From NCBI RefSeq assembly GCF_041821085.1, contig NZ_JBGUAZ010000011.1, forward strand, positions 1 through 64,000: a stretch of 64,000 nucleotides of DNA. Direction: 5' to 3'. Position 1 is the first letter of the stretch. Each line of letters starts with the position of its first letter. The DNA is from Natrinema sp. HArc-T2. Lineage in GTDB: Archaea > Halobacteriota > Halobacteria > Halobacteriales > Natrialbaceae. Below, one piece after another: positions 1 through 64,000 of the stretch. The notes under the pieces are model-generated. The model did no database searches. It was not told the origin of the DNA and was given only the letters and a program-made list of their open reading frames with translations. A program made the position numbers and the translations under genes.

Positions 1-82
1 TCCTCACGTAACTCTCGCCACGGCTCCAGTCTGGCCCGTAGTCCAGTTCCCGAACGGTGTTCAGAATCGCGTTGGTTTCCAT
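1..82 (-). CDS. N-terminal part of an unidentified protein, running off the window
   Basis: An open frame begins at the ATG whose complement is at 80-82 and runs leftward to the window edge without a stop, giving 27 residues beginning METNAILNTVRELDYG. GC-rich third positions are like those of neighbouring genes, which is the only support for coding. The fragment is too short to assign a family. It is divergent from nothing visible and is followed on the right by about 280 bases in which I recognise no gene. Confidence 0.4.
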   Translation of the reverse strand, partial: METNAILNTVRELDYGPDWSRGESYVR

Positions 83-364
83 GCTCTATAGCTTGAGACA
101 GCAACTCGTCGCATTCCAGAACCCGTCCGGGAATGATTGTTTCTCACGGAATGAGCTTCTCTTGTTTCCACGGATTGTAATAAGTCGTGAGAAGCGATCA
201 TCATGGGAGTTCACTCCCATCTACATTAGCGATAACGTTTCTTATAGGTTCGTCGAGAGTGCCAGTCAGTCACAATATCGCTCTCAATTACGAGGTCATT
301 GACTGTAAACCCTTATATCCCAACGCCGGTCGGGATTCCATGTCGGTCACGTCGTGGGAAAATA

Positions 365-739
365 TCAGGCAATCGAGCTTTCCTTGTCCCGTGCAGCCGT
401 CAGGTGTTCCTGTCCCCATTTGGCCATCTCCTGAATCACTGGCTCTAGCGATTTGCCGTGTTCGGTCAACGAATACTCGACCCGGACCGGTTTTTCGCTG
501 ATGACCGACCGCTCGACCAACTGTTTGGCCTCGAGGTCCTCGAGTGAGTCCGAGAGGACTTTGCTCGAGATCCCGCCGACTTCTTTTTTCAGTGCGTTGA
601 ATCCAAGTGGCCCGTTGGCAAGCAATCGATGGAGGATAACGGTGTGCCACTTCTTGCCAATCAGTGTCGCTGTGGAGGTGACAGGACACCAGTCTTCGCC
701 TGCACACCACACTTCCAGTTGCTCTGTCGACTCGCTCAT
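365..739 (-). CDS. HxlR-family winged-helix transcriptional regulator
   Basis: The protein of 124 residues matches the HxlR (MarR-like) family over its whole length, including the Cys-Pro motif near the N-terminus (WCPVTST), a winged helix with the recognition region ISSKVLSDSL, and the wing VEYSLTEHGKSL. HxlR proteins are DNA-binding repressors or activators that often sense oxidation or electrophiles through Cys residues; Cys is present here in CAGEDWC. I chose the internal start MSESTEQ because the nine codons upstream are not conserved-looking and the usual family length is about 110-125 residues. The target is unknown; no gene is adjacent on the same strand within 600 bases. Confidence 0.85.
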   Translation of the reverse strand: MSESTEQLEVWCAGEDWCPVTSTATLIGKKWHTVILHRLLANGPLGFNALKKEVGGISSKVLSDSLEDLEAKQLVERSVISEKPVRVEYSLTEHGKSLEPVIQEMAKWGQEHLTAARDKESSIA

Positions 740-1157
740 ACCTGTACAATGGTGCTGGAACGGCATATAGTTACGTGTTGTAACCTGGTTACTAACCAGT
801 ACTGTATTTTGCCCGCCGATGCGTCCTGCTCACGGTCGGTCTCCGAGTAAGTGAGACGGAACGAACAGACTCACGCGCTACTCGCCCTGATTGGGAGCGT
901 CGTCTCGAGCAACGATAGTACCAACTGAACCGATTTACACATCGATCGCACAGCACGTGCGATCGAGTGTGCAGTGACGGTCAGTGGCTACTATAGCACG
1001 TACGCAACGGGAACGGGTAGACGACGTGGCCGACGAGTCGACGTCGATAGACGACTGACTTTCCTCAACGTAACCTCCTAACGAGGAGGTTCGCGAGTGC
1101 TTATACGTTACCAAGTGTTATCTAGTAGTGTAAGGTAAGCAATCAAGGAGAGACCCC
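740..1157. other. Intergenic gap with a dispersed repeat
   Basis: No gene is recognised here. The gap holds one copy of the palindromic repeat described at 956-996. Just before the next gene there is a purine-rich ribosome-binding sequence (aaggagag). Confidence 0.6.
956..996 (+). repeat. Dispersed palindromic intergenic repeat, copy A1
   Basis: About 41 bases with the core gtgacggtcagtggctac. It is closely matched at 6361-6399 and 33163-33203 on the same strand, and shares its left half (gatcgagtgt, then gtgac/ctgac) with the longer palindromes at 25816-25926 and 28595-28672. In the other two A copies the centre is a short hairpin (cactgac-g-gtcagtg in A2); this copy has one mismatch in it. 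Confidence 0.7.
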
Positions 1158-1334
1158 ATGTCCACAGATACGACACACTCCAACCAGCAGCCAACGATCG
1201 GCGTCGACGCCGCCCTGCTCGAGCGCTACTCGGCTGTCCAGACGGAAACCGACCAGTTGATCGTCTACGACGAACGGGACGACGACGCCTGGATTCAGTC
1301 GGACGACTGGATCGACGCGCTCACAATGGCGTGA
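1158..1334 (+). CDS. Small haloarchaeal protein (DUF7331-like), 58 residues
   Basis: A 58-residue acidic protein preceded by a good ribosome-binding sequence (aaggagag, 8 bases upstream of ATG). Features are a variable N-terminus, then a segment with LLERYSAVQTETDQLIVYDE and DDAWIQSDDW. This two-part pattern resembles the short haloarchaeal family that I recall as DUF7331; the family name is from memory and the function is unknown. Codon usage fits the surrounding genome. It converges with the metallo-hydrolase gene to its right. Confidence 0.65.
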   Translation: MSTDTTHSNQQPTIGVDAALLERYSAVQTETDQLIVYDERDDDAWIQSDDWIDALTMA

Positions 1335-1360
1335 ACTGCGAACTCGAGCAGTGTGCCGTA

Positions 1361-2539
1361 TCAGTCGTCGCCGACGACGCTCTCTTCGGTGGCAGCACAC
1401 CGGTTCGGTCCCAGCTCGAGTTCGTCGGCCTCGTCCTTGCTTTCCAATTCGCGCTTGCCCTCGTTCGTCGCGATGACTTCTTCGTAGTTCGGGGGCTTTT
1501 CTGGGATGGTTTCGAACGCGGCCTGGACGTACTCGTCTTTGTCCATCTGGATCATTTCGTTGTGGGTCCGGATGTGGCCGATGGGAGACTGCATCGGCAG
1601 CCCGGGCGTGACACCGATGTACTCGCCGTCGTCGGTGACGTTGAAGTGCCCCGGAAGGACCGTCACGGTGTCCGGCTCAGCCATCAGCTTCTGTAGCGTC
1701 TCGTAGAGCACCCCCGACGCCTCCTCGGCGTCACCGCCTTCGAACTGGAGTTCGGTCCGGCCCACGGACTCGACGAACAGGGTATCGCCGGTCATGATCG
1801 CCTCGTCTTCAACCAGCCAGCTCGTCGAGCCAGTGGTGTGCCCAGGCGTGTGGACACCCTTCATTGTGATCTCGCCGATGTCGACGGTATCGTTTGGGTC
1901 GACGGGATCGTATTCGAACTGCGGGTCCCGTGTCTCGATCTCGCTCCCGAGGTAGTACGGGACGTTCAGTTCGTCACGCAGGCGCTTCCCGCCGGTCATC
2001 AAGTGGTCGGCGTGAATGTGTGTCTCGAAGATCGCCGTCACGTCGAAGCCGCGGTCCCGGGCAGCCTCGAGGAACTGTTGGGTATGCCGGGATGAATCGA
2101 CGATCGCCGCCTTGCCGGTGCGTCGGCACCCGACGACGTAGCCAAGACAGCCTTTCGCGCGGCGCTGGAGTTGGAGGATCTCGATGTCGTCGTCTCGCGT
2201 CGCGATGGGGACGACGTCGTACACTCGGCTCCAGGCCTCCATACCGCCGTCGACCGTGGACACGTTCTTGTAGTTCCGTTCGTCGAGCCACTCGCCAAGC
2301 GCCTTGGAGGACCTGCCGACAGCACAGATGGTGATGATTTCGGTATCCTCCTCGAGTTCGTCTCGGACCGCGTCGAAATCGCCCCGGAGTTCGTCGTCCG
2401 TGGCCGAATACTCCATGTTCTCAGCCGCCGCGATGTGCCAGTTTTCGTAGTCCTCGGGGCTCCGGCTGTCGAAGAGGGCGAAGTCTTCGTCTCGGTCGAT
2501 CTTCTCTTTGAGTTCGTCTGCCGTGATTAAATCTGTCAT
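1361..2539 (-). CDS. Rhodanese-metallo-beta-lactamase fusion, persulfide dioxygenase-like
   Basis: The 392-residue protein has an N-terminal rhodanese domain (about 1-112, with active-site loop CAVGRSS and Cys72) and a C-terminal metallo-beta-lactamase domain with the zinc/iron motif HIHADH (174-179), GDTLF followed by GRTELQ, and a late PGH. The GDTLF...GRT pattern is typical of ETHE1/Blh-type persulfide dioxygenases, which oxidise glutathione or other low-molecular-weight persulfides to sulfite. The rhodanese domain would transfer sulfane sulfur. It lies downstream of the DUF1641 and sulfide:quinone reductase genes on the same strand, with gaps of 64 and 4 bases, which supports a role in sulfide or persulfide detoxification. 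The natural thiol carrier in haloarchaea is not known from this sequence. Confidence 0.88.
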   Translation of the reverse strand: MTDLITADELKEKIDRDEDFALFDSRSPEDYENWHIAAAENMEYSATDDELRGDFDAVRDELEEDTEIITICAVGRSSKALGEWLDERNYKNVSTVDGGMEAWSRVYDVVPIATRDDDIEILQLQRRAKGCLGYVVGCRRTGKAAIVDSSRHTQQFLEAARDRGFDVTAIFETHIHADHLMTGGKRLRDELNVPYYLGSEIETRDPQFEYDPVDPNDTVDIGEITMKGVHTPGHTTGSTSWLVEDEAIMTGDTLFVESVGRTELQFEGGDAEEASGVLYETLQKLMAEPDTVTVLPGHFNVTDDGEYIGVTPGLPMQSPIGHIRTHNEMIQMDKDEYVQAAFETIPEKPPNYEEVIATNEGKRELESKDEADELELGPNRCAATEESVVGDD

Positions 2540-2603
2540 GAGTTGGTATGAGTGTTGGTTCGCTATCGGGTATCCGAACGACAGGTCGCACGGACGAGGG
2601 TCA

Positions 2604-3428
2604 TCATCGCGCTCCCACCCGTCGGAGGAAATCGACGATTCGACCGATGCCGCGCCGGACGTTCCGATTCCGAAGTGCGCCGAGCAGCCCCAGGATCCCC
2701 ATCTCTTTGGGCTCTTCCTCGGCGAATGCGCCCAGGCCGGCGTCGAGTGTCTTGAGGACCTGGGGATCGCCGATCCGCTGCGTGAGCCACATCATGTGTC
2801 CCAGATTCTGTCCGAGTTCGTATGGATCGGTGTCGTACTCGGCGGTCGCGTCGACTAACCCGGCCGCGACGAGGCGGGACTGTCGGATCGCTGGCCGCAA
2901 ATCGCCGCTGGCATCTTGGAGTTCCGGAATGAGGTCGTCGACCAGCCCTTCTGTCGCATCCAGTAGATCAAGTGTCTCGGCAAGCGTATCTGCGTTCTCG
3001 CCCAGCCGCTCGACGAGGACGACGATGTCCTCGCGCTCGACGGCCATTCGGAGCCGCCGGAGAACGTCACGGTTCTCACGAACGGCAAAACGGAGTTCTG
3101 GCGCCAGATCCGAGGCCAGTCCTTCCGTCGCATCCAGCAGGCCGAGCAGTTCGGTCAGCTCTTCGGAGTGTTCGCCGAGTTGCTGGAGAAGGACGACGGT
3201 CTCCTCGCGCTCGAAGGCCATCCGGACCTCACGGAGCGGTTCGCGGTTCTCCCGGACAGCCGTCCGCATCTCGGGAGCAAGCTCCGCAGCCGTCTCCTGA
3301 ATGACGGTCAGCAGCTCGAGCAGTTCCCGCAGTTCGTCGGCGTTCTCGTTGAGTGTCGCGGCGAGTTCCGCCATCTCCTCGTCGCTGAGGGCCGCTTCGG
3401 TCGCGTCACTCGCATCTGTTTTGCTCAT
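2604..3428 (-). CDS. DUF1641 protein with internal repeats
   Basis: The 274-residue acidic protein contains at least two tandem copies of a roughly 50-residue unit (LLDATEGLASDLAPEL and LLDATEGLVDDLIPEL mark the two), followed by a C-terminal segment with GQNLGHMMWLTQRIGDP and a final GLLGALRNRNVRRGIG. That C-terminal signature is characteristic of DUF1641 proteins, which commonly accompany sulfide:quinone reductase-like flavoproteins or formate dehydrogenases. It is predicted to be mostly alpha-helical with no signal peptide or membrane segment. It starts only 4 bases after the flavoprotein stop, so the two are probably cotranscribed and may form a complex. The biochemical role is not established. 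Confidence 0.85.
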   Translation of the reverse strand: MSKTDASDATEAALSDEEMAELAATLNENADELRELLELLTVIQETAAELAPEMRTAVRENREPLREVRMAFEREETVVLLQQLGEHSEELTELLGLLDATEGLASDLAPELRFAVRENRDVLRRLRMAVEREDIVVLVERLGENADTLAETLDLLDATEGLVDDLIPELQDASGDLRPAIRQSRLVAAGLVDATAEYDTDPYELGQNLGHMMWLTQRIGDPQVLKTLDAGLGAFAEEEPKEMGILGLLGALRNRNVRRGIGRIVDFLRRVGAR

Positions 3429-3432
3429 GGGT

Positions 3433-4614
3433 CTATACCGGGAGTGGGTCGTAGCCGTGCATCCACAGGTTCCAGTACACCGACGGCAGGACGTTGACGT
3501 CCATGATCCAATTAGAGCGGGTCTCGACGGGTGCAGAGATGCTTTCCTCGTAGTCGAACTCCGCGATCATCGCTTTGCCTTTCTGAGTCAGCAGGGGACA
3601 TGCCGCATAGCCGTCGTATTCCGGCTTGAGTTCTCGGTCGTTCATCGCGCGGACGACGTTCTCTGCCACGGTGTGGGACTCCTTGCGGGCAGCGGCGGCA
3701 GTCTTGGAGTGCGGTGCGTTCTCGCAGTCCCCCAGCGCGAAGACGGTCTCGTACTCGTCGTGCTGAAGGGTGTGCTTGTCGATCGTGACGTACTCGCCGT
3801 CGTGTTCGTCGTCACCTTCGGTCAGTGGCGAGCTGTCGGTGATGGCTTGCTGGCCGTACTGTGGCGAGACGGGTGTGTAGAAGTCGTACTCGATCTGGCC
3901 GTTGTCCGTGTGGATGACCTGCGCGTCCGGGTCGACCTCGCTGACCGACGTGTTAGCCTTGAACTCGATGTCGCGCTCGTCCCAGATATCGTATAGTTTG
4001 TCGCGATAGGGCTGGACGCCGAAGTGGTGGTCGGCGTTCCGAGTCATGATGAACTCGGCGTCGTCGCGGAACCCCTGTCGCCGGGCATAGTCCTCGGCGA
4101 GCATCGCCATCTTCAGCGGCGCACCCGGACACTTGAACGGTGTATCCGGAATCGTGACGACGAAGGTGCCGCCATCGAAGTCCTGAAGTCCCTCACGCAT
4201 CTCGAGGGCTGCTTCGTAGTGGTAGAACGGATACACCACATCGGTTTCTTCCCACGCTTCGACCATTCCCGGGGTCGTCTCCGGGGCGAGCCGGTGCCCG
4301 GTGGCCACCACCAGATAGTCGTAGGTCAGATCATCGTCAGCCTCCTCGAGGTGAACGACCTGGTCGTCGGGGTCGACACCAGTCACCGCGTCGTGGACGA
4401 ACTCGACATCGCTGTGGATGAGATCGCGGACGTCCCGCGACTGCTCTGGCTCCAGATAGCCGAACGGGACGAGGTAGAACGACGGCTGATAGAAATGTTC
4501 TACGCTCTTATCGACGAGAGTGATCGTCGCCTCGCTCGGGTCGAGTTTCCGACGCAGGATGTTAGCGGTCATTGCGCCGCCCGTCCCAGCACCGAGAATT
4601 GCTATGCGTGTCAT
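3433..4614 (-). CDS. Sulfide:quinone oxidoreductase-like FAD flavoprotein
   Basis: The protein of 393 residues begins with a classic FAD-binding fold (MTRIAILGAGTGG) and has the second dinucleotide-type motif near YDYLVVATGHRL. Conserved-looking cysteines lie in KCPGAP and in AACPLLTQKG, matching the redox-active Cys positions of sulfide:quinone oxidoreductases. A C-terminal amphipathic helix region ends in VYWNLWMHGYDPLPV, suggesting peripheral membrane attachment. The enzyme would oxidise sulfide to polysulfide and pass electrons to the quinone pool. I rejected the longer upstream frame because the dinucleotide motif normally sits at the extreme N-terminus. Related flavoproteins include flavocytochrome c sulfide dehydrogenase and type II NADH dehydrogenases, but the neighbours (DUF1641, persulfide dioxygenase, rhodanese) favour sulfide. 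Confidence 0.85.
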   Translation of the reverse strand: MTRIAILGAGTGGAMTANILRRKLDPSEATITLVDKSVEHFYQPSFYLVPFGYLEPEQSRDVRDLIHSDVEFVHDAVTGVDPDDQVVHLEEADDDLTYDYLVVATGHRLAPETTPGMVEAWEETDVVYPFYHYEAALEMREGLQDFDGGTFVVTIPDTPFKCPGAPLKMAMLAEDYARRQGFRDDAEFIMTRNADHHFGVQPYRDKLYDIWDERDIEFKANTSVSEVDPDAQVIHTDNGQIEYDFYTPVSPQYGQQAITDSSPLTEGDDEHDGEYVTIDKHTLQHDEYETVFALGDCENAPHSKTAAAARKESHTVAENVVRAMNDRELKPEYDGYAACPLLTQKGKAMIAEFDYEESISAPVETRSNWIMDVNVLPSVYWNLWMHGYDPLPV

Positions 4615-4884
4615 TCCCACTCTATGGCTAAGAGAAGTAACGTGACAAAGATAGCGATGGGAGTAATTACCGGAACTGACCCGCCCTGTGCCAAGACTGC
4701 TGCAATAATTGCTGATTTTGATCTGAGAGGATTTCAACGCGATGCTCGGTTCGGGTGGTGGCAACGCCATCTGCGAACGCGGACACGTCTCCCGCTTGAG
4801 GCGGTCCGAACGGTCGCTTCGTGAGATAGAGTACGACCAGAAGTGCCGATGAACGCAGTCGATAGGGAGACCCGAACGGAACGC

Positions 4885-5967
4885 TCACTCCGTTTCCACG
4901 GGGACATCCACGAGGCTTCCCCACTCGGTCCAGGAGCCGTCGTAGTTCATCACCTCGGGATACCCCAGCAGTTCTGAGAGGACGACCCACGCGAGCGCCG
5001 AGCGTGCGCCCACGCCGCAGTACACGATAATCTTTCGACCGCCGGTGATGTCGGCGGCGGCCAAGACGTCCTCAACGGCGCTTCGAGATGCGAACCGGTT
5101 GCCATCGAACAGTCGGTCCAGCGGAATGTTGATCGCACCGGGGATGTGTCCCTGGATAGGCGTCGACGCCGACAGCTCGCTCCCGTCGTCTGCCTGGCCG
5201 CGGTATTCGGACGCCTGTCGAACATCGAGCAGTACAGTATCCTGACCGATCGCGCGGACGACATCGTCGCGGTACGCACGCACGTGATTAAACAGTCCAC
5301 TGGCGGTGTACTCGACCGAGGGAAACGACCCCGGAACATGGGTTGTGGGGTATCCACTGGCGACCCAGTGTTCGAGGCCGCCGTCGAGCAGTCGCTGGTT
5401 TCGATGGCCGTAGTAGGCGAGCAACCAGTACACGTACGCGGCATGATACCCCTCACCATCGTCGTAGAGAACGAGGCTAGTATCTGCAGTCGCGCCGCGA
5501 CTGCCGAGTAGTTCCTCGAGGTCGGTCCGGTCGGGAAGCCGCTGGCGGTTGGGGTCGAGCAGGTCCGATTCCACGTTCAGGACAACCGATCCTGGAATGA
5601 CCGCACCGGCGGCGTCGTCCGACCCGACGTAGACGAGTCGTGCAGACGGATCGTCCTGCTGGAACGACGAGCGTTGCTCGTCGACCCAGTCCGGATCGAC
5701 GAGGGCGTCGCGCGAGTACGTCGAGCACCCCGAGTCCCTGACGAGGGTATAGCAGGTCTGTCTCGCGTCATAATGTGCCGGATGGGACTCGACAAGTCCG
5801 GCGTTCTCGAGTTGTCCGATGGCGTAGTGCAGCGTCCGTGATGAGAGTCTGGTCTCATCGACAAGCTGTTTCTGTGAGAGCCGTCCGTTGTACTCGAGGA
5901 CCTTGTAGACGAGGTTCGCACTCGGTGGGAGGTCCGACAGTTCGTCCTCGATCCAGTCTTCGGCCAT
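4885..5967 (-). CDS. Winged-helix protein fused to a tandem rhodanese (sulfurtransferase)
   Basis: The 360-residue protein starts with a winged-helix DNA-binding domain (about 10-80: SANLVYKVLEYNGRLSQKQL, then TRLSSRTLHYAIGQLENAGL). It continues with two rhodanese domains (about 95-215 and 225-355). The second carries the catalytic loop CGVGARSA; the first has DDGEG at that position and lacks a Cys, as in ordinary thiosulfate or mercaptopyruvate sulfurtransferases. The combination suggests either a sulfur-responsive regulator or an enzyme that controls its own operon. It is on the same strand as the sulfide cluster with a gap of 270 bases. There is no membrane segment or signal. The fusion is inferred from one uninterrupted frame with a single good start. 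Confidence 0.85.
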   Translation of the reverse strand: MAEDWIEDELSDLPPSANLVYKVLEYNGRLSQKQLVDETRLSSRTLHYAIGQLENAGLVESHPAHYDARQTCYTLVRDSGCSTYSRDALVDPDWVDEQRSSFQQDDPSARLVYVGSDDAAGAVIPGSVVLNVESDLLDPNRQRLPDRTDLEELLGSRGATADTSLVLYDDGEGYHAAYVYWLLAYYGHRNQRLLDGGLEHWVASGYPTTHVPGSFPSVEYTASGLFNHVRAYRDDVVRAIGQDTVLLDVRQASEYRGQADDGSELSASTPIQGHIPGAINIPLDRLFDGNRFASRSAVEDVLAAADITGGRKIIVYCGVGARSALAWVVLSELLGYPEVMNYDGSWTEWGSLVDVPVETE

Positions 5968-6360
5968 GGCAAGTATCGTCAGTAGTCTCTGTACTGTTGT
6001 TAGTTACCGAGTCGAATCCGATGCGGGGAGACTAATTCGGCTGAGGGAAGATGCATATCGCGAAACTGAGGCGTTTCGACGGGATCACATCTCGACGTAT
6101 CTTTGCCTCCGTGTGAACGGGATGTGTCCTCCAGTTGATCCTTGGCGCGATCTATCTGGATATTTGAACCGTACCTCTCTTCCACCCTTTTTTCAGTTCC
6201 TCTCAGAAGGCCATTGGTATTTGGCTCTACTATGCCTGAATATGCGTTTCTCTGATTCATGTATGCCGGTAGCACCCGAGAGACAATTAATCATGGTATC
6301 GAATACCAGTACAGTATATAGCAACAGCCGAAACTGTTCATCCACTGGTCACACGGCCTC

Positions 6361-6399
6361 CGTGCGAGCAGGTGTGCACTGACGGTCAGTGGCTACTAT
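6361..6399 (+). repeat. Dispersed palindromic intergenic repeat, copy A2
   Basis: About 39 bases matching copies at 956-996 and 33163-33203. The centre cactgac-g-gtcagtg is a perfect 7-base hairpin with a one-base spacer. Weaker similarity to the 33163 copy extends about 15 bases to the left. Confidence 0.7.
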
Positions 6400-6828
6400 C
6401 GTTTATCATCACCGCCAGAACCTGTATGGATGATAACTAATGTTGTCGTTGTGCGATATAGTTGTGTGTAGCTTGATCAAGTACCACTCTGACGCCACCC
6501 GATTGCCCATCCAGAGTTATCGAAGTAACCAACGTGGTGAAATCGTAGTTTTTGGTCGATTGATGCAGAAATACAGCGTCTGAGTCGGGACCTTATTGCC
6601 GAAGACTGCGACACCGAAAATCGGTTTTGACTCCGTATTTCTTGCGATATATCCACAAGACTATTCGGCATATGTCTTGGCATATGGTTGACCGATAATA
6701 GCTCGCGACGGCTTCGCCGTTCTGATATGGGCACCGATTAGTCAGTTCGCAGCTGGTTGCGTGAGGACTGTGTAGTCAGTATGCAACTCGTTTTAGAACG
6801 GTTGATCGCTATCCGTCGTTCGATCATA

Positions 6829-6919
6829 CTTTCCACTAATACTGATGGAAAGCAGAGCCGCTTGCGTGACACTGGCTCAATTCATCGATTGCTTTCCAAC
6901 AGTACTGATGTAAACAGAG
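6829..6919. promoter_or_regulatory. Two imperfect direct repeats, operator-like
   Basis: The unit ctttcca...actgatggaaagcagag (6829-6857) recurs as ctttcca...actgatgtaaacagag (6892-6918), with centres about 63 bases apart, or roughly six helical turns. The left unit is itself an inverted repeat (ctttcca at 6829-6835, tggaaag at 6846-6852). The pair ends just upstream of the presumed TATA box of the RdfA gene, so it is a candidate operator. The binding protein is unknown; RdfA itself could autoregulate. Confidence 0.5.
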
Positions 6920-6921
6920 GC

Positions 6922-6930
6922 TTATTTATG
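6922..6930 (+). promoter_or_regulatory. Probable TATA box for the rdfA transcript
   Basis: The AT-rich run cttatttat lies about 27 bases upstream of the likely start site near 6953. Transcription from there would place a short leader ORF at the 5' end and the RdfA start codon about 44 bases in. Confidence 0.4.
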
Positions 6931-6956
6931 ACTGTGCGAGAACGTACACTCAGTCA

Positions 6957-7004
6957 ATGAAACTGACACAGCACCGAGCGGGGTGTACCGCTCTCGATGG
7001 TTGA
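6957..7004 (+). CDS. Possible 15-residue leader peptide overlapping rdfA
   Basis: ATG at 6957 opens a 16-codon frame ending in TGA at 7002-7004, which overlaps the RdfA start codon at 6997 in another frame. It would be nearly leaderless from the TATA box at 6922. It encodes MKLTQHRAGCTALDG, which matches nothing known to me. Coupled translation of the overlapping RdfA gene is possible. Chance occurrence is equally possible for so short a frame. Confidence 0.25.
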   Translation: MKLTQHRAGCTALDG

Positions 7005-7635
7005 GCCAGCGGGTTGTTCGTGTAAAATCGGTCGGAATATCGAGACGTACGGCCTCGAGGAGCTAAACGCAGACCTCGTCGAGAAGCGACGAGAGGCTGA
7101 CGCGAGCCTCCGAACTCTCGCAGCCCACTGTAATCGTCGGCTCTTGGAAGCAGCACTCGTCACTGCAGACGTCGACGTGACTGATGCAGTGTTCGGAGCC
7201 GTACACGGCGACGATGTCGTTGAGTTGGTGTACGATGCGCTCTCGAACGACGATGCGTCACCCGATACAGCGGCACGTGTCCGAACCCGGCTCGAGCAAC
7301 AGGGAATCGATATCGAGACGATCGAATCGGACTGGGTGACACACCCGACGGTTCGGTCCCATCTCAACGAGTGTCTCGACATCGACACGAGCCGATCGGG
7401 GACGATCACAGTCGAGGATGCGAGGAACACTATCGAATGGGCACGGACGCAATGTACAGAGATCATCTCCAGAACGATCACACGACTCGAGAACGCTGGA
7501 CTCGTTACTATCGGCACGCCGTCCGTGTCCGTCACTGTCCGGATTACCTGCATGGACTGTGGTGAGCGATACAGACCGACTGACCTGTTGACAGAGCGCA
7601 CCTGCGCGTGTTCTACCACGACAGAGGGTGGATAA
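6997..7635 (+). CDS. rdfA: Rod-determining factor RdfA-like protein
   Basis: The 212-residue protein has an N-terminal segment CSCKIGRNIETYGLEELNAD, a helical middle (residues about 30-165), a winged-helix-like stretch, and a C-terminal pair of Cys motifs (CMDCGERY and CACS) suggesting a small zinc site. This pattern is that of the haloarchaeal RdfA family, named for its effect on rod shape in Haloferax volcanii. It is found next to an archaea-specific SMC-related protein, as here. The downstream SMC-like gene starts 48 bases after its stop, so an operon is likely. RdfA molecular function is not settled; it may be a DNA-binding adaptor for the SMC-like partner. Confidence 0.8.
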   Translation: MVEPAGCSCKIGRNIETYGLEELNADLVEKRREADASLRTLAAHCNRRLLEAALVTADVDVTDAVFGAVHGDDVVELVYDALSNDDASPDTAARVRTRLEQQGIDIETIESDWVTHPTVRSHLNECLDIDTSRSGTITVEDARNTIEWARTQCTEIISRTITRLENAGLVTIGTPSVSVTVRITCMDCGERYRPTDLLTERTCACSTTTEGG

Positions 7636-7683
7636 ATCGAGTTGATCCAATGTTTTATCACAATCAATTTCCTCCGATCCAGT

Positions 7684-9624
7684 ATGACTGACCAATCGAC
7701 AACGACAGACACAGCGCCGGATCCGGAGCAGATCGAGGTGTCAGTCGAGAACCTCGGTGGGATCGAGCGCTGTTCGGTCGGCCTCGAAACAGGGGTCAAC
7801 GTGCTGACCGGGAAGAACGCCACGAACCGGACGAGTTTCTTGCGGGCGCTCGTGGGCGCATTGGGCGGCTCGAAAACGACGCTCAAGAGCGATGCAGACG
7901 AGGGTCGAGTGTCAGTCGAGATCGGTTCCCACGTGTATCATCGGGAGTTCCACAGAACAGAGACAGGAATCACGACACATGGAACTCCATACACCGACGC
8001 GGAGCAACTGGTCGACAGCTTCGTCGCACTGCTCGAGGAGAACCCAGCACGACGTGCAGTGCAACGTGGTGACGATCTCCGCGAGATCATCATGCGGCCC
8101 GTCGACACTGACGAAATCGAACGGCAGATCCAAAGCCTCAAAGCGGACAAGGAGGCCCTCGAACAACGTCTCACAGAAGTCGACCGACGGACTGAACAGC
8201 TCCCGACTCTCGAAGAGCGACGGGCCAGTCTCACGGCGGAGATCGAGTCGATCAATTCGGAACTGGAGACGCTGCGAGCCGAGGTCGAGGCGTTCGAGGC
8301 TGATGCGGAGATGGCTGTGGAAGCTGAAGCGGTAATGGAACGGCTCGACGCTCGGCGGCAACAACTCAACGAAACGGAAGATCGGATCGACGTGCTCACT
8401 GCCGAGTTGGATGCACTCCGTGACAAACCGGCAGCCCTCCGTAGCGAACAGGCAGAACTTCCAGACCACTCGAAAGACGATCTGAAAGCCGTCCAGGAGC
8501 GACTCGAAGCAGTCAGGCGTGAGAAACGCAACGTCGACGAGACGATCACGAACCTCACGACGATCGTCGAGTTCAATGAGGACGTACTCTCCGGCGACAG
8601 CTCTGACTTAGAGAGTCTGCAATCAGCTACAGAGACCCCAGCCGCCGAACTCGCCCCCGATTCAGAACAGTCGGTCGACTGCTGGACCTGTGGCACCACG
8701 GTCAAGCGGGGAGACATAACGAACCGGCTGGAAAGCTTGCGCACTGTCATTCAAGAGAAACGGTCCGAGCAGACCGATCTCGCAAAGGAAGCAAGCGAAC
8801 TGGAATCCAAACAACAGTCGATCATCGAAACGATCGATAGGCGGCAAGCGGTTGCCGACCGGCTCACGACTGTCGAAGAGAAACTCAACCGGAAGTCGAC
8901 ACAGCTTGCGGAACTCGAAACGGACGCCGCCGAGCTTCGAGACAGCATCGAAACACTCGAACACGAAGTCGCAGAAACCGAGGAGCTACGGGATACCGAT
9001 CTGATGGACGCGTACGAACAGATCAGTGATCTCCAGTATGAGCGGGGCCAACTCCAGCAGGAGTTAGAAACTACAGTGGAGGAAATCGAAGCGATCGAAG
9101 CGTTACCGGACAGCGAGCAGCTACACGCAGAACTCGACGATGTCCGGGAATCACTCGCTCGCGAACGAACTCGGATCACAGATATCGAAACACAGGCAGT
9201 CGAGCAGTTTAACGAACACATGGACGATCTCCTGGCGGTCTTGGGATATAAAAACATCACGCGCGTCTGGATCGAGCGGAAACAGGCTGGTCGTGAGTCG
9301 TCGCCCGCAACCTTCGAGATGAACATCGTCCGCGAAACTGAGTCGGGGACGGTGTACGAAGATACGATCGACACGCTGAGCGAGAGTGAACGTGAGGTTA
9401 TCGGGCTCGTGTTCGCACTTGCTGGATACCTCGTCCACGATGTCTACGAATCGATTCCGTTCATGCTGTTGGACTCGCTCGAGGCGATCGACGCCGATAG
9501 AATCTCGGCGCTCGTCGACTACTTTTCCGAGTACGCCCCATATCTCGTCGTGGCACTGCTTCCCGAGGACTCGGCAGGCGTCGAAATCGACCACAGACGG
9601 GTCCCTGCAGACACATTGGACTGA
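7684..9624 (+). CDS. Archaea-specific SMC-related (Sph/Rad50-like) coiled-coil ATPase
   Basis: The protein of 646 residues has an N-terminal ATPase half with a modified Walker A (GKNATNRTS, residues 43-51, in which the canonical GKS/T Lys-Ser is replaced by Arg-Thr). Long coiled coils follow on both sides of a zinc-hook-like CWTC motif (near residue 330), then a C-terminal ATPase half with the ABC-type signature LSESEREVIGLVFALAG and Walker B PFMLLDSLEAID. It is much shorter than true SMC or Rad50 proteins. I chose the start MTDQSTT because upstream codons are uncharacteristic and an ATP-binding fold follows about 20 residues later. It is paired with RdfA, in agreement with the known pairing of Sph-type proteins and RdfA in shape control. 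The ATPase may be weak or absent given the Walker A change. Confidence 0.85.
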   Translation: MTDQSTTTDTAPDPEQIEVSVENLGGIERCSVGLETGVNVLTGKNATNRTSFLRALVGALGGSKTTLKSDADEGRVSVEIGSHVYHREFHRTETGITTHGTPYTDAEQLVDSFVALLEENPARRAVQRGDDLREIIMRPVDTDEIERQIQSLKADKEALEQRLTEVDRRTEQLPTLEERRASLTAEIESINSELETLRAEVEAFEADAEMAVEAEAVMERLDARRQQLNETEDRIDVLTAELDALRDKPAALRSEQAELPDHSKDDLKAVQERLEAVRREKRNVDETITNLTTIVEFNEDVLSGDSSDLESLQSATETPAAELAPDSEQSVDCWTCGTTVKRGDITNRLESLRTVIQEKRSEQTDLAKEASELESKQQSIIETIDRRQAVADRLTTVEEKLNRKSTQLAELETDAAELRDSIETLEHEVAETEELRDTDLMDAYEQISDLQYERGQLQQELETTVEEIEAIEALPDSEQLHAELDDVRESLARERTRITDIETQAVEQFNEHMDDLLAVLGYKNITRVWIERKQAGRESSPATFEMNIVRETESGTVYEDTIDTLSESEREVIGLVFALAGYLVHDVYESIPFMLLDSLEAIDADRISALVDYFSEYAPYLVVALLPEDSAGVEIDHRRVPADTLD

Positions 9625-10063
9625 TCTCGCGTCCACAGCTGTGCTTCGCGTCGTCGTCATACCTGTGCACTCACCCTCGCCGAGACGCCGTCGCCGAAGC
9701 CTACGATTCTAGCGAATGCTGAAGTCGAAGTCAGTTCGCTGAGAGAGTGGGTCCACACATGGTGAACAGCAGACTCCGACTGAGTCTCTTGATATGGGAA
9801 TCTACTGCCGGTGATGTGGAACGTGACGCTCCTCAGCACCGAAAAGCGTGCATTGCTATTCACGAAAGGCGGAATCAGTACGGCTCGATCCGGGCTCCCG
9901 TCACTGGTCGTCCAGTCGTTGTGGATATGTCGTGTCAACCGACTCTCGGACGCTCGCCGAGTTCACGCTACGTGAATGACAACTCTGTTCGCTGGTGTAC
10001 AAATCGGGTGTCGGGTTCACGATTGTCGATAACTATAACCCGATCCCGCCTAGTCCATGATGT
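9625..10063. other. Intergenic gap of about 440 bases
   Basis: I see no gene or strong repeat. The sequence ataacccgat near 10035 lies at a suitable distance to be a weak promoter element for the IclR-type gene that starts at 10064. Confidence 0.5.
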
Positions 10064-10834
10064 ATGATATCAAACCCGTCATCGAGGCAGGTCAAATCCG
10101 TCGAGACCTCCTTCGAGATCATCCACCTGCTCCAGGAGTACGGAGGTGCCACGCTAAACGAAGTGGCAGCCCACCTCGAGATCGCCAAGAGTACAGCCCA
10201 CAACTACCTGGGAACGCTCGAATCGATGGGGTACGTGGTGAAACGGGACAGAACCTACCGATTGGGGCTTCGGTTTCTCACACACGGAATGGCAGCCAGA
10301 AACAGTCTGTCCATCGCCGATATCGTCCAGCAGTCGCTTGTAACGGTCGCTCAGGAGACCGGACAGTCGACGTGGTGGATCGTAGAGGAGTTCGGTCGGG
10401 GGTTTTTCGTCGATAATGCAGTTCCCGATGAGGACGGTGATAGCTACGGAACTATCGGGAAGCGGTCGTACCTCCACACGCACGCACCGGGAAAGGCGAT
10501 ACTCGCCCAACTGTCCAGAGACTACGTCTGGGAACTCATCGACTATCACGGATTGCCGATTTACACGACGAAGACGATTACGGACGCTGACACGCTCATC
10601 CAGGAGTTAGACACGATTCGTGATCAGGGATATGCAGTGAGTGACGGGGAAACAGCACTCGGCGTACAATCGACTGGCGTGGCGTTCGAGGACCCATACG
10701 GTGGCACAAACGCGATCGGTGTGTTCGGATACACGCACGACTTTGGCGGCGAGAGTCTCGAGAAAGACATTCCATCGCTGTTGAAACATGTTGTGAGTGA
10801 CATCACCCAGTCACTCGAACGGGAGGTCGAGTGA
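10064..10834 (+). CDS. IclR-family transcriptional regulator
   Basis: A 256-residue protein with an N-terminal winged helix (SSRQVKSVETSFEIIHLLQE, ATLNEVAAHLEIAKSTAHNYLGTLE) and the C-terminal IclR ligand domain (about 85-255) with the usual THAPGKAIL and VSDGETALGVQSTGVAF motifs. IclR proteins sense small carboxylates, aromatics or acyl-CoA precursors. Its stop overlaps the upstream side of the next gene, an acyl-adenylate-forming family member, whose ribosome-binding sequence lies inside this coding region. It therefore probably controls this operon and perhaps the transporter operon at 13.2-21.6 kb. The ligand is not deducible. Confidence 0.9.
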   Translation: MISNPSSRQVKSVETSFEIIHLLQEYGGATLNEVAAHLEIAKSTAHNYLGTLESMGYVVKRDRTYRLGLRFLTHGMAARNSLSIADIVQQSLVTVAQETGQSTWWIVEEFGRGFFVDNAVPDEDGDSYGTIGKRSYLHTHAPGKAILAQLSRDYVWELIDYHGLPIYTTKTITDADTLIQELDTIRDQGYAVSDGETALGVQSTGVAFEDPYGGTNAIGVFGYTHDFGGESLEKDIPSLLKHVVSDITQSLEREVE

Positions 10835-10836
10835 GT

Positions 10837-12444
10837 ATGGATGCGATTTCGCCACCTGAAACGCTCCGGACTGTCAAGAGTGCTGTCGAGATGAAAGCAG
10901 CGAGGAACAAAGACAAACCCTTCCTCCATTACCGAAACCAAGTGATTTCGTACGCTGAACTCGATCGCAACGCTGACGCGATCGCCACCAAACTCCGCGC
11001 GCAGGGAGTCGAAAAGGGTGACACCGTCTGTCTGTTCATGTACAACTGTCCCGAGTACATCTTCGTCTTCTTTGCACTCGCAAAGATCGGAGCCGTCGCG
11101 GCCCCGATCGATACGCGGTTCCGGGGTGAAACACTGGTGTACGTTCTCACCCAGTCTGACGCGACCACGATTTTCATCGACGCGAAAACGCGCCCAGAGT
11201 ACGAGTCAGTCACCGCTTCGGTTCCGAACATCACGAGAGAGTACCTCATCGACGAGACTGGCACCGACCACCCGTACCGGAAGTTCGACACGCTCCTCGA
11301 GGACGACTCGATGTCTACGCCGACGACAGCCGTCGAACCGTCGGACCCACTCGCAGTGATCTACGTCCAGCGGAACGCAACCGAACAGCCGAAGGGCGTC
11401 GTGCTCCCCCACTACTCGTATATTAATACCGGCTGGGAGGCGTGCGAGAACCTGTTCGATTTTACCGAAGACGACCGCATATTCACGACGCTGCCACTGT
11501 ACAGTAGCTTCACGTTTCATCTCGGCGTTATCGGGACGCTACTTGCCGATGCGGAGTTCGTCCTCGCCGGACAGTTCGATCCATCGCGGTTCTGGGAGCA
11601 GATCGAGTCCTCCGACGCTACCGTGTTTCTATATCTCAGTCGGATGCTCTCGGTGCTTTACAACCAAGACGAGAAACCGACCAACGGTGAGACGCCGATC
11701 GAGTTGGCCATCGGCCACAGCTTCGGATTCACAACGGATGAAGAGATGTTCCGAACACTGGAAGAACGGTTCGACATCACCATCCTCGAGGGATACGGTG
11801 TCACACCAGCGACCATTGTCACCTACAACTGTCCGGACGACCGACGGCTTGGAAGCGTCGGTAAAGAAGCGTCGTACGTCGATCTTGAGATCGTCGATGG
11901 GGACGACTGGCCCGTGTCACCGGGCGAAACAGGTGAGATCGTCGTTCGTCCGACGGAACCGCACACGATGATGCAAGGCTACTACAACCAACCCGAGGCC
12001 ACCACGGAAGCCGTTCGGAATCAGTGGCTTCACACCGGCGGGATCGGCTACAAAGACGACGACGGATACCTCCACTTCGTCGCGAACAGGGACAACTCGA
12101 TCTATCGTGGCCGCATCGATGGCCGGATCTCATCGCTCGAGATCGAGAGTGTGATCGATGCCCACCCCGGTGTTCGCCAGTCGAGTGTCGTCGGTGTGAC
12201 CAACGAGGCGGGTAGCGAAGAGATCAAGGCGTTCGTAGTCCCCGAAGCCGACGCCGACATCACACCGATCGATATCTGCAAACGCTGTGAACGACAGCTC
12301 CCCTACCTCAAAGTCCCACGATACATCGAGATCCGCGAGGAGTTCCCCCGGAGTCCATCGGGGAAGATCAGAAAGCAAGAGCTCAAAGCCGAGGGGACAG
12401 TGAACGCGTGGGACCGCAAGAGTGGATACGAACTGAGCCGATAA
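10837..12444 (+). CDS. Acyl-CoA ligase family protein with altered active-site motifs
   Basis: A 535-residue protein of the ANL (AMP-binding) superfamily. The overall fold is clear: the N-terminal A-domain, EGYGVTPATI where other members have YGxTE, QGYYNQPEAT, and the C-terminal SPSGKIRKQEL with the catalytic Lys. Two nearly invariant motifs are changed. The phosphate loop, normally TSGTTGxPKG, reads QRNATEQPKG, and the ribose-binding TGD reads TGG. This suggests weak or absent adenylation or an altered reaction. I prefer ATG 10837 over GTG 10831 because ggaggt at 10822-10827 is spaced 9 bases from it. It follows the IclR gene directly. It may still be a ligase, but a regulatory or carrier role is possible. 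Confidence 0.8.
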   Translation: MDAISPPETLRTVKSAVEMKAARNKDKPFLHYRNQVISYAELDRNADAIATKLRAQGVEKGDTVCLFMYNCPEYIFVFFALAKIGAVAAPIDTRFRGETLVYVLTQSDATTIFIDAKTRPEYESVTASVPNITREYLIDETGTDHPYRKFDTLLEDDSMSTPTTAVEPSDPLAVIYVQRNATEQPKGVVLPHYSYINTGWEACENLFDFTEDDRIFTTLPLYSSFTFHLGVIGTLLADAEFVLAGQFDPSRFWEQIESSDATVFLYLSRMLSVLYNQDEKPTNGETPIELAIGHSFGFTTDEEMFRTLEERFDITILEGYGVTPATIVTYNCPDDRRLGSVGKEASYVDLEIVDGDDWPVSPGETGEIVVRPTEPHTMMQGYYNQPEATTEAVRNQWLHTGGIGYKDDDGYLHFVANRDNSIYRGRIDGRISSLEIESVIDAHPGVRQSSVVGVTNEAGSEEIKAFVVPEADADITPIDICKRCERQLPYLKVPRYIEIREEFPRSPSGKIRKQELKAEGTVNAWDRKSGYELSR

Positions 12445-12504
12445 CGCCAGTCAGTCTGGATGTGAAAATATTCTTATAAGATTGCCGTGTGGAAAATCGA
12501 GCGG

Positions 12505-12906
12505 TTAGTCTTCGTCGTCGGTGCTACAGACGAGAACCGGACGGGTCGTGTTCAGGATTACCGCCTGCGTGACGCTCCCGAACAATACCTTGCCCGTCGG
12601 TGTCCGCTTTCGACCCGCGAGTACGATACGGTCTGCGTCGTGTCTGTCGGCGGCATGAATAATCGCAGTGGCCGGATCGCCACTGGTCCCCTCGAGTTCG
12701 ACGTCGATGTCGGCGTCCTCGAGTATCTCTCGAGCACGTCTGACTGCGCCGACCTGCTCGACCGTTCCGCCTTGGGGGTTCTCGCCGAAGTCGTGGAGGA
12801 GTATCGCCGTAATTTCCGACGCTGCGCACGGAATCTGTGCGACTGTGTTCGCCTGTGACACTGCACGATCGGTATCCGTGTCAATACCAAGTACAACTGT
12901 GAACAT
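12505..12906 (-). CDS. UspA-family universal stress protein
   Basis: A 133-residue single-domain Usp protein: beta strand MFTVVLGIDTDTD, helix with nucleotide-contact Asp, and the C-terminal ATP-binding signature AGRKRTPTGKVLFGSVTQAV (G-x2-G-x9-G-S/T type with some substitution) followed by the final strand PVLVCS. Such proteins are often ATP-binding dimers with roles in stress or as transporter partners. It is transcribed against its neighbours and sits between the ligase-like gene and the ABC transporter operon. Haloarchaeal Usp genes are frequently found beside transporters, so a regulatory link is plausible but unproven. Confidence 0.85.
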   Translation of the reverse strand: MFTVVLGIDTDTDRAVSQANTVAQIPCAASEITAILLHDFGENPQGGTVEQVGAVRRAREILEDADIDVELEGTSGDPATAIIHAADRHDADRIVLAGRKRTPTGKVLFGSVTQAVILNTTRPVLVCSTDDED

Positions 12907-13159
12907 GTAGCAAACATCGAAGCTATGCTATATTATTGTATCGGACAGTGTTTGCCAGCGGAAGTTATGTGGATATAATAGAAGATCGTCTGACCGGCAC
13001 AGGTGGCCTCGGCCTGCAGCGTCGAGAGTGCGCGCCCAAGCTGTTTCTCGTTCATGTGGCACCATTCGCCAATTAATATGGTGGAAATAATACTGTATAT
13101 GCTTACGATGCCGATTATTACACTCTCACGTTGGATGAAAATCCACGATATCCGTAATC

Positions 13160-13172
13160 TATATATAATATG
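13160..13172 (+). promoter_or_regulatory. TATA box of the ABC transporter operon
   Basis: The run tatatataatatg lies 29-41 bases upstream of the substrate-binding protein ATG at 13201. This predicts a short leader of about 10-15 bases. The surrounding gap (12907-13200) has no gene that I accept; a 40-codon frame at 12933-13055 (minus) is too short to judge. Confidence 0.5.
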
Positions 13173-13200
13173 TATTCATCTCCGTTTGTTGTGTTAATCC

Positions 13201-14448
13201 ATGACAAACCAGGAGATAGCATCTGAAACGGAAGCGTGCGAACGGAGAACAGTGCTCAAAGGATTCGGCGGTGCTGCAGCAGGTGTAACAACGCTGTCGC
13301 TCGCCGGTTGTCTCGGTAGCGGCGACGGCAGCGGTGGCGTGTCAGTGCCCGGCCTCTACGACATGAGCGGTGCGACATCTGACGTCGGAAAGCCGTCCGG
13401 AATCGGCTCTCGTGACGCGATCAAGTGGATCAACGAAAACGACGAGTTGGACACGGAGATCGATCACCCGTGGCAGGACTACGCGTACGACGTGCCCACG
13501 GCAAAGAGTGCGTACGACGAGTACACGAGTGGATCGAAACCCCCCGTCATCATCGGCTGGGGTACTGCTGACACGGAAGCACTGTCTCCGTCGGTCGCTC
13601 GAGATCGTATCGTATACATCTCGGCGTCCTACTCGGCGAAGTTGGTCAAAGAGGAGACGCCGTTCAATTTCTTCGGCAACCTCGACTACACTAGCCAGGC
13701 CCGCGCACACCTCAAGTGGATCAAAGAGAACGATCCTGACGCGAAGGTGGCGTTTATTTTCTCGAATACGGCGTTCGGGAAATCGCCGGTCGAAGGCGGT
13801 CGCCAGTACGCGGAATCACTGGGACTGGATCTCGGTGAGAACATCAACCTCTCACTGACTGCAAACTCGGCGAAGACGCAGCTGCGAAAGGCCAAGAACC
13901 GAAACATCGACTACCTCATCCACCAGAACACGGCGGCACCGATGCAGGTGCTGCTGTCCGACCGGCAGGACGTCTACCCTGACGTCAACGTAATGGGACT
14001 TACCTACACGGTCGACGAGTTGCGTGCACAGGAATCGCCGGAACTGTTCGAGGGTGTCCGGTATGCGTCCGGGTTCAAGGTGTTCAATGAGGTCATGGCC
14101 AGCGACGTGCCGGGCAAGAAGATCATCGAGGAATCCTTCGAGCGTGAAGGACGGTCGATGGACGACCCGTCCGTAGCGAATCTCAACTACGTCCGTGGCG
14201 TCATCCACGCGCTTCTGGCGCTGAAAGGGCTCACAGAGGCCGACGACATGAACAGTGGACAGAGCGTCCGCGAAGGCCTGTTCAACGTGAGCGACTGGGA
14301 CGTCCGCGGCCTGGCAGAGCCGTTCACCTACTCGGAGGACGACCGTCGTCCGACGATGAACGGTCGGATCTACCAGGTGACAGACGGCTCCTTCGAGTAC
14401 GATTCGACGATGGAACTCCCACGAAAAGACGAATGGATCGGGCTCTAA
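13201..14448 (+). CDS. Branched-chain amino acid-type ABC transporter substrate-binding lipoprotein
   Basis: A 415-residue protein with a twin-arginine signal (RRTVLKG at 15-21) and a lipobox LAGC (Cys37), so it is exported folded and lipid-anchored outside the cell. The mature part is a type I periplasmic-binding fold of the LivK class (SVPGLYDMSGATSDVGKPSG; then the middle AFIFSNTAFGKSPVEGGRQYA). It is the first gene of an operon LivK-LivF-LivG-ligase-LivH-LivM, with a 1-base gap to the next start. LivK-type receptors in such clusters bind amino acids, amides or aromatic and aliphatic carboxylates. The acyl-CoA ligase in the operon favours a carboxylic acid. Confidence 0.9.
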   Translation: MTNQEIASETEACERRTVLKGFGGAAAGVTTLSLAGCLGSGDGSGGVSVPGLYDMSGATSDVGKPSGIGSRDAIKWINENDELDTEIDHPWQDYAYDVPTAKSAYDEYTSGSKPPVIIGWGTADTEALSPSVARDRIVYISASYSAKLVKEETPFNFFGNLDYTSQARAHLKWIKENDPDAKVAFIFSNTAFGKSPVEGGRQYAESLGLDLGENINLSLTANSAKTQLRKAKNRNIDYLIHQNTAAPMQVLLSDRQDVYPDVNVMGLTYTVDELRAQESPELFEGVRYASGFKVFNEVMASDVPGKKIIEESFEREGRSMDDPSVANLNYVRGVIHALLALKGLTEADDMNSGQSVREGLFNVSDWDVRGLAEPFTYSEDDRRPTMNGRIYQVTDGSFEYDSTMELPRKDEWIGL

Positions 14449-14449
14449 C

Positions 14450-15271
14450 ATGACTGCCGGCGATACTACATCATCGCCTCCCGTCGTCGAACTCGACAAC
14501 GTCGAAATCGTGTACGACCGTCACTTCCTGGCTGTCCAGGGGGTTTCGATGGAGGCCAACAAAGGTGATATCGTGGCACTACTCGGTCCCAACGGTGCAG
14601 GCAAGAGCACCATCCTGAAAATGATCTCGGGAATCGGGCTGACCGAACGCGGTGAGGTAACCCGTGGGACCGTCCGCTATGAGGGGACCGACGTGACTAA
14701 CGCCGACACCAACCGAATGGTGAGCGAAGGGGTGACCCACATCCTTGAGGGACGGCGGTCGTTCGAGGATCTCACAGTCGAAGAGAACCTCCGATGTGGA
14801 CTGTACCGGGGTGGGCGACGCCTGTCCTACAGCGAGGAGGACTACGAACTCGCGTTCGAGTACTTCCCGCAACTGGAGGACATCCTCGACCTCAAGGCGG
14901 GATACACCAGTGGCGGCGAACAGCAGATGCTCGTCATCGCTCGCGCACTGATACACCGACCGAAGCTGCTGTTGCTCGACGAGCCGTCGCTCGGACTCGC
15001 ACCGAAGCTGGTTCAGGACATCTTCGAGACGCTGGTCGAGATCAACAGAAAAGAGGACATCACCATGATCGTGGCCGACCAGAACGCCAAACGGACGCTC
15101 GAGATCGCGGATTACGGCTACGTTATGGAAAACGGACAGGTCGAACTGCAGGATCCGGCTGAGACGCTGATGAACCGCGAGGAGATCAAGGAGTTCTACC
15201 TTGGAACCAGCCGCGAAGAGGGCCGGTACACGGATATCAAACACTACAAGATGCGCAAGCGGTGGACCTGA
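14450..15271 (+). CDS. ABC transporter ATP-binding protein, LivF type
   Basis: A 273-residue ATPase with Walker A GPNGAGKST, Q-loop region, signature TSGGEQQML, Walker B LLLLDEPSLGL and the LivF-like C-terminal part (VADQNAKRTLEIADYGYVMENGQVEL). It energises the import complex at the inner face of the membrane with the partner ATPase encoded next. The start lies 1 base after the stop of the receptor gene, which indicates translational coupling. The C-terminal tail of about 25 residues after EFYLG is longer than in typical LivF. Confidence 0.9.
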   Translation: MTAGDTTSSPPVVELDNVEIVYDRHFLAVQGVSMEANKGDIVALLGPNGAGKSTILKMISGIGLTERGEVTRGTVRYEGTDVTNADTNRMVSEGVTHILEGRRSFEDLTVEENLRCGLYRGGRRLSYSEEDYELAFEYFPQLEDILDLKAGYTSGGEQQMLVIARALIHRPKLLLLDEPSLGLAPKLVQDIFETLVEINRKEDITMIVADQNAKRTLEIADYGYVMENGQVELQDPAETLMNREEIKEFYLGTSREEGRYTDIKHYKMRKRWT

Positions 15272-15280
15272 TTCGAGACC

Positions 15281-16117
15281 ATGAGTAGCGAAACCACAAC
15301 GACAACCGAACCGAACATGGACCTCCGGGGTGGACCGAAGGTACCACCCGAACAGGCTGTCCTGGGCTGCAAAGACGTGACCAAAACGTTCGGTGCCGTG
15401 ACTGCCGTCGACGACGTTTCGATCGGGATCGATGAGGGAGAGTGGATCTCTATCGTCGGCCCGAACGGTGCGGGAAAGACGACGCTGCTGAACATCCTCA
15501 ATGGGTTCTACGACCCGGATCCGGGTGGTGAGGTCTACCTCAATGGAGAGGATGTCACCGCACTGAAATCCTACAAGCGTGCCCGCCGTGGTCTCGGTCG
15601 TACGTTCCAGGGATTGGAACTGTTCGAGAGCGAGGATGTCCTCGAGAACATCATGACGGTCAGAGCCGTCACGCAGCATCCGAATCTGTTGCAGGCGCTC
15701 ACGTTCTACGGCTCCGGTCGAAAGATCGAAGCTCAGAACATGCGGCGGGTCGAGGAGATCCTCGATTACCTCGAACTCTGGGAATACCGTCACAGCAAGA
15801 TATCCGGACTTCCGTTGGGGATCCGCCGTCGCGTCGACCTCGCACGGTCGCTCGCACTCGAGCCGGACGTGCTCCTCTTAGACGAAGCGATGAGTGGACT
15901 GACCTTCGACGAGAAGTACGACATGATCCGCTTTATCACCGATCTGTATGAGGAGGAAGGGCTCACCGTCGTGATGATCGAACACGACCTGGAAGTCGTG
16001 ACCGACGTCTCCGACCGGATGATTGTACTCCAGAAAGGTGGGCTCCTCGCGCGTGGCCCGCCCGCTGCAGTCGTGGAAGATCCCGAGGTCCGTCACGTCT
16101 ACACGGGGGTTGACTGA
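15281..16117 (+). CDS. ABC transporter ATP-binding protein, LivG type
   Basis: A 278-residue ATPase with Walker A GPNGAGKTT and a LivG-like insert (GLGRTFQGLELFESEDVLENIM). The signature region is unusual: LPLGIRRRVDLARSL replaces the common LPYGQQRRLEIAR, and Walker B reads LLLDEAMSGL with Ala where Pro is usual, though the catalytic Glu is kept. The variant signature recalls that in ligase-associated Liv clusters of bacteria, an observation from general knowledge. It is followed after 2 bases by the ligase gene, so they are one transcription and translation unit. Confidence 0.88.
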   Translation: MSSETTTTTEPNMDLRGGPKVPPEQAVLGCKDVTKTFGAVTAVDDVSIGIDEGEWISIVGPNGAGKTTLLNILNGFYDPDPGGEVYLNGEDVTALKSYKRARRGLGRTFQGLELFESEDVLENIMTVRAVTQHPNLLQALTFYGSGRKIEAQNMRRVEEILDYLELWEYRHSKISGLPLGIRRRVDLARSLALEPDVLLLDEAMSGLTFDEKYDMIRFITDLYEEEGLTVVMIEHDLEVVTDVSDRMIVLQKGGLLARGPPAAVVEDPEVRHVYTGVD

Positions 16118-16119
16118 TC

Positions 16120-18201
16120 ATGACGGCCAAGGAAACGAAACTCGACACGGACACGGATGTGGATGCGGATTCAGATGTGGACGCGGACGGACTTTCGATC
16201 GACCGGATCATCACCGCACCAGACGGCGACGACGTCGAGATCGTCGACGACAAGGCACTGCCGGAGATCCTGCTCGAGCACGTCGAGAAACACGGCACAG
16301 ACATCGCCCTGCGCTGGAAGCAGTACGGCGTCTGGCAGGAGTTCACCTGGGAAGAGTACTACGACCGCGTAAAGTGGTTCGCACTCGGACTGGACGACAT
16401 TGGATTCGGCGAGGAAGACGTTCTCTTCACCATCGGGTACAACCGTCCACACCAGCTGTGGTCGTGGATGGCTGCACAGTCGCTGGGCGGCATCGCTGCG
16501 CCGAACTACGAGGAGATGCTTCCTGAAGACATCGGCAAACAGCTTGAGCTCATCGAGCCGACGGTCGCCTATGCCGAAGACCAGGAGATGGTCGACAAGC
16601 TGCTCAAGGTGACGGACATGGCCGAGTCGCTCGAGACGATCGTCTACCGCGACGAGCGGGGGATGTTCCGCTACGGTGACGAAGAAGACATCGAGATCGT
16701 CTCCTACGACGAGATCGAATCCCGTGGTCGGGAACGGCTGGACACCGGAGACGTGACCGACAGCTACCTGGCAGATCGCATCTCGAACATCGACCCGCAG
16801 CGCCCGGCGATGCTGTCGCCGACCAGTGGGACGACTGGGATGCCGAAGCGCGTCAAACTCAGCCACTTCAACTTCCTCAACCTCGCGAAGGCGGCGATCG
16901 AAATCGATCCGCTCCCGAAAGAGAGCGATTACTTCTCGTACCTTCCGATGGCGTGGGTCGGCGAGCAGATGATCCTGATCGCCGCGGCGTTCGTCGGCGG
17001 CTGGACCGCCAACTTCCCCGAGGAAGCCGAAACGGAGTCAGAAGACCTTCGAGAGATCGGCCCGGAGATCATCTTCTCGTCGCCACACTCCTACGAAGGG
17101 TGGGTCGCCGACATCAAGGCCAAAATCGAGAACACCAGCCGACTGAAACGCTGGGTGTACGACAAGGCGATGGATATTGGCGACCGGTACGCCGAGTACA
17201 TCAGCGGTGACAAAAGCAGCGAGGAACCGCCGCTGTCACTGAAGGCGCTCCACTGGCTGTCCTACTGGGCGGCCTACAGACCGATCCTCGACAAGATCGG
17301 CCTCAAGCGTGCGAAGAACGTCTACACCGGCGGTGGCCCACTCGGCGAGGACCACTTCCAGTACTACCACGCGCTGGGCGTCCCGCTGAAACAGATCTGG
17401 GGTCAGTCCGAGGTATGTGGCTTCGTGACGATGCACCGTGACGGCGATATCGACGTCGACACAGTGGGTGAAGTGTTCCCGAACGTCGAAGTCGGTATCA
17501 CGACAAACGGGGAACTCATCGTTCGTGGACCCGTCGTGACGAGCGGCTACTACAACCAGCCCGAAAAGACCGAGAGTGCTCTCGAGGACGGCTGGCTCCA
17601 CACCGACGACTTCGGTGCGCTCACCGAAGACGGCCACGTCAAGGTGTTCGATCGGATGGACGACGTGCTGGAACTCGCGGACGGCACGCCGATCGCACCT
17701 ATCAGCGTCGAGACGAAGCTGAAATTCAACCCCTATATCAAGGAAGTACTGGTCGTCGGCGATGGGCGAGAGTCGCTGTCGGCGATTATCAACATCCGCT
17801 ACGACAACGTTGCGGAGTGGGCAGACCAGCGTGACATCCAGTACACTGGCTACCGCGACTTGACGCAGAAACCCGAAGTACTGGAACTCATTCGCGGCGT
17901 CGTCGACGAGACGAACGAGCGACTCGACAACGTCGATATCACGAGCTTCGTCAATCTCTTCAAGGAGTTCGACGCCGACGACGGCGAACTCACTCGGACC
18001 GGGAAGATCCGTCGCGAAGTGGTCACCGAACGCTACGAACAGCTCCTCGATGGAATCTTCGCGGAACAGGAACTCGTTGAAATGGATCTGACAATCACCT
18101 ACCAGAACGGGAAAGAATCGCGCGAACACGGTGAGATGCGCGTCATCGACGTCGACGAACCGCTTACTGATACGGTCGACGGAGGGCAGTTCAATGGTTG
18201 A
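16120..18201 (+). CDS. Long-chain-type acyl-CoA synthetase within the transporter operon
   Basis: A 693-residue ANL enzyme of the FAA1/ACSBG-like long class. The phosphate loop is canonical (TSGTTGMPK), as are QIWGQSEVCGF, YYNQPEKTESALEDGWLHTDDFG (the Asp of TGD is kept as TDD) and the C-terminal TRTGKIRR Lys. It would convert an imported carboxylate, ATP and CoA to acyl-CoA. It lies between the LivG and LivH genes; its last codons overlap the LivH start (ATG at 18194, TGA at 18199-18201). This placement implies uptake coupled to CoA activation, which would trap the substrate. The chain length or aromatic nature of the substrate cannot be told from sequence alone. Confidence 0.9.
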   Translation: MTAKETKLDTDTDVDADSDVDADGLSIDRIITAPDGDDVEIVDDKALPEILLEHVEKHGTDIALRWKQYGVWQEFTWEEYYDRVKWFALGLDDIGFGEEDVLFTIGYNRPHQLWSWMAAQSLGGIAAPNYEEMLPEDIGKQLELIEPTVAYAEDQEMVDKLLKVTDMAESLETIVYRDERGMFRYGDEEDIEIVSYDEIESRGRERLDTGDVTDSYLADRISNIDPQRPAMLSPTSGTTGMPKRVKLSHFNFLNLAKAAIEIDPLPKESDYFSYLPMAWVGEQMILIAAAFVGGWTANFPEEAETESEDLREIGPEIIFSSPHSYEGWVADIKAKIENTSRLKRWVYDKAMDIGDRYAEYISGDKSSEEPPLSLKALHWLSYWAAYRPILDKIGLKRAKNVYTGGGPLGEDHFQYYHALGVPLKQIWGQSEVCGFVTMHRDGDIDVDTVGEVFPNVEVGITTNGELIVRGPVVTSGYYNQPEKTESALEDGWLHTDDFGALTEDGHVKVFDRMDDVLELADGTPIAPISVETKLKFNPYIKEVLVVGDGRESLSAIINIRYDNVAEWADQRDIQYTGYRDLTQKPEVLELIRGVVDETNERLDNVDITSFVNLFKEFDADDGELTRTGKIRREVVTERYEQLLDGIFAEQELVEMDLTITYQNGKESREHGEMRVIDVDEPLTDTVDGGQFNG

Positions 18202-19108
18202 CGTCAGCACCTTCTTCAGTATCACGATCGCCGGAATCGGCCTCGGCGCGTTGTACTCGCTCGTGGCGATGGGCTTTTCGCTCATCTACAAGGTCACTGG
18301 CGTGCTCAACTTCGCCCAGGGACAGTTGGCACTCATCGGTGCCTACGGCGTCGTGATCTTCGCGACACCGGCGGTTCTGGGCCTGAACTTACCGGCTGTC
18401 GTCGCGGTACTGGCCACGATCGCCCTTGGGCTCGTACTCGGGCTGGTGCTCGAGCGTGTGATCTTCCGTCACTTCATCGGTGAACCCGTGTTGTCGGTCA
18501 TCATCGTGACGCTCGCACTCGGTGGGATCTTCAGTGGCCTGTTGCGGTTCCTGGTCGGCCCGAACTTCCGGTCGTACCCAGCCACACTCAAGCCGGGGTG
18601 GAGTATCGAGCTCCCGCTCGGGGCGTCGATCGGCGCCTCGTTCACCCTCGGCGTCATCCTGTCGCTGGCGGTCGTCATCTCGCTGATGCTGTTCTTCCGG
18701 TACACGGTAACCGGCTCGATCCTGCGAGCCGCAGCAGCTGACGAGCAAGCGGCGATGGTGCTCGGTGTCTCTATCGAGCGGACCATCATCATCTCGTGGG
18801 CGCTGTCGATCGCCATCACTGCGATCGGTGGCATTCTGCTGGCGATGGCCAGCGGTGGCGCAGGCTTTACCATCGAAGCAGTCGGCATCATCATCTTCGC
18901 CGCGGTGGTCTTCGGCGGGCTCGATAGCATCCCCGGTGCGTTCCTGGGTGCGATCGTCGTTGGCCTGCTTCAGGAGTACGGTGCCTTCTACGTGACCGAT
19001 ATTATCGGTCCGGGCGCCGGCGAGATCCTTCCGATGATCTTCCTGCTGGTGGTCATCCTGATCAAGCCACACGGACTGTTCGGAACGGAACGTATCGAGA
19101 GGATCTAG
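18194..19108 (+). CDS. ABC transporter permease, LivH type
   Basis: A 304-residue polytopic membrane protein with the LivH motif GLGALYSLVAMGFSLIYKVT and the conserved NFAQG segment near the N-terminus. About eight hydrophobic segments follow, with the ATPase-contact region around RAAAADEQAAMVLGV. It forms the channel with LivM. The start at 18194 overlaps the ligase stop by 8 bases; the longer upstream frame is rejected because the membrane part of LivH starts within a few residues of the N-terminus. Confidence 0.9.
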   Translation: MVDVSTFFSITIAGIGLGALYSLVAMGFSLIYKVTGVLNFAQGQLALIGAYGVVIFATPAVLGLNLPAVVAVLATIALGLVLGLVLERVIFRHFIGEPVLSVIIVTLALGGIFSGLLRFLVGPNFRSYPATLKPGWSIELPLGASIGASFTLGVILSLAVVISLMLFFRYTVTGSILRAAAADEQAAMVLGVSIERTIIISWALSIAITAIGGILLAMASGGAGFTIEAVGIIIFAAVVFGGLDSIPGAFLGAIVVGLLQEYGAFYVTDIIGPGAGEILPMIFLLVVILIKPHGLFGTERIERI

Positions 19109-19198
19109 CAATGATGACAAAACTACCAATGACGACGAGACACGACATCTCAACACACGCACAGTACTGCAACACATCACGGGAGAAGGGAGGTATCC

Positions 19199-20248
19199 AT
19201 GCCCTGCGGTGAGTACTTCACTAGCTACGAGAGCCGGATGGGACTGTTCCGCTGGCGGACCCAGCGGATCGCTCTAGTGCTGGGTCTTCCGATCCCGTTC
19301 ATCCTCCCGTTCGCGTTACACGGCGGGCTGATGTCGACGATCACGCAGATATACATCTTCACCATCGCGGTCCTCGGTCTGAACGTCATCCTGGGCTACG
19401 CAGGCGAGATCGTTCTCGCCCAGGGGGCGTTCATGGCCATCGGTGCCTACACGACGAGTCAGATTCTGGCCGATGGCCTGTTCGGCGTCCAGATCGGGTT
19501 ACTGCCGGCGATGGCCGTCGGCGGTCTGCTCGCCGGCTTCGTGGCCGTACTGTTCGGCATCCCGTCGTTCCGTGTGAAGGGGTTCTACATCGCGATCTCC
19601 ACGCTCGCACTGCAGTTTATCTCCGAGTGGTTCTTCAACAACAGCCAACTGGAGTGGCTCCACGGCGGCACCCAGCAGACAATGCCGTTCGAAGTTGGAC
19701 TCATCGGGCAGTGGCTCACCATCACGGGCACCGACATGGAACTGTACTTCATGTCGTTAGTACTCATGTTACTGTTCGCGATGCTCTCGCTCAACCTCAG
19801 TCGGAGTGGGACCGGGAAGGTATTCCGGGCGATCCACGACAACGATCTGTCTGCCGGTGTTCTCGGAATTAACGTCTTCCGGAACAAGCTGCTGGCGTTC
19901 GCGCTCGGCGGTTTCATGGTCGGCGTGGCCGGTGGCCTGTTCGGCTACTACATCGGCTTCATCAGCCCAGGCTACTTCACGCTTGACCTGACGCTCCAAC
20001 ACTACGTGATGTTGCTGTTTGGCGGCCTCGGTCGCGTCTGGGGCGCGATGCTCGGTGTTGGTGTTGTGACGGTACTACAGGAGTTCCTCCGAGGGTTCCT
20101 GCAGTCGGTCGCATCCAACGCGACGTCGCTCGAGCCAGTGTTCTTCGGCGTCATCATCATCGTGGTGCTGGCCGTCGAGCCGAAGGGTGTCCTCGCAGCA
20201 CTTGGGCAGATCAAAGACTACCTGCGGAAATGGCCCTTCGCCTACTGA
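19199..20248 (+). CDS. ABC transporter permease, LivM type
   Basis: A 349-residue polytopic membrane protein with LivM features: GLNVILGYAGEIVLAQGAFMAIGAY in the first third and the ATPase-contact loop FRAIHDNDLSAGVLGINVFRNK. It partners LivH. A strong ribosome-binding sequence, gggaggt at 19188-19194, lies 4 bases upstream of ATG 19199 and fixes the start. The 90-base gap after LivH is the only sizeable gap in the operon. A T-rich run (atttttct, 20255-20262) just after the stop may be part of a terminator. Confidence 0.9.
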   Translation: MPCGEYFTSYESRMGLFRWRTQRIALVLGLPIPFILPFALHGGLMSTITQIYIFTIAVLGLNVILGYAGEIVLAQGAFMAIGAYTTSQILADGLFGVQIGLLPAMAVGGLLAGFVAVLFGIPSFRVKGFYIAISTLALQFISEWFFNNSQLEWLHGGTQQTMPFEVGLIGQWLTITGTDMELYFMSLVLMLLFAMLSLNLSRSGTGKVFRAIHDNDLSAGVLGINVFRNKLLAFALGGFMVGVAGGLFGYYIGFISPGYFTLDLTLQHYVMLLFGGLGRVWGAMLGVGVVTVLQEFLRGFLQSVASNATSLEPVFFGVIIIVVLAVEPKGVLAALGQIKDYLRKWPFAY

Positions 20249-20443
20249 CTGGCCGATTTTTCTGATCGATTGGCCTCGGTTTCGGCCGAGAGCCGCTCGA
20301 GCCATCGCCGGCCGTGACTGCTGTGGCGGATTCAACTACGGCCCCAACGTACGTGACGAGCGCGTACTGGTTCACGCTGGAGTATGTCACCAACAATTGA
20401 CTAACAGTTGGTTTTATGTGTTGGGTTAGCGTACCATACAGTG

Positions 20444-21610
20444 ATGTACGATTCCGCCACGTTGCATGCCGTCCAACAGCAGGTAGCACGCGCAACACGC
20501 TTCGACTTCTACGAAACACGGCTGGCGGAGGCCGACGTGGATCCGACAGCGATCGACTCGTGGGAGGCGTTCAGGGAACTGCCGTTCACGACGGGGGCGG
20601 CGTTAGAGGCCGACTTCGGGGAGGGACCGCCGACTGGCTCACTATATACGGAATCGGCGATGGTGACGTTCTCGCCGATGGGCGAGGGACTGAAACCCGT
20701 GTTCGACACCCGTGACGACTTGAGCTATCAGACATCCGTCAATGCCGACGTGTTCGAACAGGTCGGAATCGAACCCGGCGATCGCGTGGTCAATACGTTC
20801 GGCTACCAGCTGTTCGGGACGGGATACGTCATCCACAGGGCGCTCGAGGAACTCGGCGCAGAGGTATTCCCGCTCGGGCCCGGTGACTCCGAGCAGGCCG
20901 CAGACATTATCACCGAGTATGATGTCGACGCACTCATCGGCAATCCGAGTTTCGCGCTGAAGATCGGTGATGCAGGCGGTCAGGTCGACACGTTCGTGGG
21001 GGCTGGCGAGCCCTTCACGTCCGTCCCTGGCCGGCGAGCAGCAGTCAAAGAGGCGCTCGGTGCCTCGACAGCAACCGATTACTTCGGAACACGCCATATC
21101 ATGCCCGTCGCTGCCGAAACCGACGCTGAGGACGGACTTCACGTCGTCGACGACTACGCAATCGTCGAGATCATCGATCCCGACACGGGCGAGGTTCTCG
21201 ACGAGGGCGAACGTGGGGAAGTCGTCGTCACCCACGTCAAAAAAGACGGACTGCCACTGATCCGCTATCGAACGGGTGATCTCGCCGAACTCGAACAGCG
21301 CGGTGATTCGGTCGTGATGCCCGACGGCGTCATCGGTCGCACCGACGAACGGCTCAAAGTCAAAGGAGTGAAAGTTTACCCCGAGAGCATCGAGACGGTG
21401 CTCGCGGCGTTCGACGGGTTGACAGGCGAGTACCGCATCGAAGTCAACCAGAACGGCTCCACCGATCATTTGACTATCGTCTGTGAGGGAACCGCTGACG
21501 AGAGTGATCTAGCGAGCGAGCTCGGTGACAGACTGCTGATCTCACCCGATACAGTCGAACTCGTCGAGGAACTGGAACCGGGCGATCGTATCGTCGACAA
21601 CCGATACTGA
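20444..21610 (+). CDS. PaaK-like (phenylacetate-CoA ligase family) protein with altered phosphate loop
   Basis: A 388-residue member of the PaaK/coenzyme F390 synthetase branch of the ANL superfamily. The C-terminal half is typical (PLIRYRTGDLAELE, then GRTDERLKVKGVKVYPESIE). The N-terminal phosphate loop, normally SSGTTGKPT, reads SPMGEGLKPV, and the protein is about 40 residues shorter than most PaaK enzymes. It may activate an aryl or alkyl carboxylate with altered kinetics or act differently. It follows the Liv operon by 195 bases and precedes, convergently, a PaaI-type thioesterase gene. Together these hint at phenylacetate-like chemistry, but no ring-epoxidase genes lie in the window. 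Confidence 0.78.
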   Translation: MYDSATLHAVQQQVARATRFDFYETRLAEADVDPTAIDSWEAFRELPFTTGAALEADFGEGPPTGSLYTESAMVTFSPMGEGLKPVFDTRDDLSYQTSVNADVFEQVGIEPGDRVVNTFGYQLFGTGYVIHRALEELGAEVFPLGPGDSEQAADIITEYDVDALIGNPSFALKIGDAGGQVDTFVGAGEPFTSVPGRRAAVKEALGASTATDYFGTRHIMPVAAETDAEDGLHVVDDYAIVEIIDPDTGEVLDEGERGEVVVTHVKKDGLPLIRYRTGDLAELEQRGDSVVMPDGVIGRTDERLKVKGVKVYPESIETVLAAFDGLTGEYRIEVNQNGSTDHLTIVCEGTADESDLASELGDRLLISPDTVELVEELEPGDRIVDNRY

Positions 21611-21687
21611 TCACTCGTCCTCGGTGGCGGTTATCATTTGGCATCAGACATAAGCGGGAACTAGCTATACTGTTGATAAGTTATCCA

Positions 21688-22103
21688 TCATTCACCAGTC
21701 ATTTTGTAGACGCCAGTCCCGGTTGCACACACGTCGTCACCGGATTCGACCTCGATATCGGCCACACCGATCTGCTTCCCTCTCGTGAGACAGTCGCCGT
21801 GGCGTACAGTGGTTGTTTCCCGGCGGGTTGCAGATAGTTCACACGTAGATCGATCGTCGGTGTATACTCCTCACAGCGACCGGCAAACACTGCAGCACCC
21901 GTCAGATCGACGAGCGAACCGATCGCGCCGCCGTGCAGCACTTCCAGGTCTGGATTTCCCACGAGCGACTCGTCGAATGGGAGTTTCGTCTCAGCCCGGC
22001 GCGGGGTGACGACCACTATTTCGATGCCGTGTTTCCGGTGGAACGGAATCACATCGTACAGTTCCCTTACGATATCTGTTCGCTCATCAGCAGTGTTTGT
22101 CAT
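21688..22103 (-). pseudogene. PaaI-family hotdog thioesterase with a C-terminal frameshift
   Basis: The N-terminal 105 or so residues are a good PaaI-type acyl-CoA thioesterase (VLHGGAIGSLVDLTGAAVF, with the Asp that activates water, then YTPTIDLRVNYLQPA). After YATATVSREG the frame changes to a poor-quality tail that stops at 21699. In the adjacent frame, the sequence continues as GVADIEVESGDDVCATGTGV...KMTGE and stops at 21688, exactly as expected of the family. One base is missing in the run around 21777-21781. The lesion removes the final beta strands of the hotdog, so activity is doubtful. A sequencing error in the short G run is the alternative. Confidence 0.75.
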
Positions 22104-22554
22104 CTGTCTCGAACGCTATCCGGAAGCGAATCCGTGACTGGTATGTTACACGTTATCTCTCATAGAATAAGTATGTCTAGGTGCAAAGAGTCCCCATCAA
22201 GTGTTGGAGTCCATCTGCCCATTCATACGGTCTACTGTACCGATTTACCGGCGCACCCGCAGGACGGGTCGCGGGTTCGCCAGAATGACTTACAGTAGTC
22301 CGTATCGGTCCTCGCCGGCTCAGTATTGTCTGCGACTGTCGGAACCCTTCAGTCGCGGTTTCCGGATTGGCGTCGCGGAACTCGAGGCTCAAGGGGTCTC
22401 AGTGTCAAGTAGTCCATGGTGTTCTGGCTGTTCTTTTCATTTGTTCTGCTAGATAGCGACCCAATAACAACATCAGTCTGAATAGCAATCCTCTTTGTCA
22501 CGATACTCTCGGTTTCGCGGCTCATTCGTAACAACCGTTGGATGGTGAAGGATA
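22104..22554. other. Intergenic gap of about 450 bases
   Basis: I recognise no gene or repeat. A GC-rich imperfect hairpin lies near 22245-22280 (accggcgcacccg and cgggtcgcgggt). Open frames on either strand are short and without family resemblance. Confidence 0.5.
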
Positions 22555-23598
22555 TCACCTAATCAGATGGATCGCATCAGGTGGAATTGTCGCCTGAATG
22601 CTGGAACCGACTTCAAGCGGGACTTGGCCGAAACCCGGTGGACGAATCGTCGTCGTAAGCGTGATCGGTGCGTCGTCAAGAGCGACTTCCACTCGGTACT
22701 CGTCACCCTCGTTTAACCACCGGTCGATCGTTCCCGAAACTGTGTTCTCACAATGGAGGTCATCATCCCTGTTCGGTGTGTGCACCTGTACACGCGATGG
22801 GTGGATGCAGAGCGTAACACCTGTCCCAGGAGTGGCTGCTGTTGTCGCCTGAAGACGAACGTTGCCAACTCGAAGGAAAGTCATGTCTTCGCGCTGTTCA
22901 ACGACGGTTGCGTCGAACAGATTCTCGTTGCCGGTGAATCTCGCGACGAACCGCGTTGTGGGACGGTTGATAACGGCCATTGGAGATCCAACCTGCTCGA
23001 TTGTACCGTCGCGAAAGATAGCTGTTCGGTCACCAAGCGCCGTCGCCGTTCGCTGATCATGCGTGACGTAGATAACTGGAATCTCGAGCGAACTGAAGAG
23101 CGTATGGAGTTCCCTGCGAAGTCGACGCCGAATCGGCGCATCGAGACTTGCTAACGGCTCGTCAAGTAGCAGGAGGTCAGGATCTGCTGCCAACGTGCGT
23201 GCAAGCGCGACGCGTTGCTGTTCGCCACCCGACAGCGTCGGCGGTCGGCGGTCTAGTACGTCCGTGATCTCGAGCAGCGATGCGAACTTTGCGATTCGGT
23301 CCCTGTCAGTTGCGGCATAGCCGATGTTCTCTCGGGCAGTCATGTGCGGGAACAGAGCTCCGTCTTGAAACACGAGGCCAGTCCGGCGCTCTTGAAGGGG
23401 ACACCCATTGAGACGGTCGCTGTTCAGCGAGATGGCCCCCTCATCTGGGTCGACGATGCCCGCGATTAGCGACAGCAGTGTCGTCTTGCCACTGCCTGAC
23501 GGGCCGAGAATCGAGAGGACTTCGTCGTCGACAGTGAGATCGACTGGGCCAAAGTCGAAGGTGTCGTACCTCTTGGTGAGGGAGGTCACTTCGAGCAT
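22555..23598 (-). CDS. Tungstate/molybdate-type ABC transporter ATP-binding protein
   Basis: A 347-residue ATPase with Walker A GPSGSGKTT, signature LSGGEQQRVALAR, Walker B LLLLDEPLASLD and an H-loop in YVTHDQRT. A C-terminal regulatory region of about 120 residues of the TOBE type (RLQATTAATPGTGVTLCIHPS, then GTIDRWLNEGDEYRVEVAL) follows. This is the ModC/WtpC architecture. The gene is third in an operon binding protein-permease-ATPase; it starts 3 bases after the permease stop. Molybdate, tungstate or sulfate cannot be told apart by the ATPase alone, but the Tfx neighbour supports molybdate or tungstate. Confidence 0.87.
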   Translation of the reverse strand: MLEVTSLTKRYDTFDFGPVDLTVDDEVLSILGPSGSGKTTLLSLIAGIVDPDEGAISLNSDRLNGCPLQERRTGLVFQDGALFPHMTARENIGYAATDRDRIAKFASLLEITDVLDRRPPTLSGGEQQRVALARTLAADPDLLLLDEPLASLDAPIRRRLRRELHTLFSSLEIPVIYVTHDQRTATALGDRTAIFRDGTIEQVGSPMAVINRPTTRFVARFTGNENLFDATVVEQREDMTFLRVGNVRLQATTAATPGTGVTLCIHPSRVQVHTPNRDDDLHCENTVSGTIDRWLNEGDEYRVEVALDDAPITLTTTIRPPGFGQVPLEVGSSIQATIPPDAIHLIR

Positions 23599-23601
23599 CG
23601 A

Positions 23602-24411
23602 TTACTCCAATGGGTTCGTCCCGAGCACGTTTAGCACGACAAGCGTTGCGACGGCGATTCCGACCAGAATGACGGCCACGGGGAAGGCGTTCTCCAATCC
23701 GAGCGTTGTAAACGAGACCCAGATCTGCACGGGCATCGTCCGTGGGTAGTATGCGAGCATGATCGTCGCTCCGAACTCACCGATCGCACGAGCAAACGCG
23801 AGCGTAATGCCGGCGAGAATTCCCGGCCAGGCGAGCGGCAGCGTAACCCGGCGAAACGTCGTCAGCCGACTCTTTCCGAGCGACTGGGAGGCATACTCGA
23901 GACTGCGGTCGACGCTCTCGAACGCTGCTTTCGCCGTGACGACGACGAACGGCGAAGCGACGAACGTCTGTGCCAGCACGATTCCGGCGACTGATCGGGT
24001 CAGTTGGAGTCCGTTTGCTGCTGCCAGTCCCCCGATGAACGTGTTCGGGCCGACGACCGTGAGCAACACCATGCCGCTGACGATCGGCGGGAGTACGAGC
24101 GGCAGTACGACGACAGCGGTCACGATCGTTTTCACTCGTCCGTCAACGCGGGCAAGCCAGTAAGCGAGTGGGAGTCCAAACAGCGACGCGATAGTCGCAC
24201 TCGTGACCGATGCGGTAAGTGATGTGGTCGCAGCTGAGACGACAGCAGGTCTGGTCAGTCGCTGGATGACGACCCCTGGTGGCTGACTGAGAGCGAGTGC
24301 GAGGAGCGGAACGAGATAGTAACAGAGCAGCACCGCTCCAAGGAGGAACGCGACTGTCAGCCAGTCGAACCGTCCGACGGTGGCATTAGTTCGTGACTTC
24401 GCTGGGAGCAT
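23602..24411 (-). CDS. Tungstate/molybdate-type ABC transporter permease
   Basis: A 269-residue protein with six hydrophobic segments and the EAA-loop motif (EYASQSLGKSRLTTFRRVTLPLAWPGILAG) typical of ModB/WtpB/CysT permeases. It couples to the ATPase through this loop. The start overlaps the end of the binding-protein gene by 26 bases, which supports one transcript. The short N-terminus (MLPAKSRTNAT) makes this start acceptable; a start several codons downstream would also be possible. Confidence 0.88.
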   Translation of the reverse strand: MLPAKSRTNATVGRFDWLTVAFLLGAVLLCYYLVPLLALALSQPPGVVIQRLTRPAVVSAATTSLTASVTSATIASLFGLPLAYWLARVDGRVKTIVTAVVVLPLVLPPIVSGMVLLTVVGPNTFIGGLAAANGLQLTRSVAGIVLAQTFVASPFVVVTAKAAFESVDRSLEYASQSLGKSRLTTFRRVTLPLAWPGILAGITLAFARAIGEFGATIMLAYYPRTMPVQIWVSFTTLGLENAFPVAVILVGIAVATLVVLNVLGTNPLE

Positions 24412-25306
24412 TGCCTGTGAACCGTGGATAATCGTCCGGAACGACGAACCCGAACTCGTTCAGATACGCTCCTGTTATATGTTCCGTGAACACATCGATA
24501 GCGGCGGGCGATTGGTGGCGAATCGTTGAACCATAGCTGATGAGTCCGCCGCTGACGACCTTCCCGCTCGGGAGTTCGTAGGTCGCCGATTCGTAAGTGT
24601 CTGTATAGCTTGGATCACTGAGGTCGATTTCCGCTGGGAGGTCGATGTAGTCGTATCCGCGCTCGACAGCCATGTTTCGATACGCGATGGCAGCGTCGAC
24701 CGACCCAGTTTCGAACTGACTAATGAGCTGTGTTTCAGGATATATCTGTTCTGTCCGTGGAATCGCGTCTCGGAGATTCGTGTCCGTCCCGTAGTGTGCA
24801 GTCGCGAGCTCGAGCATGAACAGCGCTCGATATCCGAGTGGATCGAGCTCCGGGTCGGTCCTCCCGATCGTAACGTCTCCGCTCAAGAGCGGTTGATACC
24901 AATCCTCGGCTCCTGCGTCGGCGAGTTGTTGGCCACCTTCCGTATTGGGGTTGTACGCGATGACGATCGAATTGGTCGCAAATTCGGCAAACCAGTCCGG
25001 CTGAAGTGGTGAGTCAAAGAGGGCGATATCCGCAACTGAGACGATATCGGGATCTTTCTGTCCCGCTGCGATGAGCCGAGCGACCTCGGCGGAGCCGTGT
25101 ACTTCTATCTGAACCGTTGCATCTACGCTCGATCGCACTCCGTTTTCGAGTGCATTATTCAAGCTTCCCGCAGCGAGCATCGAGACGGTCAGCGACTGTC
25201 CGTCGTTCCCTTGGAGTGTACCGGAACAGCCAGCAACACCCGAGAGTGCGACGGCGGTAGCCGAGAGTACTGAACGTCGGCGAGTCCGCAGTCCGTCACC
25301 AGCCAT
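24386..25306 (-). CDS. Tungstate/molybdate-binding lipoprotein (WtpA/ModA-like)
   Basis: A 306-residue protein with a twin-arginine signal (RRRSVLS at 9-15) and lipobox VAGC (Cys27). The mature part is a type II binding fold of the WtpA/ModA class: MLAAGSLNNALE, VHGSAEVARLIAAGQKDPDI, then IVIAYNP and GRTDPELDPLGYRALFMLEL. The Ser and Asp/Glu pattern at GS, GSAE and DPELDPLGYR resembles oxyanion-binding residues of archaeal WtpA. It is the first gene of the transporter operon and is divergent from the Tfx regulator, sharing a promoter region of only 59 bases. Confidence 0.88.
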   Translation of the reverse strand: MAGDGLRTRRRSVLSATAVALSGVAGCSGTLQGNDGQSLTVSMLAAGSLNNALENGVRSSVDATVQIEVHGSAEVARLIAAGQKDPDIVSVADIALFDSPLQPDWFAEFATNSIVIAYNPNTEGGQQLADAGAEDWYQPLLSGDVTIGRTDPELDPLGYRALFMLELATAHYGTDTNLRDAIPRTEQIYPETQLISQFETGSVDAAIAYRNMAVERGYDYIDLPAEIDLSDPSYTDTYESATYELPSGKVVSGGLISYGSTIRHQSPAAIDVFTEHITGAYLNEFGFVVPDDYPRFTGNAPSEVTN

Positions 25307-25311
25307 ATCGC

Positions 25312-25357
25312 AACAATTAGTGTTTCATCAATAAGCTTATCTCAAACACTCTTGTTT
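25312..25357. promoter_or_regulatory. Symmetric bidirectional promoter with flanking inverted operator
   Basis: A perfect 10-base palindrome ataagcttat (25331-25340) lies midway between the two divergent start codons, about 30 bases from each. That is the distance expected of a TATA box for leaderless transcripts both ways. It is flanked symmetrically by aacaattagtgttt (25312-25325) and its near inverse aaacactcttgttt (25344-25357), centres 32 bases apart. I infer binding by the Tfx protein encoded to the right, or by a molybdate-responsive factor. Confidence 0.65.
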
Positions 25358-25365
25358 GACTTTAT

Positions 25366-25815
25366 ATGGTGGCGACCACGGAGACAATATTGACGGACCG
25401 ACAGGTCGAGGTACTCAGGCTCCGTGAGAACGGTCAGACACAGCAGGAAGTGGCCGACACGTTGGGAACGACCGCCTCGAACGTGAGTGCTGTCGAACGG
25501 GCTGCAGAACAGAACATCGAGAAAGCACGCCGAACGCTCGAACTTGCCCGAACACTACGCGCGCCGGTGCAATTTACTGTTCCAGCCGGAACGTCGTTCG
25601 ATGACCTCGTCACTCAGGTGTACGCCCGCGGCGACGAAGCTGGTATCAAGATCGCATACTGTCGACCAGAGCTCTACACGCATCTCTACGGGATTCTCGA
25701 AGCGGTCACCGACGCCAATCAACTCAACGAAACGATCACGCTCGGTCTGACGGAAGATGGAGAGGTGAAGGTGTATACAGATGAAGTAGGTTCCGTTGAA
25801 GGACACAGATTATAG
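25366..25815 (+). CDS. Tfx-family DNA-binding protein
   Basis: A 149-residue protein with an N-terminal helix-turn-helix of the LuxR/sigma-like type (ILTDRQVEVLRLRENGQTQQ, EVADTLGTTASNVSAVERAA) and the C-terminal Tfx domain (about 70-140, YTHLYGILEAV). The founding Tfx of Methanothermobacter binds near the molybdenum formylmethanofuran dehydrogenase operon. Haloarchaeal relatives beside Wtp-type transporters are therefore good candidates for molybdate- or tungstate-dependent regulation. It is divergent from the transporter operon across the symmetric promoter. Its transcript is probably leaderless. The repeat at 25816 starts right after its stop codon. Confidence 0.88.
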   Translation: MVATTETILTDRQVEVLRLRENGQTQQEVADTLGTTASNVSAVERAAEQNIEKARRTLELARTLRAPVQFTVPAGTSFDDLVTQVYARGDEAGIKIAYCRPELYTHLYGILEAVTDANQLNETITLGLTEDGEVKVYTDEVGSVEGHRL

Positions 25816-25926
25816 TATACTGTCGGACAAACCGGATCACACATCGATCGTGTCTCGGCGCCTGTCGCCGCTGGCGACAGCGTCTCGAGTGCGCTCGAGT
25901 GTTCACGGACTGTTGTCCGAAGTATA
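25816..25926. repeat. Palindromic MITE-like element, copy B1
   Basis: An element of about 111 bases bounded by tatactgtcggacaa on the left and its near inverse ttgtccgaagtata on the right, with further internal pairing (ctgtcgccg-ctggcgacag is a strong hairpin). It abuts the Tfx stop codon. A related element with the same ends lies after the ZIP gene at 28595-28672. No transposase is encoded. It could act as a bidirectional terminator. The remaining bases up to 26111 hold nothing recognisable. Confidence 0.65.
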
Positions 25927-26111
25927 ACAACTGAGACAGACTCCTATCAGTGGTGTCAACGCACTTGCGACCTGCCCTGCGGTCCCACCGGGCCAGTAGG
26001 CAGCAGACCGTCTGCGACAAGAACGTGTGCTGACGAGTTCGACTCGGCATTCTTGGAGACAGCAGACTCCGAGACAGGAAAGAAAGTCGTGTCACTCGTC
26101 ACCCGAGCGGT

Positions 26112-27191
26112 TCACTCCATATCCGGTTTGACGAGAATTTTGACATGATCGCTTTCGGGATCGATGAGTCGCTCGAACCCGTTGGCGACGATTTCCTCGA
26201 GACCGATTCGACCAGTGATGAACGGATCCGGGTCGAGGCGCCCGTCGGCAAGCATCTCGATCACCATTCCGTACTCTTCGTCGGACCGCGGGCCGCCGAG
26301 ATAGGCGAGTGTCCCAGTCACGGTCCGTTCGCCGAGGACGAGGGTATTCGGATGCGTACTCACTTCCTCCTCCCAGATGCTTACGACGGTCGTACGGCCG
26401 CTGGGTGCCGTGCTTTCGACGGCTGCATTGAAAGAGGGTCCGACGCCCGCGACCTCGAACGTGCTGTCGGCACCGCCGTCCGTGTGCGAGTGGATGTACT
26501 CGACGGGGTCGGTCGTCGACGGATCGATGAGTTCCGTTGCACCACAGTCCGCTGCGCGTTCGCGCCTAGCGTCTCGTGGCTCGGAGACGAAAATCGTTCC
26601 CGCACCGGCCACGCGAGCACACTGGATGACCGCCAAGCCAATGGGTCCACTTCCGAACACGGCGACGGCATCGCCTGCCTGAAGTCCGGAGCGGCGGACT
26701 GCGTGCAGCCCCACGCTCAGTGGCTCGACCAGCGCGCCGTGTTCGACGGGAACGTCTTCCCCAAGCGGGACGGCGTGTTCTGCGTCGACGACTGCGCTCT
26801 CGGCGAAGCCACCGCTTCCCCCGGAGAGCCCGATGAACCCGATCGAATCACAGATGTGGTAGTTTCCCCGCCGGCACTGCCGGCACTCCCCACAGTAGAG
26901 GATGGGGTTAACTGCGACGGCGTCACCGACAGCCAGGTCCGTCACGGACTCGCCGACCTCCGCGATTGTGCCACTGTACTCGTGACCCATCCTGATCGGT
27001 GCTTCCTCCCCAGAGACGGGGTGGGGATCGCCTTCCGGAACGAAAATCGGGCCGGCAGTGTATTCGTGGAGGTCCGACCCACAGATGCCACACGAATCGA
27101 TGTCAATTCGGACCTCGTCCGCTCCAACCGCTCCCTCTGCTACCTCCTCGACACGGATGTCCTTCTGGCCGTGGTATGTTGCTGCTTGCAT
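26112..27191 (-). CDS. Zinc-dependent alcohol/polyol dehydrogenase (butanediol dehydrogenase-like)
   Basis: A 359-residue medium-chain dehydrogenase. Catalytic zinc ligands are visible in CGICGSDLHEY and GHEYSG, structural zinc Cys in CGECRQCRRGNYHIC, and the Rossmann motif GSGPIGLAVIQ. The insert between the first two motifs (TAGPIFVPEGDPHPVSGEEAPI) is typical of (R,R)-2,3-butanediol dehydrogenase and related polyol dehydrogenases. NAD would be favoured by the SEPRDARR region only weakly. It is monocistronic, with the B1 element downstream and a 498-base gap upstream. A long open frame on the opposite strand is a GC-rich shadow. Confidence 0.88.
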   Translation of the reverse strand: MQAATYHGQKDIRVEEVAEGAVGADEVRIDIDSCGICGSDLHEYTAGPIFVPEGDPHPVSGEEAPIRMGHEYSGTIAEVGESVTDLAVGDAVAVNPILYCGECRQCRRGNYHICDSIGFIGLSGGSGGFAESAVVDAEHAVPLGEDVPVEHGALVEPLSVGLHAVRRSGLQAGDAVAVFGSGPIGLAVIQCARVAGAGTIFVSEPRDARRERAADCGATELIDPSTTDPVEYIHSHTDGGADSTFEVAGVGPSFNAAVESTAPSGRTTVVSIWEEEVSTHPNTLVLGERTVTGTLAYLGGPRSDEEYGMVIEMLADGRLDPDPFITGRIGLEEIVANGFERLIDPESDHVKILVKPDME

Positions 27192-27580
27192 AGCAGCCTA
27201 TAATTACATTCAATCACAATTAAATCTCTCCTCACGACGGTTGATAGATCGTCGGCATCGTTCGTGCTATCTAATAGAACAGCTGAACGTCACTGCGCCT
27301 CCGATGGCACAGCTGTCATGCGATCATCGTATCATCCAGTTGTCAATCTAGCGTGATACCGTGAGAAGACTGGAACGTCTTACTGTCTGAGAACCTCGAC
27401 GTGCTTGCTATCGGTTGTGGTGACGGCACACGGATACTTTTGAACACCTCCAGGGAGCATCGGTCTCGACGGATCTTGGTGGCTCGAGTTCGCAGTCGAG
27501 TCGGTTCCGACAGTCCAGTTGATTCGTGTGACGAGCAGGTCGACGAGATACCAGTTACCGACAGTGACGACGAGTCCTTG
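27192..27580. other. Intergenic stretch without a recognised gene
   Basis: No family resemblance is seen on either strand. A hairpin-like repeat tgagaagactggaacgtctt occurs at 27361-27380. The segment ends at the operator-like boxes in front of the ZIP transporter. Confidence 0.5.
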
Positions 27581-27636
27581 TTTTAGGCCCGCAAAAATAT
27601 CTCACCTTACGCCACGTATTTTTAGGCCTGCAAAAA
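27581..27636. promoter_or_regulatory. Tandem operator-like boxes upstream of the ZIP transporter
   Basis: ttttaggcccgcaaaaa (27581-27597) recurs as ttttaggcctgcaaaaa (27620-27636), 16 of 17 bases identical and 39 bases apart. The second box ends 53 bases before the ZIP start codon. The TTAGGC core resembles metal-repressor (DtxR/Idr-type) sites known from Halobacterium, so metal-dependent repression is a reasonable inference. Confidence 0.6.
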
Positions 27637-27689
27637 CAATCTTTGTGTGTTTGGAAACACTCTTGGGCCTGTATCGATAATAGTACGAT

Positions 27690-28589
27690 ATGGCGCTGAC
27701 CCAAAATCTCGCCCTTGTGTTTGTTGCTGGACTCCTCACAGCGTTTGCAACTGGGATCGGAGCGCTCCCGTTTTTCTTTGTCGAGGAGTTCAGCGACCGA
27801 TGGAACGTGACGCTGTGGGGTATTGCATCTGGAATTATGGTCGCGGCGTCGTTGTTCGGCCTTCTCAATGAAGGACTAGCCTACTCTTCAGGTGTTGTTC
27901 CGACCCTGATGATCGGCGGGGTCCTTGCAGGTGTTGTGCTGGTCGAAGTCTCCGATCGGGTACTCGACACCGTCGAGTTCGGGGAGCACGATGCCGTTTC
28001 CGAGCATGGCGGCAGTCCGGCCAACGAAGTGCAGACCGACGGCGCAGGTCACGCCCACGACGAGCACACGCTGGAGGCGAAAGCGTTTGCCGAAGGGAAC
28101 GTGAAGAAACTCGCCCTCATTCTCGGGATCCTCACGGTCCATAGCTTCCCGGAAGGCGTCGCAGTCGGCGTTTCGTTTGCGGAACTCGGTCTGGAAGGTG
28201 GCATCCCCGTTCTCGGGGTTACGGTTCCGGTGTTGGCGATCTTCATGACTGTCGCGATCTCCATCCATAACGTTCCCGAGGGAACTGCAATCGCAATCCC
28301 AATGCGTGCAATGGGACTGTCAAACTGGCGGATGGTCGGTGCAGCAGTTTTCTCGAGCCTGCCGCAACCGATTGGCGCTGTGATCGCGTTTGCATTTGTC
28401 AGGTGGGCAGAGGCGTTTCTGCCGTTCGGGTTCGGGTTCGCTGCCGGGGCAATGGTGTACTTAGTGATCACGGAGTTCATCCCGGAAGCGCTGGAAACGG
28501 GTGCAGAACTGCCGAATAACGGTCACCGTGAGTTACTGTTCGGTCTCGCAGCAGGTGTTCTGGCTATGCTACCGCTGATGTCTGTGTAA
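27690..28589 (+). CDS. ZIP-family metal transporter (GufA-like)
   Basis: A 299-residue protein with eight predicted membrane segments and the two ZIP metal-site motifs, HSFPEGVAVG and HNVPEG. A His-rich cytoplasmic loop, near HGGSPANEV and AGHAHDEH, lies between the third and fourth segments, as is usual. ZIP proteins import zinc, iron or manganese into the cytoplasm. Two near-identical 17-base boxes upstream suggest metal-dependent control. The final residues (AMLPLMSV) end the last membrane segment. Palindromic element B2 follows six bases after the stop. Confidence 0.9.
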   Translation: MALTQNLALVFVAGLLTAFATGIGALPFFFVEEFSDRWNVTLWGIASGIMVAASLFGLLNEGLAYSSGVVPTLMIGGVLAGVVLVEVSDRVLDTVEFGEHDAVSEHGGSPANEVQTDGAGHAHDEHTLEAKAFAEGNVKKLALILGILTVHSFPEGVAVGVSFAELGLEGGIPVLGVTVPVLAIFMTVAISIHNVPEGTAIAIPMRAMGLSNWRMVGAAVFSSLPQPIGAVIAFAFVRWAEAFLPFGFGFAAGAMVYLVITEFIPEALETGAELPNNGHRELLFGLAAGVLAMLPLMSV

Positions 28590-28594
28590 GCGAA

Positions 28595-28672
28595 TCTGTC
28601 GGACAACACGGAACACATATTGATCGAACTCGAGACACGATCGAGTGTTCACTGACTGTCGTCCGACAGTAT
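28595..28672. repeat. Palindromic MITE-like element, copy B2
   Basis: An element of about 78 bases bounded by tctgtcggacaac and its near inverse tgtcgtccgacagta. Its right half (cgatcgagtgttcactgac) matches both B1 and the left part of the A repeats. It follows the ZIP stop codon and could serve as a terminator. Confidence 0.65.
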
Positions 28673-28810
28673 CAGGGAAGTTCTCACTTGGCATATTCCA
28701 CGTCACGCACATCTCCGAAGAAATAGACCACTGGTATTGAGATCAACCACGTACACGGCGACCGGTGCCATCAACGACGATTACCGTCGAATCGTGATTG
28801 ATCGGCCACA

Positions 28811-28820
28811 TTTTTATAAT
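28811..28820 (+). promoter_or_regulatory. Probable TATA box of the MFS gene
   Basis: The run tttttataat is about 30-39 bases upstream of ATG 28850. This predicts a short leader containing the ggtgat ribosome-binding sequence at 28840-28845. Confidence 0.45.
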
Positions 28821-28849
28821 AGTCATCCGTTGTGTCCCGGGTGATGTCA

Positions 28850-30061
28850 ATGGTTGTTGGTACCAAGTGGCGCGCTCTTGTTCTCGTCGGAGTCGCCGAA
28901 CTGTTCGCGATGACGTTGTGGTTTAGTGGGAGTGCCGTCGGCCCTGAATTGGCCGAGATGTGGAATCTCACGCCGGCCGAGACGGCGTGGTTGACCAATG
29001 CTGTCCAGCTCGGATTCGTCGTCGGAGCGCTTCTCTCGGCTTCGCTCACCATCGCCGACGTGATCCGACCACGATATCTCTTCGCCGGCTGCGCGTTTGC
29101 CGGTGCGGCGGCGACCGCCCTTATCGCTGGTGTCGTCGAGAGCGGCTTGTCGGCGATTGTCCTGCGCTTTCTCACCGGCGTCGCGCTGGCCGGCGTCTAC
29201 CCGACCGGAATGAAGATGATGGCCTCGTGGTTCGTCCAGGGCCGCGGGCTCGCCATCGGCGTTCTCGTCGGCGCACTCACTGTCGGCTCTGCCTCGCCAC
29301 ACCTTCTTCGGGCTGTCAGCGGGATCGGACAACCACGGGTCGTTCTCTACGGAACGGCCACTATCGCAGCGATCGGCGGCCTCCTCGTCCTGGCCTACGA
29401 GGACGGCCCCCACCAGCCTGAGACGGCACCCTTCGATCCAAGCGCGATCCGACGCATCGTAACCGACCGTGGCGTCGTCCTCGCAAACACCGGCTACTTC
29501 GGTCACATGTGGGAACTTTACGCGGTCTGGACGTGGATTCCGGTCTATCTCCTCGCCAGCCTCGAGGCCAGCGGAACGGCAAACCCGGAGCGATACGCGG
29601 CACTGCTCGCGTTCGGGACGATCGCGATCGGTGGTGTCGGGGCGTGGATCGCGGGGTCGGCCGCGGACCGCGCCGGGAGATCCGTCGTCACCAGCGTGTC
29701 GATGGTCGTCTCCGGAAGTGCGTGTCTGCTTGCCGGCGTGGTCTACGGTTCGTCGCTCACCGTCGTCGCCCCCTTCGTGCTCGTCTGGGGCTTTTTCATC
29801 GTCGCGGACTCCGCGCAGTTCTCCGCAGCGATCTCCGAACTCGCAGACGATAGCTACGTTGGCTCCGCGCTGACGCTGCAGACCGCTATCGGCTTTCTGA
29901 TCACCATCGGGTCGATTCAGCTCATTCCCGTCGTCCAGCGTGCCGTCGGCTGGCGGTGGGCGTTCGTCCCGCTCGCTGTTGGGCCGCTGATCGGGACGCT
30001 CTCGATGCTTCGACTCCGATCCCTGCCGGAGTCAGATCAACTGGCCGGCGGTCGCGGATAG
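28850..30061 (+). CDS. Major facilitator superfamily transporter
   Basis: A 403-residue protein with about 12 hydrophobic segments and the MFS loop motif after segment 2 altered to ASLTIADVIRPRY. The G-rich segment 5 (TGVALAGVYPTGMKMMASWF) resembles the nitrate/nitrite porter and CynX-like group, but substrate cannot be assigned. I prefer ATG 28850 because ggtgat (complementary to the 16S rRNA tail ATCACC) ends 4 bases before it. ATG 28844 is the alternative and overlaps that site. It is monocistronic. Confidence 0.85.
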   Translation: MVVGTKWRALVLVGVAELFAMTLWFSGSAVGPELAEMWNLTPAETAWLTNAVQLGFVVGALLSASLTIADVIRPRYLFAGCAFAGAAATALIAGVVESGLSAIVLRFLTGVALAGVYPTGMKMMASWFVQGRGLAIGVLVGALTVGSASPHLLRAVSGIGQPRVVLYGTATIAAIGGLLVLAYEDGPHQPETAPFDPSAIRRIVTDRGVVLANTGYFGHMWELYAVWTWIPVYLLASLEASGTANPERYAALLAFGTIAIGGVGAWIAGSAADRAGRSVVTSVSMVVSGSACLLAGVVYGSSLTVVAPFVLVWGFFIVADSAQFSAAISELADDSYVGSALTLQTAIGFLITIGSIQLIPVVQRAVGWRWAFVPLAVGPLIGTLSMLRLRSLPESDQLAGGRG

Positions 30062-30279
30062 CGCGTTCTCCGGTTGCGATAGTCGGCCAAGCAGTAATCA
30101 TACCGTGGGGCACAGACTTCAGCCGGTGTCCCAACCGCACTCCGTTGACCGCGTGGCCCGGTCGCCTAATTGGTGTGCTCTAGCAAGACCCTGTGAAGCG
30201 CCACTGAACTCTCGCTCTGTCGCGACGATGTAGGGGCTTGTGCTCCGCTGTTGTATCGCTTCGCTGACAGTATAACACG

Positions 30280-30615
30280 TTACTCTCTCCGCGTCGTGAC
30301 CGCAGTTCCAGAGAGGTTGACCCAGAGCATGCCCTCACCCATTTCCTCGTAGTCAAACGTTGCACCAACGACGGCGTCGGCACCACGCTCTTTCGCATCC
30401 GCCTGAAGGTCCTTGATCGCTTCCCTCCGTCCGTTCTCGATCTTCTTCTCGTACGAGCCGCTTCGTCCCCCGACAACGTCACGGATCCCGGCAGCGATAT
30501 CACTCATCACGTTCGCGCCGATGACTGCTTCGCCCGAAATCACGCCGAGATATTCGGTTATTTCTCTCCCCTCGAGACTATCCGTCGTTGTGATCGTCAC
30601 GTCTGGTTCTGTCAT
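30280..30615 (-). CDS. YbjQ/UPF0145-family protein
   Basis: A 111-residue single-domain protein of the YbjQ family (also called heavy-metal-binding domain): TTTDSLEGREITEYLGVISGE, a helix with ANVMSDIAAGIRDVVGGRS, then EAIKDLQADAKERGADAVVG and a closing strand. Members form pentameric rings and have no established enzymatic role. It converges with the MFS gene. The 218 bases between them contain no gene that I can support. Confidence 0.88.
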   Translation of the reverse strand: MTEPDVTITTTDSLEGREITEYLGVISGEAVIGANVMSDIAAGIRDVVGGRSGSYEKKIENGRREAIKDLQADAKERGADAVVGATFDYEEMGEGMLWVNLSGTAVTTRRE

Positions 30616-30989
30616 ACGTGCCGTTGTCCGACCGGACTGATCATAACATTCTAGTCTGAGTTACAGAACACGAACACACCATGGAATACGCGTGGGTGCA
30701 ATAGCGTGCTGGAAGGGATGTCCACCTTCGCGTTGAGGAAGCGACCGAGCAAGGGTGCTTCGTGACTTGAAAGTGTTCGACTGTATGGTGAAAAGGCTCA
30801 TCGGCAGTTGGTTCTACAGAGAAAAGCAAGCCGAGACAGTTCACCCTGACACCTCTCGAATTATATGTCTCTCACCTCGTGTGTGATTCGCCTTTTTCGT
30901 GCTCGCCCCCGAACAGGTTCTCATGTCCCTCTGCTCGTCGTTCAGTGGCGCTACGTTCGACACCTCGAGCCGTGTCTCAGGTGATGTCG
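30616..30989. other. Gap of about 370 bases with a short repeated coding motif
   Basis: The segment 30812-30840 (tctacagagaaaagcaagccgag) is nearly repeated at 49279-49301 inside a small putative gene, where it reads YREKQAE in frame. Here it also reads FYREKQAE, in a frame of about 33 codons (30786-30887, plus). It may be a remnant of the same family. Nothing else is recognised. The ribosome-binding sequence of the next gene (ggtgat, 30980-30985) ends the gap. Confidence 0.4.
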
Positions 30990-32852
30990 ATGACTGAGCC
31001 TCGAGCATATCTGCCGATCGAGTCCTACGGCGTCATCGGCAACCTCGAGACGTGTGCGCTCGTTGCACCGAACGGCTCGATCGACTGGTTCCCCTTTCCA
31101 CACCTCGAGTCGCCGAGTATCCTTGCTGCGATCCTCGATGCCGACCGTGGCGGGCGATTCCAAATCAGGCCGACAACCCCCTTTGAGACGAATCAACAGT
31201 ATATCGACAGTACGAACGTTCTCGAGACGACATTCCAGACACCCGGCGGCACAGTAACCGTGACTGACTTTCTGCCGCCAGCGGGTCAAGTCGACCAGCC
31301 GAAGCAGGTCCTCTATCGGAAAGTCACCTGTACGGATGGGGCTGTCGACCTCGCGATCGACCTCGAGCCGCAGTTCGACTACGGTCGCGCGGAGACGACG
31401 CTCGAATCCGTCGACGACGGTGTTCTCGCCGCCGGCGAGGCCGAGCAGGTACTGCTCGAGACTGCGATCGACCTCGAGATCGACGGTGGTCGAATCAGTG
31501 GCGAGTTCTCGCTCGAGGCAGGCCAGACGGAGTGGGTCTTGCTCCGGTGTACTGGTGCTGAGAGCGCAAGCACGGACCCCGACGCCGCGTTGGACGAGAC
31601 GATCGAGTATTGGACCGAGTGGGGACATCGCTGCGGTCCCGAGGACGACTGCGCATTCGAGGGGCCCTGGCACGACTTCGTCGTTCGTTCGGAGCTCGTC
31701 CTCAAGCTCCTGACACACGCCGAATCGGGTGCGATCGCCGCTGCACCGACCACGTCGCTGCCGGAGGACATCGGCGGCGTCCGCAACTGGGACTATCGGT
31801 TCAATTGGCTTCGCGACGCAGGATTTACCGTTCAAGCTCTGATGAACCTCGGGACCGTCGCCGAAGCGACCGACTATTTCGAGTGGTTCGTGGATCTCTG
31901 TCAGGTGGCCGATCCAGAGGCGATTCAGCCGCTGTACGGTCTCCATGGCGAGGCGGAACTCGAGGAACGGGAGCTCGAGCATCTCGCGGGATATCGTGGT
32001 TCGCAGCCGGTACGGGTCGGAAACGAAGCGGCCCAGCAGCGACAACTCGACATCTACGGTGAACTCCTGTTGGCCGTCGACGAAATGTGTCAGCGTGGTC
32101 GAGCACTGAACGACGATGAATGGGTTCGGATTCGAGATATAGTCGACTACGTCTGCGATGTCTGGGACGAACCCGATGCGGGTATTTGGGAGGTCCGCGG
32201 CGGGAACGAACACTTCGTCTACTCGAAAGTGATGTGTTGGGTCGCCCTCGACCGCGGGATCGAACTCGGTCGTGAACGCGACCGCGACGCCCCGCTCGAG
32301 GCCTGGCGGGCGACTCGCGAACGGATCAGAGCGGACGTGCTCGAGAACGGCTACGACGAGGAAATCGGCGCGTTCGTCCAGTCCTACGAGACGAACGCGC
32401 TCGACGCGACGGCGCTTTTGTTGCCGCTTGTCGGCTTTTTGCCCTTCGACGACGAGCGCGTCCAGGGGACCATCGATGCGATCGACGAGCGATTGGTTAC
32501 GGACGACATTTTCGTGGCTCGCTACCACGGTGACGATGGGCTCCCCGGCGATGAAGGCGCGTTCGTCCTCTGTTCGTGTTGGTTCGTCAACGCACTCGCA
32601 CTCACCGGACGCGTCGAGGATGCCCGGTCACGGTTTGAATCACTGCTCGAGTATCTGAGTCCGCTGGGGCTGGTCGCAGAGGAGATCGACCCTGAGACTG
32701 GTGCACATCTCGGGAACTATCCGCAGGCGTTCAGCCACATTGGAATCATCAATAGCGCGCTGTACCTCGGCTACGTTCACGGGCATGAGTTACCCGGTCC
32801 GGAACCGATGGGGATTCGGCTCGGTAATCCAGCCGTGGTCTTCGATGAGTGA
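30990..32852 (+). CDS. Glycoside hydrolase family 15 protein (glucoamylase/trehalase-like)
   Basis: A 620-residue protein with the GH15 layout: N-terminal beta-sandwich domain (about 1-240: IESYGVIGNLETCALVAPNG, SIDWFPFPHLESPS) and a catalytic (alpha/alpha)6 barrel with GGVRNWDYRFNWLRDAGF. The general acid Glu is in GIWEVRGG and the general base Glu in LVAEEIDPETG, followed by LGNYPQAFSHIGIINSAL. Such archaeal proteins hydrolyse maltose-type oligosaccharides or trehalose. No signal peptide is seen, so it acts in the cytoplasm. ATG 30990 is chosen because ggtgat ends 4 bases upstream, the same arrangement as in the MFS gene. ATG 30984 is the alternative. Confidence 0.9.
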   Translation: MTEPRAYLPIESYGVIGNLETCALVAPNGSIDWFPFPHLESPSILAAILDADRGGRFQIRPTTPFETNQQYIDSTNVLETTFQTPGGTVTVTDFLPPAGQVDQPKQVLYRKVTCTDGAVDLAIDLEPQFDYGRAETTLESVDDGVLAAGEAEQVLLETAIDLEIDGGRISGEFSLEAGQTEWVLLRCTGAESASTDPDAALDETIEYWTEWGHRCGPEDDCAFEGPWHDFVVRSELVLKLLTHAESGAIAAAPTTSLPEDIGGVRNWDYRFNWLRDAGFTVQALMNLGTVAEATDYFEWFVDLCQVADPEAIQPLYGLHGEAELEERELEHLAGYRGSQPVRVGNEAAQQRQLDIYGELLLAVDEMCQRGRALNDDEWVRIRDIVDYVCDVWDEPDAGIWEVRGGNEHFVYSKVMCWVALDRGIELGRERDRDAPLEAWRATRERIRADVLENGYDEEIGAFVQSYETNALDATALLLPLVGFLPFDDERVQGTIDAIDERLVTDDIFVARYHGDDGLPGDEGAFVLCSCWFVNALALTGRVEDARSRFESLLEYLSPLGLVAEEIDPETGAHLGNYPQAFSHIGIINSALYLGYVHGHELPGPEPMGIRLGNPAVVFDE

Positions 32853-32863
32853 GCGCGACTGTG

Positions 32864-33007
32864 GCCGTCGTTGACGGAGCATTGGAGGCCACAGACCCCA
32901 TACGAGACGCATTGGTCTCGCTCGAATACGGTGATATCGAGGTTGGGAGCGTCACTGGCTACCGACATTCCCGGGATGTCACCGCCGACGACAACGGATA
33001 TACTCAT
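32864..33007 (-). pseudogene. N-terminal fragment of a CoA-disulfide reductase-type flavoprotein
   Basis: On the minus strand the ATG at 33005-33007 opens a frame reading SISVVVGGDIPGMSVASDA, then PNLDITVFERDQCVSYGVCGL. This closely follows the N-terminus of NADH oxidase/CoA-disulfide reductase flavoproteins (VVIGGDAAGMSAAS..., VFERxxxVSYGACG). About four residues are missing between the two stretches, and similarity ends at about 32864. The remaining 400 residues are absent; the GH15 gene occupies the next bases. It is a relic of a gene cut off at its 3' side. Confidence 0.7.
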
Positions 33008-33162
33008 GGATCGAATGCTATAGGAACCCTCAGAAACACCGCTCGAATGTGTGTGCGTTGGTTCCCGATTTGCCTCGTATCTGTGTAACCGACGTAACCA
33101 AAGACGAGCCCTCACTGGTATCGTGGCAACTGAAACTATTTATGCACCGACCGTACAGCCCT

Positions 33163-33203
33163 CGTGCGATCAGGTGTACACTGACGGCCAGTGGCTACGA
33201 TAG
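33163..33203 (+). repeat. Dispersed palindromic intergenic repeat, copy A3
   Basis: About 41 bases matching A1 and A2 (core tgacggccagtggctac). It ends 38 bases before the CDF gene start and so could influence that promoter. Confidence 0.7.
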
Positions 33204-33241
33204 CAAAAACACTATCGGCACCCCTGCGGAATCACCAGTGA

Positions 33242-34129
33242 ATGGACCGACGAGACGCTGTCCGACGCGTCGGTGTCGTCGTACTTGTGGTAAATTTCTT
33301 GCTGGCCGTCGCGAAAGGTGCGGTGTGGTGGACAACGGGGAGCTACGCCGTCGGCTCGGAAGCGGTCAATAGCATTGCAGACACGGTCTACAGCGTCGTC
33401 GTGCTCGCTGGGCTGTACGTTACCACCCAACCGCCGGATTTCGAACATCCACACGGCCACGAGCGCATCGAGCCGTTCGTCTCGCTGTTCGTTGCCGCCG
33501 GCGTACTCGCCGCAGGTGGCACCGTTCTCTACCGATCAGTGATGACGCTCGTCGCGGGAGATTACGCAGTGTTCGCTGGTCCGTGGGCGGTCGGCGTGCT
33601 CGTCACGAGCGCGGTGGTGAAGTTCGGGCTCTTCCGGTACTGTCTGCGGGTTGCCGATGCGTACAACTCACCCGCGACGACCGCGACAGCGCTCGATAAT
33701 CGCAACGACATTCTGACCGCGGCTGCGGCGCTTGTGGGCGTTTTGGGTGCCGCCGCAGGGTACCCGTTCCTGGATCCGTTAGCTGGTGCCGTCGTCGCGC
33801 TGGGAATCTTCTATACGGGCTACGACATCGTCAGCGAGAACATCGACTATCTCGTCGGTGCAGCGCCGCCACCCGAACTCCGTGAGGAGATCCGTGAGCG
33901 GGCGCTCGCCCACCCAGAGGTCTACGGCGCCCACGACGTCGTTGCCCACTACGTCGGTCCAGAAATCGACGTCAGCTTGCACATCGAAGTCGAGGGCGAC
34001 CTGACGCTCCAACAAGCCCACGATATCGAGTCGACGATTGCGGCGGATATCCGTGACATCCCCGAGGTCGACGATGTATTCGTCCACGTCGATCCACGGG
34101 AGCTCGGCGAGTGGAAAGAGAACAAATAG
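33242..34129 (+). CDS. Cation diffusion facilitator transporter, probably manganese type
   Basis: A 295-residue CDF protein with six membrane segments (about 10-205) and a C-terminal cytoplasmic domain (about 210-290, HDVVAHYVGPEIDVSLHIEVEG cut by family convention). Membrane site residues read EAVNSIAD in segment 2 and DNRND in segment 5, so the site is Asn-Asp/Asp-Asp instead of the Asp-Asp/His-Asp of zinc exporters. Bacterial Mn exporters such as MntE have this N-D-D-D set. HPHGHERIEP is the usual loop after segment 2. I infer manganese or iron efflux. The repeat A3 lies just upstream. Confidence 0.85.
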   Translation: MDRRDAVRRVGVVVLVVNFLLAVAKGAVWWTTGSYAVGSEAVNSIADTVYSVVVLAGLYVTTQPPDFEHPHGHERIEPFVSLFVAAGVLAAGGTVLYRSVMTLVAGDYAVFAGPWAVGVLVTSAVVKFGLFRYCLRVADAYNSPATTATALDNRNDILTAAAALVGVLGAAAGYPFLDPLAGAVVALGIFYTGYDIVSENIDYLVGAAPPPELREEIRERALAHPEVYGAHDVVAHYVGPEIDVSLHIEVEGDLTLQQAHDIESTIAADIRDIPEVDDVFVHVDPRELGEWKENK

Positions 34130-34168
34130 CGATGCCTCAGGAGACCAATCCAGCACCCAGAACCGAGT

Positions 34169-34678
34169 TCAATCCGAGAGTTGCACAGACCCAGTAATAC
34201 CATACCGCCGGACGGCCCACGAACCAGCTGCGAGGACGCCTGCCACTGCTGCAGGCCAGCGGTCAGTACTGAGATACAGATCCGGAGACGGTAGCCGATA
34301 CGTACTAATCGGGAAGAAAACGGCGTACGCCTCGCCGGTCGTCGTGAGCAACGCAACGTCGAGGGCATGGTGTGAGACTGCGCCGATAGCAGTCAGCGCA
34401 ATCGCTTGTCGTCGATAGTCGGGTGCGACCAGAAGCGATCCCAAGAGGACAACGAGCACACTCCCACCGAGCGTGTGCAGCGGTGCCCACGAAACGGGGC
34501 TGCCGGTTACCAACTCGAGAGGGCCAGTCGGGATCACGGGTGCAATCTTTCTGAAATCCGGCGACAGCGCACCGACCATCACGAGAGTGACCTGTGGCGC
34601 TCGAACTCGCTCGTATCGAACCGAAAGCAGCGTCCCGATGCTGTAGCCGACCAGCACGTGCGTGAGGAGATCGGGCAT
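34169..34678 (-). CDS. Membrane-bound metal-dependent hydrolase family protein (YdjM-like)
   Basis: A 169-residue protein with about four membrane segments. It shows the YdjM/PF04307-like pattern of His and Asp residues: LTHVLVGY near the N-terminus, SPDF, LHTLGGS, and AVSHHALDVAL. Functions in this family are unknown. The ATG at 34678 overlaps the stop of the upstream gene (TGATG), so the two are translationally coupled. Confidence 0.8.
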   Translation of the reverse strand: MPDLLTHVLVGYSIGTLLSVRYERVRAPQVTLVMVGALSPDFRKIAPVIPTGPLELVTGSPVSWAPLHTLGGSVLVVLLGSLLVAPDYRRQAIALTAIGAVSHHALDVALLTTTGEAYAVFFPISTYRLPSPDLYLSTDRWPAAVAGVLAAGSWAVRRYGITGSVQLSD

Positions 34679-35313
34679 CACCGATCACGCTGCTCCCGCT
34701 GTCGCTCGGCATGCGAGCAGTCTCGGTGTTGCTTGATCGAGCCGTCAGCGGATGTGCCACCGTCTTGTGACTGACCGGAGACGACACCGGATGTGTCACC
34801 GTTCGTCGGCGCCGTGGGTCGGGGAACGAGCGCCTTTCGGGCCCGATCGACGCGCCAGTCCCGGACGAGTCGTGCGAGAACCCAGCACCCGGCGACGAAC
34901 GAGATGCCGATCATATAAAACGATTCCCACAGGGCAGTAGAGATCGTTCGAGTCGCGTCGAGTGTCGACGCGTCTTCGAGCGTTCCGAACACCGTCACGC
35001 GATCGCCCGTCTCGAGGGGGCCGGTCGACCGCTTGAGGCTATCAGCAGTATGGACCACTGAGAACCTGCCGTTCCCGTTCGGCTGCGTTGCGATCATAAG
35101 GGGGTCAGTCTCGACGACAGACCCATCAAGAACGACACGCTCACCGATATACGATTCGCGATTCGACGTCACGTCGGCTTCGTCCGGATACGTTGTTTCC
35201 AGCGGATCAACGACTGCTGTGCTCGCCCAAGACAGGAGACCGACGAGAGTGATAAGGAGGACGACACCGGCCAGAAGCCGACCGGACTGACCGAACGGTT
35301 CACGTGTGGACAT
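34678..35313 (-). CDS. Membrane protein with OB-like external domain
   Basis: A 211-residue protein with an N-terminal membrane segment (LLAGVVLLITLVGLLSWAS), a beta-rich domain of about 95 residues (GERVVLDGSVVETDPLMIAT, RVTVFGTLED), a second membrane segment (FYMIGISFVAGCWVLARLV) and a charged, disordered tail. The middle part resembles OB-fold domains that follow a membrane anchor, like CcmE or NfeD-type domains; no heme His is evident. I cannot name the family. It is coupled to the YdjM-like gene downstream. Confidence 0.75.
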   Translation of the reverse strand: MSTREPFGQSGRLLAGVVLLITLVGLLSWASTAVVDPLETTYPDEADVTSNRESYIGERVVLDGSVVETDPLMIATQPNGNGRFSVVHTADSLKRSTGPLETGDRVTVFGTLEDASTLDATRTISTALWESFYMIGISFVAGCWVLARLVRDWRVDRARKALVPRPTAPTNGDTSGVVSGQSQDGGTSADGSIKQHRDCSHAERQREQRDR

Positions 35314-35616
35314 TCACTCTCATGACTGTCGCCTGAGACATAGCCGTTGTGCAGGATATGCTGACTATCAGCGACAGCTTCCACACCTGCCTTTGGTTCA
35401 TCGGAGTGGTCAGCGTACTTCTGAACAGCTGGAAGAAACGTTTCGATCCAGTCACTTGCGAAACTCAGCCGATGGCTCAATCTCGGACAGGTGGCGCACC
35501 AGCAAACCACGCTGACTGTTGGTCATCGAGACGGATACGTTTCAAAGGGATCAACGCTTTTGCAGACCGCTCGAGGGGGCCAACACTATACGTGTTGGTA
35601 TCGAACGGTTGATGCT
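35314..35616. other. Gap of about 300 bases
   Basis: No gene is assigned. On the minus strand the stretch 35335-35470 reads SDWIETFLPAVQKYADHSDE and a little more without stops, and might be a decayed coding remnant. On the plus strand the phosphoesterase frame stays open upstream to 35491 but without conserved features. Confidence 0.4.
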
Positions 35617-36951
35617 ATGGCCGACGATAAGACCGGCCCAGTTTACTACGTGATCAGTGATCTCCACATCGGCGGCGACGAACAATTAGCGAAGGTTGAC
35701 TTTCTCGACGAATTGCTCGACTTTCTCGAGCGCCTCGAGACGACCGACGAGGACGCAGAGTTACTGATCAACGGCGATGCGTTCGGACTGTGGGAGTTCA
35801 CCGAGCTCGACGGACTGGCGAAATTCGATGTCCTGACTGAAACGTATCCTGAGCTGTTCGAGCAGTTACGTGCGACCGGTGAATCAGTACCAATCACGCT
35901 GTTGCCGGGAAACCACGACAGCGAACTTGCCGCATATGACGAGTACGTCGAGCGGTTGGCTGAATACAACGTCGACCTCGTTCAGGCCGAGTCGATCACC
36001 CGGCCAGTCGGCAACCGGGAGATCTGGTTCGAACATGGACACCAGCAGGACCCGAACAACCGATTCGAGGATTTCGGGAATCCGTATGAGACACCGCTAG
36101 GGTACTTCTACAACACGCACGTGACGAGCCGGGCAGGCCAACTGTCAGACAGAGGACGGTACAATTGGTTGAAAGACGTGCAGGCAGTTACGCCGACCGA
36201 GCGTGTGCCTCACTGGCTCCTCTCGAAGTACTTCTACCGAGAAATGAACCCCATCTTGAGATATGCTGTGATCCCGTTTCTGTTACTCTTCAATATCAGC
36301 GTCGTTCTCGCGGTGCTGGCGGGATTAGATGTAGCTGGCATCTGGACGATACCAGTCGAGACGACGGATGCGGTGCTCTCCCAATTGGGCTTGGTTGGGG
36401 AGGCTGTTCACTTCGTCCTCGTCGTTAACGCGGCGGTCGCCGGCGTTATTCTTCTTGTGGGGATTCCCGTTTATTTTATCCTTCGGGATCTCGGAGAGAC
36501 TATCGATCGATTCGGGATTTCCGAGACGGACCTCACCGTCGACCCTGATGAACCGTACAAGGAGGCTGCCCGCGAAGTGTTTGCTGACCAGCCGGAGACA
36601 GCAGTTTTCTGTTACGGTCACACCCATCGTCCGACGATGAACGAGGTTGACGGCAGGTTGCTCGTCAACACTGGAACGTGGCTCAAGCGCCTCCATCGAC
36701 GAGACGTCATCGCGGGGGTACTCCCGCCAGTGTTCTACCCGTCGTATCAGCTGTGTGTCGTTCGCATCACGTCTACACCAGAGGGCGTGGTAGTCGAGTA
36801 CGAGGAGATAGAGAAACCGAGCCCCAGCACGGACGAGATCACCTTTATCGAGCGTCTTCTCACGCTGGGTCGCGAACCGAGACCGGAGTTGCCGGGGCGA
36901 TCGGTCGTCGACGATGAGGTACCAGAATCTGCTTCCAACGCGGGTGAATGA
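35617..36951 (+). CDS. Membrane-anchored calcineurin-type metallophosphoesterase
   Basis: A 444-residue protein with metallophosphoesterase motifs in order: DLHIGG, NGDAFGLWE, GNHDSE, HGHQQD and, far downstream, GHTHRP. Two membrane segments (YAVIPFLLLFNISVVLAVLAG and VHFVLVVNAAVAGVILLVG region, about residues 215-285) interrupt the catalytic domain between the fourth and fifth motifs. The active site would form on the cytoplasmic side at the membrane. The substrate may be a lipid or nucleotide phosphoester; UDP-diacylglucosamine hydrolase-like proteins share the motif set. The start MADDKTGPVYYVISD is chosen because the first metal motif follows within 15 residues. Confidence 0.85.
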   Translation: MADDKTGPVYYVISDLHIGGDEQLAKVDFLDELLDFLERLETTDEDAELLINGDAFGLWEFTELDGLAKFDVLTETYPELFEQLRATGESVPITLLPGNHDSELAAYDEYVERLAEYNVDLVQAESITRPVGNREIWFEHGHQQDPNNRFEDFGNPYETPLGYFYNTHVTSRAGQLSDRGRYNWLKDVQAVTPTERVPHWLLSKYFYREMNPILRYAVIPFLLLFNISVVLAVLAGLDVAGIWTIPVETTDAVLSQLGLVGEAVHFVLVVNAAVAGVILLVGIPVYFILRDLGETIDRFGISETDLTVDPDEPYKEAAREVFADQPETAVFCYGHTHRPTMNEVDGRLLVNTGTWLKRLHRRDVIAGVLPPVFYPSYQLCVVRITSTPEGVVVEYEEIEKPSPSTDEITFIERLLTLGREPRPELPGRSVVDDEVPESASNAGE

Positions 36952-37151
36952 GTAGAGTCGACGTTCAGATTCGACCAGCGACAGCACCTCTTCGAAACAT
37001 GGACCCCAGCCCCAGTCCCGTGGTCAGCAGGTCAGCTCTGACCAAGCTGGTTTAAATCGAAAACATATGTCAGAGTGTGTCGTGGACCGTCATCCTCGTC
37101 CACCTGCGTTCGTGATAATGACTAACTCACCACACAGTATTGCAGTGATCG

Positions 37152-39326
37152 ATGGCAAGTTCAGAAGATAATCCCTCAGAGCACAACGCGGAGACACTGT
37201 CGATTGACGCTGGAGGGACGTTGACCGACACGTTCCTCATGGACTCGAACGGAGAGTTTACCGTCGGCAAAGCGAAGACGACCCCCGACGATGAATCACG
37301 AGGGTTCATCAAATCGTCCAAAGACGCACTAGATTCTTGGGATCTGGACGTGGACGATGCGTTCCCGAATCTCGTTTCGACGGTTTACTCGGGGACGGCG
37401 ATGCTCAATCGACTGGTCGAGCGCGAAAGTGAAGTCGACGTTGGCATCCTCACTACCGGAGGGATGGAAGACACACTCCGGATGGGGCGTGGCCGGCAGT
37501 CGTATACCGGTTTTTCGTACTCGGATCGCCTACACGTTAATACGCACAAACATCCCGAGCCGCTGATTCCCCGGAACCGTATTCGGGGCGTTCGAGAACG
37601 GATCGACGTCAAAGGGAACGAACTGATCCCCCTCGAAGAGTACGAAGATGACATCAGGGAGGGCGTCAACGACCTTCTCGATCAAGGCGTCGACGAGATC
37701 GCAGTGATGTTCCTTCACTCCTACCAGGAAGACAAACACGAGCAACGGACGAAGGAGGTCGCCGAGGAGGTCATCGAAGAACGGGGCGCGGACACGACGG
37801 TTATGCTGTCAAGCGAGTACTATCCCACCCTGAAGGAGCTCCCCCGACTGAACACACTCGTTGCGGAAGCGTTCGCCGCGGAGCCATCACGGGAACAGCT
37901 GACGAGGGTTCAACAGTCCGTTGACGACCACGGTGGCGAAGTCGGCGTCCGGGTCATGGCGAGTCATGGTGGGACGATCGACATCTACGCAAACGAGCTG
38001 GCGCGGACGCTGATCTCCGGTCCCATCGGTGGGATGATCGGAGCGAACTACTTCGGCAAAGAACTCGGCTACGAGAACCTCGTCTGTACCGACATCGGGG
38101 GGACGAGCTTCGACATGGGGATCATCATCGACAACGACTGGAAAATCGATTACAGTCCGGAGATGGCTCGGCTCCTCCTGTCGTTGCCGATGGTCAATAT
38201 GGAGAGTGTCGGGTCGGGGACCGGTAGTTACGTCCGGGTGAACCCGACGTTCGACAAAATCGAGCTTGGCCCGGAGAGTGCGGGTGACCAGGTCGGCGTC
38301 TGTGCAACCGAAACCGACGTCGAGACGGTAACAGTAACCGACTGCCACGTTGCGCTGGGCTGGATCGACCCCGAAAACTTCCTCGGTGGAGACATGCCCA
38401 TCAGTCGTGAAGTCGCCGAAGAAGCGATCGAAGAACAGGTCGCGGATAAGCTGGATATGGGCGTTTACGAGGCTGCGGAAGGGGTTATCAAAATCCTCGA
38501 GAACAAGCTGCAAAACGACCTCGAGGCCGTCGTGACCGGCGAGGGATACGCACCGTCGAACTTCAAGTGCCTCTCCTACGGTGGGGGCGGACCGGTTCAC
38601 ACGGCTGGATACACCAAAAGCCTCGGCTTCGACGAGGTCCTTATTCCGGAGTGGGCGGCTGGGTTCTCCGCGTTCGGCTGTGGTGCAGCCGACTACGAAT
38701 ACCGGTACGACCAGACGACCAGCATCGACATCGACGCCGATCTGTCGATAGAAGAAGCGGCCCAAACCGCCGGGGAAGAACTAACGCAGGTCTGGAAGAA
38801 CCTCGAGGGCAAGGTCGAAGACGAGTTCGCCAAAAGCGACATCGGACTGGAGGAAGTCGAGTTCCAGTACAACATCCTCGGACAGTACCAGGGACAGCTC
38901 AACAGTATCGACATCCGGTCGCCCGTTGACCGAGTCGATACCCCGGAAAAACTGGAGGAGCTGATCGACACGTTCGAAGAAGGCTACCGGCGGCAGTACT
39001 CCGAAGAAGCGCGTTCCCCGGAGCTCGGACACACGATCACGCAGGCGTCTGTCCGTGGCGTCCGAGACGTGGTCAAACCCGAAATACCGACAGAAGAAGT
39101 ACAGGGCGCCGAGCCCCCCGAGGACGCCCACAAGGGGTCCCGCGAGGCCTACTGGGACGGCGTGTGGATCAAGACTGACGTCTACGATCTCCACGCACTC
39201 AACCCCGGGAACGAGGTCAGCGGTCCCGCCGTTCTCGAGGGTGAGGCAACGACGTACATCGTTCCACCGAACTACGAGACGTGGCTCGACGAGCACCGCG
39301 TCCACCACCTCACACGGGAGGAATAG
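37152..39326 (+). CDS. acxA: Acetone carboxylase beta subunit (hydantoinase A-like)
   Basis: A 724-residue HyuA-type protein with the acetate/sugar kinase-like phosphate motif LSIDAGGTLTDTF at the N-terminus and CTDIGGTSFDMGI in the middle; both match the ATP-dependent hydantoinase/acetone carboxylase family. It phosphorylates substrate and bicarbonate in the carboxylation of acetone to acetoacetate. The assignment to acetone carboxylase, not oxoprolinase or hydantoinase, comes from the gamma subunit two genes downstream. Length equals that of bacterial AcxA (about 717). The gap to acxB is 145 bases. A ribosome-binding sequence gtgatc ends 2 bases before the ATG. Confidence 0.9.
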   Translation: MASSEDNPSEHNAETLSIDAGGTLTDTFLMDSNGEFTVGKAKTTPDDESRGFIKSSKDALDSWDLDVDDAFPNLVSTVYSGTAMLNRLVERESEVDVGILTTGGMEDTLRMGRGRQSYTGFSYSDRLHVNTHKHPEPLIPRNRIRGVRERIDVKGNELIPLEEYEDDIREGVNDLLDQGVDEIAVMFLHSYQEDKHEQRTKEVAEEVIEERGADTTVMLSSEYYPTLKELPRLNTLVAEAFAAEPSREQLTRVQQSVDDHGGEVGVRVMASHGGTIDIYANELARTLISGPIGGMIGANYFGKELGYENLVCTDIGGTSFDMGIIIDNDWKIDYSPEMARLLLSLPMVNMESVGSGTGSYVRVNPTFDKIELGPESAGDQVGVCATETDVETVTVTDCHVALGWIDPENFLGGDMPISREVAEEAIEEQVADKLDMGVYEAAEGVIKILENKLQNDLEAVVTGEGYAPSNFKCLSYGGGGPVHTAGYTKSLGFDEVLIPEWAAGFSAFGCGAADYEYRYDQTTSIDIDADLSIEEAAQTAGEELTQVWKNLEGKVEDEFAKSDIGLEEVEFQYNILGQYQGQLNSIDIRSPVDRVDTPEKLEELIDTFEEGYRRQYSEEARSPELGHTITQASVRGVRDVVKPEIPTEEVQGAEPPEDAHKGSREAYWDGVWIKTDVYDLHALNPGNEVSGPAVLEGEATTYIVPPNYETWLDEHRVHHLTREE

Positions 39327-39471
39327 AGAGAGCGACCTCTCGCCTTTCGTGTAGATATGCATCTACCACACTGTGGGTATCGCAGGCACTGTGATAACCC
39401 GGAAGTGAGGTGGGTGCACTGCACCAGCCCACATCTGGCTGTAGACAGATGAAGATGTCAGACAAGCAAAT

Positions 39472-42030
39472 ATGAGTTCAGAACAACATCCACCGGACGC
39501 GTCAGAAGAAGAAGAGTACGAACAGAGCGGAGAGAGCTTTCCTCGAATGCAGGAGGAAAAACGGAAGGTCCAAACGAAGCTAGAAAACGGCGAAGGCATC
39601 GGCTGGGATGGACAGACCCTTCGCGGACAGTTCGAGGACCTCGAAGAAAAGACCGAGAAGACGGGCCACTATGCTGGATTCGAGAAACTCTCGTTGAAAG
39701 ACGAGAACCCGATCGAATACGAGCAGATGTTCGCCCAGCTGCGTGGCGAACTGGTCAACGCGCGAGAAACCTCGAAAGAGGTCGCCGCGACCCCGATCGT
39801 CGAACAGGAAGGTGAGCTATGTTATGGTCTGTTCACACCGGAGGGTGACTCGATCGCCATCTCGACTGGGATCATCGTGCACATCCACACGATGAGTGAG
39901 GCGATCAAGTACATGATCAATCACGATTACGAGGAGAGTCCCGGGATCGAACCCGGCGACATCTTCGTGAACAACGACACACACGTGGGTAACGTCCATC
40001 CCTGTGACATCGCGACCCTCATCCCCATCTTCCACGAGGGCGAGCTTATCGCCTGGGCTGGCGGTGTCAACCACGTCATCGATACGGGTGCGGTCGGGCC
40101 TGGTAGCATGAACGTCTCACAGGCCTCCCGCTTCGGTGACGGGGCTTACTACACCGCCCGAAAAATCGGAGAGGAGCTCGAGATATACAACTCTTGGAAA
40201 AACGATTTCCCGGACAAGACCAGAACGCCGGACTTCCTGAAGCTCGACGAGCGGACGCGGATGACCGGCTGTCTGATGATCCGCAATGCCGTAAACGATC
40301 TCATCGACGATTACGGTATCGAGAAATTCAAGCAGCTCTCTCGTGAGGCGATCGAGGACGGTCGCCGGGGCTTCCGAAGTCGTATCCAGAAGACGATGCT
40401 GCCCGGAACCTACCGCGGTGCATCCTTCGTCGATGCACTCTACGAGGGACAGAAGAACCTTTCGCGAGCGTATGCGAGTGAGAACCACCTCATGCACGCT
40501 CCGTCGGAGCTACACGTCCGCGAGGATGGCTCCTTCCAAGTGTCCTTCGAGGGGGCAAACAAGTGGGGATGGCATCCGTATAACTGTACGCCAGCCGCCA
40601 TTCAGGGTGGTATCTGGGTGATGCTTACCCAAACGGTCATCCCGAACAAACTGGTCAACGACGGTGCCTACTACAGCTGTGACTTCCACTTACCGGAGGG
40701 TTCGTGGGCGAACACACAGAACACGGAGACAGCACACGCATATGCGTGGCACTTCCTCGTCTCCGCGTGGGCCCCGCTCTGGCAGCACCTCTCACGAGGG
40801 TACTTCTCCCGCGGGTTCCGCGAGGAGATCAACGCCGGGAACGCCAACACCTCGAACTGGCTGCAGGGCGGCGGTATCGACCAGTTCGACAAGCTTCACG
40901 CGGTCAACTCCTTCGAAGCGGCGTGTGAAGGTACCGGTGCCCGCTACGTCGACGACGGCGAGCCCCACGCCGCGGCGATCTGGAATCCCGAAGGCGACAT
41001 GGGTGACGCCGAAGTCTGGGAGATGACCGAACCGCTGCCGTTCCTCGGGCGGAACGTCAAGCCCAACACGGGTGGCGCAGGCCGACGGACGGGCGGCGCA
41101 GGCTTCGAGTCGATGCGAACGATCAAGGACGTGAGCCGATGGTTGCTCTACGAGATGGGCAACGGCTACATGTCGAGTGACAGTGGCCTCTTCGGCGGCT
41201 ATCCCGCCGCCTCGGGCTACATCCTCAACGCCCAGGACACCGACCTCAAGGAGCGCTTCGAGAACGGTGAGGACTATCCCCAATCCGACCTTGACCCCGA
41301 AAGCGGCGACTTCGAATCCAAGATCGAGGGCGAGATCACCCGTCGTCCCGAAGGGATCAGCACGCCCAAGGAGTTCGACGACTACGACATGTACCTGAAC
41401 TACCTCCGTGGTGGTTCGGGCCTCGGCGACCCGCTGGAGCGGGAACCCGAGAAGGTCGTCGAGGACATCCACGACGGCTACGTCCTGCCCCGCCACGCCA
41501 AGGACGCCTACGCCGTCGTCGTCAACAAAGTCGACGACGAGGCCAAACACAACTCCGCCGTGCAGGGTGAGTGGGAACTCGACGAGGAAGCGACCGAAGA
41601 ACTCCGCGAAGAGCGGATGGAAGAACGCGAAGAGAGAGCCCAGCCGGTCTCCGAGTGGTACGAGGACGAACGCCTGCGCATTCGTGACGACGAGGATCTG
41701 ATCGAGGACGTCAAAAAGACCTACGAGAGCAGCATGCGAATGAGCAAGCAGTTCACCGAGTTCTACTGCGACTTCTGGGAGCTGCCGGACGACTTCCGGT
41801 TCTCGCTGAGTGAGGACGCCGAAAAGTCGCTCGAAAACCGGTTCAAGACCGGCATGAAAAAGAAGTGGAAGAACCCGACGAAGAGCCACGAAACCTGGCT
41901 CGGGGTCGGTCGAGATGACGAGCCCGAGGTGCCCTACACGTGGACCAGTGAGAGATCGATTCAGGATCTGTCAGGTCCCGATGCATCGTTCGAGACGGCG
42001 TCGAAGGAACCAGCAACGGACGACGACTAA
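39472..42030 (+). CDS. acxB: Acetone carboxylase alpha subunit (hydantoinase B-like)
   Basis: An 852-residue HyuB-type protein: EGELCYGLFTPEGDSIAIST, HVHTMSEA-like segment, FVNNDTHVGNVHPCD with likely metal-binding residues, TGAVGPGSMNVSQASRFGDG, and a long C-terminal region with LPRHAKDAYAVVV. In bacterial acetone carboxylase this subunit holds the Mn-containing carboxylation site. It is about 75 residues longer than AcxB of Xanthobacter, mainly through a charged N-terminal extension and a Glu/Arg-rich coiled stretch near 700-730. A second gene for a very similar protein lies at 45991. Confidence 0.9.
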   Translation: MSSEQHPPDASEEEEYEQSGESFPRMQEEKRKVQTKLENGEGIGWDGQTLRGQFEDLEEKTEKTGHYAGFEKLSLKDENPIEYEQMFAQLRGELVNARETSKEVAATPIVEQEGELCYGLFTPEGDSIAISTGIIVHIHTMSEAIKYMINHDYEESPGIEPGDIFVNNDTHVGNVHPCDIATLIPIFHEGELIAWAGGVNHVIDTGAVGPGSMNVSQASRFGDGAYYTARKIGEELEIYNSWKNDFPDKTRTPDFLKLDERTRMTGCLMIRNAVNDLIDDYGIEKFKQLSREAIEDGRRGFRSRIQKTMLPGTYRGASFVDALYEGQKNLSRAYASENHLMHAPSELHVREDGSFQVSFEGANKWGWHPYNCTPAAIQGGIWVMLTQTVIPNKLVNDGAYYSCDFHLPEGSWANTQNTETAHAYAWHFLVSAWAPLWQHLSRGYFSRGFREEINAGNANTSNWLQGGGIDQFDKLHAVNSFEAACEGTGARYVDDGEPHAAAIWNPEGDMGDAEVWEMTEPLPFLGRNVKPNTGGAGRRTGGAGFESMRTIKDVSRWLLYEMGNGYMSSDSGLFGGYPAASGYILNAQDTDLKERFENGEDYPQSDLDPESGDFESKIEGEITRRPEGISTPKEFDDYDMYLNYLRGGSGLGDPLEREPEKVVEDIHDGYVLPRHAKDAYAVVVNKVDDEAKHNSAVQGEWELDEEATEELREERMEEREERAQPVSEWYEDERLRIRDDEDLIEDVKKTYESSMRMSKQFTEFYCDFWELPDDFRFSLSEDAEKSLENRFKTGMKKKWKNPTKSHETWLGVGRDDEPEVPYTWTSERSIQDLSGPDASFETASKEPATDDD

Positions 42031-42047
42031 TACAGAGGTGAATACAA

Positions 42048-42563
42048 ATGCCAGAATCATACCCACGCGAACACATTGAGGACCTGGTCGACGACAATCT
42101 AGAGTGGAGCGAGTTGCACAACATGATGAGCGACTTCAAGGACGCGGACCGGTTCCAGCAGGTCCGTGACGTCCTTCAGGAACGGGTCGATTGGGACGAT
42201 CCGATCGTTATCCCGTATGCGGACCACCTGTACGTCGTCGCGAAGTCGGAGGACCGATGGGTCATCAAGTGCGACTGTGGCCACGAGTTCTGTGAACACG
42301 ACGAGAACTGGAAGCATGACGCACTGATCAACGTCCGGGATACGGAAGAAGAGTACCTCGAGATCTATCCGGAAGACATGCATCCCCATCCGGATTACAT
42401 GGAGCTTCGGGAGTACTTCTGCCCGGGCTGTCAGACGCTGCTCGAAGTGACCAACGTCATGCCGGGATACCCCATCATCCACGAGTTCGAACCGGACATC
42501 GAGACCTTCTACGAGGACTGGATCGGCGAGCCGATTCCGACGCCGGAGACGCAGTCGGCGTAA
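42048..42563 (+). CDS. acxC: Acetone carboxylase gamma subunit
   Basis: A 171-residue protein matching the small subunit of acetone carboxylases: N-terminal LVDDNLEWSELHNMMSDFKD, then two zinc-type clusters CDCGHEFCEHDENW and CPGCQTLLEV, and the closing HEFEPDIETFYEDW. It starts 17 bases after acxB. This subunit distinguishes acetone carboxylase from two-subunit oxoprolinases and from acetophenone carboxylase with its different subunits, and so anchors the assignment of the operon. Confidence 0.92.
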   Translation: MPESYPREHIEDLVDDNLEWSELHNMMSDFKDADRFQQVRDVLQERVDWDDPIVIPYADHLYVVAKSEDRWVIKCDCGHEFCEHDENWKHDALINVRDTEEEYLEIYPEDMHPHPDYMELREYFCPGCQTLLEVTNVMPGYPIIHEFEPDIETFYEDWIGEPIPTPETQSA

Positions 42564-42608
42564 GTTCTCGAGAGACCGCTTTCCCGTCTTTATGCGATCA
42601 AACGAACC

Positions 42609-44186
42609 ATGTCAGAACAGAGTATGCCAACGCTGAAACAGCTCTACGAGTCAGTTCTCAGTCGCTATGAGACTGCGACCGCCATCACCTACGGGAACGA
42701 GACGCTGACCTACGGCGATCTCGACGACGATTCCTCACGCCTCGCCAGTGCACTCGTCGGTCTCGGCCTCCAGACGGAGGAACGTGTGGGGATTTTGATG
42801 TCGAACCGCCCCGAGTACGCCGTCGTCGACATCGCGCTCGCCCGTGCAGGTCTCGCGAGGGTCCCGCTGAACGACATGCTGTCGGCAGCGGACGTCGAGT
42901 ATATGCTGAACAACAGCGAAGCCAGTACGCTCGTCGTGGGTCCGGGGCTCATCGAGACTGCCCGGACGGTCGCTCCAAACGTGTCAACACTAGATCGAGT
43001 CATCACGATCGATGCGTCACCCAGTGCCGAACTGGAGGGCGATTACGACGTCGAATCGTTCGAACGTCTGCTTGAAACGGGTGATTCGGACCCCCCGGAT
43101 GTCTCCGTCTCGAGTTCTACGCTCGCCGGTATCTTTCATACGGGCGGGACGACCGGCGATCCAAAGGGCGTGAAACACACTCAAGAGAACCTCGCACTGA
43201 ACGCGCTCGCACACGCAATCGAACTCGACATCAAACCACGGGACCGGCTCCTGTTGATGACACCACTGCCCCACTCGGCCGGCCTTATCATGGCTGGCGG
43301 GTTGACTCAAGGGAGTACCCACGTAATCACACAGGGGTTCGACGCCGAGCATGCGCTCACCCTCATCGACCAGGCGGAGATCTCCTGGACGTTCATGGTC
43401 CCAACGATGGTGTATCGCGTCCTCGACCTGCTCGACGAACAGGAGTACGACACCTCGTCGCTCGAGACGCTCGTCTACGGCGCAGCACCGATGAAGCCGG
43501 ATCGACTTCGCGAGGGGCTCGACAAACTCGGGAACGTCTTCCTGCAGTTGTACGGCCAGTACGAGACGCCGGATCTCATCACCGTCTTACCGAAGGGCGC
43601 ACACGACCCCGACGACGAGCAACGACTCTCCTCGTGTGGCCTCCCGACCACGATGTGTGAGGTGATGATCGTCGACGACGACGGCGAGCAGGTCCCGCCC
43701 GGCCAGCCGGGCGAAATTCTCGCCCGCGGCGCCTACTCCATGGAAGGGTACTACAAGATGCCCGAAAAGACCGAAGAAACGATAGACAACGGGTGGGTCC
43801 ACACCGGTGACATCGGCAAAACGGACGAGGACGGCTTCGTCTACATTGTCGACCGGGATTCGGACGTCATCGTCAGCGGCGGTATGAACGTCTACTCAGT
43901 TACCGTCGAAGAGGTCATCCAGCAACACGACCAGGTCGCAAACGTCGCCGTCATCGGCGTTCCGGACGACGAGTGGGGTGAAGCGGTCAAGGCCGTCGTC
44001 GTCCCGCAAGACGACACGATCGACCGGGACGAACTGAAGACGTTCTGTGTGGTTCGACTCGCCAACTACGAGGTGCCGAAATCGTTCGATGTCGTCGCGG
44101 AACTCCCGACAACACCCTATGGGAAGATCGACAAAAAACAACTCCGTGGACCCTACTGGAAAGACGAGTCACGTCAGATCAGCTAA
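42609..44186 (+). CDS. Acyl-CoA ligase (ANL family) of the acetone operon
   Basis: A 525-residue ligase with fully canonical motifs: HTGGTTGDPKGVKHT phosphate loop, QLYGQYETPDLI, EGYYKMPEKTEE, NGWVHTGDIGKTDEDGF, DRDSDVIVSGGMNVY, and catalytic Lys in TPYGKIDKKQL. It starts 45 bases after acxC. The likely task is ATP-dependent activation of acetoacetate (or a downstream hydroxyacid) to the CoA ester, which would allow thiolysis to acetyl-CoA. It belongs to the medium-chain/general acyl group and not to the AcsA-like acetoacetyl-CoA synthetase type, so substrate remains an inference from context. Confidence 0.87.
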   Translation: MSEQSMPTLKQLYESVLSRYETATAITYGNETLTYGDLDDDSSRLASALVGLGLQTEERVGILMSNRPEYAVVDIALARAGLARVPLNDMLSAADVEYMLNNSEASTLVVGPGLIETARTVAPNVSTLDRVITIDASPSAELEGDYDVESFERLLETGDSDPPDVSVSSSTLAGIFHTGGTTGDPKGVKHTQENLALNALAHAIELDIKPRDRLLLMTPLPHSAGLIMAGGLTQGSTHVITQGFDAEHALTLIDQAEISWTFMVPTMVYRVLDLLDEQEYDTSSLETLVYGAAPMKPDRLREGLDKLGNVFLQLYGQYETPDLITVLPKGAHDPDDEQRLSSCGLPTTMCEVMIVDDDGEQVPPGQPGEILARGAYSMEGYYKMPEKTEETIDNGWVHTGDIGKTDEDGFVYIVDRDSDVIVSGGMNVYSVTVEEVIQQHDQVANVAVIGVPDDEWGEAVKAVVVPQDDTIDRDELKTFCVVRLANYEVPKSFDVVAELPTTPYGKIDKKQLRGPYWKDESRQIS

Positions 44187-44189
44187 CCC

Positions 44190-44612
44190 ATGGTCTCCAA
44201 GATCGATCACCTCGGTATCCTCGTCGACGACATCGACCGGAACCGGACGCTGTTCGAACGCCTCGGCCTCGAGGTCGGAGCGGTCGAACGAGTCCCGGCG
44301 TTCGGCGTCGAGATCGCCTTCATCAGGGTCGGCGAGAGTCTAGTCGAACTCGTCGAACCAGTCGAACCGGATTCCGGTCTCGCTGCCGATCTCGAGACAG
44401 CAAAACGGCCGGCGGTGTTACACCACGTTGCGTTCCGCGTCGACGACCTCGAAGAGCAACTCGCGGCGTTGCACACGGCTGGCGTGCCACTCGCAGACGA
44501 GGTGCCACGTCAGGGCGCGGGAGACGCGTCCGTCGCCTTTCTCGAGCGACGAGCAGCCAACGGCGTCCGTATCGAACTCGTCGAGCGGCCCACTGACAGT
44601 CCCCTTAGGTAA
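44190..44612 (+). CDS. VOC-superfamily protein, methylmalonyl-CoA epimerase-like
   Basis: A 140-residue protein with two beta-alpha-beta-beta-beta modules: IDHLGILVDDIDRNRTLFER with metal-ligand His, Glu in LVELVEPVEP, VLHHVAFRVDDLEEQLAALH and the final GVRIELVE. These are the metal ligands of methylmalonyl-CoA epimerase and glyoxalase-type enzymes. Methylmalonyl-CoA epimerase is the closest family by motif spacing. It begins 3 bases after the ligase stop and is therefore in the same operon. In an acetone pathway it may epimerise or isomerise a CoA-linked intermediate. Confidence 0.85.
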   Translation: MVSKIDHLGILVDDIDRNRTLFERLGLEVGAVERVPAFGVEIAFIRVGESLVELVEPVEPDSGLAADLETAKRPAVLHHVAFRVDDLEEQLAALHTAGVPLADEVPRQGAGDASVAFLERRAANGVRIELVERPTDSPLR

Positions 44613-44839
44613 CGGATTTGAAAACAACAGGGGTTTTTATGACCCGATAGCGTATGCCAACTACACCCGTGATAATTATCAACAAAGTAGATTATGTTAG
44701 TTCGACTACTGATTCCGTCGTAACGGAGCTGATCTGATAACAATCAATGTCTACACAGTTCCGTGAAGTCCCAACAGTGGGGGCCGACGTGGGGAAAACA
44801 GCGTTCACAGCAGTAGGTTGCAAGGGGTTGTGCTGAACG

Positions 44840-45520
44840 ATGCTTAGAATCGAATTTCAGATCGGGTTAGCGGGGATTTCGGCCCGCCTATTCAACATCG
44901 AAGAACAGGTCACGAGTGTCGAAATTGACAACGCGCTACCAGCTTTCGGTGATATGGTCTTTCTCTTTTTATCAGTTCGGTTCGACTCCGAGATCTCAGT
45001 GGAACAGTTATCAGATCAATTACCATCAATGCAGATCGTCGACGTAACACAGGCAGAGCTGAATCGGCACATCTACTATATCGGTGTGATGGCAGACCAT
45101 TCTGACGCATCCGTTCTATCGCTGTTGACACAAAATCAGGCGATTCCACACCGGATCGTCGGAAAGAACGCTCACCTCGAGGTGATGGCATCCGTTCGTG
45201 ACTGGAACCATCTCAAAGAGGTAGCCAACGCAATCGAAGGTGAGCACGGCTCGCTCGAGTTGCTCGGCACGACGCAGACTGAAAGTATCGGATTTCCACT
45301 CGGGAGCAACAAAATCAAACAGAGCATGTCCGGGAAGTTGTCCAAAGAGCAGTTGGAGGTGCTCGAGACGGCCTACCAGATGGGCTATTTCAAGGTGCCA
45401 CAGGAGGTGACAGCGGAGGAGATCGCAAGCGAATTGGATATCAGCAGGTCGACACTTTCCGCACGCCTTCGCCGCGTCGAGCACAACTTCTGTGCATTGC
45501 TCTTTGGTCCACAAGAATGA
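44840..45520 (+). CDS. Bat-type helix-turn-helix (HTH_10) transcriptional regulator
   Basis: A 226-residue protein with an N-terminal sensor-like region of about 160 residues of the haloarchaeal bacterioopsin-activator class and a C-terminal HTH_10 domain (KLSKEQLEVLETAYQMGYFK, VPQEVTAEEIASELDISRST, LSARLRRVEHNF). It follows the acetone operon by 227 bases and is likely its regulator. Its stop overlaps the start of the next gene (ATGA), so the pair is coupled. Confidence 0.87.
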   Translation: MLRIEFQIGLAGISARLFNIEEQVTSVEIDNALPAFGDMVFLFLSVRFDSEISVEQLSDQLPSMQIVDVTQAELNRHIYYIGVMADHSDASVLSLLTQNQAIPHRIVGKNAHLEVMASVRDWNHLKEVANAIEGEHGSLELLGTTQTESIGFPLGSNKIKQSMSGKLSKEQLEVLETAYQMGYFKVPQEVTAEEIASELDISRSTLSARLRRVEHNFCALLFGPQE

Positions 45521-45915
45521 CGACGATCATCATCATCAAGTCGGTCGAACACGACGCGTCCGTGAGGGAAATCCTCGGATCCGTCGTTGACGAAGGTGAA
45601 CGGGTTCACCTTCTCCGACTGCCGACTGTCCGGTGTCTCGGTCCGCTCATTCAGGAAGTAAACCCCATGATCAACTACGGGGTAGACTACACGATCACCG
45701 CGCTCCCGAAGGGATACGACGTGTCCACGCTCGTCGAGTTCGCGACCGAATTCGACGCAAATCGCATCTGCATCGGAATCTCTGACCGGACACTGACCGG
45801 CAAGGCACGAATCGACGATCTGACCCAATCGATCCTGCTCCACGACGACATTTCCGGCGACTTCGTGGTCGGCGAACACACGATCATCCTGGAGGACCTC
45901 GAGTATGGAGACTAA
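45517..45915 (+). CDS. UspA-like protein
   Basis: A 132-residue protein predicted to have the alternating strand-helix pattern of Usp: TTIIIIKSVEHDASVREIL, then DVSTLVEFATEFDANRICIGI and a variant nucleotide loop SDRTLTGKARIDDLTQSILL, with the closing FVVGEHTIILE. The G-x2-G-x9-G(S/T) motif is only partly kept. I infer a Usp-fold sensor partnered with the Bat-type regulator it is coupled to by a 4-base overlap. The 12505-12906 Usp is a separate, more canonical member. Confidence 0.7.
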   Translation: MTTIIIIKSVEHDASVREILGSVVDEGERVHLLRLPTVRCLGPLIQEVNPMINYGVDYTITALPKGYDVSTLVEFATEFDANRICIGISDRTLTGKARIDDLTQSILLHDDISGDFVVGEHTIILEDLEYGD

Positions 45916-45990
45916 CCGTACGAGACAGTCGCGAGCTAGAATTGGCCCACGAACACCAGTTTACCGAACCAAAGCACTACTCAGTAAACT

Positions 45991-48498
45991 ATGAGCCCGT
46001 CCGATCACGCTGACGACCGACGCGCCGAAGCACGACGCGAGAAAGAAGCGGTACGAGAGAAGCAACGACGCGGGGAAGGGATCGGCTGGAACGGTCGGAC
46101 GCTCCGCGAGCAGCTGGCCGAACTCGAGGACAAAACAGAAGCGACGGGCCACTACTGTGGCCTGTCGGAGCTGACGTTGAAAAACGAGGATCCGATCCGA
46201 TACGAGCAGTTGTACGCGCGCCTCCGCGGCGACCTCGTGACGGCACGCGAGAGGTCGAAGGAAGTGTCCGCGACGCCGATCGTCGAGCAGGAGGGTGAAC
46301 TGTGTTATGGCCTCTTTACTCCGGAGGGCGATTCGATCGCCGTCTCGACGGGGATCATCGTCCACGTCCACACGATGAGCGAGGCGATCAAGTTCATGAT
46401 CAATCACGATTACGAGGAGAGTCCCGGCATCGAGCCCGGAGACATCTTCGTCAACAACGATCCCCACGTCGGTGACGTTCATCCGTGTGATCTTATGACG
46501 ATCATCCCTATCTTCCACGACGGGGAACTCATCGCCTGGGTCGGTGGCGTGAATCACGTCATCGACACCGGCGCGATCGGGCCGGGAAGCATGAACGTCT
46601 CGCAGGCCTCCCGCTTCGGCGACGGTGCCTACTACACGGCTCGCAAGATCGGTGAGAACTTCGAACTCTACAACTCTTGGAAGAAAGAATATCCCGCCAA
46701 GACGCGGACGCCGGACTTCCTGAAACTCGACGAGCGGACGCGGATGACTGGCTGTCTGATGATTCGACACTCGGTCAAAGAGCTGATAGCCGAGCATGGG
46801 ATAGAGACGTTCAAGCAACTCTCTCGTGAAGCCGTTGAGGACGGTCGTCGAGGCTTCCGGAGCCGAATCAAACGAACTCTGTTACCCGGCACGTACCGCG
46901 GTGCCTCGTTCGTCGATGCGCTCTACGAGGGCCAAGAACACGTCACTCGCGAGTACGCCCAGGAGAACCACATCATGCACGCTCCTTCGGAGCTCCACAT
47001 TCGAGCGGATGGGACGTTTCAGGTCTCCTTCGAGGGCGCCAACAAGTGGGGCTGGCATCCGTTTAACTGTACGCCGGCCGCGATACAGGGCGGTATCTGG
47101 GTGATGCTCACGCAGACCGTCATCCCGAACGAGTTGGTCAACGACGGTGCCTACTACGCCTGTGATTTCCACCTGCCGGTCGGTTCGTGGGCCAACACCC
47201 AGAACACGGAGACTGCCCATGCCTACGCCTGGCACTTCCTGGTGTCGGCGTGGGCACCGCTCTGGCAACACCTCTCGAGAGGATACTTCGCCCGCGGCTT
47301 CTGGGAAGAGATCAACGCCGGGAACGCCAACACCTCGAACTGGCTCCAGGGCGGTGGTATCGACCAGTTCGACAAACTCCACGCCGTCAACTCCTTCGAA
47401 TCGGCCTGTGAGGGCGTCGGTGCCCGCTACGTCGACGACGGCGAGCCCCACGCGTCGGCGGTCTGGAACCCCGAGGGCGATATGGGTGATGCCGAAGCGT
47501 GGGAGATGGTCGAACCGCTGCCGTTCCTCGGACGAGCGGTCAAACCGAATACCGGCGGTGTAGGGCGCCGGGCAGGCGGGGCCGGCTTCGAATCCATGCG
47601 AACGGTCAAGGACGTCAGCAGGTGGCTCCTCTACGAGATGGGCAACGGCTACATGACCAGCGACGGCGGCCTCTTCGGTGGCTATCCCGCTGCGTCGGGC
47701 TACATCCTCAACGCTCGGGATACCGACCTCGAGGAGCGCTTCGAGAACGGCGAGGACTACCCACAGCATGACCTCGACCCCGAAAGCGGCGACTTCGAGT
47801 CCAAGGTCGACGGCGAGATCACCCGCCGACCCGAAGGGATCAGCACGCCCAAAGAGTTCGACGACTACGACATGTATCTGAACTACCTCCGTGGCGGCTC
47901 GGGGCTTGGTGATCCACTGGAACGCGACCCTGAAGACGTCCTCTCGGACATCCACGACGGCTACGTCCTGCCCCGCCACGCGGAAGACGCCTACGGTGTC
48001 GTCGTCGAGAAAGTCGACGGCGAAGCCCAACACAACTCCGCCGTCCAGGGCGAGTGGGAACTCGACGAGGAAGCGACCAAAACGCGTCGCCGAGAGAGGC
48101 GCACAGAACGAACTGAGAAAGCACAGCCTGTCTCCGAATGGTATGACGAAGAACGTGAGCGGATTCGTACCCAGAACGATCTCATCGACGACGTAAAAAA
48201 GACCTACGAGAGCAGTATGCGGATGAGTCCCCAGTTCGCCGCCTTCTTCCGTGATTTCTGGGACCTGTCGGATGATTTTGTATTCGACCTCAGCGAGCAG
48301 GCACAGAAATCACTCGACAACCGGTTCGACTCCGGACTCCGACCAATGTGGGACAGCCACACACGAGGGCACAAAACGTGGCTCGAGGTCGATGACGAAC
48401 CGTATGTCCCGTACACGTGGATGGACCGTTCTATTCAGGACCTCCCCGGTCCGGAATCGACGTTTGCCGACCGGGAACGAGCGAGCGACGACGATTGA
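45991..48498 (+). CDS. Second acetone carboxylase alpha subunit paralogue, without its own beta subunit
   Basis: An 835-residue HyuB-type protein colinear with the 39472 gene product over nearly its whole length, with long identical stretches (for example TGAIGPGSMNVSQASRFGDG here against TGAVGPGSMNVSQASRFGDG there). Differences concentrate at the N-terminal extension, around residues 230-260 and the C-terminal tail. No hydantoinase-A or gamma subunit gene is adjacent, so it probably assembles with AcxA and AcxC as an alternative alpha subunit. A substrate range other than acetone (for example butanone) is possible. Intact frame and strong conservation argue against decay. Confidence 0.88.
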   Translation: MSPSDHADDRRAEARREKEAVREKQRRGEGIGWNGRTLREQLAELEDKTEATGHYCGLSELTLKNEDPIRYEQLYARLRGDLVTARERSKEVSATPIVEQEGELCYGLFTPEGDSIAVSTGIIVHVHTMSEAIKFMINHDYEESPGIEPGDIFVNNDPHVGDVHPCDLMTIIPIFHDGELIAWVGGVNHVIDTGAIGPGSMNVSQASRFGDGAYYTARKIGENFELYNSWKKEYPAKTRTPDFLKLDERTRMTGCLMIRHSVKELIAEHGIETFKQLSREAVEDGRRGFRSRIKRTLLPGTYRGASFVDALYEGQEHVTREYAQENHIMHAPSELHIRADGTFQVSFEGANKWGWHPFNCTPAAIQGGIWVMLTQTVIPNELVNDGAYYACDFHLPVGSWANTQNTETAHAYAWHFLVSAWAPLWQHLSRGYFARGFWEEINAGNANTSNWLQGGGIDQFDKLHAVNSFESACEGVGARYVDDGEPHASAVWNPEGDMGDAEAWEMVEPLPFLGRAVKPNTGGVGRRAGGAGFESMRTVKDVSRWLLYEMGNGYMTSDGGLFGGYPAASGYILNARDTDLEERFENGEDYPQHDLDPESGDFESKVDGEITRRPEGISTPKEFDDYDMYLNYLRGGSGLGDPLERDPEDVLSDIHDGYVLPRHAEDAYGVVVEKVDGEAQHNSAVQGEWELDEEATKTRRRERRTERTEKAQPVSEWYDEERERIRTQNDLIDDVKKTYESSMRMSPQFAAFFRDFWDLSDDFVFDLSEQAQKSLDNRFDSGLRPMWDSHTRGHKTWLEVDDEPYVPYTWMDRSIQDLPGPESTFADRERASDDD

Positions 48499-48588
48499 GA
48501 TGGCCTGCGGTCACGAGTACTCGGCGCGATCTCGAACAGTTCGGCGCGGTCGCCGGGCGTGACTGGCAGGGGTACATCAGCTGACTGA

Positions 48589-49043
48589 TCAAATAGGTTC
48601 GATGTTCACGTCCGTTGGCGTCGGATTCCCGATGTTGTCGCCAACGGGACAGCGTTCCTCGACCGTCTCGCTCAACGCATCCAGAGCGTCCCGGTCGGCA
48701 TCAGACTCGACACGGTGATTGTCACACTAAGCTCCTGATAGCCCGCTCGGACGTCGTCGGTCGCGCCGAGGAATTTCCGTGGGTCGAGGGGGCCTTGAAT
48801 CTCGATTTCGACGTTGTCGAGGTCGATTCCACGTTCTTCGGCGACGGTATGGACGACGACGTTGAGGCAACCGGCCCACGCGCCGATGAGGTACTCGACG
48901 GGGTTGGGGCCGTCGTTGGTGCCGCCTAATGCTGCAGGTTCATCGACGACGAACTCGAAGTCCCGCGCCTCGACGACCGTCTTTGTCTCGCTCTCGCTGT
49001 CTGCCGAAACCGCGAACCGTTGGATATGGTCTGTCTCGCTCAT
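48589..49043 (-). pseudogene. OsmC-family protein gene with a 2-base insertion frameshift
   Basis: The N-terminal 105 residues are typical OsmC (TKTVVEARDFEFVVDEP, GPNPVEYLIGAWAGCLNVVVHTVAEERG), including the first active Cys in AGCL. After LSVTIT the frame leads to a short nonsense tail ending at 48672. The adjacent frame continues VESDADRDALDALSETVEER, CPVGDNIGN and PTPTDVNIEPI, and ends at 48589, which is the expected family C-terminus with the second Cys. An ac (gt on the coding strand) duplication at 48710-48713 explains the shift exactly. Loss of the second Cys would abolish peroxidase activity. OsmC proteins reduce organic hydroperoxides. Confidence 0.75.
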
Positions 49044-49106
49044 CGTTTCGTTTGATGGGGCGGTATCTCATCAAGCGACCGACCGGGGGCAGATGCGCCG
49101 CCCTCT

Positions 49107-49367
49107 GTGACGGCCACGTTCCGCGTCGTTCCAGTCGAGCATCCCCAAAACGCTCGTTCGCCGTGGATCGGGATCAGAAAGGCAGTCGTCTCTTCCGGCA
49201 AGTATTTCGAGACGAGTGAGTCAGCAGCGCAACGACTTCGCGAACGGAGCGCCAGCGGAGCCAAACGGCGCGGAGACAGCGTCTACAGAGAAAAGCAGGC
49301 CGAGTACCTCAGGGACCGAGGCAGTTCACTTGTGTTGGTGTACCCAGTTAGTAAGTTTGATAAATGA
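49107..49367 (+). CDS. Small hypothetical protein
   Basis: An 86-residue basic protein: TFRVVPVEHPQNARSPWIGI, a middle helix with ESAAQRLRERSASGAKRR, and YREKQAEYLRDRGSSLVLVY. The strand-helix-strand pattern and VVP...WIGIRKA opening resemble short DUF2188-like haloarchaeal proteins, but the match is weak. Its last 42 bases overlap the convergent zinc-ribbon gene. The YREKQAE motif is repeated at 30812-30840. Confidence 0.4.
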   Translation: MTATFRVVPVEHPQNARSPWIGIRKAVVSSGKYFETSESAAQRLRERSASGAKRRGDSVYREKQAEYLRDRGSSLVLVYPVSKFDK

Positions 49368-49505
49368 TGATTCGTCACACCCGCCACACGAATCAGGAGG
49401 CTCGAACGTATGCTCGCCGCCGGATTCGTGGATCGGTGTGCCAGCATGAATTATCTGACATTTTTCGCAGACGTACTGTACCGGTTTCTCTGGAGCGTGC
49501 GCCAT
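49326..49505 (-). CDS. Small zinc-ribbon protein
   Basis: A 59-residue protein with two CxxC pairs (YVCEKCQII and SCGGCDES) 24-28 residues apart, which would bind one zinc. This matches the general pattern of small haloarchaeal zinc-finger proteins (rubrerythrin-like ribbon). The start MAHAPEKPVQYV is preferred since the ribbon begins within 12 residues. No function can be given. Confidence 0.6.
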   Translation of the reverse strand: MAHAPEKPVQYVCEKCQIIHAGTPIHESGGEHTFEPPDSCGGCDESSFIKLTNWVHQHK

Positions 49506-49625
49506 GATACCACTGGTGGCAATATCATACATAGAACTGTTGGCTCCACACCCGGAATTAATTGGAGACTGAGAGTTCCGTTCTCACCGAACAAACGAGG
49601 AGACAGAGCTTCGATAGCAGCGGTT

Positions 49626-49751
49626 TCACCTGCTCTTGAGCCAGCCAGCGTCGGCGGCGATGGCATATAGTTCGTAGGCGAACACGATCGCAACGCCGAG
49701 GAGTGCGCCCCACAGCAACACGGCAAACAGCGTCGGACCGAGGACGGCCAT
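49626..49751 (-). CDS. 41-residue membrane protein coupled to the symporter gene
   Basis: The ATG (complement at 49749-49751) overlaps the symporter stop (TGATG), and the frame runs to TGA at 49626-49628. The product has one long hydrophobic segment (LFAVLLWGALLGVAIVFAYE) followed by AIAADAGWLKSR. The coupling, GC-rich third positions and a plausible transmembrane helix support a real gene. By analogy with small DUF3311-type partners of bacterial and archaeal SSS symporters, it may be an accessory subunit. It is short enough to be missed by usual length cut-offs. Confidence 0.65.
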   Translation of the reverse strand: MAVLGPTLFAVLLWGALLGVAIVFAYELYAIAADAGWLKSR

Positions 49752-51283
49752 CAGTCACGCACCTCCCCGCCGTCGGTCGTCGGCTCGTCGAGTCGCTGGA
49801 TTTCGGTCGTGAGCTCGCCGTGGTCGTACTCGCCGGCGAAAAGTCGCGCCGCAACCAGCGTCGCGGCAGTCGAGACGAGGAAAGCCCCACCGAAGGCGGT
49901 CAGATAGAGCGGGTCCGCGGCTGGAAGGAGACCACCGAGGACCGGAATCGAGCGCAAGCGGCCAGCGAAATCGGGGAAGTACGCGAGCCCGACCGCGAGC
50001 CCGAGCACGCTACTGGCGAGTGCGCCTGCACCGGTGAGCCGCTCCGAGTAAAGGCCATATAGAAGCGGGAACGCGACCGCCGCACCGAGCAGATCGGCGA
50101 GGAAAAAGAGTCGGAGGACGCTCCGGGCCCGCAGGCTGACGTAGATCGCACTCACAGCGACGACAACGGTCAGCAGTCGTGCGCCGAGTTTGAGCGCCCG
50201 GTCGTCCGGGTCGGACAGCAGCCGGGGAAGATCCGCAGTGACGATGCTCGAGAGCGCGTTGAACAGCGTATCGACGGAACTCATCACTAGCAAGAGCGCG
50301 AGGAGGACGACCGCAAGAACGATCCATTCGGGGAAGGCGGTCTGCAAGAGGATGAAGAAGGCGATATCGGCGTTGTATGCCGAACTCGTCACGTCGGTCA
50401 CGATATCGGCGCTGCCGGCGGCGACGAGGCCAAAGAGACCCGCGAGGAAGACGATGAGGCCGTTCGCGATGATGGCGTTACGAAAGCCGCGTTCGACCGT
50501 CTGTCCGTCCTCGGCGGCGTAGATTCGCTGCCACCACATTTGGTTGATCAACTCGGCGCCGAGAATCGCAAAGGCCAGCGCGAGCCCGAACTGGAGGCCT
50601 GGGACGAAGCCAGGATCAAGCAGTGATGGATTCGTAGACGTGATTCCGGCATGGATCTCGCCGGCACCGCCGAGTGAGACGATCGCACCCGCGAAGGCAA
50701 CGACCAGTAGTGGGAGGACGAGCAACGCCTGAATCGAGTCAGTGAAGATCGACGCCCGGAGCCCACCGTAGCTCGTATACAACAGGACGAACCCGCCGAC
50801 GAGGACGGCGGTCTGCCACTGCGGGACGCCGGCCACGAGCGAGAGCGCGCCGGCGATCCCGGTTAGCTCGGCGGCCAGGAAGACGAACATGTACAGCCCA
50901 CTCACGAGCAGGACGAACGCGTACATCGCCGTGCCGTAGCGGGCGTGGGCGTACTCGGTCAGTGAGTGACCGTTCGGGATCACCTCCCGAATTCGTGGCC
51001 CAACTCTCGAGTAGGCGAGCATCGGGAGCGCCTCGCCGATCGCGTAGCCGACGACGGCGGCGATTCCGAAACTCGCGCCAGCCTCCGGAGCCGCCAGCAG
51101 AATCCAGACGCCCATCACGGAGGCGACGAGCGTCGCCGTCATCCGTCCGGTTCCGGTCGAATTTCGAGCCGTGATCAGGTCTTCGACGGTTCCGACCGTC
51201 CGTCGCGAGTACCAGAGACCGGCGGCGGTGAACCCGACAAGTACTGCGACGGTCAGGCCGATCGCGACGGTCGTGCTCACCAC
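49751..51283 (-). CDS. Sodium:solute symporter (SSS family), probable thiamin-pyrimidine transporter
   Basis: A 510-residue protein with about 13 membrane segments and SSS features (RRTVGTVEDLITARNSTGTG at the start, LLVSGLYMFVFLAAELTGIAG, then SYGGLRASIFTDSIQALL). Sodium-coupled uptake is expected. The gene overlaps the upstream TenA-type gene by 7 bases and is followed by a coupled 41-residue membrane protein. Its position after two TenA genes suggests uptake of hydroxymethylpyrimidine or its degraded precursors. Start is GTG at 51283, with a second GTG next to it. Confidence 0.85.
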   Translation of the reverse strand: MVSTTVAIGLTVAVLVGFTAAGLWYSRRTVGTVEDLITARNSTGTGRMTATLVASVMGVWILLAAPEAGASFGIAAVVGYAIGEALPMLAYSRVGPRIREVIPNGHSLTEYAHARYGTAMYAFVLLVSGLYMFVFLAAELTGIAGALSLVAGVPQWQTAVLVGGFVLLYTSYGGLRASIFTDSIQALLVLPLLVVAFAGAIVSLGGAGEIHAGITSTNPSLLDPGFVPGLQFGLALAFAILGAELINQMWWQRIYAAEDGQTVERGFRNAIIANGLIVFLAGLFGLVAAGSADIVTDVTSSAYNADIAFFILLQTAFPEWIVLAVVLLALLLVMSSVDTLFNALSSIVTADLPRLLSDPDDRALKLGARLLTVVVAVSAIYVSLRARSVLRLFFLADLLGAAVAFPLLYGLYSERLTGAGALASSVLGLAVGLAYFPDFAGRLRSIPVLGGLLPAADPLYLTAFGGAFLVSTAATLVAARLFAGEYDHGELTTEIQRLDEPTTDGGEVRD

Positions 51284-52059
51284 CGACCATCACCGTCCGG
51301 AGCGGCATCTTCCGGCTTATCCGCTGGCGTTTCGAACGCAGCATCGAAGAAGGCAACTTCCAACTCGACTGTTCGGTCAAAGAGCCGTGCCAGCCGCTGT
51401 TGTCGCCGGTTCGATGCGGCAGCCCCTTCCCGGTCCAGTTCCATCCGGAGCCAGGAGACGAACGCATCGAATGCAGGATTGTCATGGAGGGTGACCCACT
51501 CGGCGAGATACTCCCGCTCTGGCAGTTCCGTTCCCTTGCCGGCCCACGACCGATAGATCCACTCAGCCGGGACGAGGGCTGCAAGCGTTTCTGCATAGCC
51601 GCCTTCCCGCGCGGCACGCCCAAGCAGGTCCTGTAACGCCCGCGTCACCGGCATCAGCGTGGGATCAGTTCGCTCGGCAGCGGGCACCTCGAGTGCGTCG
51701 AACGAGCGCTCGAAGTAGTCGTCTTCGTCGTCGGTGAGCGTCCCGAGGAAGTCCGCGAGCTGGGACTTGGCAGCCATCGAGGGTGCATCGCCGAGCGCGT
51801 GGCCGAAGGTCCCGACCAACGTCTCGAGGAAGGCGTAGTCCTGGACGAGATACCGGCGAAACGCCGCGTCGTCGAGCGTCCCGGCGTGTAGTTCTTCGGT
51901 GAACCGATGTTCGGTCGCGGCGGTCCAGTTAGGTTCAGACCGCGCTCGACACCACTCTGTAAACCGCGGTTCGTCGCCGTCTGTGCTATCGCCGGACTCG
52001 GATTCGACGGTCGCAGCGTACTCGTCGAACGTGTCGGCGACGGAATCACGGCTGCTCAT
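51277..52059 (-). CDS. TenA-family protein lacking the active-site Cys (TenA_E type)
   Basis: A 260-residue all-helical TenA-fold protein: FRRYLVQDYAFLETLVGTFG, ALVPAEWIYRSWAGKG, and C-terminal VELEVAFFDAAF. In canonical thiaminase II a Cys lies in the PCxW motif; here the motif is PAEW, with Glu after Ala. TenA proteins without the Cys (TenA_E) are known to act on formylaminopyrimidine or aminopyrimidine in thiamin salvage in plants. The start MSSRDS overlaps the stop of the TenA_C gene (ATGA). An N-terminal extension of about 45 acidic residues precedes the fold. Confidence 0.82.
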   Translation of the reverse strand: MSSRDSVADTFDEYAATVESESGDSTDGDEPRFTEWCRARSEPNWTAATEHRFTEELHAGTLDDAAFRRYLVQDYAFLETLVGTFGHALGDAPSMAAKSQLADFLGTLTDDEDDYFERSFDALEVPAAERTDPTLMPVTRALQDLLGRAAREGGYAETLAALVPAEWIYRSWAGKGTELPEREYLAEWVTLHDNPAFDAFVSWLRMELDREGAAASNRRQQRLARLFDRTVELEVAFFDAAFETPADKPEDAAPDGDGRW

Positions 52060-52721
52060 ATCGACCACGCTTCCTGTCGCCAAGCAGCGTCCCAGAAGCG
52101 GTACTCGTAACGTGCGGAGGTCCGGAACAGCTCACGATAGCGGTCGCGTTCGTCGGGGGTCGACTCGGCCCACACGTCGTCCATCAGGTCCTTGCACCAC
52201 TCGGTGAGTTCCGTGAATTCCTCACCGGCGTACATATCGATCCACTCGGCGTACCCCTCGTGGTCGGGCCGGCCCTGCTCTGCCAAGCGCTTCCCGGTGA
52301 CATTGAACCCCCACATACAGGGCAGCAGTGCGGCGATCAGGTCACCGAAGGTCCCCGTTGCTGCGGTCCGGACGAGGAAATCGGTATACCCCTGTGTCGT
52401 CGGCGACGGCTCAGTCGCTTCGAGTTCGGCCTCGCTGATCCCGAAGGTCTCAGCATAGGCACGGTGCAGATCCATTTCGGTGTTGATCGTCGAATCCAGC
52501 AACTCCGCGAAGGTCCCCATCCGCTCGAGGTCCGGCGCCATCGCCGCGCCGTGGGCGAACACGCGGGCGTACTCGATCAGATAGACGTAGTCCTGGCGGA
52601 CCCAGTAACGGAAGGGCTCCTCGTCGAGGGTTCCCTCCCCAAGCTGGGTGACCATCGGATGCTCGAGGATCGCCTTCCAGATCGGATCCCCGATCGTGGA
52701 CAGTTCGTCAGTAGCGCTCAT
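52056..52721 (-). CDS. tenA: TenA thiaminase II-type aminopyrimidine aminohydrolase
   Basis: A 221-residue protein with TenA signatures: HPMVTQLGEGTLDEEPFRYW, VRQDYVYLIEYARVFAHGA, ALLPCMWGFNVTGKRL with the active-site Cys, and C-terminal YEYRFWDAAWRQ containing the catalytic Glu. The enzyme hydrolyses 4-amino-5-aminomethyl-2-methylpyrimidine to hydroxymethylpyrimidine in thiamin salvage. It is first in an operon of two TenA genes, a symporter and a small membrane protein, all overlapping. No riboswitch could be recognised upstream. Confidence 0.9.
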   Translation of the reverse strand: MSATDELSTIGDPIWKAILEHPMVTQLGEGTLDEEPFRYWVRQDYVYLIEYARVFAHGAAMAPDLERMGTFAELLDSTINTEMDLHRAYAETFGISEAELEATEPSPTTQGYTDFLVRTAATGTFGDLIAALLPCMWGFNVTGKRLAEQGRPDHEGYAEWIDMYAGEEFTELTEWCKDLMDDVWAESTPDERDRYRELFRTSARYEYRFWDAAWRQEAWSI

Positions 52722-52857
52722 ACATGCTGATGGGCGCTTTGCCGACTTATAACTTGATAATATAGGCCAGTTATCCTCTGCCTGAACATCCGGACAACCG
52801 TCATCTCAGCGGTTGGCTATCCGCGTCGAGACGTGAGCACAACGTGCTATCCGGTGA

Positions 52858-52977
52858 CGAAAGCAGGCCGATACGACCGAACTCGTCGAGCACGCCTGGC
52901 AACTGGCCGCCAATCGTTTCCTCGAGTACGACGTCAAACCACGGGAAGCAATCGACGTACTCGAGATTGGATCGTAG
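52858..52977 (+). pseudogene. C-terminal gene remnant (copy 1)
   Basis: After an in-frame TGA the frame reads TELVEHAWQLAANRFLEYDV, then KPREAIDVLEIGS and a stop at 52975-52977. The second part is repeated almost exactly at 58255-58296 (FLEYDVKPREAIGV). It looks like the 3' end of a gene family member with no start. I cannot name the family. Except for this, the gap 52722-53021 holds nothing recognisable. Confidence 0.5.
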
Positions 52978-53021
52978 GAATCTGTCACAAAACAGCTCAC
53001 ACAGAGAGTGCCGCCCCAGTA

Positions 53022-53660
53022 TTAAAACAGTTCGTCGAGCGGACGATCGGCGTCGTCCTCGGTGGTGGCGTCTAGGTCTGGTTCCACTGGGGGAGCGTCG
53101 AAGAGTCGGCCGCCACCACGTTCCCGGGCAGCCAACACATCGTCAAGTTCGGCTTGCATTTCATCGTCGAGAGTGGGCGCGGTGAAAGCGTTGGCAACGT
53201 CATCAGGCAGGGCGGGACGAGGTGCATTTCGGTGCCGCTCGATTTTCTCAGTGAGGTAGAGGTTGTCCTGAAGGGCGCGCAGCACAGGCACGTACCGGAG
53301 GTAGTCGTATTCATCAAGTAGGGTGATGCCGTAGCTGGTGAACCGCCAGAACTCGCGTGGATCATTCTGTTCAGCGTCATCACCGTTATAGACATGTTTT
53401 GTCACGAGTTCTTTCTCCGCGAGGCGGTCGAGATGCTCAAGGATGGTCGACCGATTCTTGGGTACCAGGTATTCCAATTCGTCCAGTGTGACGAGATGGT
53501 CAGGATGCCCGAGGGTTGCTTGGATAATGTAGTAGCGAGTTTTCTGCGTGATAAACCGGTGTGCGCGTCGCTGTTTTTCGAACGGCAGAACGTCTTCCCC
53601 ACCGAAAGGATCGGTTGGCCTTTCGGGTGGACCGCGGTGGGCGTCCGCGCTATTGCTCAT
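53022..53660 (-). CDS. Winged-helix transcriptional regulator
   Basis: A 212-residue protein with a winged-helix domain at about 30-115 (KQRRAHRFITQKTRYYIIQA, TLDELEYLVPKNRSTILEHL, DRLAEKELV, wing near WRFTSYGITLLDEY) and an extended C-terminal acidic tail. The pattern matches haloarchaeal plasmid- and element-borne regulators. It is divergent from the 53777 gene across 116 bases, which suggests autoregulation and control of that gene. Confidence 0.8.
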   Translation of the reverse strand: MSNSADAHRGPPERPTDPFGGEDVLPFEKQRRAHRFITQKTRYYIIQATLGHPDHLVTLDELEYLVPKNRSTILEHLDRLAEKELVTKHVYNGDDAEQNDPREFWRFTSYGITLLDEYDYLRYVPVLRALQDNLYLTEKIERHRNAPRPALPDDVANAFTAPTLDDEMQAELDDVLAARERGGGRLFDAPPVEPDLDATTEDDADRPLDELF

Positions 53661-53776
53661 ATGCGTCTTTTCCAGCCGAAGTTATGTAACTGTTCGGATT
53701 AGCCAGGTTGGGGTTAGACCGCTTCTGCCAACTTGTCCTATCAACACTTAAGGCGAACACTTCTGTAGAGTGGAAT

Positions 53777-54613
53777 ATGAGCGGTCCACGGGTTCCCCAG
53801 AACGCAAACGCCATCTACCAAGCTGTCAACCGAATATTCGAGGGGATAGAAGCGCCACAGAGAGACTGGCAGGAAGTCATTCGATACATGAATGAGGAAC
53901 TGCCACGATTCGAGCAAGCAGACACCAGTTACCTCGTTCTCGGTAGCTACCGGGGCCAGTACGGCCACCGGCTACGCGAGTTCGCCAACTGCTTGAACAT
54001 GCCAACCAACTCCGAGTCGATCGTGCTTGGAGACACACTCGATCTTGACACAGCGGTTATCCCTGCATTCGATATCAAAATCAATCTACTCGGTGAATTC
54101 GCTGACTCTATCGCGGGCGTCTACGAGAAAGAAGACGGCGGAGAGAGTCCTGAATTGGGCGTGTGCAGATCGTTGTTCGCGAGGAAGACGTTTGTGTTTC
54201 CTCGAGATTACACAGGCCTCACTCGTGGCGGCCTTGAAACACGAGAGGACGTTATCCAGGCAGCACTCTCCGTTTACTATACAGACTTTGACAACATCGA
54301 TGAGAAAAATCGAGAGCAAGAAAAGAAGAAACGAGAGTTAGCGTCGCTCATCACAGCCGCACAGCGTGAGGGGATCCATATCACCGAGCGCGAGTTAACC
54401 GACATTATCAAAGAGAGAACTGCCGGTGTTGACGAGGAACCGGCGGTGTACAGCTGGGTGCATCTGAGTTTCTTCAAGCGGTGGGAAGCGATGGGGCAAT
54501 GCCACACGTGGACAACGCTTGATGAACTGCGCAATCTTGCTGACGAGATGCCAGGGCCGGTGCGACCACGCTGGGAAACTGAATTTGACGTCGACACTTT
54601 CCTTGACGAATAG
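53777..54613 (+). CDS. Unknown haloarchaeal protein, possible TIR-like/Rossmann domain
   Basis: A 278-residue protein. After a helical start (AIYQAVNRIFEGIEAPQRDW) there is a strand YLVLGSYRGQYGHRLREFAN, a loop with SIVLGDTLDLDTAVIPAFDI, a strand ending GEFADSIAGVYEKEDGGESP followed by ELGVCRSL, and KTFVFPRDYTG. The order strand-arginine helix-acidic loop-ELG-strand resembles TIR-like and nucleoside deoxyribosyltransferase-type domains, in which a Glu before LG lies in the active site. The C-terminal third is helical and basic (EKNREQEKKKRELASL) with a final segment FFKRWEAMGQC. I infer a nucleotide- or NAD-handling domain with low certainty. The start MSGPRVPQ is favoured by the length of the promoter region to the divergent regulator. 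Confidence 0.7.
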   Translation: MSGPRVPQNANAIYQAVNRIFEGIEAPQRDWQEVIRYMNEELPRFEQADTSYLVLGSYRGQYGHRLREFANCLNMPTNSESIVLGDTLDLDTAVIPAFDIKINLLGEFADSIAGVYEKEDGGESPELGVCRSLFARKTFVFPRDYTGLTRGGLETREDVIQAALSVYYTDFDNIDEKNREQEKKKRELASLITAAQREGIHITERELTDIIKERTAGVDEEPAVYSWVHLSFFKRWEAMGQCHTWTTLDELRNLADEMPGPVRPRWETEFDVDTFLDE

Positions 54614-54827
54614 ACGTGGCTCAGCCGATATGCCAGTAGACCGTCTTATTGTAGCTTCAACCGTGAACTTGTGAGTACATCATCCTACGATCAAACTGCC
54701 AGTTCCAACTCATTTTTTGAAGCCCTGCAAGATATACAGCGCGAATGTCGCACAGGAAGGGTTCATATTCACCCCTCGTTGGCTACCGGAGAAGTTCTTC
54801 TTCGAGTAAGGTAAGATCAGCAGCCCG

Positions 54828-55694
54828 CTAAAATTCATCCCCACTATCGAGACTCGTCCCTACCCGGACTGGGTCGGACTCGGGATCAATCGCCACCAGA
54901 AATCGACCCATTAGCCACAGACTGATGGCCGTCAACGTTCCAAAGATGAGGATCTGGGGCAGCGGCACGACCTGCCCGTCGAGGGTCATGAAAACAATCA
55001 TTGCGAGGACAGCGCCGCCGAGCGTGGCGATCTTCACGAGCAAAACGGCGGTGAACGCGTATCCCCAAGATCGACGGTTCCAGAGCCAGTAGGCTGTCAG
55101 TGCAAATGCGGGGACGATGATGCCCAGATCCAGCGAATAGATGACCGCCGTGGGGAGTCCCGTCTCGGCGATGGCCGCTGGTGACGTCCCCGCGAGGGTC
55201 GCCGACAGAATCTCCGAGAGCCATAGCAACGAGACCAATACGGCCAGCGATAGCTGGAAGGCGACGTAGGGGCGGACGGACGCCTCACTCAGCTCCCGTT
55301 TCAGCACCGCCACATCGAGCCGAACCATTCCCCCGATGAACGTGAACAGCGTCAGCCAGAGCAACGTCGTATACACGAGGTACAGTTCGTTGAACGCGGT
55401 CATGAAGGCGTATGAGGCATAGGTGTACAACAGATAGCCAGTCACGCCAAGCCAAACGACGTAGCCTCGTAGCGACCCACGGTCTGCATAGTACAGCGAA
55501 ACAGCAAGGACTGGAACGCCGACCACGAGCGTTAACAGGTCTTGCCCGTAGATCTGGGGGAGCAACACCGGGTGATCGCGGTAGAAGTTCGGGACGAACA
55601 GTCCGACGCTGGTGGCAACTGTCGTTAGCACCAGCGTCGTGAGCGATGCGAGACGGTACAAGCGGGGGATCGGTGACCGGGACACGCCTACCAT
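54828..55694 (-). CDS. Polytopic membrane protein of unknown function
   Basis: A 288-residue protein with eight hydrophobic segments, including LVLTTVATSVGLFVPNFYRD, LLTLVVGVPVLAVSLYYADR and the last ILIFGTLTAISLWLMGRFLV. It has no obvious signal for a transport family. The haloarchaeal members that I recall are annotated only as hypothetical membrane proteins. Short loops carry the charged residues (YRDHP, YADRGS). It converges toward the gap at 54614-54827, which contains only a 47-codon frame beginning with GTG. Confidence 0.75.
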   Translation of the reverse strand: MVGVSRSPIPRLYRLASLTTLVLTTVATSVGLFVPNFYRDHPVLLPQIYGQDLLTLVVGVPVLAVSLYYADRGSLRGYVVWLGVTGYLLYTYASYAFMTAFNELYLVYTTLLWLTLFTFIGGMVRLDVAVLKRELSEASVRPYVAFQLSLAVLVSLLWLSEILSATLAGTSPAAIAETGLPTAVIYSLDLGIIVPAFALTAYWLWNRRSWGYAFTAVLLVKIATLGGAVLAMIVFMTLDGQVVPLPQILIFGTLTAISLWLMGRFLVAIDPESDPVRVGTSLDSGDEF

Positions 55695-55826
55695 TTCAGT
55701 TGTTGCTCCGCCTGGTGTCGCAGTGGGCCAGCACGGTCTTGTACGTGGGCAGTGATGGGACGTTGCACTCGGCGCAGGAATTCATCTACCGAAATGATCA
55801 TTCTGAGATACTGTATACGTACAGGT

Positions 55827-56201
55827 ATGAAAAGTCTCCTGACGTACGTGGGATCGACCATCCTCGTTGGACATGGGATTGTTAATCTTCTTGGCACCGC
55901 TGTGTATTTCGAACTCGCCGACGTCGCCTAGTTCCCGTACAAGACGACGCTCCTCGACAGTGCGGTGAACGTCGGAGACATGAGTGTGCGTGTGTTCGGG
56001 ATCCTGTGGGCGGTGGCTGCCATCGGATTCGTCGCCGCTGCCGGCGCGTTGTTCATTGATTGGGACCACTGGCCCTTGTTAGTGGGTACGGTTGCTGTCT
56101 TTTCGCTGGCCTTGACCGTCCTTGACTACACAGTCGCCTACGCCGGCATCGTCGTCAACGTAGGAATCCTCGCCGCAGTGGTGTATTCCCATTTCATGTG
56201 A
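55827..56201 (+). pseudogene. Small membrane protein gene interrupted by an in-frame TAG
   Basis: The frame MKSLLTYVGSTILVGHGIVN, LLGTAVYFELADVA is followed by TAG (55929-55931) and continues unbroken in the same frame FPYKTTLLDSAVNVGD, SVRVFGILWAVAAIGFVAAA and three further hydrophobic segments to a stop at 56201. The 124-codon product would be a four-segment membrane protein. The amber codon probably arose from CAG, GAG or TGG. Reinitiation at the internal ATG (55980) would give the last three membrane segments. It is divergent from the 54828 membrane protein. Confidence 0.7.
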
Positions 56202-56455
56202 TTCGGATCCGTCGTCAGGTTGCTATCGCTGGATACACCCGCTGTCTCTTGTACGCCCGTCCATCATATTCTTAACGGATAGTTTGAAACGTGCGAGATA
56301 CAGGGCGCAAATTCAGCATCACTATTGCTCACCTAGACGGAGGCAGAATTGGTCAATACAGGCGACAATCAAACTATCACCCCCGAACTACTATATTTGT
56401 TAGTTCAGTATGTCCACATTGGCCATGGTATATACTACCAAGGCCACTAAACATC

Positions 56456-57532
56456 ATGACATTGGAAGACCGCTACCTCGAAAACGAGTACTACACACAG
56501 GACGAACACGGTGACTTCGAATTATTTGATCTCGGGGATTTCGAGCTCGCGCGTGGGCAAACGCTCCGAGATGCTAAACTCGCCTATCAGACGTTCGGCG
56601 ACCTGAATGACGAGAAAGATAATGCCATCCTCTTTCCCCATATGTATTCTGGGACCCACCGGGATATGGAACGGTTTATCGGCGAAGACATGGCAATCGA
56701 CCCGACAGAGTATTTTGTCATTCTCCCAAATCAGTTCGGGAACGGCCTTTCGTCGTCACCGCACAACACGCCGCCACAAGACGGTGGTATGGGCTATTTT
56801 CCGGATGTAATGATCGAGGACGACATCCGTGCCCAGCACAAACTCATCACGGAACAGTTTGGGATTGAAGAACTCCAACTCGTCCTTGGGTGGTCGATGG
56901 GTGCACAGCAGACCTACGAGTGGATCGTTCGGTATCCGGATATGGTCAAGCGAGCCGCTCCAATCGCTGGTACGGCCAAGGTCACACCACACGACCAGCT
57001 TTTTATCGAAGCCCACAAAGAGATGATCCGTTCAGACCCCGCGTGGAACGAGGGGTTTTATACGGAGCCGCACGCTGTCCACACGGGGCTGCGGCGACAC
57101 GCTCTTATCTGGTCAGTTATGGGTCTAAGCACCCAGTTTTATCACCAGTCCGAACAGGCCTGGGAGCGGGCAGGATTCCAGTCAGTCGATGACTTCATGG
57201 CAAACTTCTTTGAGGACTGGTTCCTGCCAATGGACCCGAATAACCTACTCACGATGGCGACAAAATGGCAGCACGGCGACGTGAGTCGCAATACCGATGG
57301 CGATCTTGAAGCGGCGCTTGGCCGGATTGAAGCGAAAGTATACGTTATGCCTTTCGAGGAGAATATGTTTTTCCCGGTACGGGACTGCAAATACGAGGAG
57401 ACGATGATTCCAGACAGTGAGTTCCGACCGATCCCTAGCTTGTGGGGTCATTTTACCATGTTTGGTGTGTTCGACGAGGATCTCGAAACGATCGATGAAC
57501 ATATCAGTGATCTCCTGAACGAATCAGTGTAA
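56456..57532 (+). CDS. Alpha/beta hydrolase of the homoserine O-acetyltransferase family
   Basis: A 358-residue protein with N-terminal LFDLGDFELARGQTLRDAKL and LAYQTFGDL, typical of MetX-like proteins. The nucleophile elbow is GWSMGAQQ, the oxyanion region is ILFPHMYSGT, and the final His is in LWGHFTMFG; the acid residue is probably Glu in PFEENMFFP. MetX enzymes acetylate or succinylate homoserine, but this shorter member, with Glu as the acid and altered surrounding residues, may be a hydrolase of another ester. It stands alone without methionine genes. The upstream frame to 56291 lacks conserved features. Confidence 0.8.
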   Translation: MTLEDRYLENEYYTQDEHGDFELFDLGDFELARGQTLRDAKLAYQTFGDLNDEKDNAILFPHMYSGTHRDMERFIGEDMAIDPTEYFVILPNQFGNGLSSSPHNTPPQDGGMGYFPDVMIEDDIRAQHKLITEQFGIEELQLVLGWSMGAQQTYEWIVRYPDMVKRAAPIAGTAKVTPHDQLFIEAHKEMIRSDPAWNEGFYTEPHAVHTGLRRHALIWSVMGLSTQFYHQSEQAWERAGFQSVDDFMANFFEDWFLPMDPNNLLTMATKWQHGDVSRNTDGDLEAALGRIEAKVYVMPFEENMFFPVRDCKYEETMIPDSEFRPIPSLWGHFTMFGVFDEDLETIDEHISDLLNESV

Positions 57533-57776
57533 CACAGAGGATTTGGCAGCGCTCGATTCTCATTTTCCAGAATAGATGTCGGTACCGGCTGAATCCGGTT
57601 TTCCGCTGAGCTAGAGATGAATACCAACTCTGATGAAGTTAGCCTCTGAGCCGGTCATGCTACTCCTGACAGAAGCCGAGCAGTTCGAGCAATCCGTGCT
57701 GAGCTCACAGCACGAATGCGGCACGAGATCAGGAACGACCACAGCATTATCCCGCTTGCTTCCCTAGGGACCAAGG

Positions 57777-58070
57777 ATGGCAGACACGGAAAACGGACGA
57801 GAGAAGCAAGCAGACGACGAGAACCGACGTGAGGACGGAGTTCCAGACTCGCTTCCCGAGTGCCACCGTCGCGGCTGCACCGAGAGGGCGACGTTTGTCG
57901 TCCTCGAACGATATCAGGAAGAAACCGGGCACGGTGCCGTTGAGGCAGAGGCCGTTCTCTGTCAAGAGCATGCCGATGAAGAGAGTCCCACGAATCTTGA
58001 TGGCAGTTACGCGGATTACGTGTTTCGTGTCGAGCCTCTCCAAGAGACGCTGGACATGGACACAGCATGA
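57777..58070 (+). CDS. Small acidic haloarchaeal protein with possible zinc site
   Basis: A 97-residue protein with charged, disordered N-terminus (about 1-26), then PECHRRGCTERATFVVLERY and EAVLCQEHADEE. The C-x4-C and C-x2-H pattern could bind zinc. This is like short conserved haloarchaeal proteins of unknown function. It is likely real because of its GC-rich third positions and start near a purine run. The 244 bases upstream may hold a decayed remnant reading RAELTARMRHEIRNDHSII. Confidence 0.6.
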   Translation: MADTENGREKQADDENRREDGVPDSLPECHRRGCTERATFVVLERYQEETGHGAVEAEAVLCQEHADEESPTNLDGSYADYVFRVEPLQETLDMDTA

Positions 58071-58254
58071 TCAAACGGATTGTAGTTCGATCACTCCTGT
58101 CGTGCTGAATCCATGCTCTAAGTCTTGCACGCCATTACTGTCAGTTCACAGCTCAAATCTGCCACTGCACGGATGCTGATACTCACAAGCCGAAGGTTGA
58201 AACGCCACTTAGGCTCACTTCTCAGTGCAACGTTTGGATGTGCAACACTGTGGG

Positions 58255-58296
58255 TTTCTCGAGTACGACGTCAAACCACGCGAAGCCATCGGCGTA
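58255..58296 (+). pseudogene. C-terminal gene remnant (copy 2)
   Basis: Reads FLEYDVKPREAIGV in frame and is nearly identical in DNA to 52917-52960. The frame continues NLTRSRANPVFDGYC with no further similarity. The surrounding gap (58071-58379) shows nothing else recognisable. Confidence 0.45.
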
Positions 58297-58379
58297 AATC
58301 TTACTCGATCGCGAGCAAACCCCGTGTTCGACGGATACTGTTAAGCGGATGACTGTCGAAACAACGAGACAGAACTGCA

Positions 58380-58652
58380 ATGGCTCGCGTCACAGATCCA
58401 CGGCCACCACTTCCGGAGTGGATTCTCGAGTGCTACGACCGGCTGTGTACGCAGGCATGTCGGCCAGACCAAGGAGAAGACGGTGTTCCGCTGATCAATT
58501 ATGACGATGCCACCGACATATTGGTCGCCGATACAGAGTTAGCACTCGAGCACCGAGATGTCGAGCACGCGCTTACGCGGCTCCTCGAGCGGGGCTACTT
58601 CTACGAAGTCGAGGATGAACTTCGGATCACATCCCCAGAAGAGCAGTGTTAA
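58380..58652 (+). CDS. Small haloarchaeal hypothetical protein, likely winged-helix-like
   Basis: A 90-residue acidic protein: WILECYDRLCTQACRPDQGE, then EHRDVEHALTRLLERGYFYE and VEDELRITSP. The second half resembles a winged-helix recognition region and wing. No family name is known to me. Codon usage is genome-like, so I accept it as coding. It converges with the decaying GHKL-type gene. Confidence 0.6.
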   Translation: MARVTDPRPPLPEWILECYDRLCTQACRPDQGEDGVPLINYDDATDILVADTELALEHRDVEHALTRLLERGYFYEVEDELRITSPEEQC

Positions 58653-58786
58653 CGACTCTTCGAAGAGCTATCCTGCGTATCGATAGGTCAACGATGCCGA
58701 GTTCGAGCCACTGCACTCAACTCGAGTCAGTTCGACATCTCACCATTCCATTACCGGAATTGTCCAGAAGTGATGGCCGCGTTCTG

Positions 58787-60460
58787 CTAGAGCCCCTCCT
58801 CATACTCGTCGACGATCTGCTGAACAAGCTCCGCGAACGAACTTCGATCACCTGGATCCACCACGAGCGACCGAAACGTACTCTCAAAGTGATGTCCGTG
58901 CGAGGGTCGGTCACGACTTGAGATTTCGTGGGCTGCCTCGTGCAACATCACGAGATACAGATCGTGCATCCAGGCTGCACGCTGGCGGCTCGTCACGGCT
59001 GAGTCGGTGATCACGATGTACGTCCTGCCGTCGGTCCAAGCATCGGCACTCGCCTCGCCGTAGTACACATCTCGTTCAATCCCGAGCTCTTTTGCGAGCG
59101 CTCGAGCAAAGCGGAGATACCGTCGCTGATCAGCGTTCAACTGCGATTCATCCTCGATGCGATGATAGCCCGTCCAGACACCTTCTGACTCGGCTTGCTC
59201 GCCAACATCAAACGTCTTTGGTATCGTTATCGATGTGTCCTCGTCAGTGGCGAGATCACGAAGTCGCTGCGTCGCTGCATCACTCGTATCGAGGACGATG
59301 TAGCCACGCTCGACGAGCTTGTCCGCACCCTTCTGGGCTCCGTCACCCCACCCAATCTTCGGGGCTGCTTGGATCTCCTCGAGGCTGATACGGGACTCGG
59401 TCGCCAGCTGGAACAGCTTGCGCTCGGCCCACTGCTCGTCCGATGACTCGGACGCCATCGCTTCGATCATTACTTCCCGACTCTCGGCGGTCAGCCGATC
59501 GTCCGAAACCTCAGCATATAGATCGTCACGTGTCTGCTCGAGTGCGTCGTCGATCCGTTGCCAGCGATCACAGCCTGATTGGATGTCGTTGCGCGCAAAA
59601 TTCAGCGTCAAGTTCCCCTTCGAGACGACCACACCGCCGAGTCCGTACTCGCGTTTCGTCGTCACGTACAGGCCATTGCTGTAGATATCGAGCCCCTCGT
59701 GGGGCGTGTACTCGAGTGCGAGAATCGCATCCTCAGTTTCGCGTGTGAGCGACGGATGCGGTGAGTCGGCCACTGCCTCGAGTGGATCGCCCTTGTCAAC
59801 CGGTTCGCCATTGATCACGACCGAGACGCCGGTTCGGGATTGTACGTGCGCGAAGCGCTTGCGAAGATCGCGAACGTAGCGTCGCCAGCGGTAGCTGTCC
59901 GGGTCCGGCACTTCGTCTTCGTAGTGATCGATCTCGACGAGCATCCCCTCGAGATGATGTTCAGTGTCCACGAGTTGGCCATCGCGCCCACTGACGTCCG
60001 CCTACGGTCCTGAATCGCGTCGATCTCGGTAGTCGAAACACAGTGCGGTGTCGTGACTCCAGATACGAACGGCACCCTTCGCGATGATCGCACCCTTGCC
60101 GATGCCCCACTCGCCGATTGTCTCGTCGTCTGCTCGTTGCTTGCTTCCCGCGCCGAGTACTGAGAGGTTGCGCCGCCCTTCGGTCGACTCGAGATTGACA
60201 CCAGCACCGTCATCGAGGATGAGCGACCGCTCGGGCGAGATGCTAACCAAAACACGAGATGAACCCGGACTGTCGATGCCGTTTTGGACAGCTTCTCGAA
60301 TCGCGTCTGTGAGATCCGCCATCTGATCTTCGATAAGGTACGTTGCGACCCGCTCGTCAGCTGTCATCGTCACGGTCTCGTCAGTCGATGGCTGACTGAC
60401 TGGCCTCGAGTCAGTCGCTTGGTTCGTAGCGAACTCCGATAACGTCGGATGATCTGTCAT
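58787..60460 (-). pseudogene. GHKL ATPase fused to an HExxH metallopeptidase-like domain, split by a TAG codon
   Basis: Starting at ATG 60460, the first 152 codons encode a GHKL-type ATP-binding fold: EAVQNGIDSP (N box), DDGAGV (G1), and IGEWGIGKGA (G2). A TAG at 60002-60004 (minus) interrupts the frame. The same frame then continues ADVSGRDGQLVDTEHHLEGM for another 400 codons, ending with MLHEAAHEISSRDRPSHGHH, an HExxH zinc motif with a downstream His. Together these form a 558-codon gene. The two halves read well apart from the stop. The C-terminal half could be made from GTG 59971. It lies directly downstream of a broken SF1 helicase gene on the same strand. Confidence 0.75.
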
Positions 60461-60578
60461 GGTGTCCACCCATGTGGCACCACAGAAACCGAACCGTGCG
60501 GTCACTTGGGAACAGGAATGAACTCTGGTTCGACTTGACGTAGTCTCCCGGTGCTCTCGAGGAATGAGTAGAGATCGC

Positions 60579-62758
60579 CTACAGGCCAGTGTCTTCGTCA
60601 GTGCCGTCTGCGGATGAGCGTAACGTGTACCAGTCGCCGACGATCGCACAGAACCGCTGGGCGCGAGTCATCGCGACGTTCAATCGCCGAGGACCGTCAA
60701 TGGGGCGCCCGAGGAAGCCTGTCTCGCCCGCTGCGTTACTTCGAACTAACGAAATTACGATTGCGACCTTTTCGCTTCCTTGGAAGGAGTCGATCGTGTC
60801 GACCGAGATGTCCCTTCCAGAATCAATATGTCTCGCTAACTTCTTTCGAATAGCGTTAGCCTGGGCCGTGTATGGCGTAATGACGCCGACTTCGGATGGG
60901 CTGAGATCTGCATCGGCGAGTAGTTCACCGGCGATATGGGCAACGAGTCGCACCTCTGCGTCGTTGCGCTTGGAGTGATCGATCGTCTCCTCGCTCCCAC
61001 CGATATCATAGCTGACGAACGCCGGACGGTCCTCGAGTGCGGTAACGTCACGCCCTTGCCGCAGGGCCCGGTCGTAGAAGCGGCTGTTCGGAAACCAGGC
61101 GATATCGCGATGCATCCGGTACTGCGTTCGGAGCTGGATACCGACACCCTCGTAAATACCGCCGTCAGCGTAGAGGTGTTCGAACAGGGAGAGACCGGCT
61201 GCAGACTCCGGCGGCTCCTCGGTTGCACTGAATGGCGGCAATTGCTTGTGATCGCCTGCGAGGATCACTTTGTCCGCTCGCGCAAGCGGAATACACGAGG
61301 CGGTGCATGTCGCCTGTGTCGCCTCGTCGAGGACGAGCACATCGAACTCTCGCTCAAGGGTCGCTGCGCTGCTGTTCGTCGCTGCGACAACATCGGCTAG
61401 TCCGTCGCAGGTAGCATACTGGGTGCTAACGACTTCATTTGATGATCTGCTGGCGTTCACGCGTCGGAGTACGAACTCGCCGGCACCGTGTTGTGCATGG
61501 GCGTGCAGTGATCGGTCGTCGGTCTCAGTGGCTGTACTCGAGCCAGCAACGAGATTGTCGACTGCTTGGTTCGAATCGGCACAGACGAGGACGTCGTCCC
61601 CAGCCTCGACTGACCGTCTGACGACTTCGACGAGCGTTCGCGTCTTGCCTGTGCCTGGTGGTCCATGAATGCAGAAGAGGTGATCAGCAAGGAGGGCACA
61701 GGACACTGCAAGTTCCTGTTCTTGATTCAGTTCGACGTCTTGCTGACTACTCTTGACACCAGCCGTGTCCCCGAAGGTGACTGCTGTGTCGCCTGTCAAG
61801 AGCGCGCGTTGATCATCACGCTCGCGAACGCGCGTAATCGCAGCAAGTTCGCGCTCGTACGGAACGGGATTTAACAGTTGAGTGAGTGCAAAATCCCGTC
61901 GCTTCTGGCGGAGGAACGCACCGACAGCCGACCGGTTCTCGATCGTATACCAGTCGATAGCGAGACTGACGGTTAGTCCCTCGATCGCATCGACTGTCGC
62001 TGGAATCGGGAACGCGTCTGGTGAGTGTTCTTTACTTGGTGGGTGGAGGAGCACTTCGTTTCCTTCGAAGATCCGGAATTCGCTCTGGACGACTCGATAC
62101 GTGTCATGCTGCCGATCTACTTGCCCGTCATCGATTCTGAATCGGTAGACACCATCTTCTGGTTGACCAAGGGATGCAAGCGATGGAATCGACCGAACCC
62201 CTCGGCACGGAGTGCCTCGGGCGTCGACGCGGCTGCTTTCGCTCGGTTTTCATCACGTTGGACATCCATCTCCGCTTGGACAAATGACTCGAGTTCGTCA
62301 AAGAAGGTGTCCGTGTCGTTGTCGTCAGAAAGCGGATTTCGCGGTGGTTCCCGCTCTGCAATGGGAGAGTCGAAGTACGACGGCGGATCGTCAGGCGCGT
62401 AATCGGAGTGCCAGAAGCGTACCCGGTTGGCTAGCGATGAGACGGCAAACGTGTCTTGATCGACCGAAGCATAGTCGCCGCCATCATCGTAGATGAAAAC
62501 ATCGCCATGGAGTGTGTGTTCTGTGAAGGCGAGATATTCGCCCGAGAGTGCTGCGCTATTGCGCGCATGGAGTGGAACCACAATCCAGTCGTCTTTCTCG
62601 GGATGTGCGAGTTGGTCGTGGTAGCTCGCATATTCAACGATCCCATCGATTGGAATGGGGTCATCACGCACCGGTTCGAACGTCTCGTCTGCCGGTGAAT
62701 GGAGGGCAGCACTCGAGAGGTCGAACTTGCCGATCGCACTCTCGAAGAGGAGAGACAT
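60579..62758 (-). pseudogene. Superfamily 1 DNA2/Upf1-type helicase with a one-base frameshift
   Basis: The C-terminal 490 residues contain all motifs: GPPGTGKT, DEATQA, GDHKQLPP, QYRMHRD, DSFQGSEK and RRLNVAMTRAQ. The N-terminal 200 residues begin MSLLFESAIGKFDLSSAALH and carry an OB-like or stalk region. They break off after EALRAEG, because one G is missing from a G run (complement of 62198-62201). The adjacent frame continues VRSIPSLASLGQPEDGVYRF, RIDDGQVDRQHDTYRVVQSE to join the helicase part without a gap. The repaired protein has about 726 residues. An error in the homopolymer would restore an intact helicase. Confidence 0.78.
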
Positions 62759-62949
62759 GTCGATCAGAACGAAGCATTGAGTCCTAAATCTTCCCGTTCA
62801 GTGAAGTCATCACATGGCTAGTAGTTTTGATAGAGTGTGTCACAGACCACTTCTCATGAGGTTAATTACCTTTACTTCTCGATGAATCGGCCGACAAATG
62901 GATCTGCGAACGGAACACCAGAAAGAATATGTGAGCCTTCTACTCCGTT

Positions 62950-63174
62950 CTACGAAACCTTGACCGTGACCTCATCAGATGGTGTCACTACCACACAGAA
63001 CTCACCAACCGAGTATCGAATCTCGAGATCAGTACCTGTCTGTGGGCCCGTCGAGTCTACAAGCCGCTCAAGTGCTTCGGCGTCGATCATCCTCTGTAGT
63101 TGGTACTCGCCTCAATCGAAGCCCTGCTCCTCGAGTGCAGTGATGATCTCGAGCAGAAGCGGTCGATCACTCAT
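62950..63174 (-). pseudogene. Short HalOD1-like gene with an in-frame TGA
   Basis: ATG 63174 opens SDRPLLLEIITALEEQGFD, then TGA (63112-63114), and the same frame goes on GEYQLQRMIDAEALERLVDS, TDLEIRYSVGEFCVVVTPSD to TAG 62950-62952. The whole, 74 codons, resembles the haloarchaeal HalOD1 output domain by its D-x-ALxxLV and VVVTP pattern, with moderate confidence. CGA to TGA would explain the stop. The start overlaps the end of the ArdC-like remnant. The remaining bases 62759-62949 hold nothing recognisable. Confidence 0.5.
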
Positions 63175-63690
63175 CGTCGACCACCTCGCTGACGACGTTG
63201 ATGATCTCTTGGGCGGTCGAACTGATCCGCTCGAGGCGATCGAGGATCGTCTCCGTGCCACACAGCAAGGTAGAACGTTGACCCACTGATATCCAACTCG
63301 AAGTACCGGCCCACGATGTAGCTGACCGCTTCGGCCTCGAGTTCGCGCTTCGATCGCTCATCCTCGTCGTCGACATCACCGTGTAACAGCGCGTGGGCGT
63401 ACTCGTGAACGAGCGTGACGGCGAGGTCAGCGTCGTTCTCGCGATCACGGACGGCGACGCGTGGCTGCTCTTGAGGGCGGTACTCACAGATTCCCTTGGC
63501 ACTCCCATGCGACCAGTCCTGGAATGGTACGATCTCTACGTTCATTTCGAGTGAGTTTGCTACCTCAAGGAGTGCAGGAATCAACTCGCCAACTTGACCC
63601 CACGCTTCGGTCTCGAGGTCGAGCAATGCTCGCTGTCAGTTTGTGAGATATCGAAGACGGGCGCTGGCGGAAAGCCGACTAGATCAACAG
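63167..63690 (-). pseudogene. ArdC-like antirestriction/ImmA-IrrE metallopeptidase remnant
   Basis: Pieces in three frames fit one protein: LVGFPPAPVFDISQTDSE (to about 63630), LLDLETEAWGQVGELIPALL through VTLVHEYAHALLHGDV (HExxH) to YFELDISGSTFYLAVWHGDD (to about 63245), and ETILDRLERISSTAQEIINV to the stop at 63167. The first shift needs one missing base near 63626-63628. The second is explained by an 11-base deletion between direct repeats of gagacgatcc. The N-terminal half of the gene is absent to the right of 63690. Family members protect incoming DNA or cleave regulators. Confidence 0.75.
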
Positions 63691-63987
63691 AGAGCCGCTT
63701 CCACGACAGATACCGATTCGTCGACCAGTGAGGCAGGAGAGACAGACGATGAACCGTTGAACATCCGCGAGGATCGGGATTCGGCCACGATATACGTTGA
63801 ACCAGAGCAAAGCGAGGACATCGAAATTTCATTCACTCGCCTGAAAAAGCAGCTCAAACGTGAGGACATCACGCTGGAGAAGACCAAGCACTTCTACCGC
63901 GGTGTCTTTGAGATGGCGTTCGGCGAGCATCGAGAGGAAACAAAAGAGAAGATTCGCGAACTCTCAAAGAAAGACGCCGATCAGTGA
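63643..63987 (+). CDS. Fragment of an unidentified helical protein
   Basis: The frame codes for a Ser/Thr/Asp-rich stretch (STTDTDSSTSEAGETDDEPL) and a charged helical C-terminus (IEISFTRLKKQLKREDITLE, KTKHFYRGVFEMAFGEHREE) to a stop at 63987. The first 15 codons or so overlap the ArdC-like remnant on the other strand and are probably not original. So this is likely the 3' end of a gene that was joined here at about 63690. No family is recognised. Confidence 0.4.
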   Translation: MRYRRRALAESRLDQQRAASTTDTDSSTSEAGETDDEPLNIREDRDSATIYVEPEQSEDIEISFTRLKKQLKREDITLEKTKHFYRGVFEMAFGEHREETKEKIRELSKKDADQ

Positions 63988-64000
63988 ATTATTGATTCAC

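Follow-up and report, generated by a model that had tools for sequence, protein, structure and literature searches.

The 59-bp region between a tfx gene and a divergently oriented wtpA-like gene of Natrinema sp. HArc-T2 harbors an 18-bp inverted repeat, which, judged by comparison with related sequences, is very probably a haloarchaeal Tfx operator. This repeat, on the tfx side of the shared TATA box, together with one additional half-site further upstream, is best read as a putative binding unit. In the account that we favor with reasonable, though not high, confidence, this unit governs an autoregulated divergent region, where a Tfx dimer on the 18-mer would jointly repress tfx and the genes of a wtpABC-like transporter. 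Tfx proteins rank among the common haloarchaeal regulators, being present in 330 of the 391 genomes searched, while a literature search for a haloarchaeal Tfx operator or regulon found none, and only two characterized members of the family are known to us. The region offers a concrete operator along with a candidate binder, and genome comparison adds a second, genome-wide one in front of moaA and the genes of aldehyde ferredoxin oxidoreductase (AOR). If this holds true, control of molybdenum and tungsten (Mo/W) metabolism in haloarchaea falls under the little-characterized Tfx family.

The features discussed below are given by their positions in the window, i.e. the whole analyzed stretch of 64,000 nucleotides:

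22555..23598, minus strand: ABC ATPase, WtpC/ModC-like (PF00005 and PF08402 over cut-off; NF040840 238 bits, cut-off 440)
23602..24411, minus strand: WtpB/ModB-like permease (PF00528 64.3 bits; best NCBIfam model TIGR01581, 203.4, cut-off 210.3)
24386..25306, minus strand: WtpA-like oxyanion-binding protein (PF13531 67.6 bits; TIGR03730 131.7 bits, cut-off 242.75)
25312..25316, no strand: the word aacaa of the sequence-only reading, not conserved beyond close relatives
25322..25327, plus strand: half-site A on the transporter side, auxiliary, GTTTCA against a consensus of GTTTGA, at exactly 14 nt from half-site B
25331..25341, no strand: BRE/TATA segment common to both genes, ATAAGCTTATC, with TTAT on both strands
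25342..25359, no strand: candidate operator TCAAACA-CTCT-TGTTTGA with perfect 7-bp arms, conserved before tfx orthologs
25366..25815, plus strand: tfx, Tfx-family DNA-binding regulator of 149 aa (TIGR00721 97.1 bits, cut-off 60.25; PF14601 55.6 bits, cut-off 27)

The two genes diverge from the ATG of the wtpA-like gene at 25306 on the minus strand and the ATG of tfx at 25366 on the plus strand, which enclose positions 25307-25365. The palindromic box ATAAGCTTAT is located at 25331-25340, with its center 29.5 and 30.5 nt away from the two start codons, as the sequence-only reading had described it. The common core promoter proposed there is likewise supported: TTWT is the haloarchaeal TATA motif (PMC4983044), and the TTAT of the shared box lies about 27 nt from both ATGs, a spacing that fits leaderless starts in each direction, so that both divergent genes would give rise to leaderless transcripts from the shared box. 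The commonest form of the box among relatives is, however, the non-palindromic AAAAGCTTATC, and the most fitting interpretation is therefore a BRE/TATA element that works in both directions, not an operator palindrome.

The transporter genes are downstream of this promoter on the minus strand. Their earlier designation as a tungstate/molybdate transporter holds with respect to an oxyanion ABC importer but not with respect to the substrate, since the scores remain under the curated cut-offs. The products are WtpABC-like only, given that the equivalog models TIGR03730, NF040839 (202.6 against a cut-off of 340) and NF040840 are not reached, and because the cut-offs for WtpA, WtpB and WtpC as well as for the archaeal Mo-porter are missed, tungstate and molybdate are not distinguishable as substrates. 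The wtpA-like and wtpB-like frames overlap by 26 nt (24386-24411), and translation of the permease may begin further inside its frame.

Previously, the region had been described as near-perfectly symmetric about the TATA-like box. The four words named as flanking half-sites are all in the sequence (aacaa at 25312-25316, gtgttt at 25320-25325, aaacac at 25344-25349 and ttgtt at 25352-25356), but just 12 of 27 pairs are complementary about the TATA center, compared with a mean of 7.4 in Markov shuffles (P 0.04). The best 20-pair symmetry about any center has a P of 0.14 in shuffles, and a perfect 10-bp palindrome arises in 5% of shuffled 59-mers. Moreover, the words are not coaxial with the box: the gtgttt/aaacac pair is centered at 25334.5 and the aacaa/ttgtt pair at 25334, while the box is centered at 25335.5.

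The strongest symmetry of the region resides in the 18-mer, whose arms match at seven of seven positions with a spacer of 4 around a center at 25350.5. It adjoins the TATA box, ends 6 nt before the tfx ATG and comprises half-site B (25342-25347) and half-site C (25354-25359), separated by 12 bp from center to center. Among shuffled sequences, this symmetry has a P of 0.003 for that very geometry and of 0.06 once every perfect 7-bp inverted repeat spaced by 0-20 is counted. Symmetry in a single sequence is modest evidence; conservation decides. A further 43 tfx-ortholog loci, some of which represent the same site in two collections, were examined; they span many haloarchaeal families and genera including Natrinema, Haloterrigena, Halorubrum, Halorientalis, Halostella and Natribaculum. 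In nearly all of them the 18-mer directly follows a CTTATC-like TATA element, at a distance of 5-9 nt from the start of tfx and, in most cases, of 35-39 nt from that of wtpA. Conservation was scored in a non-redundant set of 28 promoters less than 85% alike. Of these, 4 preserve aacaa and 4 the 10-bp palindrome, while half-sites A, B and C, which the other three words overlap, retain at least five of six bases in 17, 27 and 25 promoters, respectively. Half-sites B and C carry 1.69 and 1.55 bits per base versus 0.24-0.34 in the flanks, values for B and C that are inflated by the alignment of promoter rows on the best motif match, with the distance to the start codon left free. Positions -9, -4 and -3, which were unused in row placement, are as conserved as the half-sites. 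The corresponding values are 1.17 bits per base for the BRE/TATA segment and 1.05 for half-site A. At locus L028 of genome G127 both arms are altered while their symmetry is kept (TCGAAC...ATTCGA; TCGAACGGTTCCATTCGA). A left partner of half-site A, which would amount to a second dimer site on the wtpA side, was seen by eye in close relatives only.

The exact pattern TCAAAC-N6-GTTTGA occurs once in the 3.73-Mb host genome, namely at 25342-25359, and 30 times in the 391 haloarchaeal genomes, with 16 copies just before a tfx ortholog and 14 scattered over 13 genomes, none of the latter with tfx within the 3 kb examined. Genomes having a tfx ortholog contain zero exact copies away from tfx. The 14 scattered copies are taken as chance matches, in keeping with the 11 obtained for the reversed control pattern; one of them (L062) has a short, weak WtpA-like match about 0.7 kb away. 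As to a wider TCAAAC regulon in the host genome, none of seven further two-mismatch sites was accepted: several fall within ORFs, and no TATA box resembling that at 25331-25341 adjoins any of them. The wtpA orthologs without neighboring tfx reach 6-9 of 12 positions in their best match, with two exceptions. In genome G037, the wtpA promoter (L106) keeps the site at 11 of 12 positions (TCAAACACATCTGTTTGC) within a complete TATA-operator unit, and no ortholog of the local tfx was detected in this genome; recent loss of tfx or another binder are candidate readings. In G127, wtpA (L111) keeps it at 10 of 12 positions (TCAAAGATATCTGTTTGT) with tfx (L028) 1.2 Mb off, and each of the two genes retains its own diverged operator, a split that provides a natural experiment on trans action. 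Retention of the site at wtpA without an adjacent tfx in both genomes argues that it serves wtpA as well.

The AlphaFold model of the tfx product (pLDDT 82, pTM 0.53), whose profile scores place it in the Tfx family, resembles EnfR (TON_1525 of Thermococcus onnurineus; 8hno, 8hnp) with a Foldseek E of 4e-10 and a VIA Z of 12.3 over 135 residues at 4.3 A rmsd to 8hno. This match outranks those to sigma region 4, which span the HTH alone, and the model displays the EnfR fold of an HTH plus C-terminal domain. In the orthologs, the stretch YCRPELY (residues 98-104; 25657-25677) is near-invariant and absent from the aligned part of EnfR, and represents a candidate ligand place; we know of no effector-binding domain in EnfR.

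EnfR represses as a dimer, and its minimal site of 18 bp overlies a TATA-like box; its HTHs are about 36 A apart, and it protects -44 to +3, i.e. about 47 bp (PMC10570040). The present operator is of the same type in that an 18-bp inverted repeat is located over or beside a TATA-like box near the start codon (PMC10570040), and the half-sites, 12 bp apart, recall the recognition units of the EnfR dimer at a distance of about one helical turn. On the other hand, the half-sites TCAAAC...GTTTGA differ in sequence from AATCT...ACATT of EnfR (AATCTTTTTGTTTACATT), two of its three contact arginines are changed in the local Tfx (R35 to A37 and R44 to A46, with R43 kept as R45), and the known EnfR target is a CODH/hydrogenase cluster and not an oxyanion transporter (PMC10570040). 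The earlier suggestion of Tfx as the obvious binder gains support from the EnfR-like fold, from the fact that the element follows tfx orthologs and from most wtpA promoters without tfx being also without the element; hence, as judged from sequence and model, Tfx very probably binds the 18-mer. The Methanothermobacter Tfx (MTH0916; 1nr3) has its binding site at a molybdenum-enzyme operon and a tungstate-responsive gene (PMC3087415). It shares with the local Tfx the family, the Mo/W context and binding, predicted for the local Tfx, to the promoter region beside its own gene. It differs in that it adjoins fmdECB and reportedly binds downstream of that promoter, which is not a divergent transporter operator. 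This Mo/W link suggests, but does not show, a Mo/W signal in the present case.

In the favored mechanism of joint repression, one Tfx monomer would occupy each 6-bp half-site at a distance of 12 bp, as in the EnfR dimer, and the dimer on its site, if its footprint is as large as that of EnfR, would cover the BRE/TATA shared by both predicted leaderless transcripts. A 47-bp footprint centered at 25350.5 would span 25327-25374, including the whole shared box. Given this coverage, one dimer might be enough to shut off the two genes, as the sequence-only reading had proposed; this is plausible by analogy with EnfR, and joint repression is hence preferred. Half-site A would strengthen the hold on the transporter side, and scarcity of molybdate or tungstate would lead to release of Tfx and thereby to more uptake. 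The sequences show the element with its conservation, fixed spacing, linkage to tfx and retention at wtpA without tfx, as well as the family and predicted fold of Tfx; from these we infer Tfx binding, repression, leaderless starts and the molybdate/tungstate signal, with repression as the more probable direction of regulation at wtpA. Four observations speak against joint repression by Tfx, namely that the location of the operator, upstream of the BRE of the transporter, is equally compatible with activation, that the site is unlike that of EnfR with two of three contact arginines replaced, that EnfR is not known to possess an effector-binding domain, and that G037 retains the site despite lacking a detected tfx ortholog.

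The first of these observations leads to a push-pull arrangement, in which the same Tfx dimer would repress tfx but, bound immediately upstream of the transporter's BRE, act there as an activator. Counted from the wtpA start, the 18-mer covers -36 to -53, where activators commonly sit in archaeal promoters; counted from the tfx start, it covers -7 to -24, where repressors commonly sit. In addition, the putative operators of core Tfx described below end about 53-58 nt before the starts of moaA and AOR, a distance at which they would be less likely to occlude TATA. Because the 18-mer is directly upstream of the transporter's BRE, push-pull is a serious rival; yet the shared TATA would lie within a footprint of 36-47 bp as seen with EnfR, and the partly conserved half-site A downstream of the transporter TATA has the position of a repressor site, which leaves this arrangement as the distinctly less probable one of the two. 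Far less credence is given to an operator centered on the palindromic TATA box with the arms aacaa-gtgttt and aaacac-ttgtt: although every named word is in the window and three of them coincide in part with the conserved half-sites A, B and C, the arms are off the box axis, and the rarely kept aacaa and palindrome, with AAAAGCTTATC as the usual form of the latter, argue against it. The TATA-centered palindrome was dropped as an operator on symmetry statistics and conservation. Equally improbable is that another regulator, e.g. a ModE-like one, binds the 18-mer with tfx being merely adjacent. The host does encode a single ModE-like match, under the family cut-off and on another contig (G000:C1:398779), and G037 has a ModE-like match besides its site without tfx ortholog. 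However, the site is tied to tfx orthologs, G127 has both sites and no ModE match, and tfx-less genomes with ModE beside wtpA carry a different box, CGTTATGTC or GACATAACG.

The latter arrangement was encountered in five Tfx-less genomes (G161, G145, G044, G183 and G073), in which wtpA diverges from a ModE-like gene and has CGTTATGTC- or GACATAACG-like boxes upstream (L110, L116, L119, L120 and L121). Like the tfx-wtpA pairs, they feature a regulator divergent to the same wtpA and a short control region; unlike them, they combine a ModE-like winged-helix regulator with a CGTTATGTC-type box. ModE in place of Tfx at the wtpA promoter would accordingly represent a regulator swap at one promoter. 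The host region itself does not resemble a ModE-regulated promoter, since the neighboring regulator is Tfx and positions 25307-25365 contain no CGTTAT-type box.

A second element became apparent in several wtpA promoters without local tfx, which show the same geometry in other letters, such as GTAACG-N6-GGTTTC-N14-GTAACC at L112 and GTAACC-N6-GGTTGA-N14-TCAACC at L102. The exact form GTAACC-N6-GGTTAC is present in 118 of the 391 genomes, with about a dozen matches for the control. In 32 loci it is upstream of moaA in 13 cases, of AOR in 8 and of genes for WtpA- or TupA-like proteins in 2, the rest being other or unassigned, with locus L169 counted under both moaA and AOR. The family was checked by profile for the TupA-like protein and for a single moaA and a single AOR, and the others were assigned by eye from the shared N-terminal sequence; no family matched the first 110 residues of the WtpA-like protein of L158. 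The element ends 53-58 nt before the start codon of most moaA and AOR genes; it is found at 1501-1518 of loci L127, L128, L154, L156, L159, L160, L166, L167, L171 and L174-L180. Like the local operator, it features the 6-N6-6 geometry, a connection to Mo/W genes and, in some wtpA promoters, a third half-site at N14, while it differs in half-site, in its upstream position and in the associated core Tfx clade.

The association of this element with core Tfx, a second Tfx clade paralogous to the local one, 115 of 322 genomes with the protein versus 3 of 69 without it (Fisher 1e-8), persists upon stratification by family (odds ratio 8, p 1e-4) and suggests, but does not prove, core Tfx as its binder. 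ModE is an unlikely binder of GTAACC because G003, G012 and G125 carry the element without a ModE match, at wtpA in all three and also before moaA in two, although a sub-threshold ModE is possible there. In a comparison including four core sequences, local and core Tfx form separate clades. Their recognition helices read SRANVSxxES or ET in core and ASNVSAxERA or DSNVSAxERA in local Tfx, thus differing at the EnfR contact positions, and in four genomes no TCAAAC operator was found in the core Tfx gene's own promoter.

We lean, by a little, towards two Tfx clades as haloarchaeal Mo/W regulators, which would share one geometry but use different half-site letters, with ModE as a replacement in some Tfx-less lineages. 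Local Tfx would then read TCAAAC/GTTTGA at its own wtp-like transporter, and core Tfx GTAACC/GGTTAC before moaA, AOR, WtpA- and TupA-like genes, while the helix contacts would have changed in step, the core clade keeping R35 and the local clade R43 of EnfR. The host genome contains one-mismatch copies of the GTAACC element 56 nt before AOR (L183; G000:C1:86407-86424) and 53 nt before moaA (L186; G000:C5:236241-236258).
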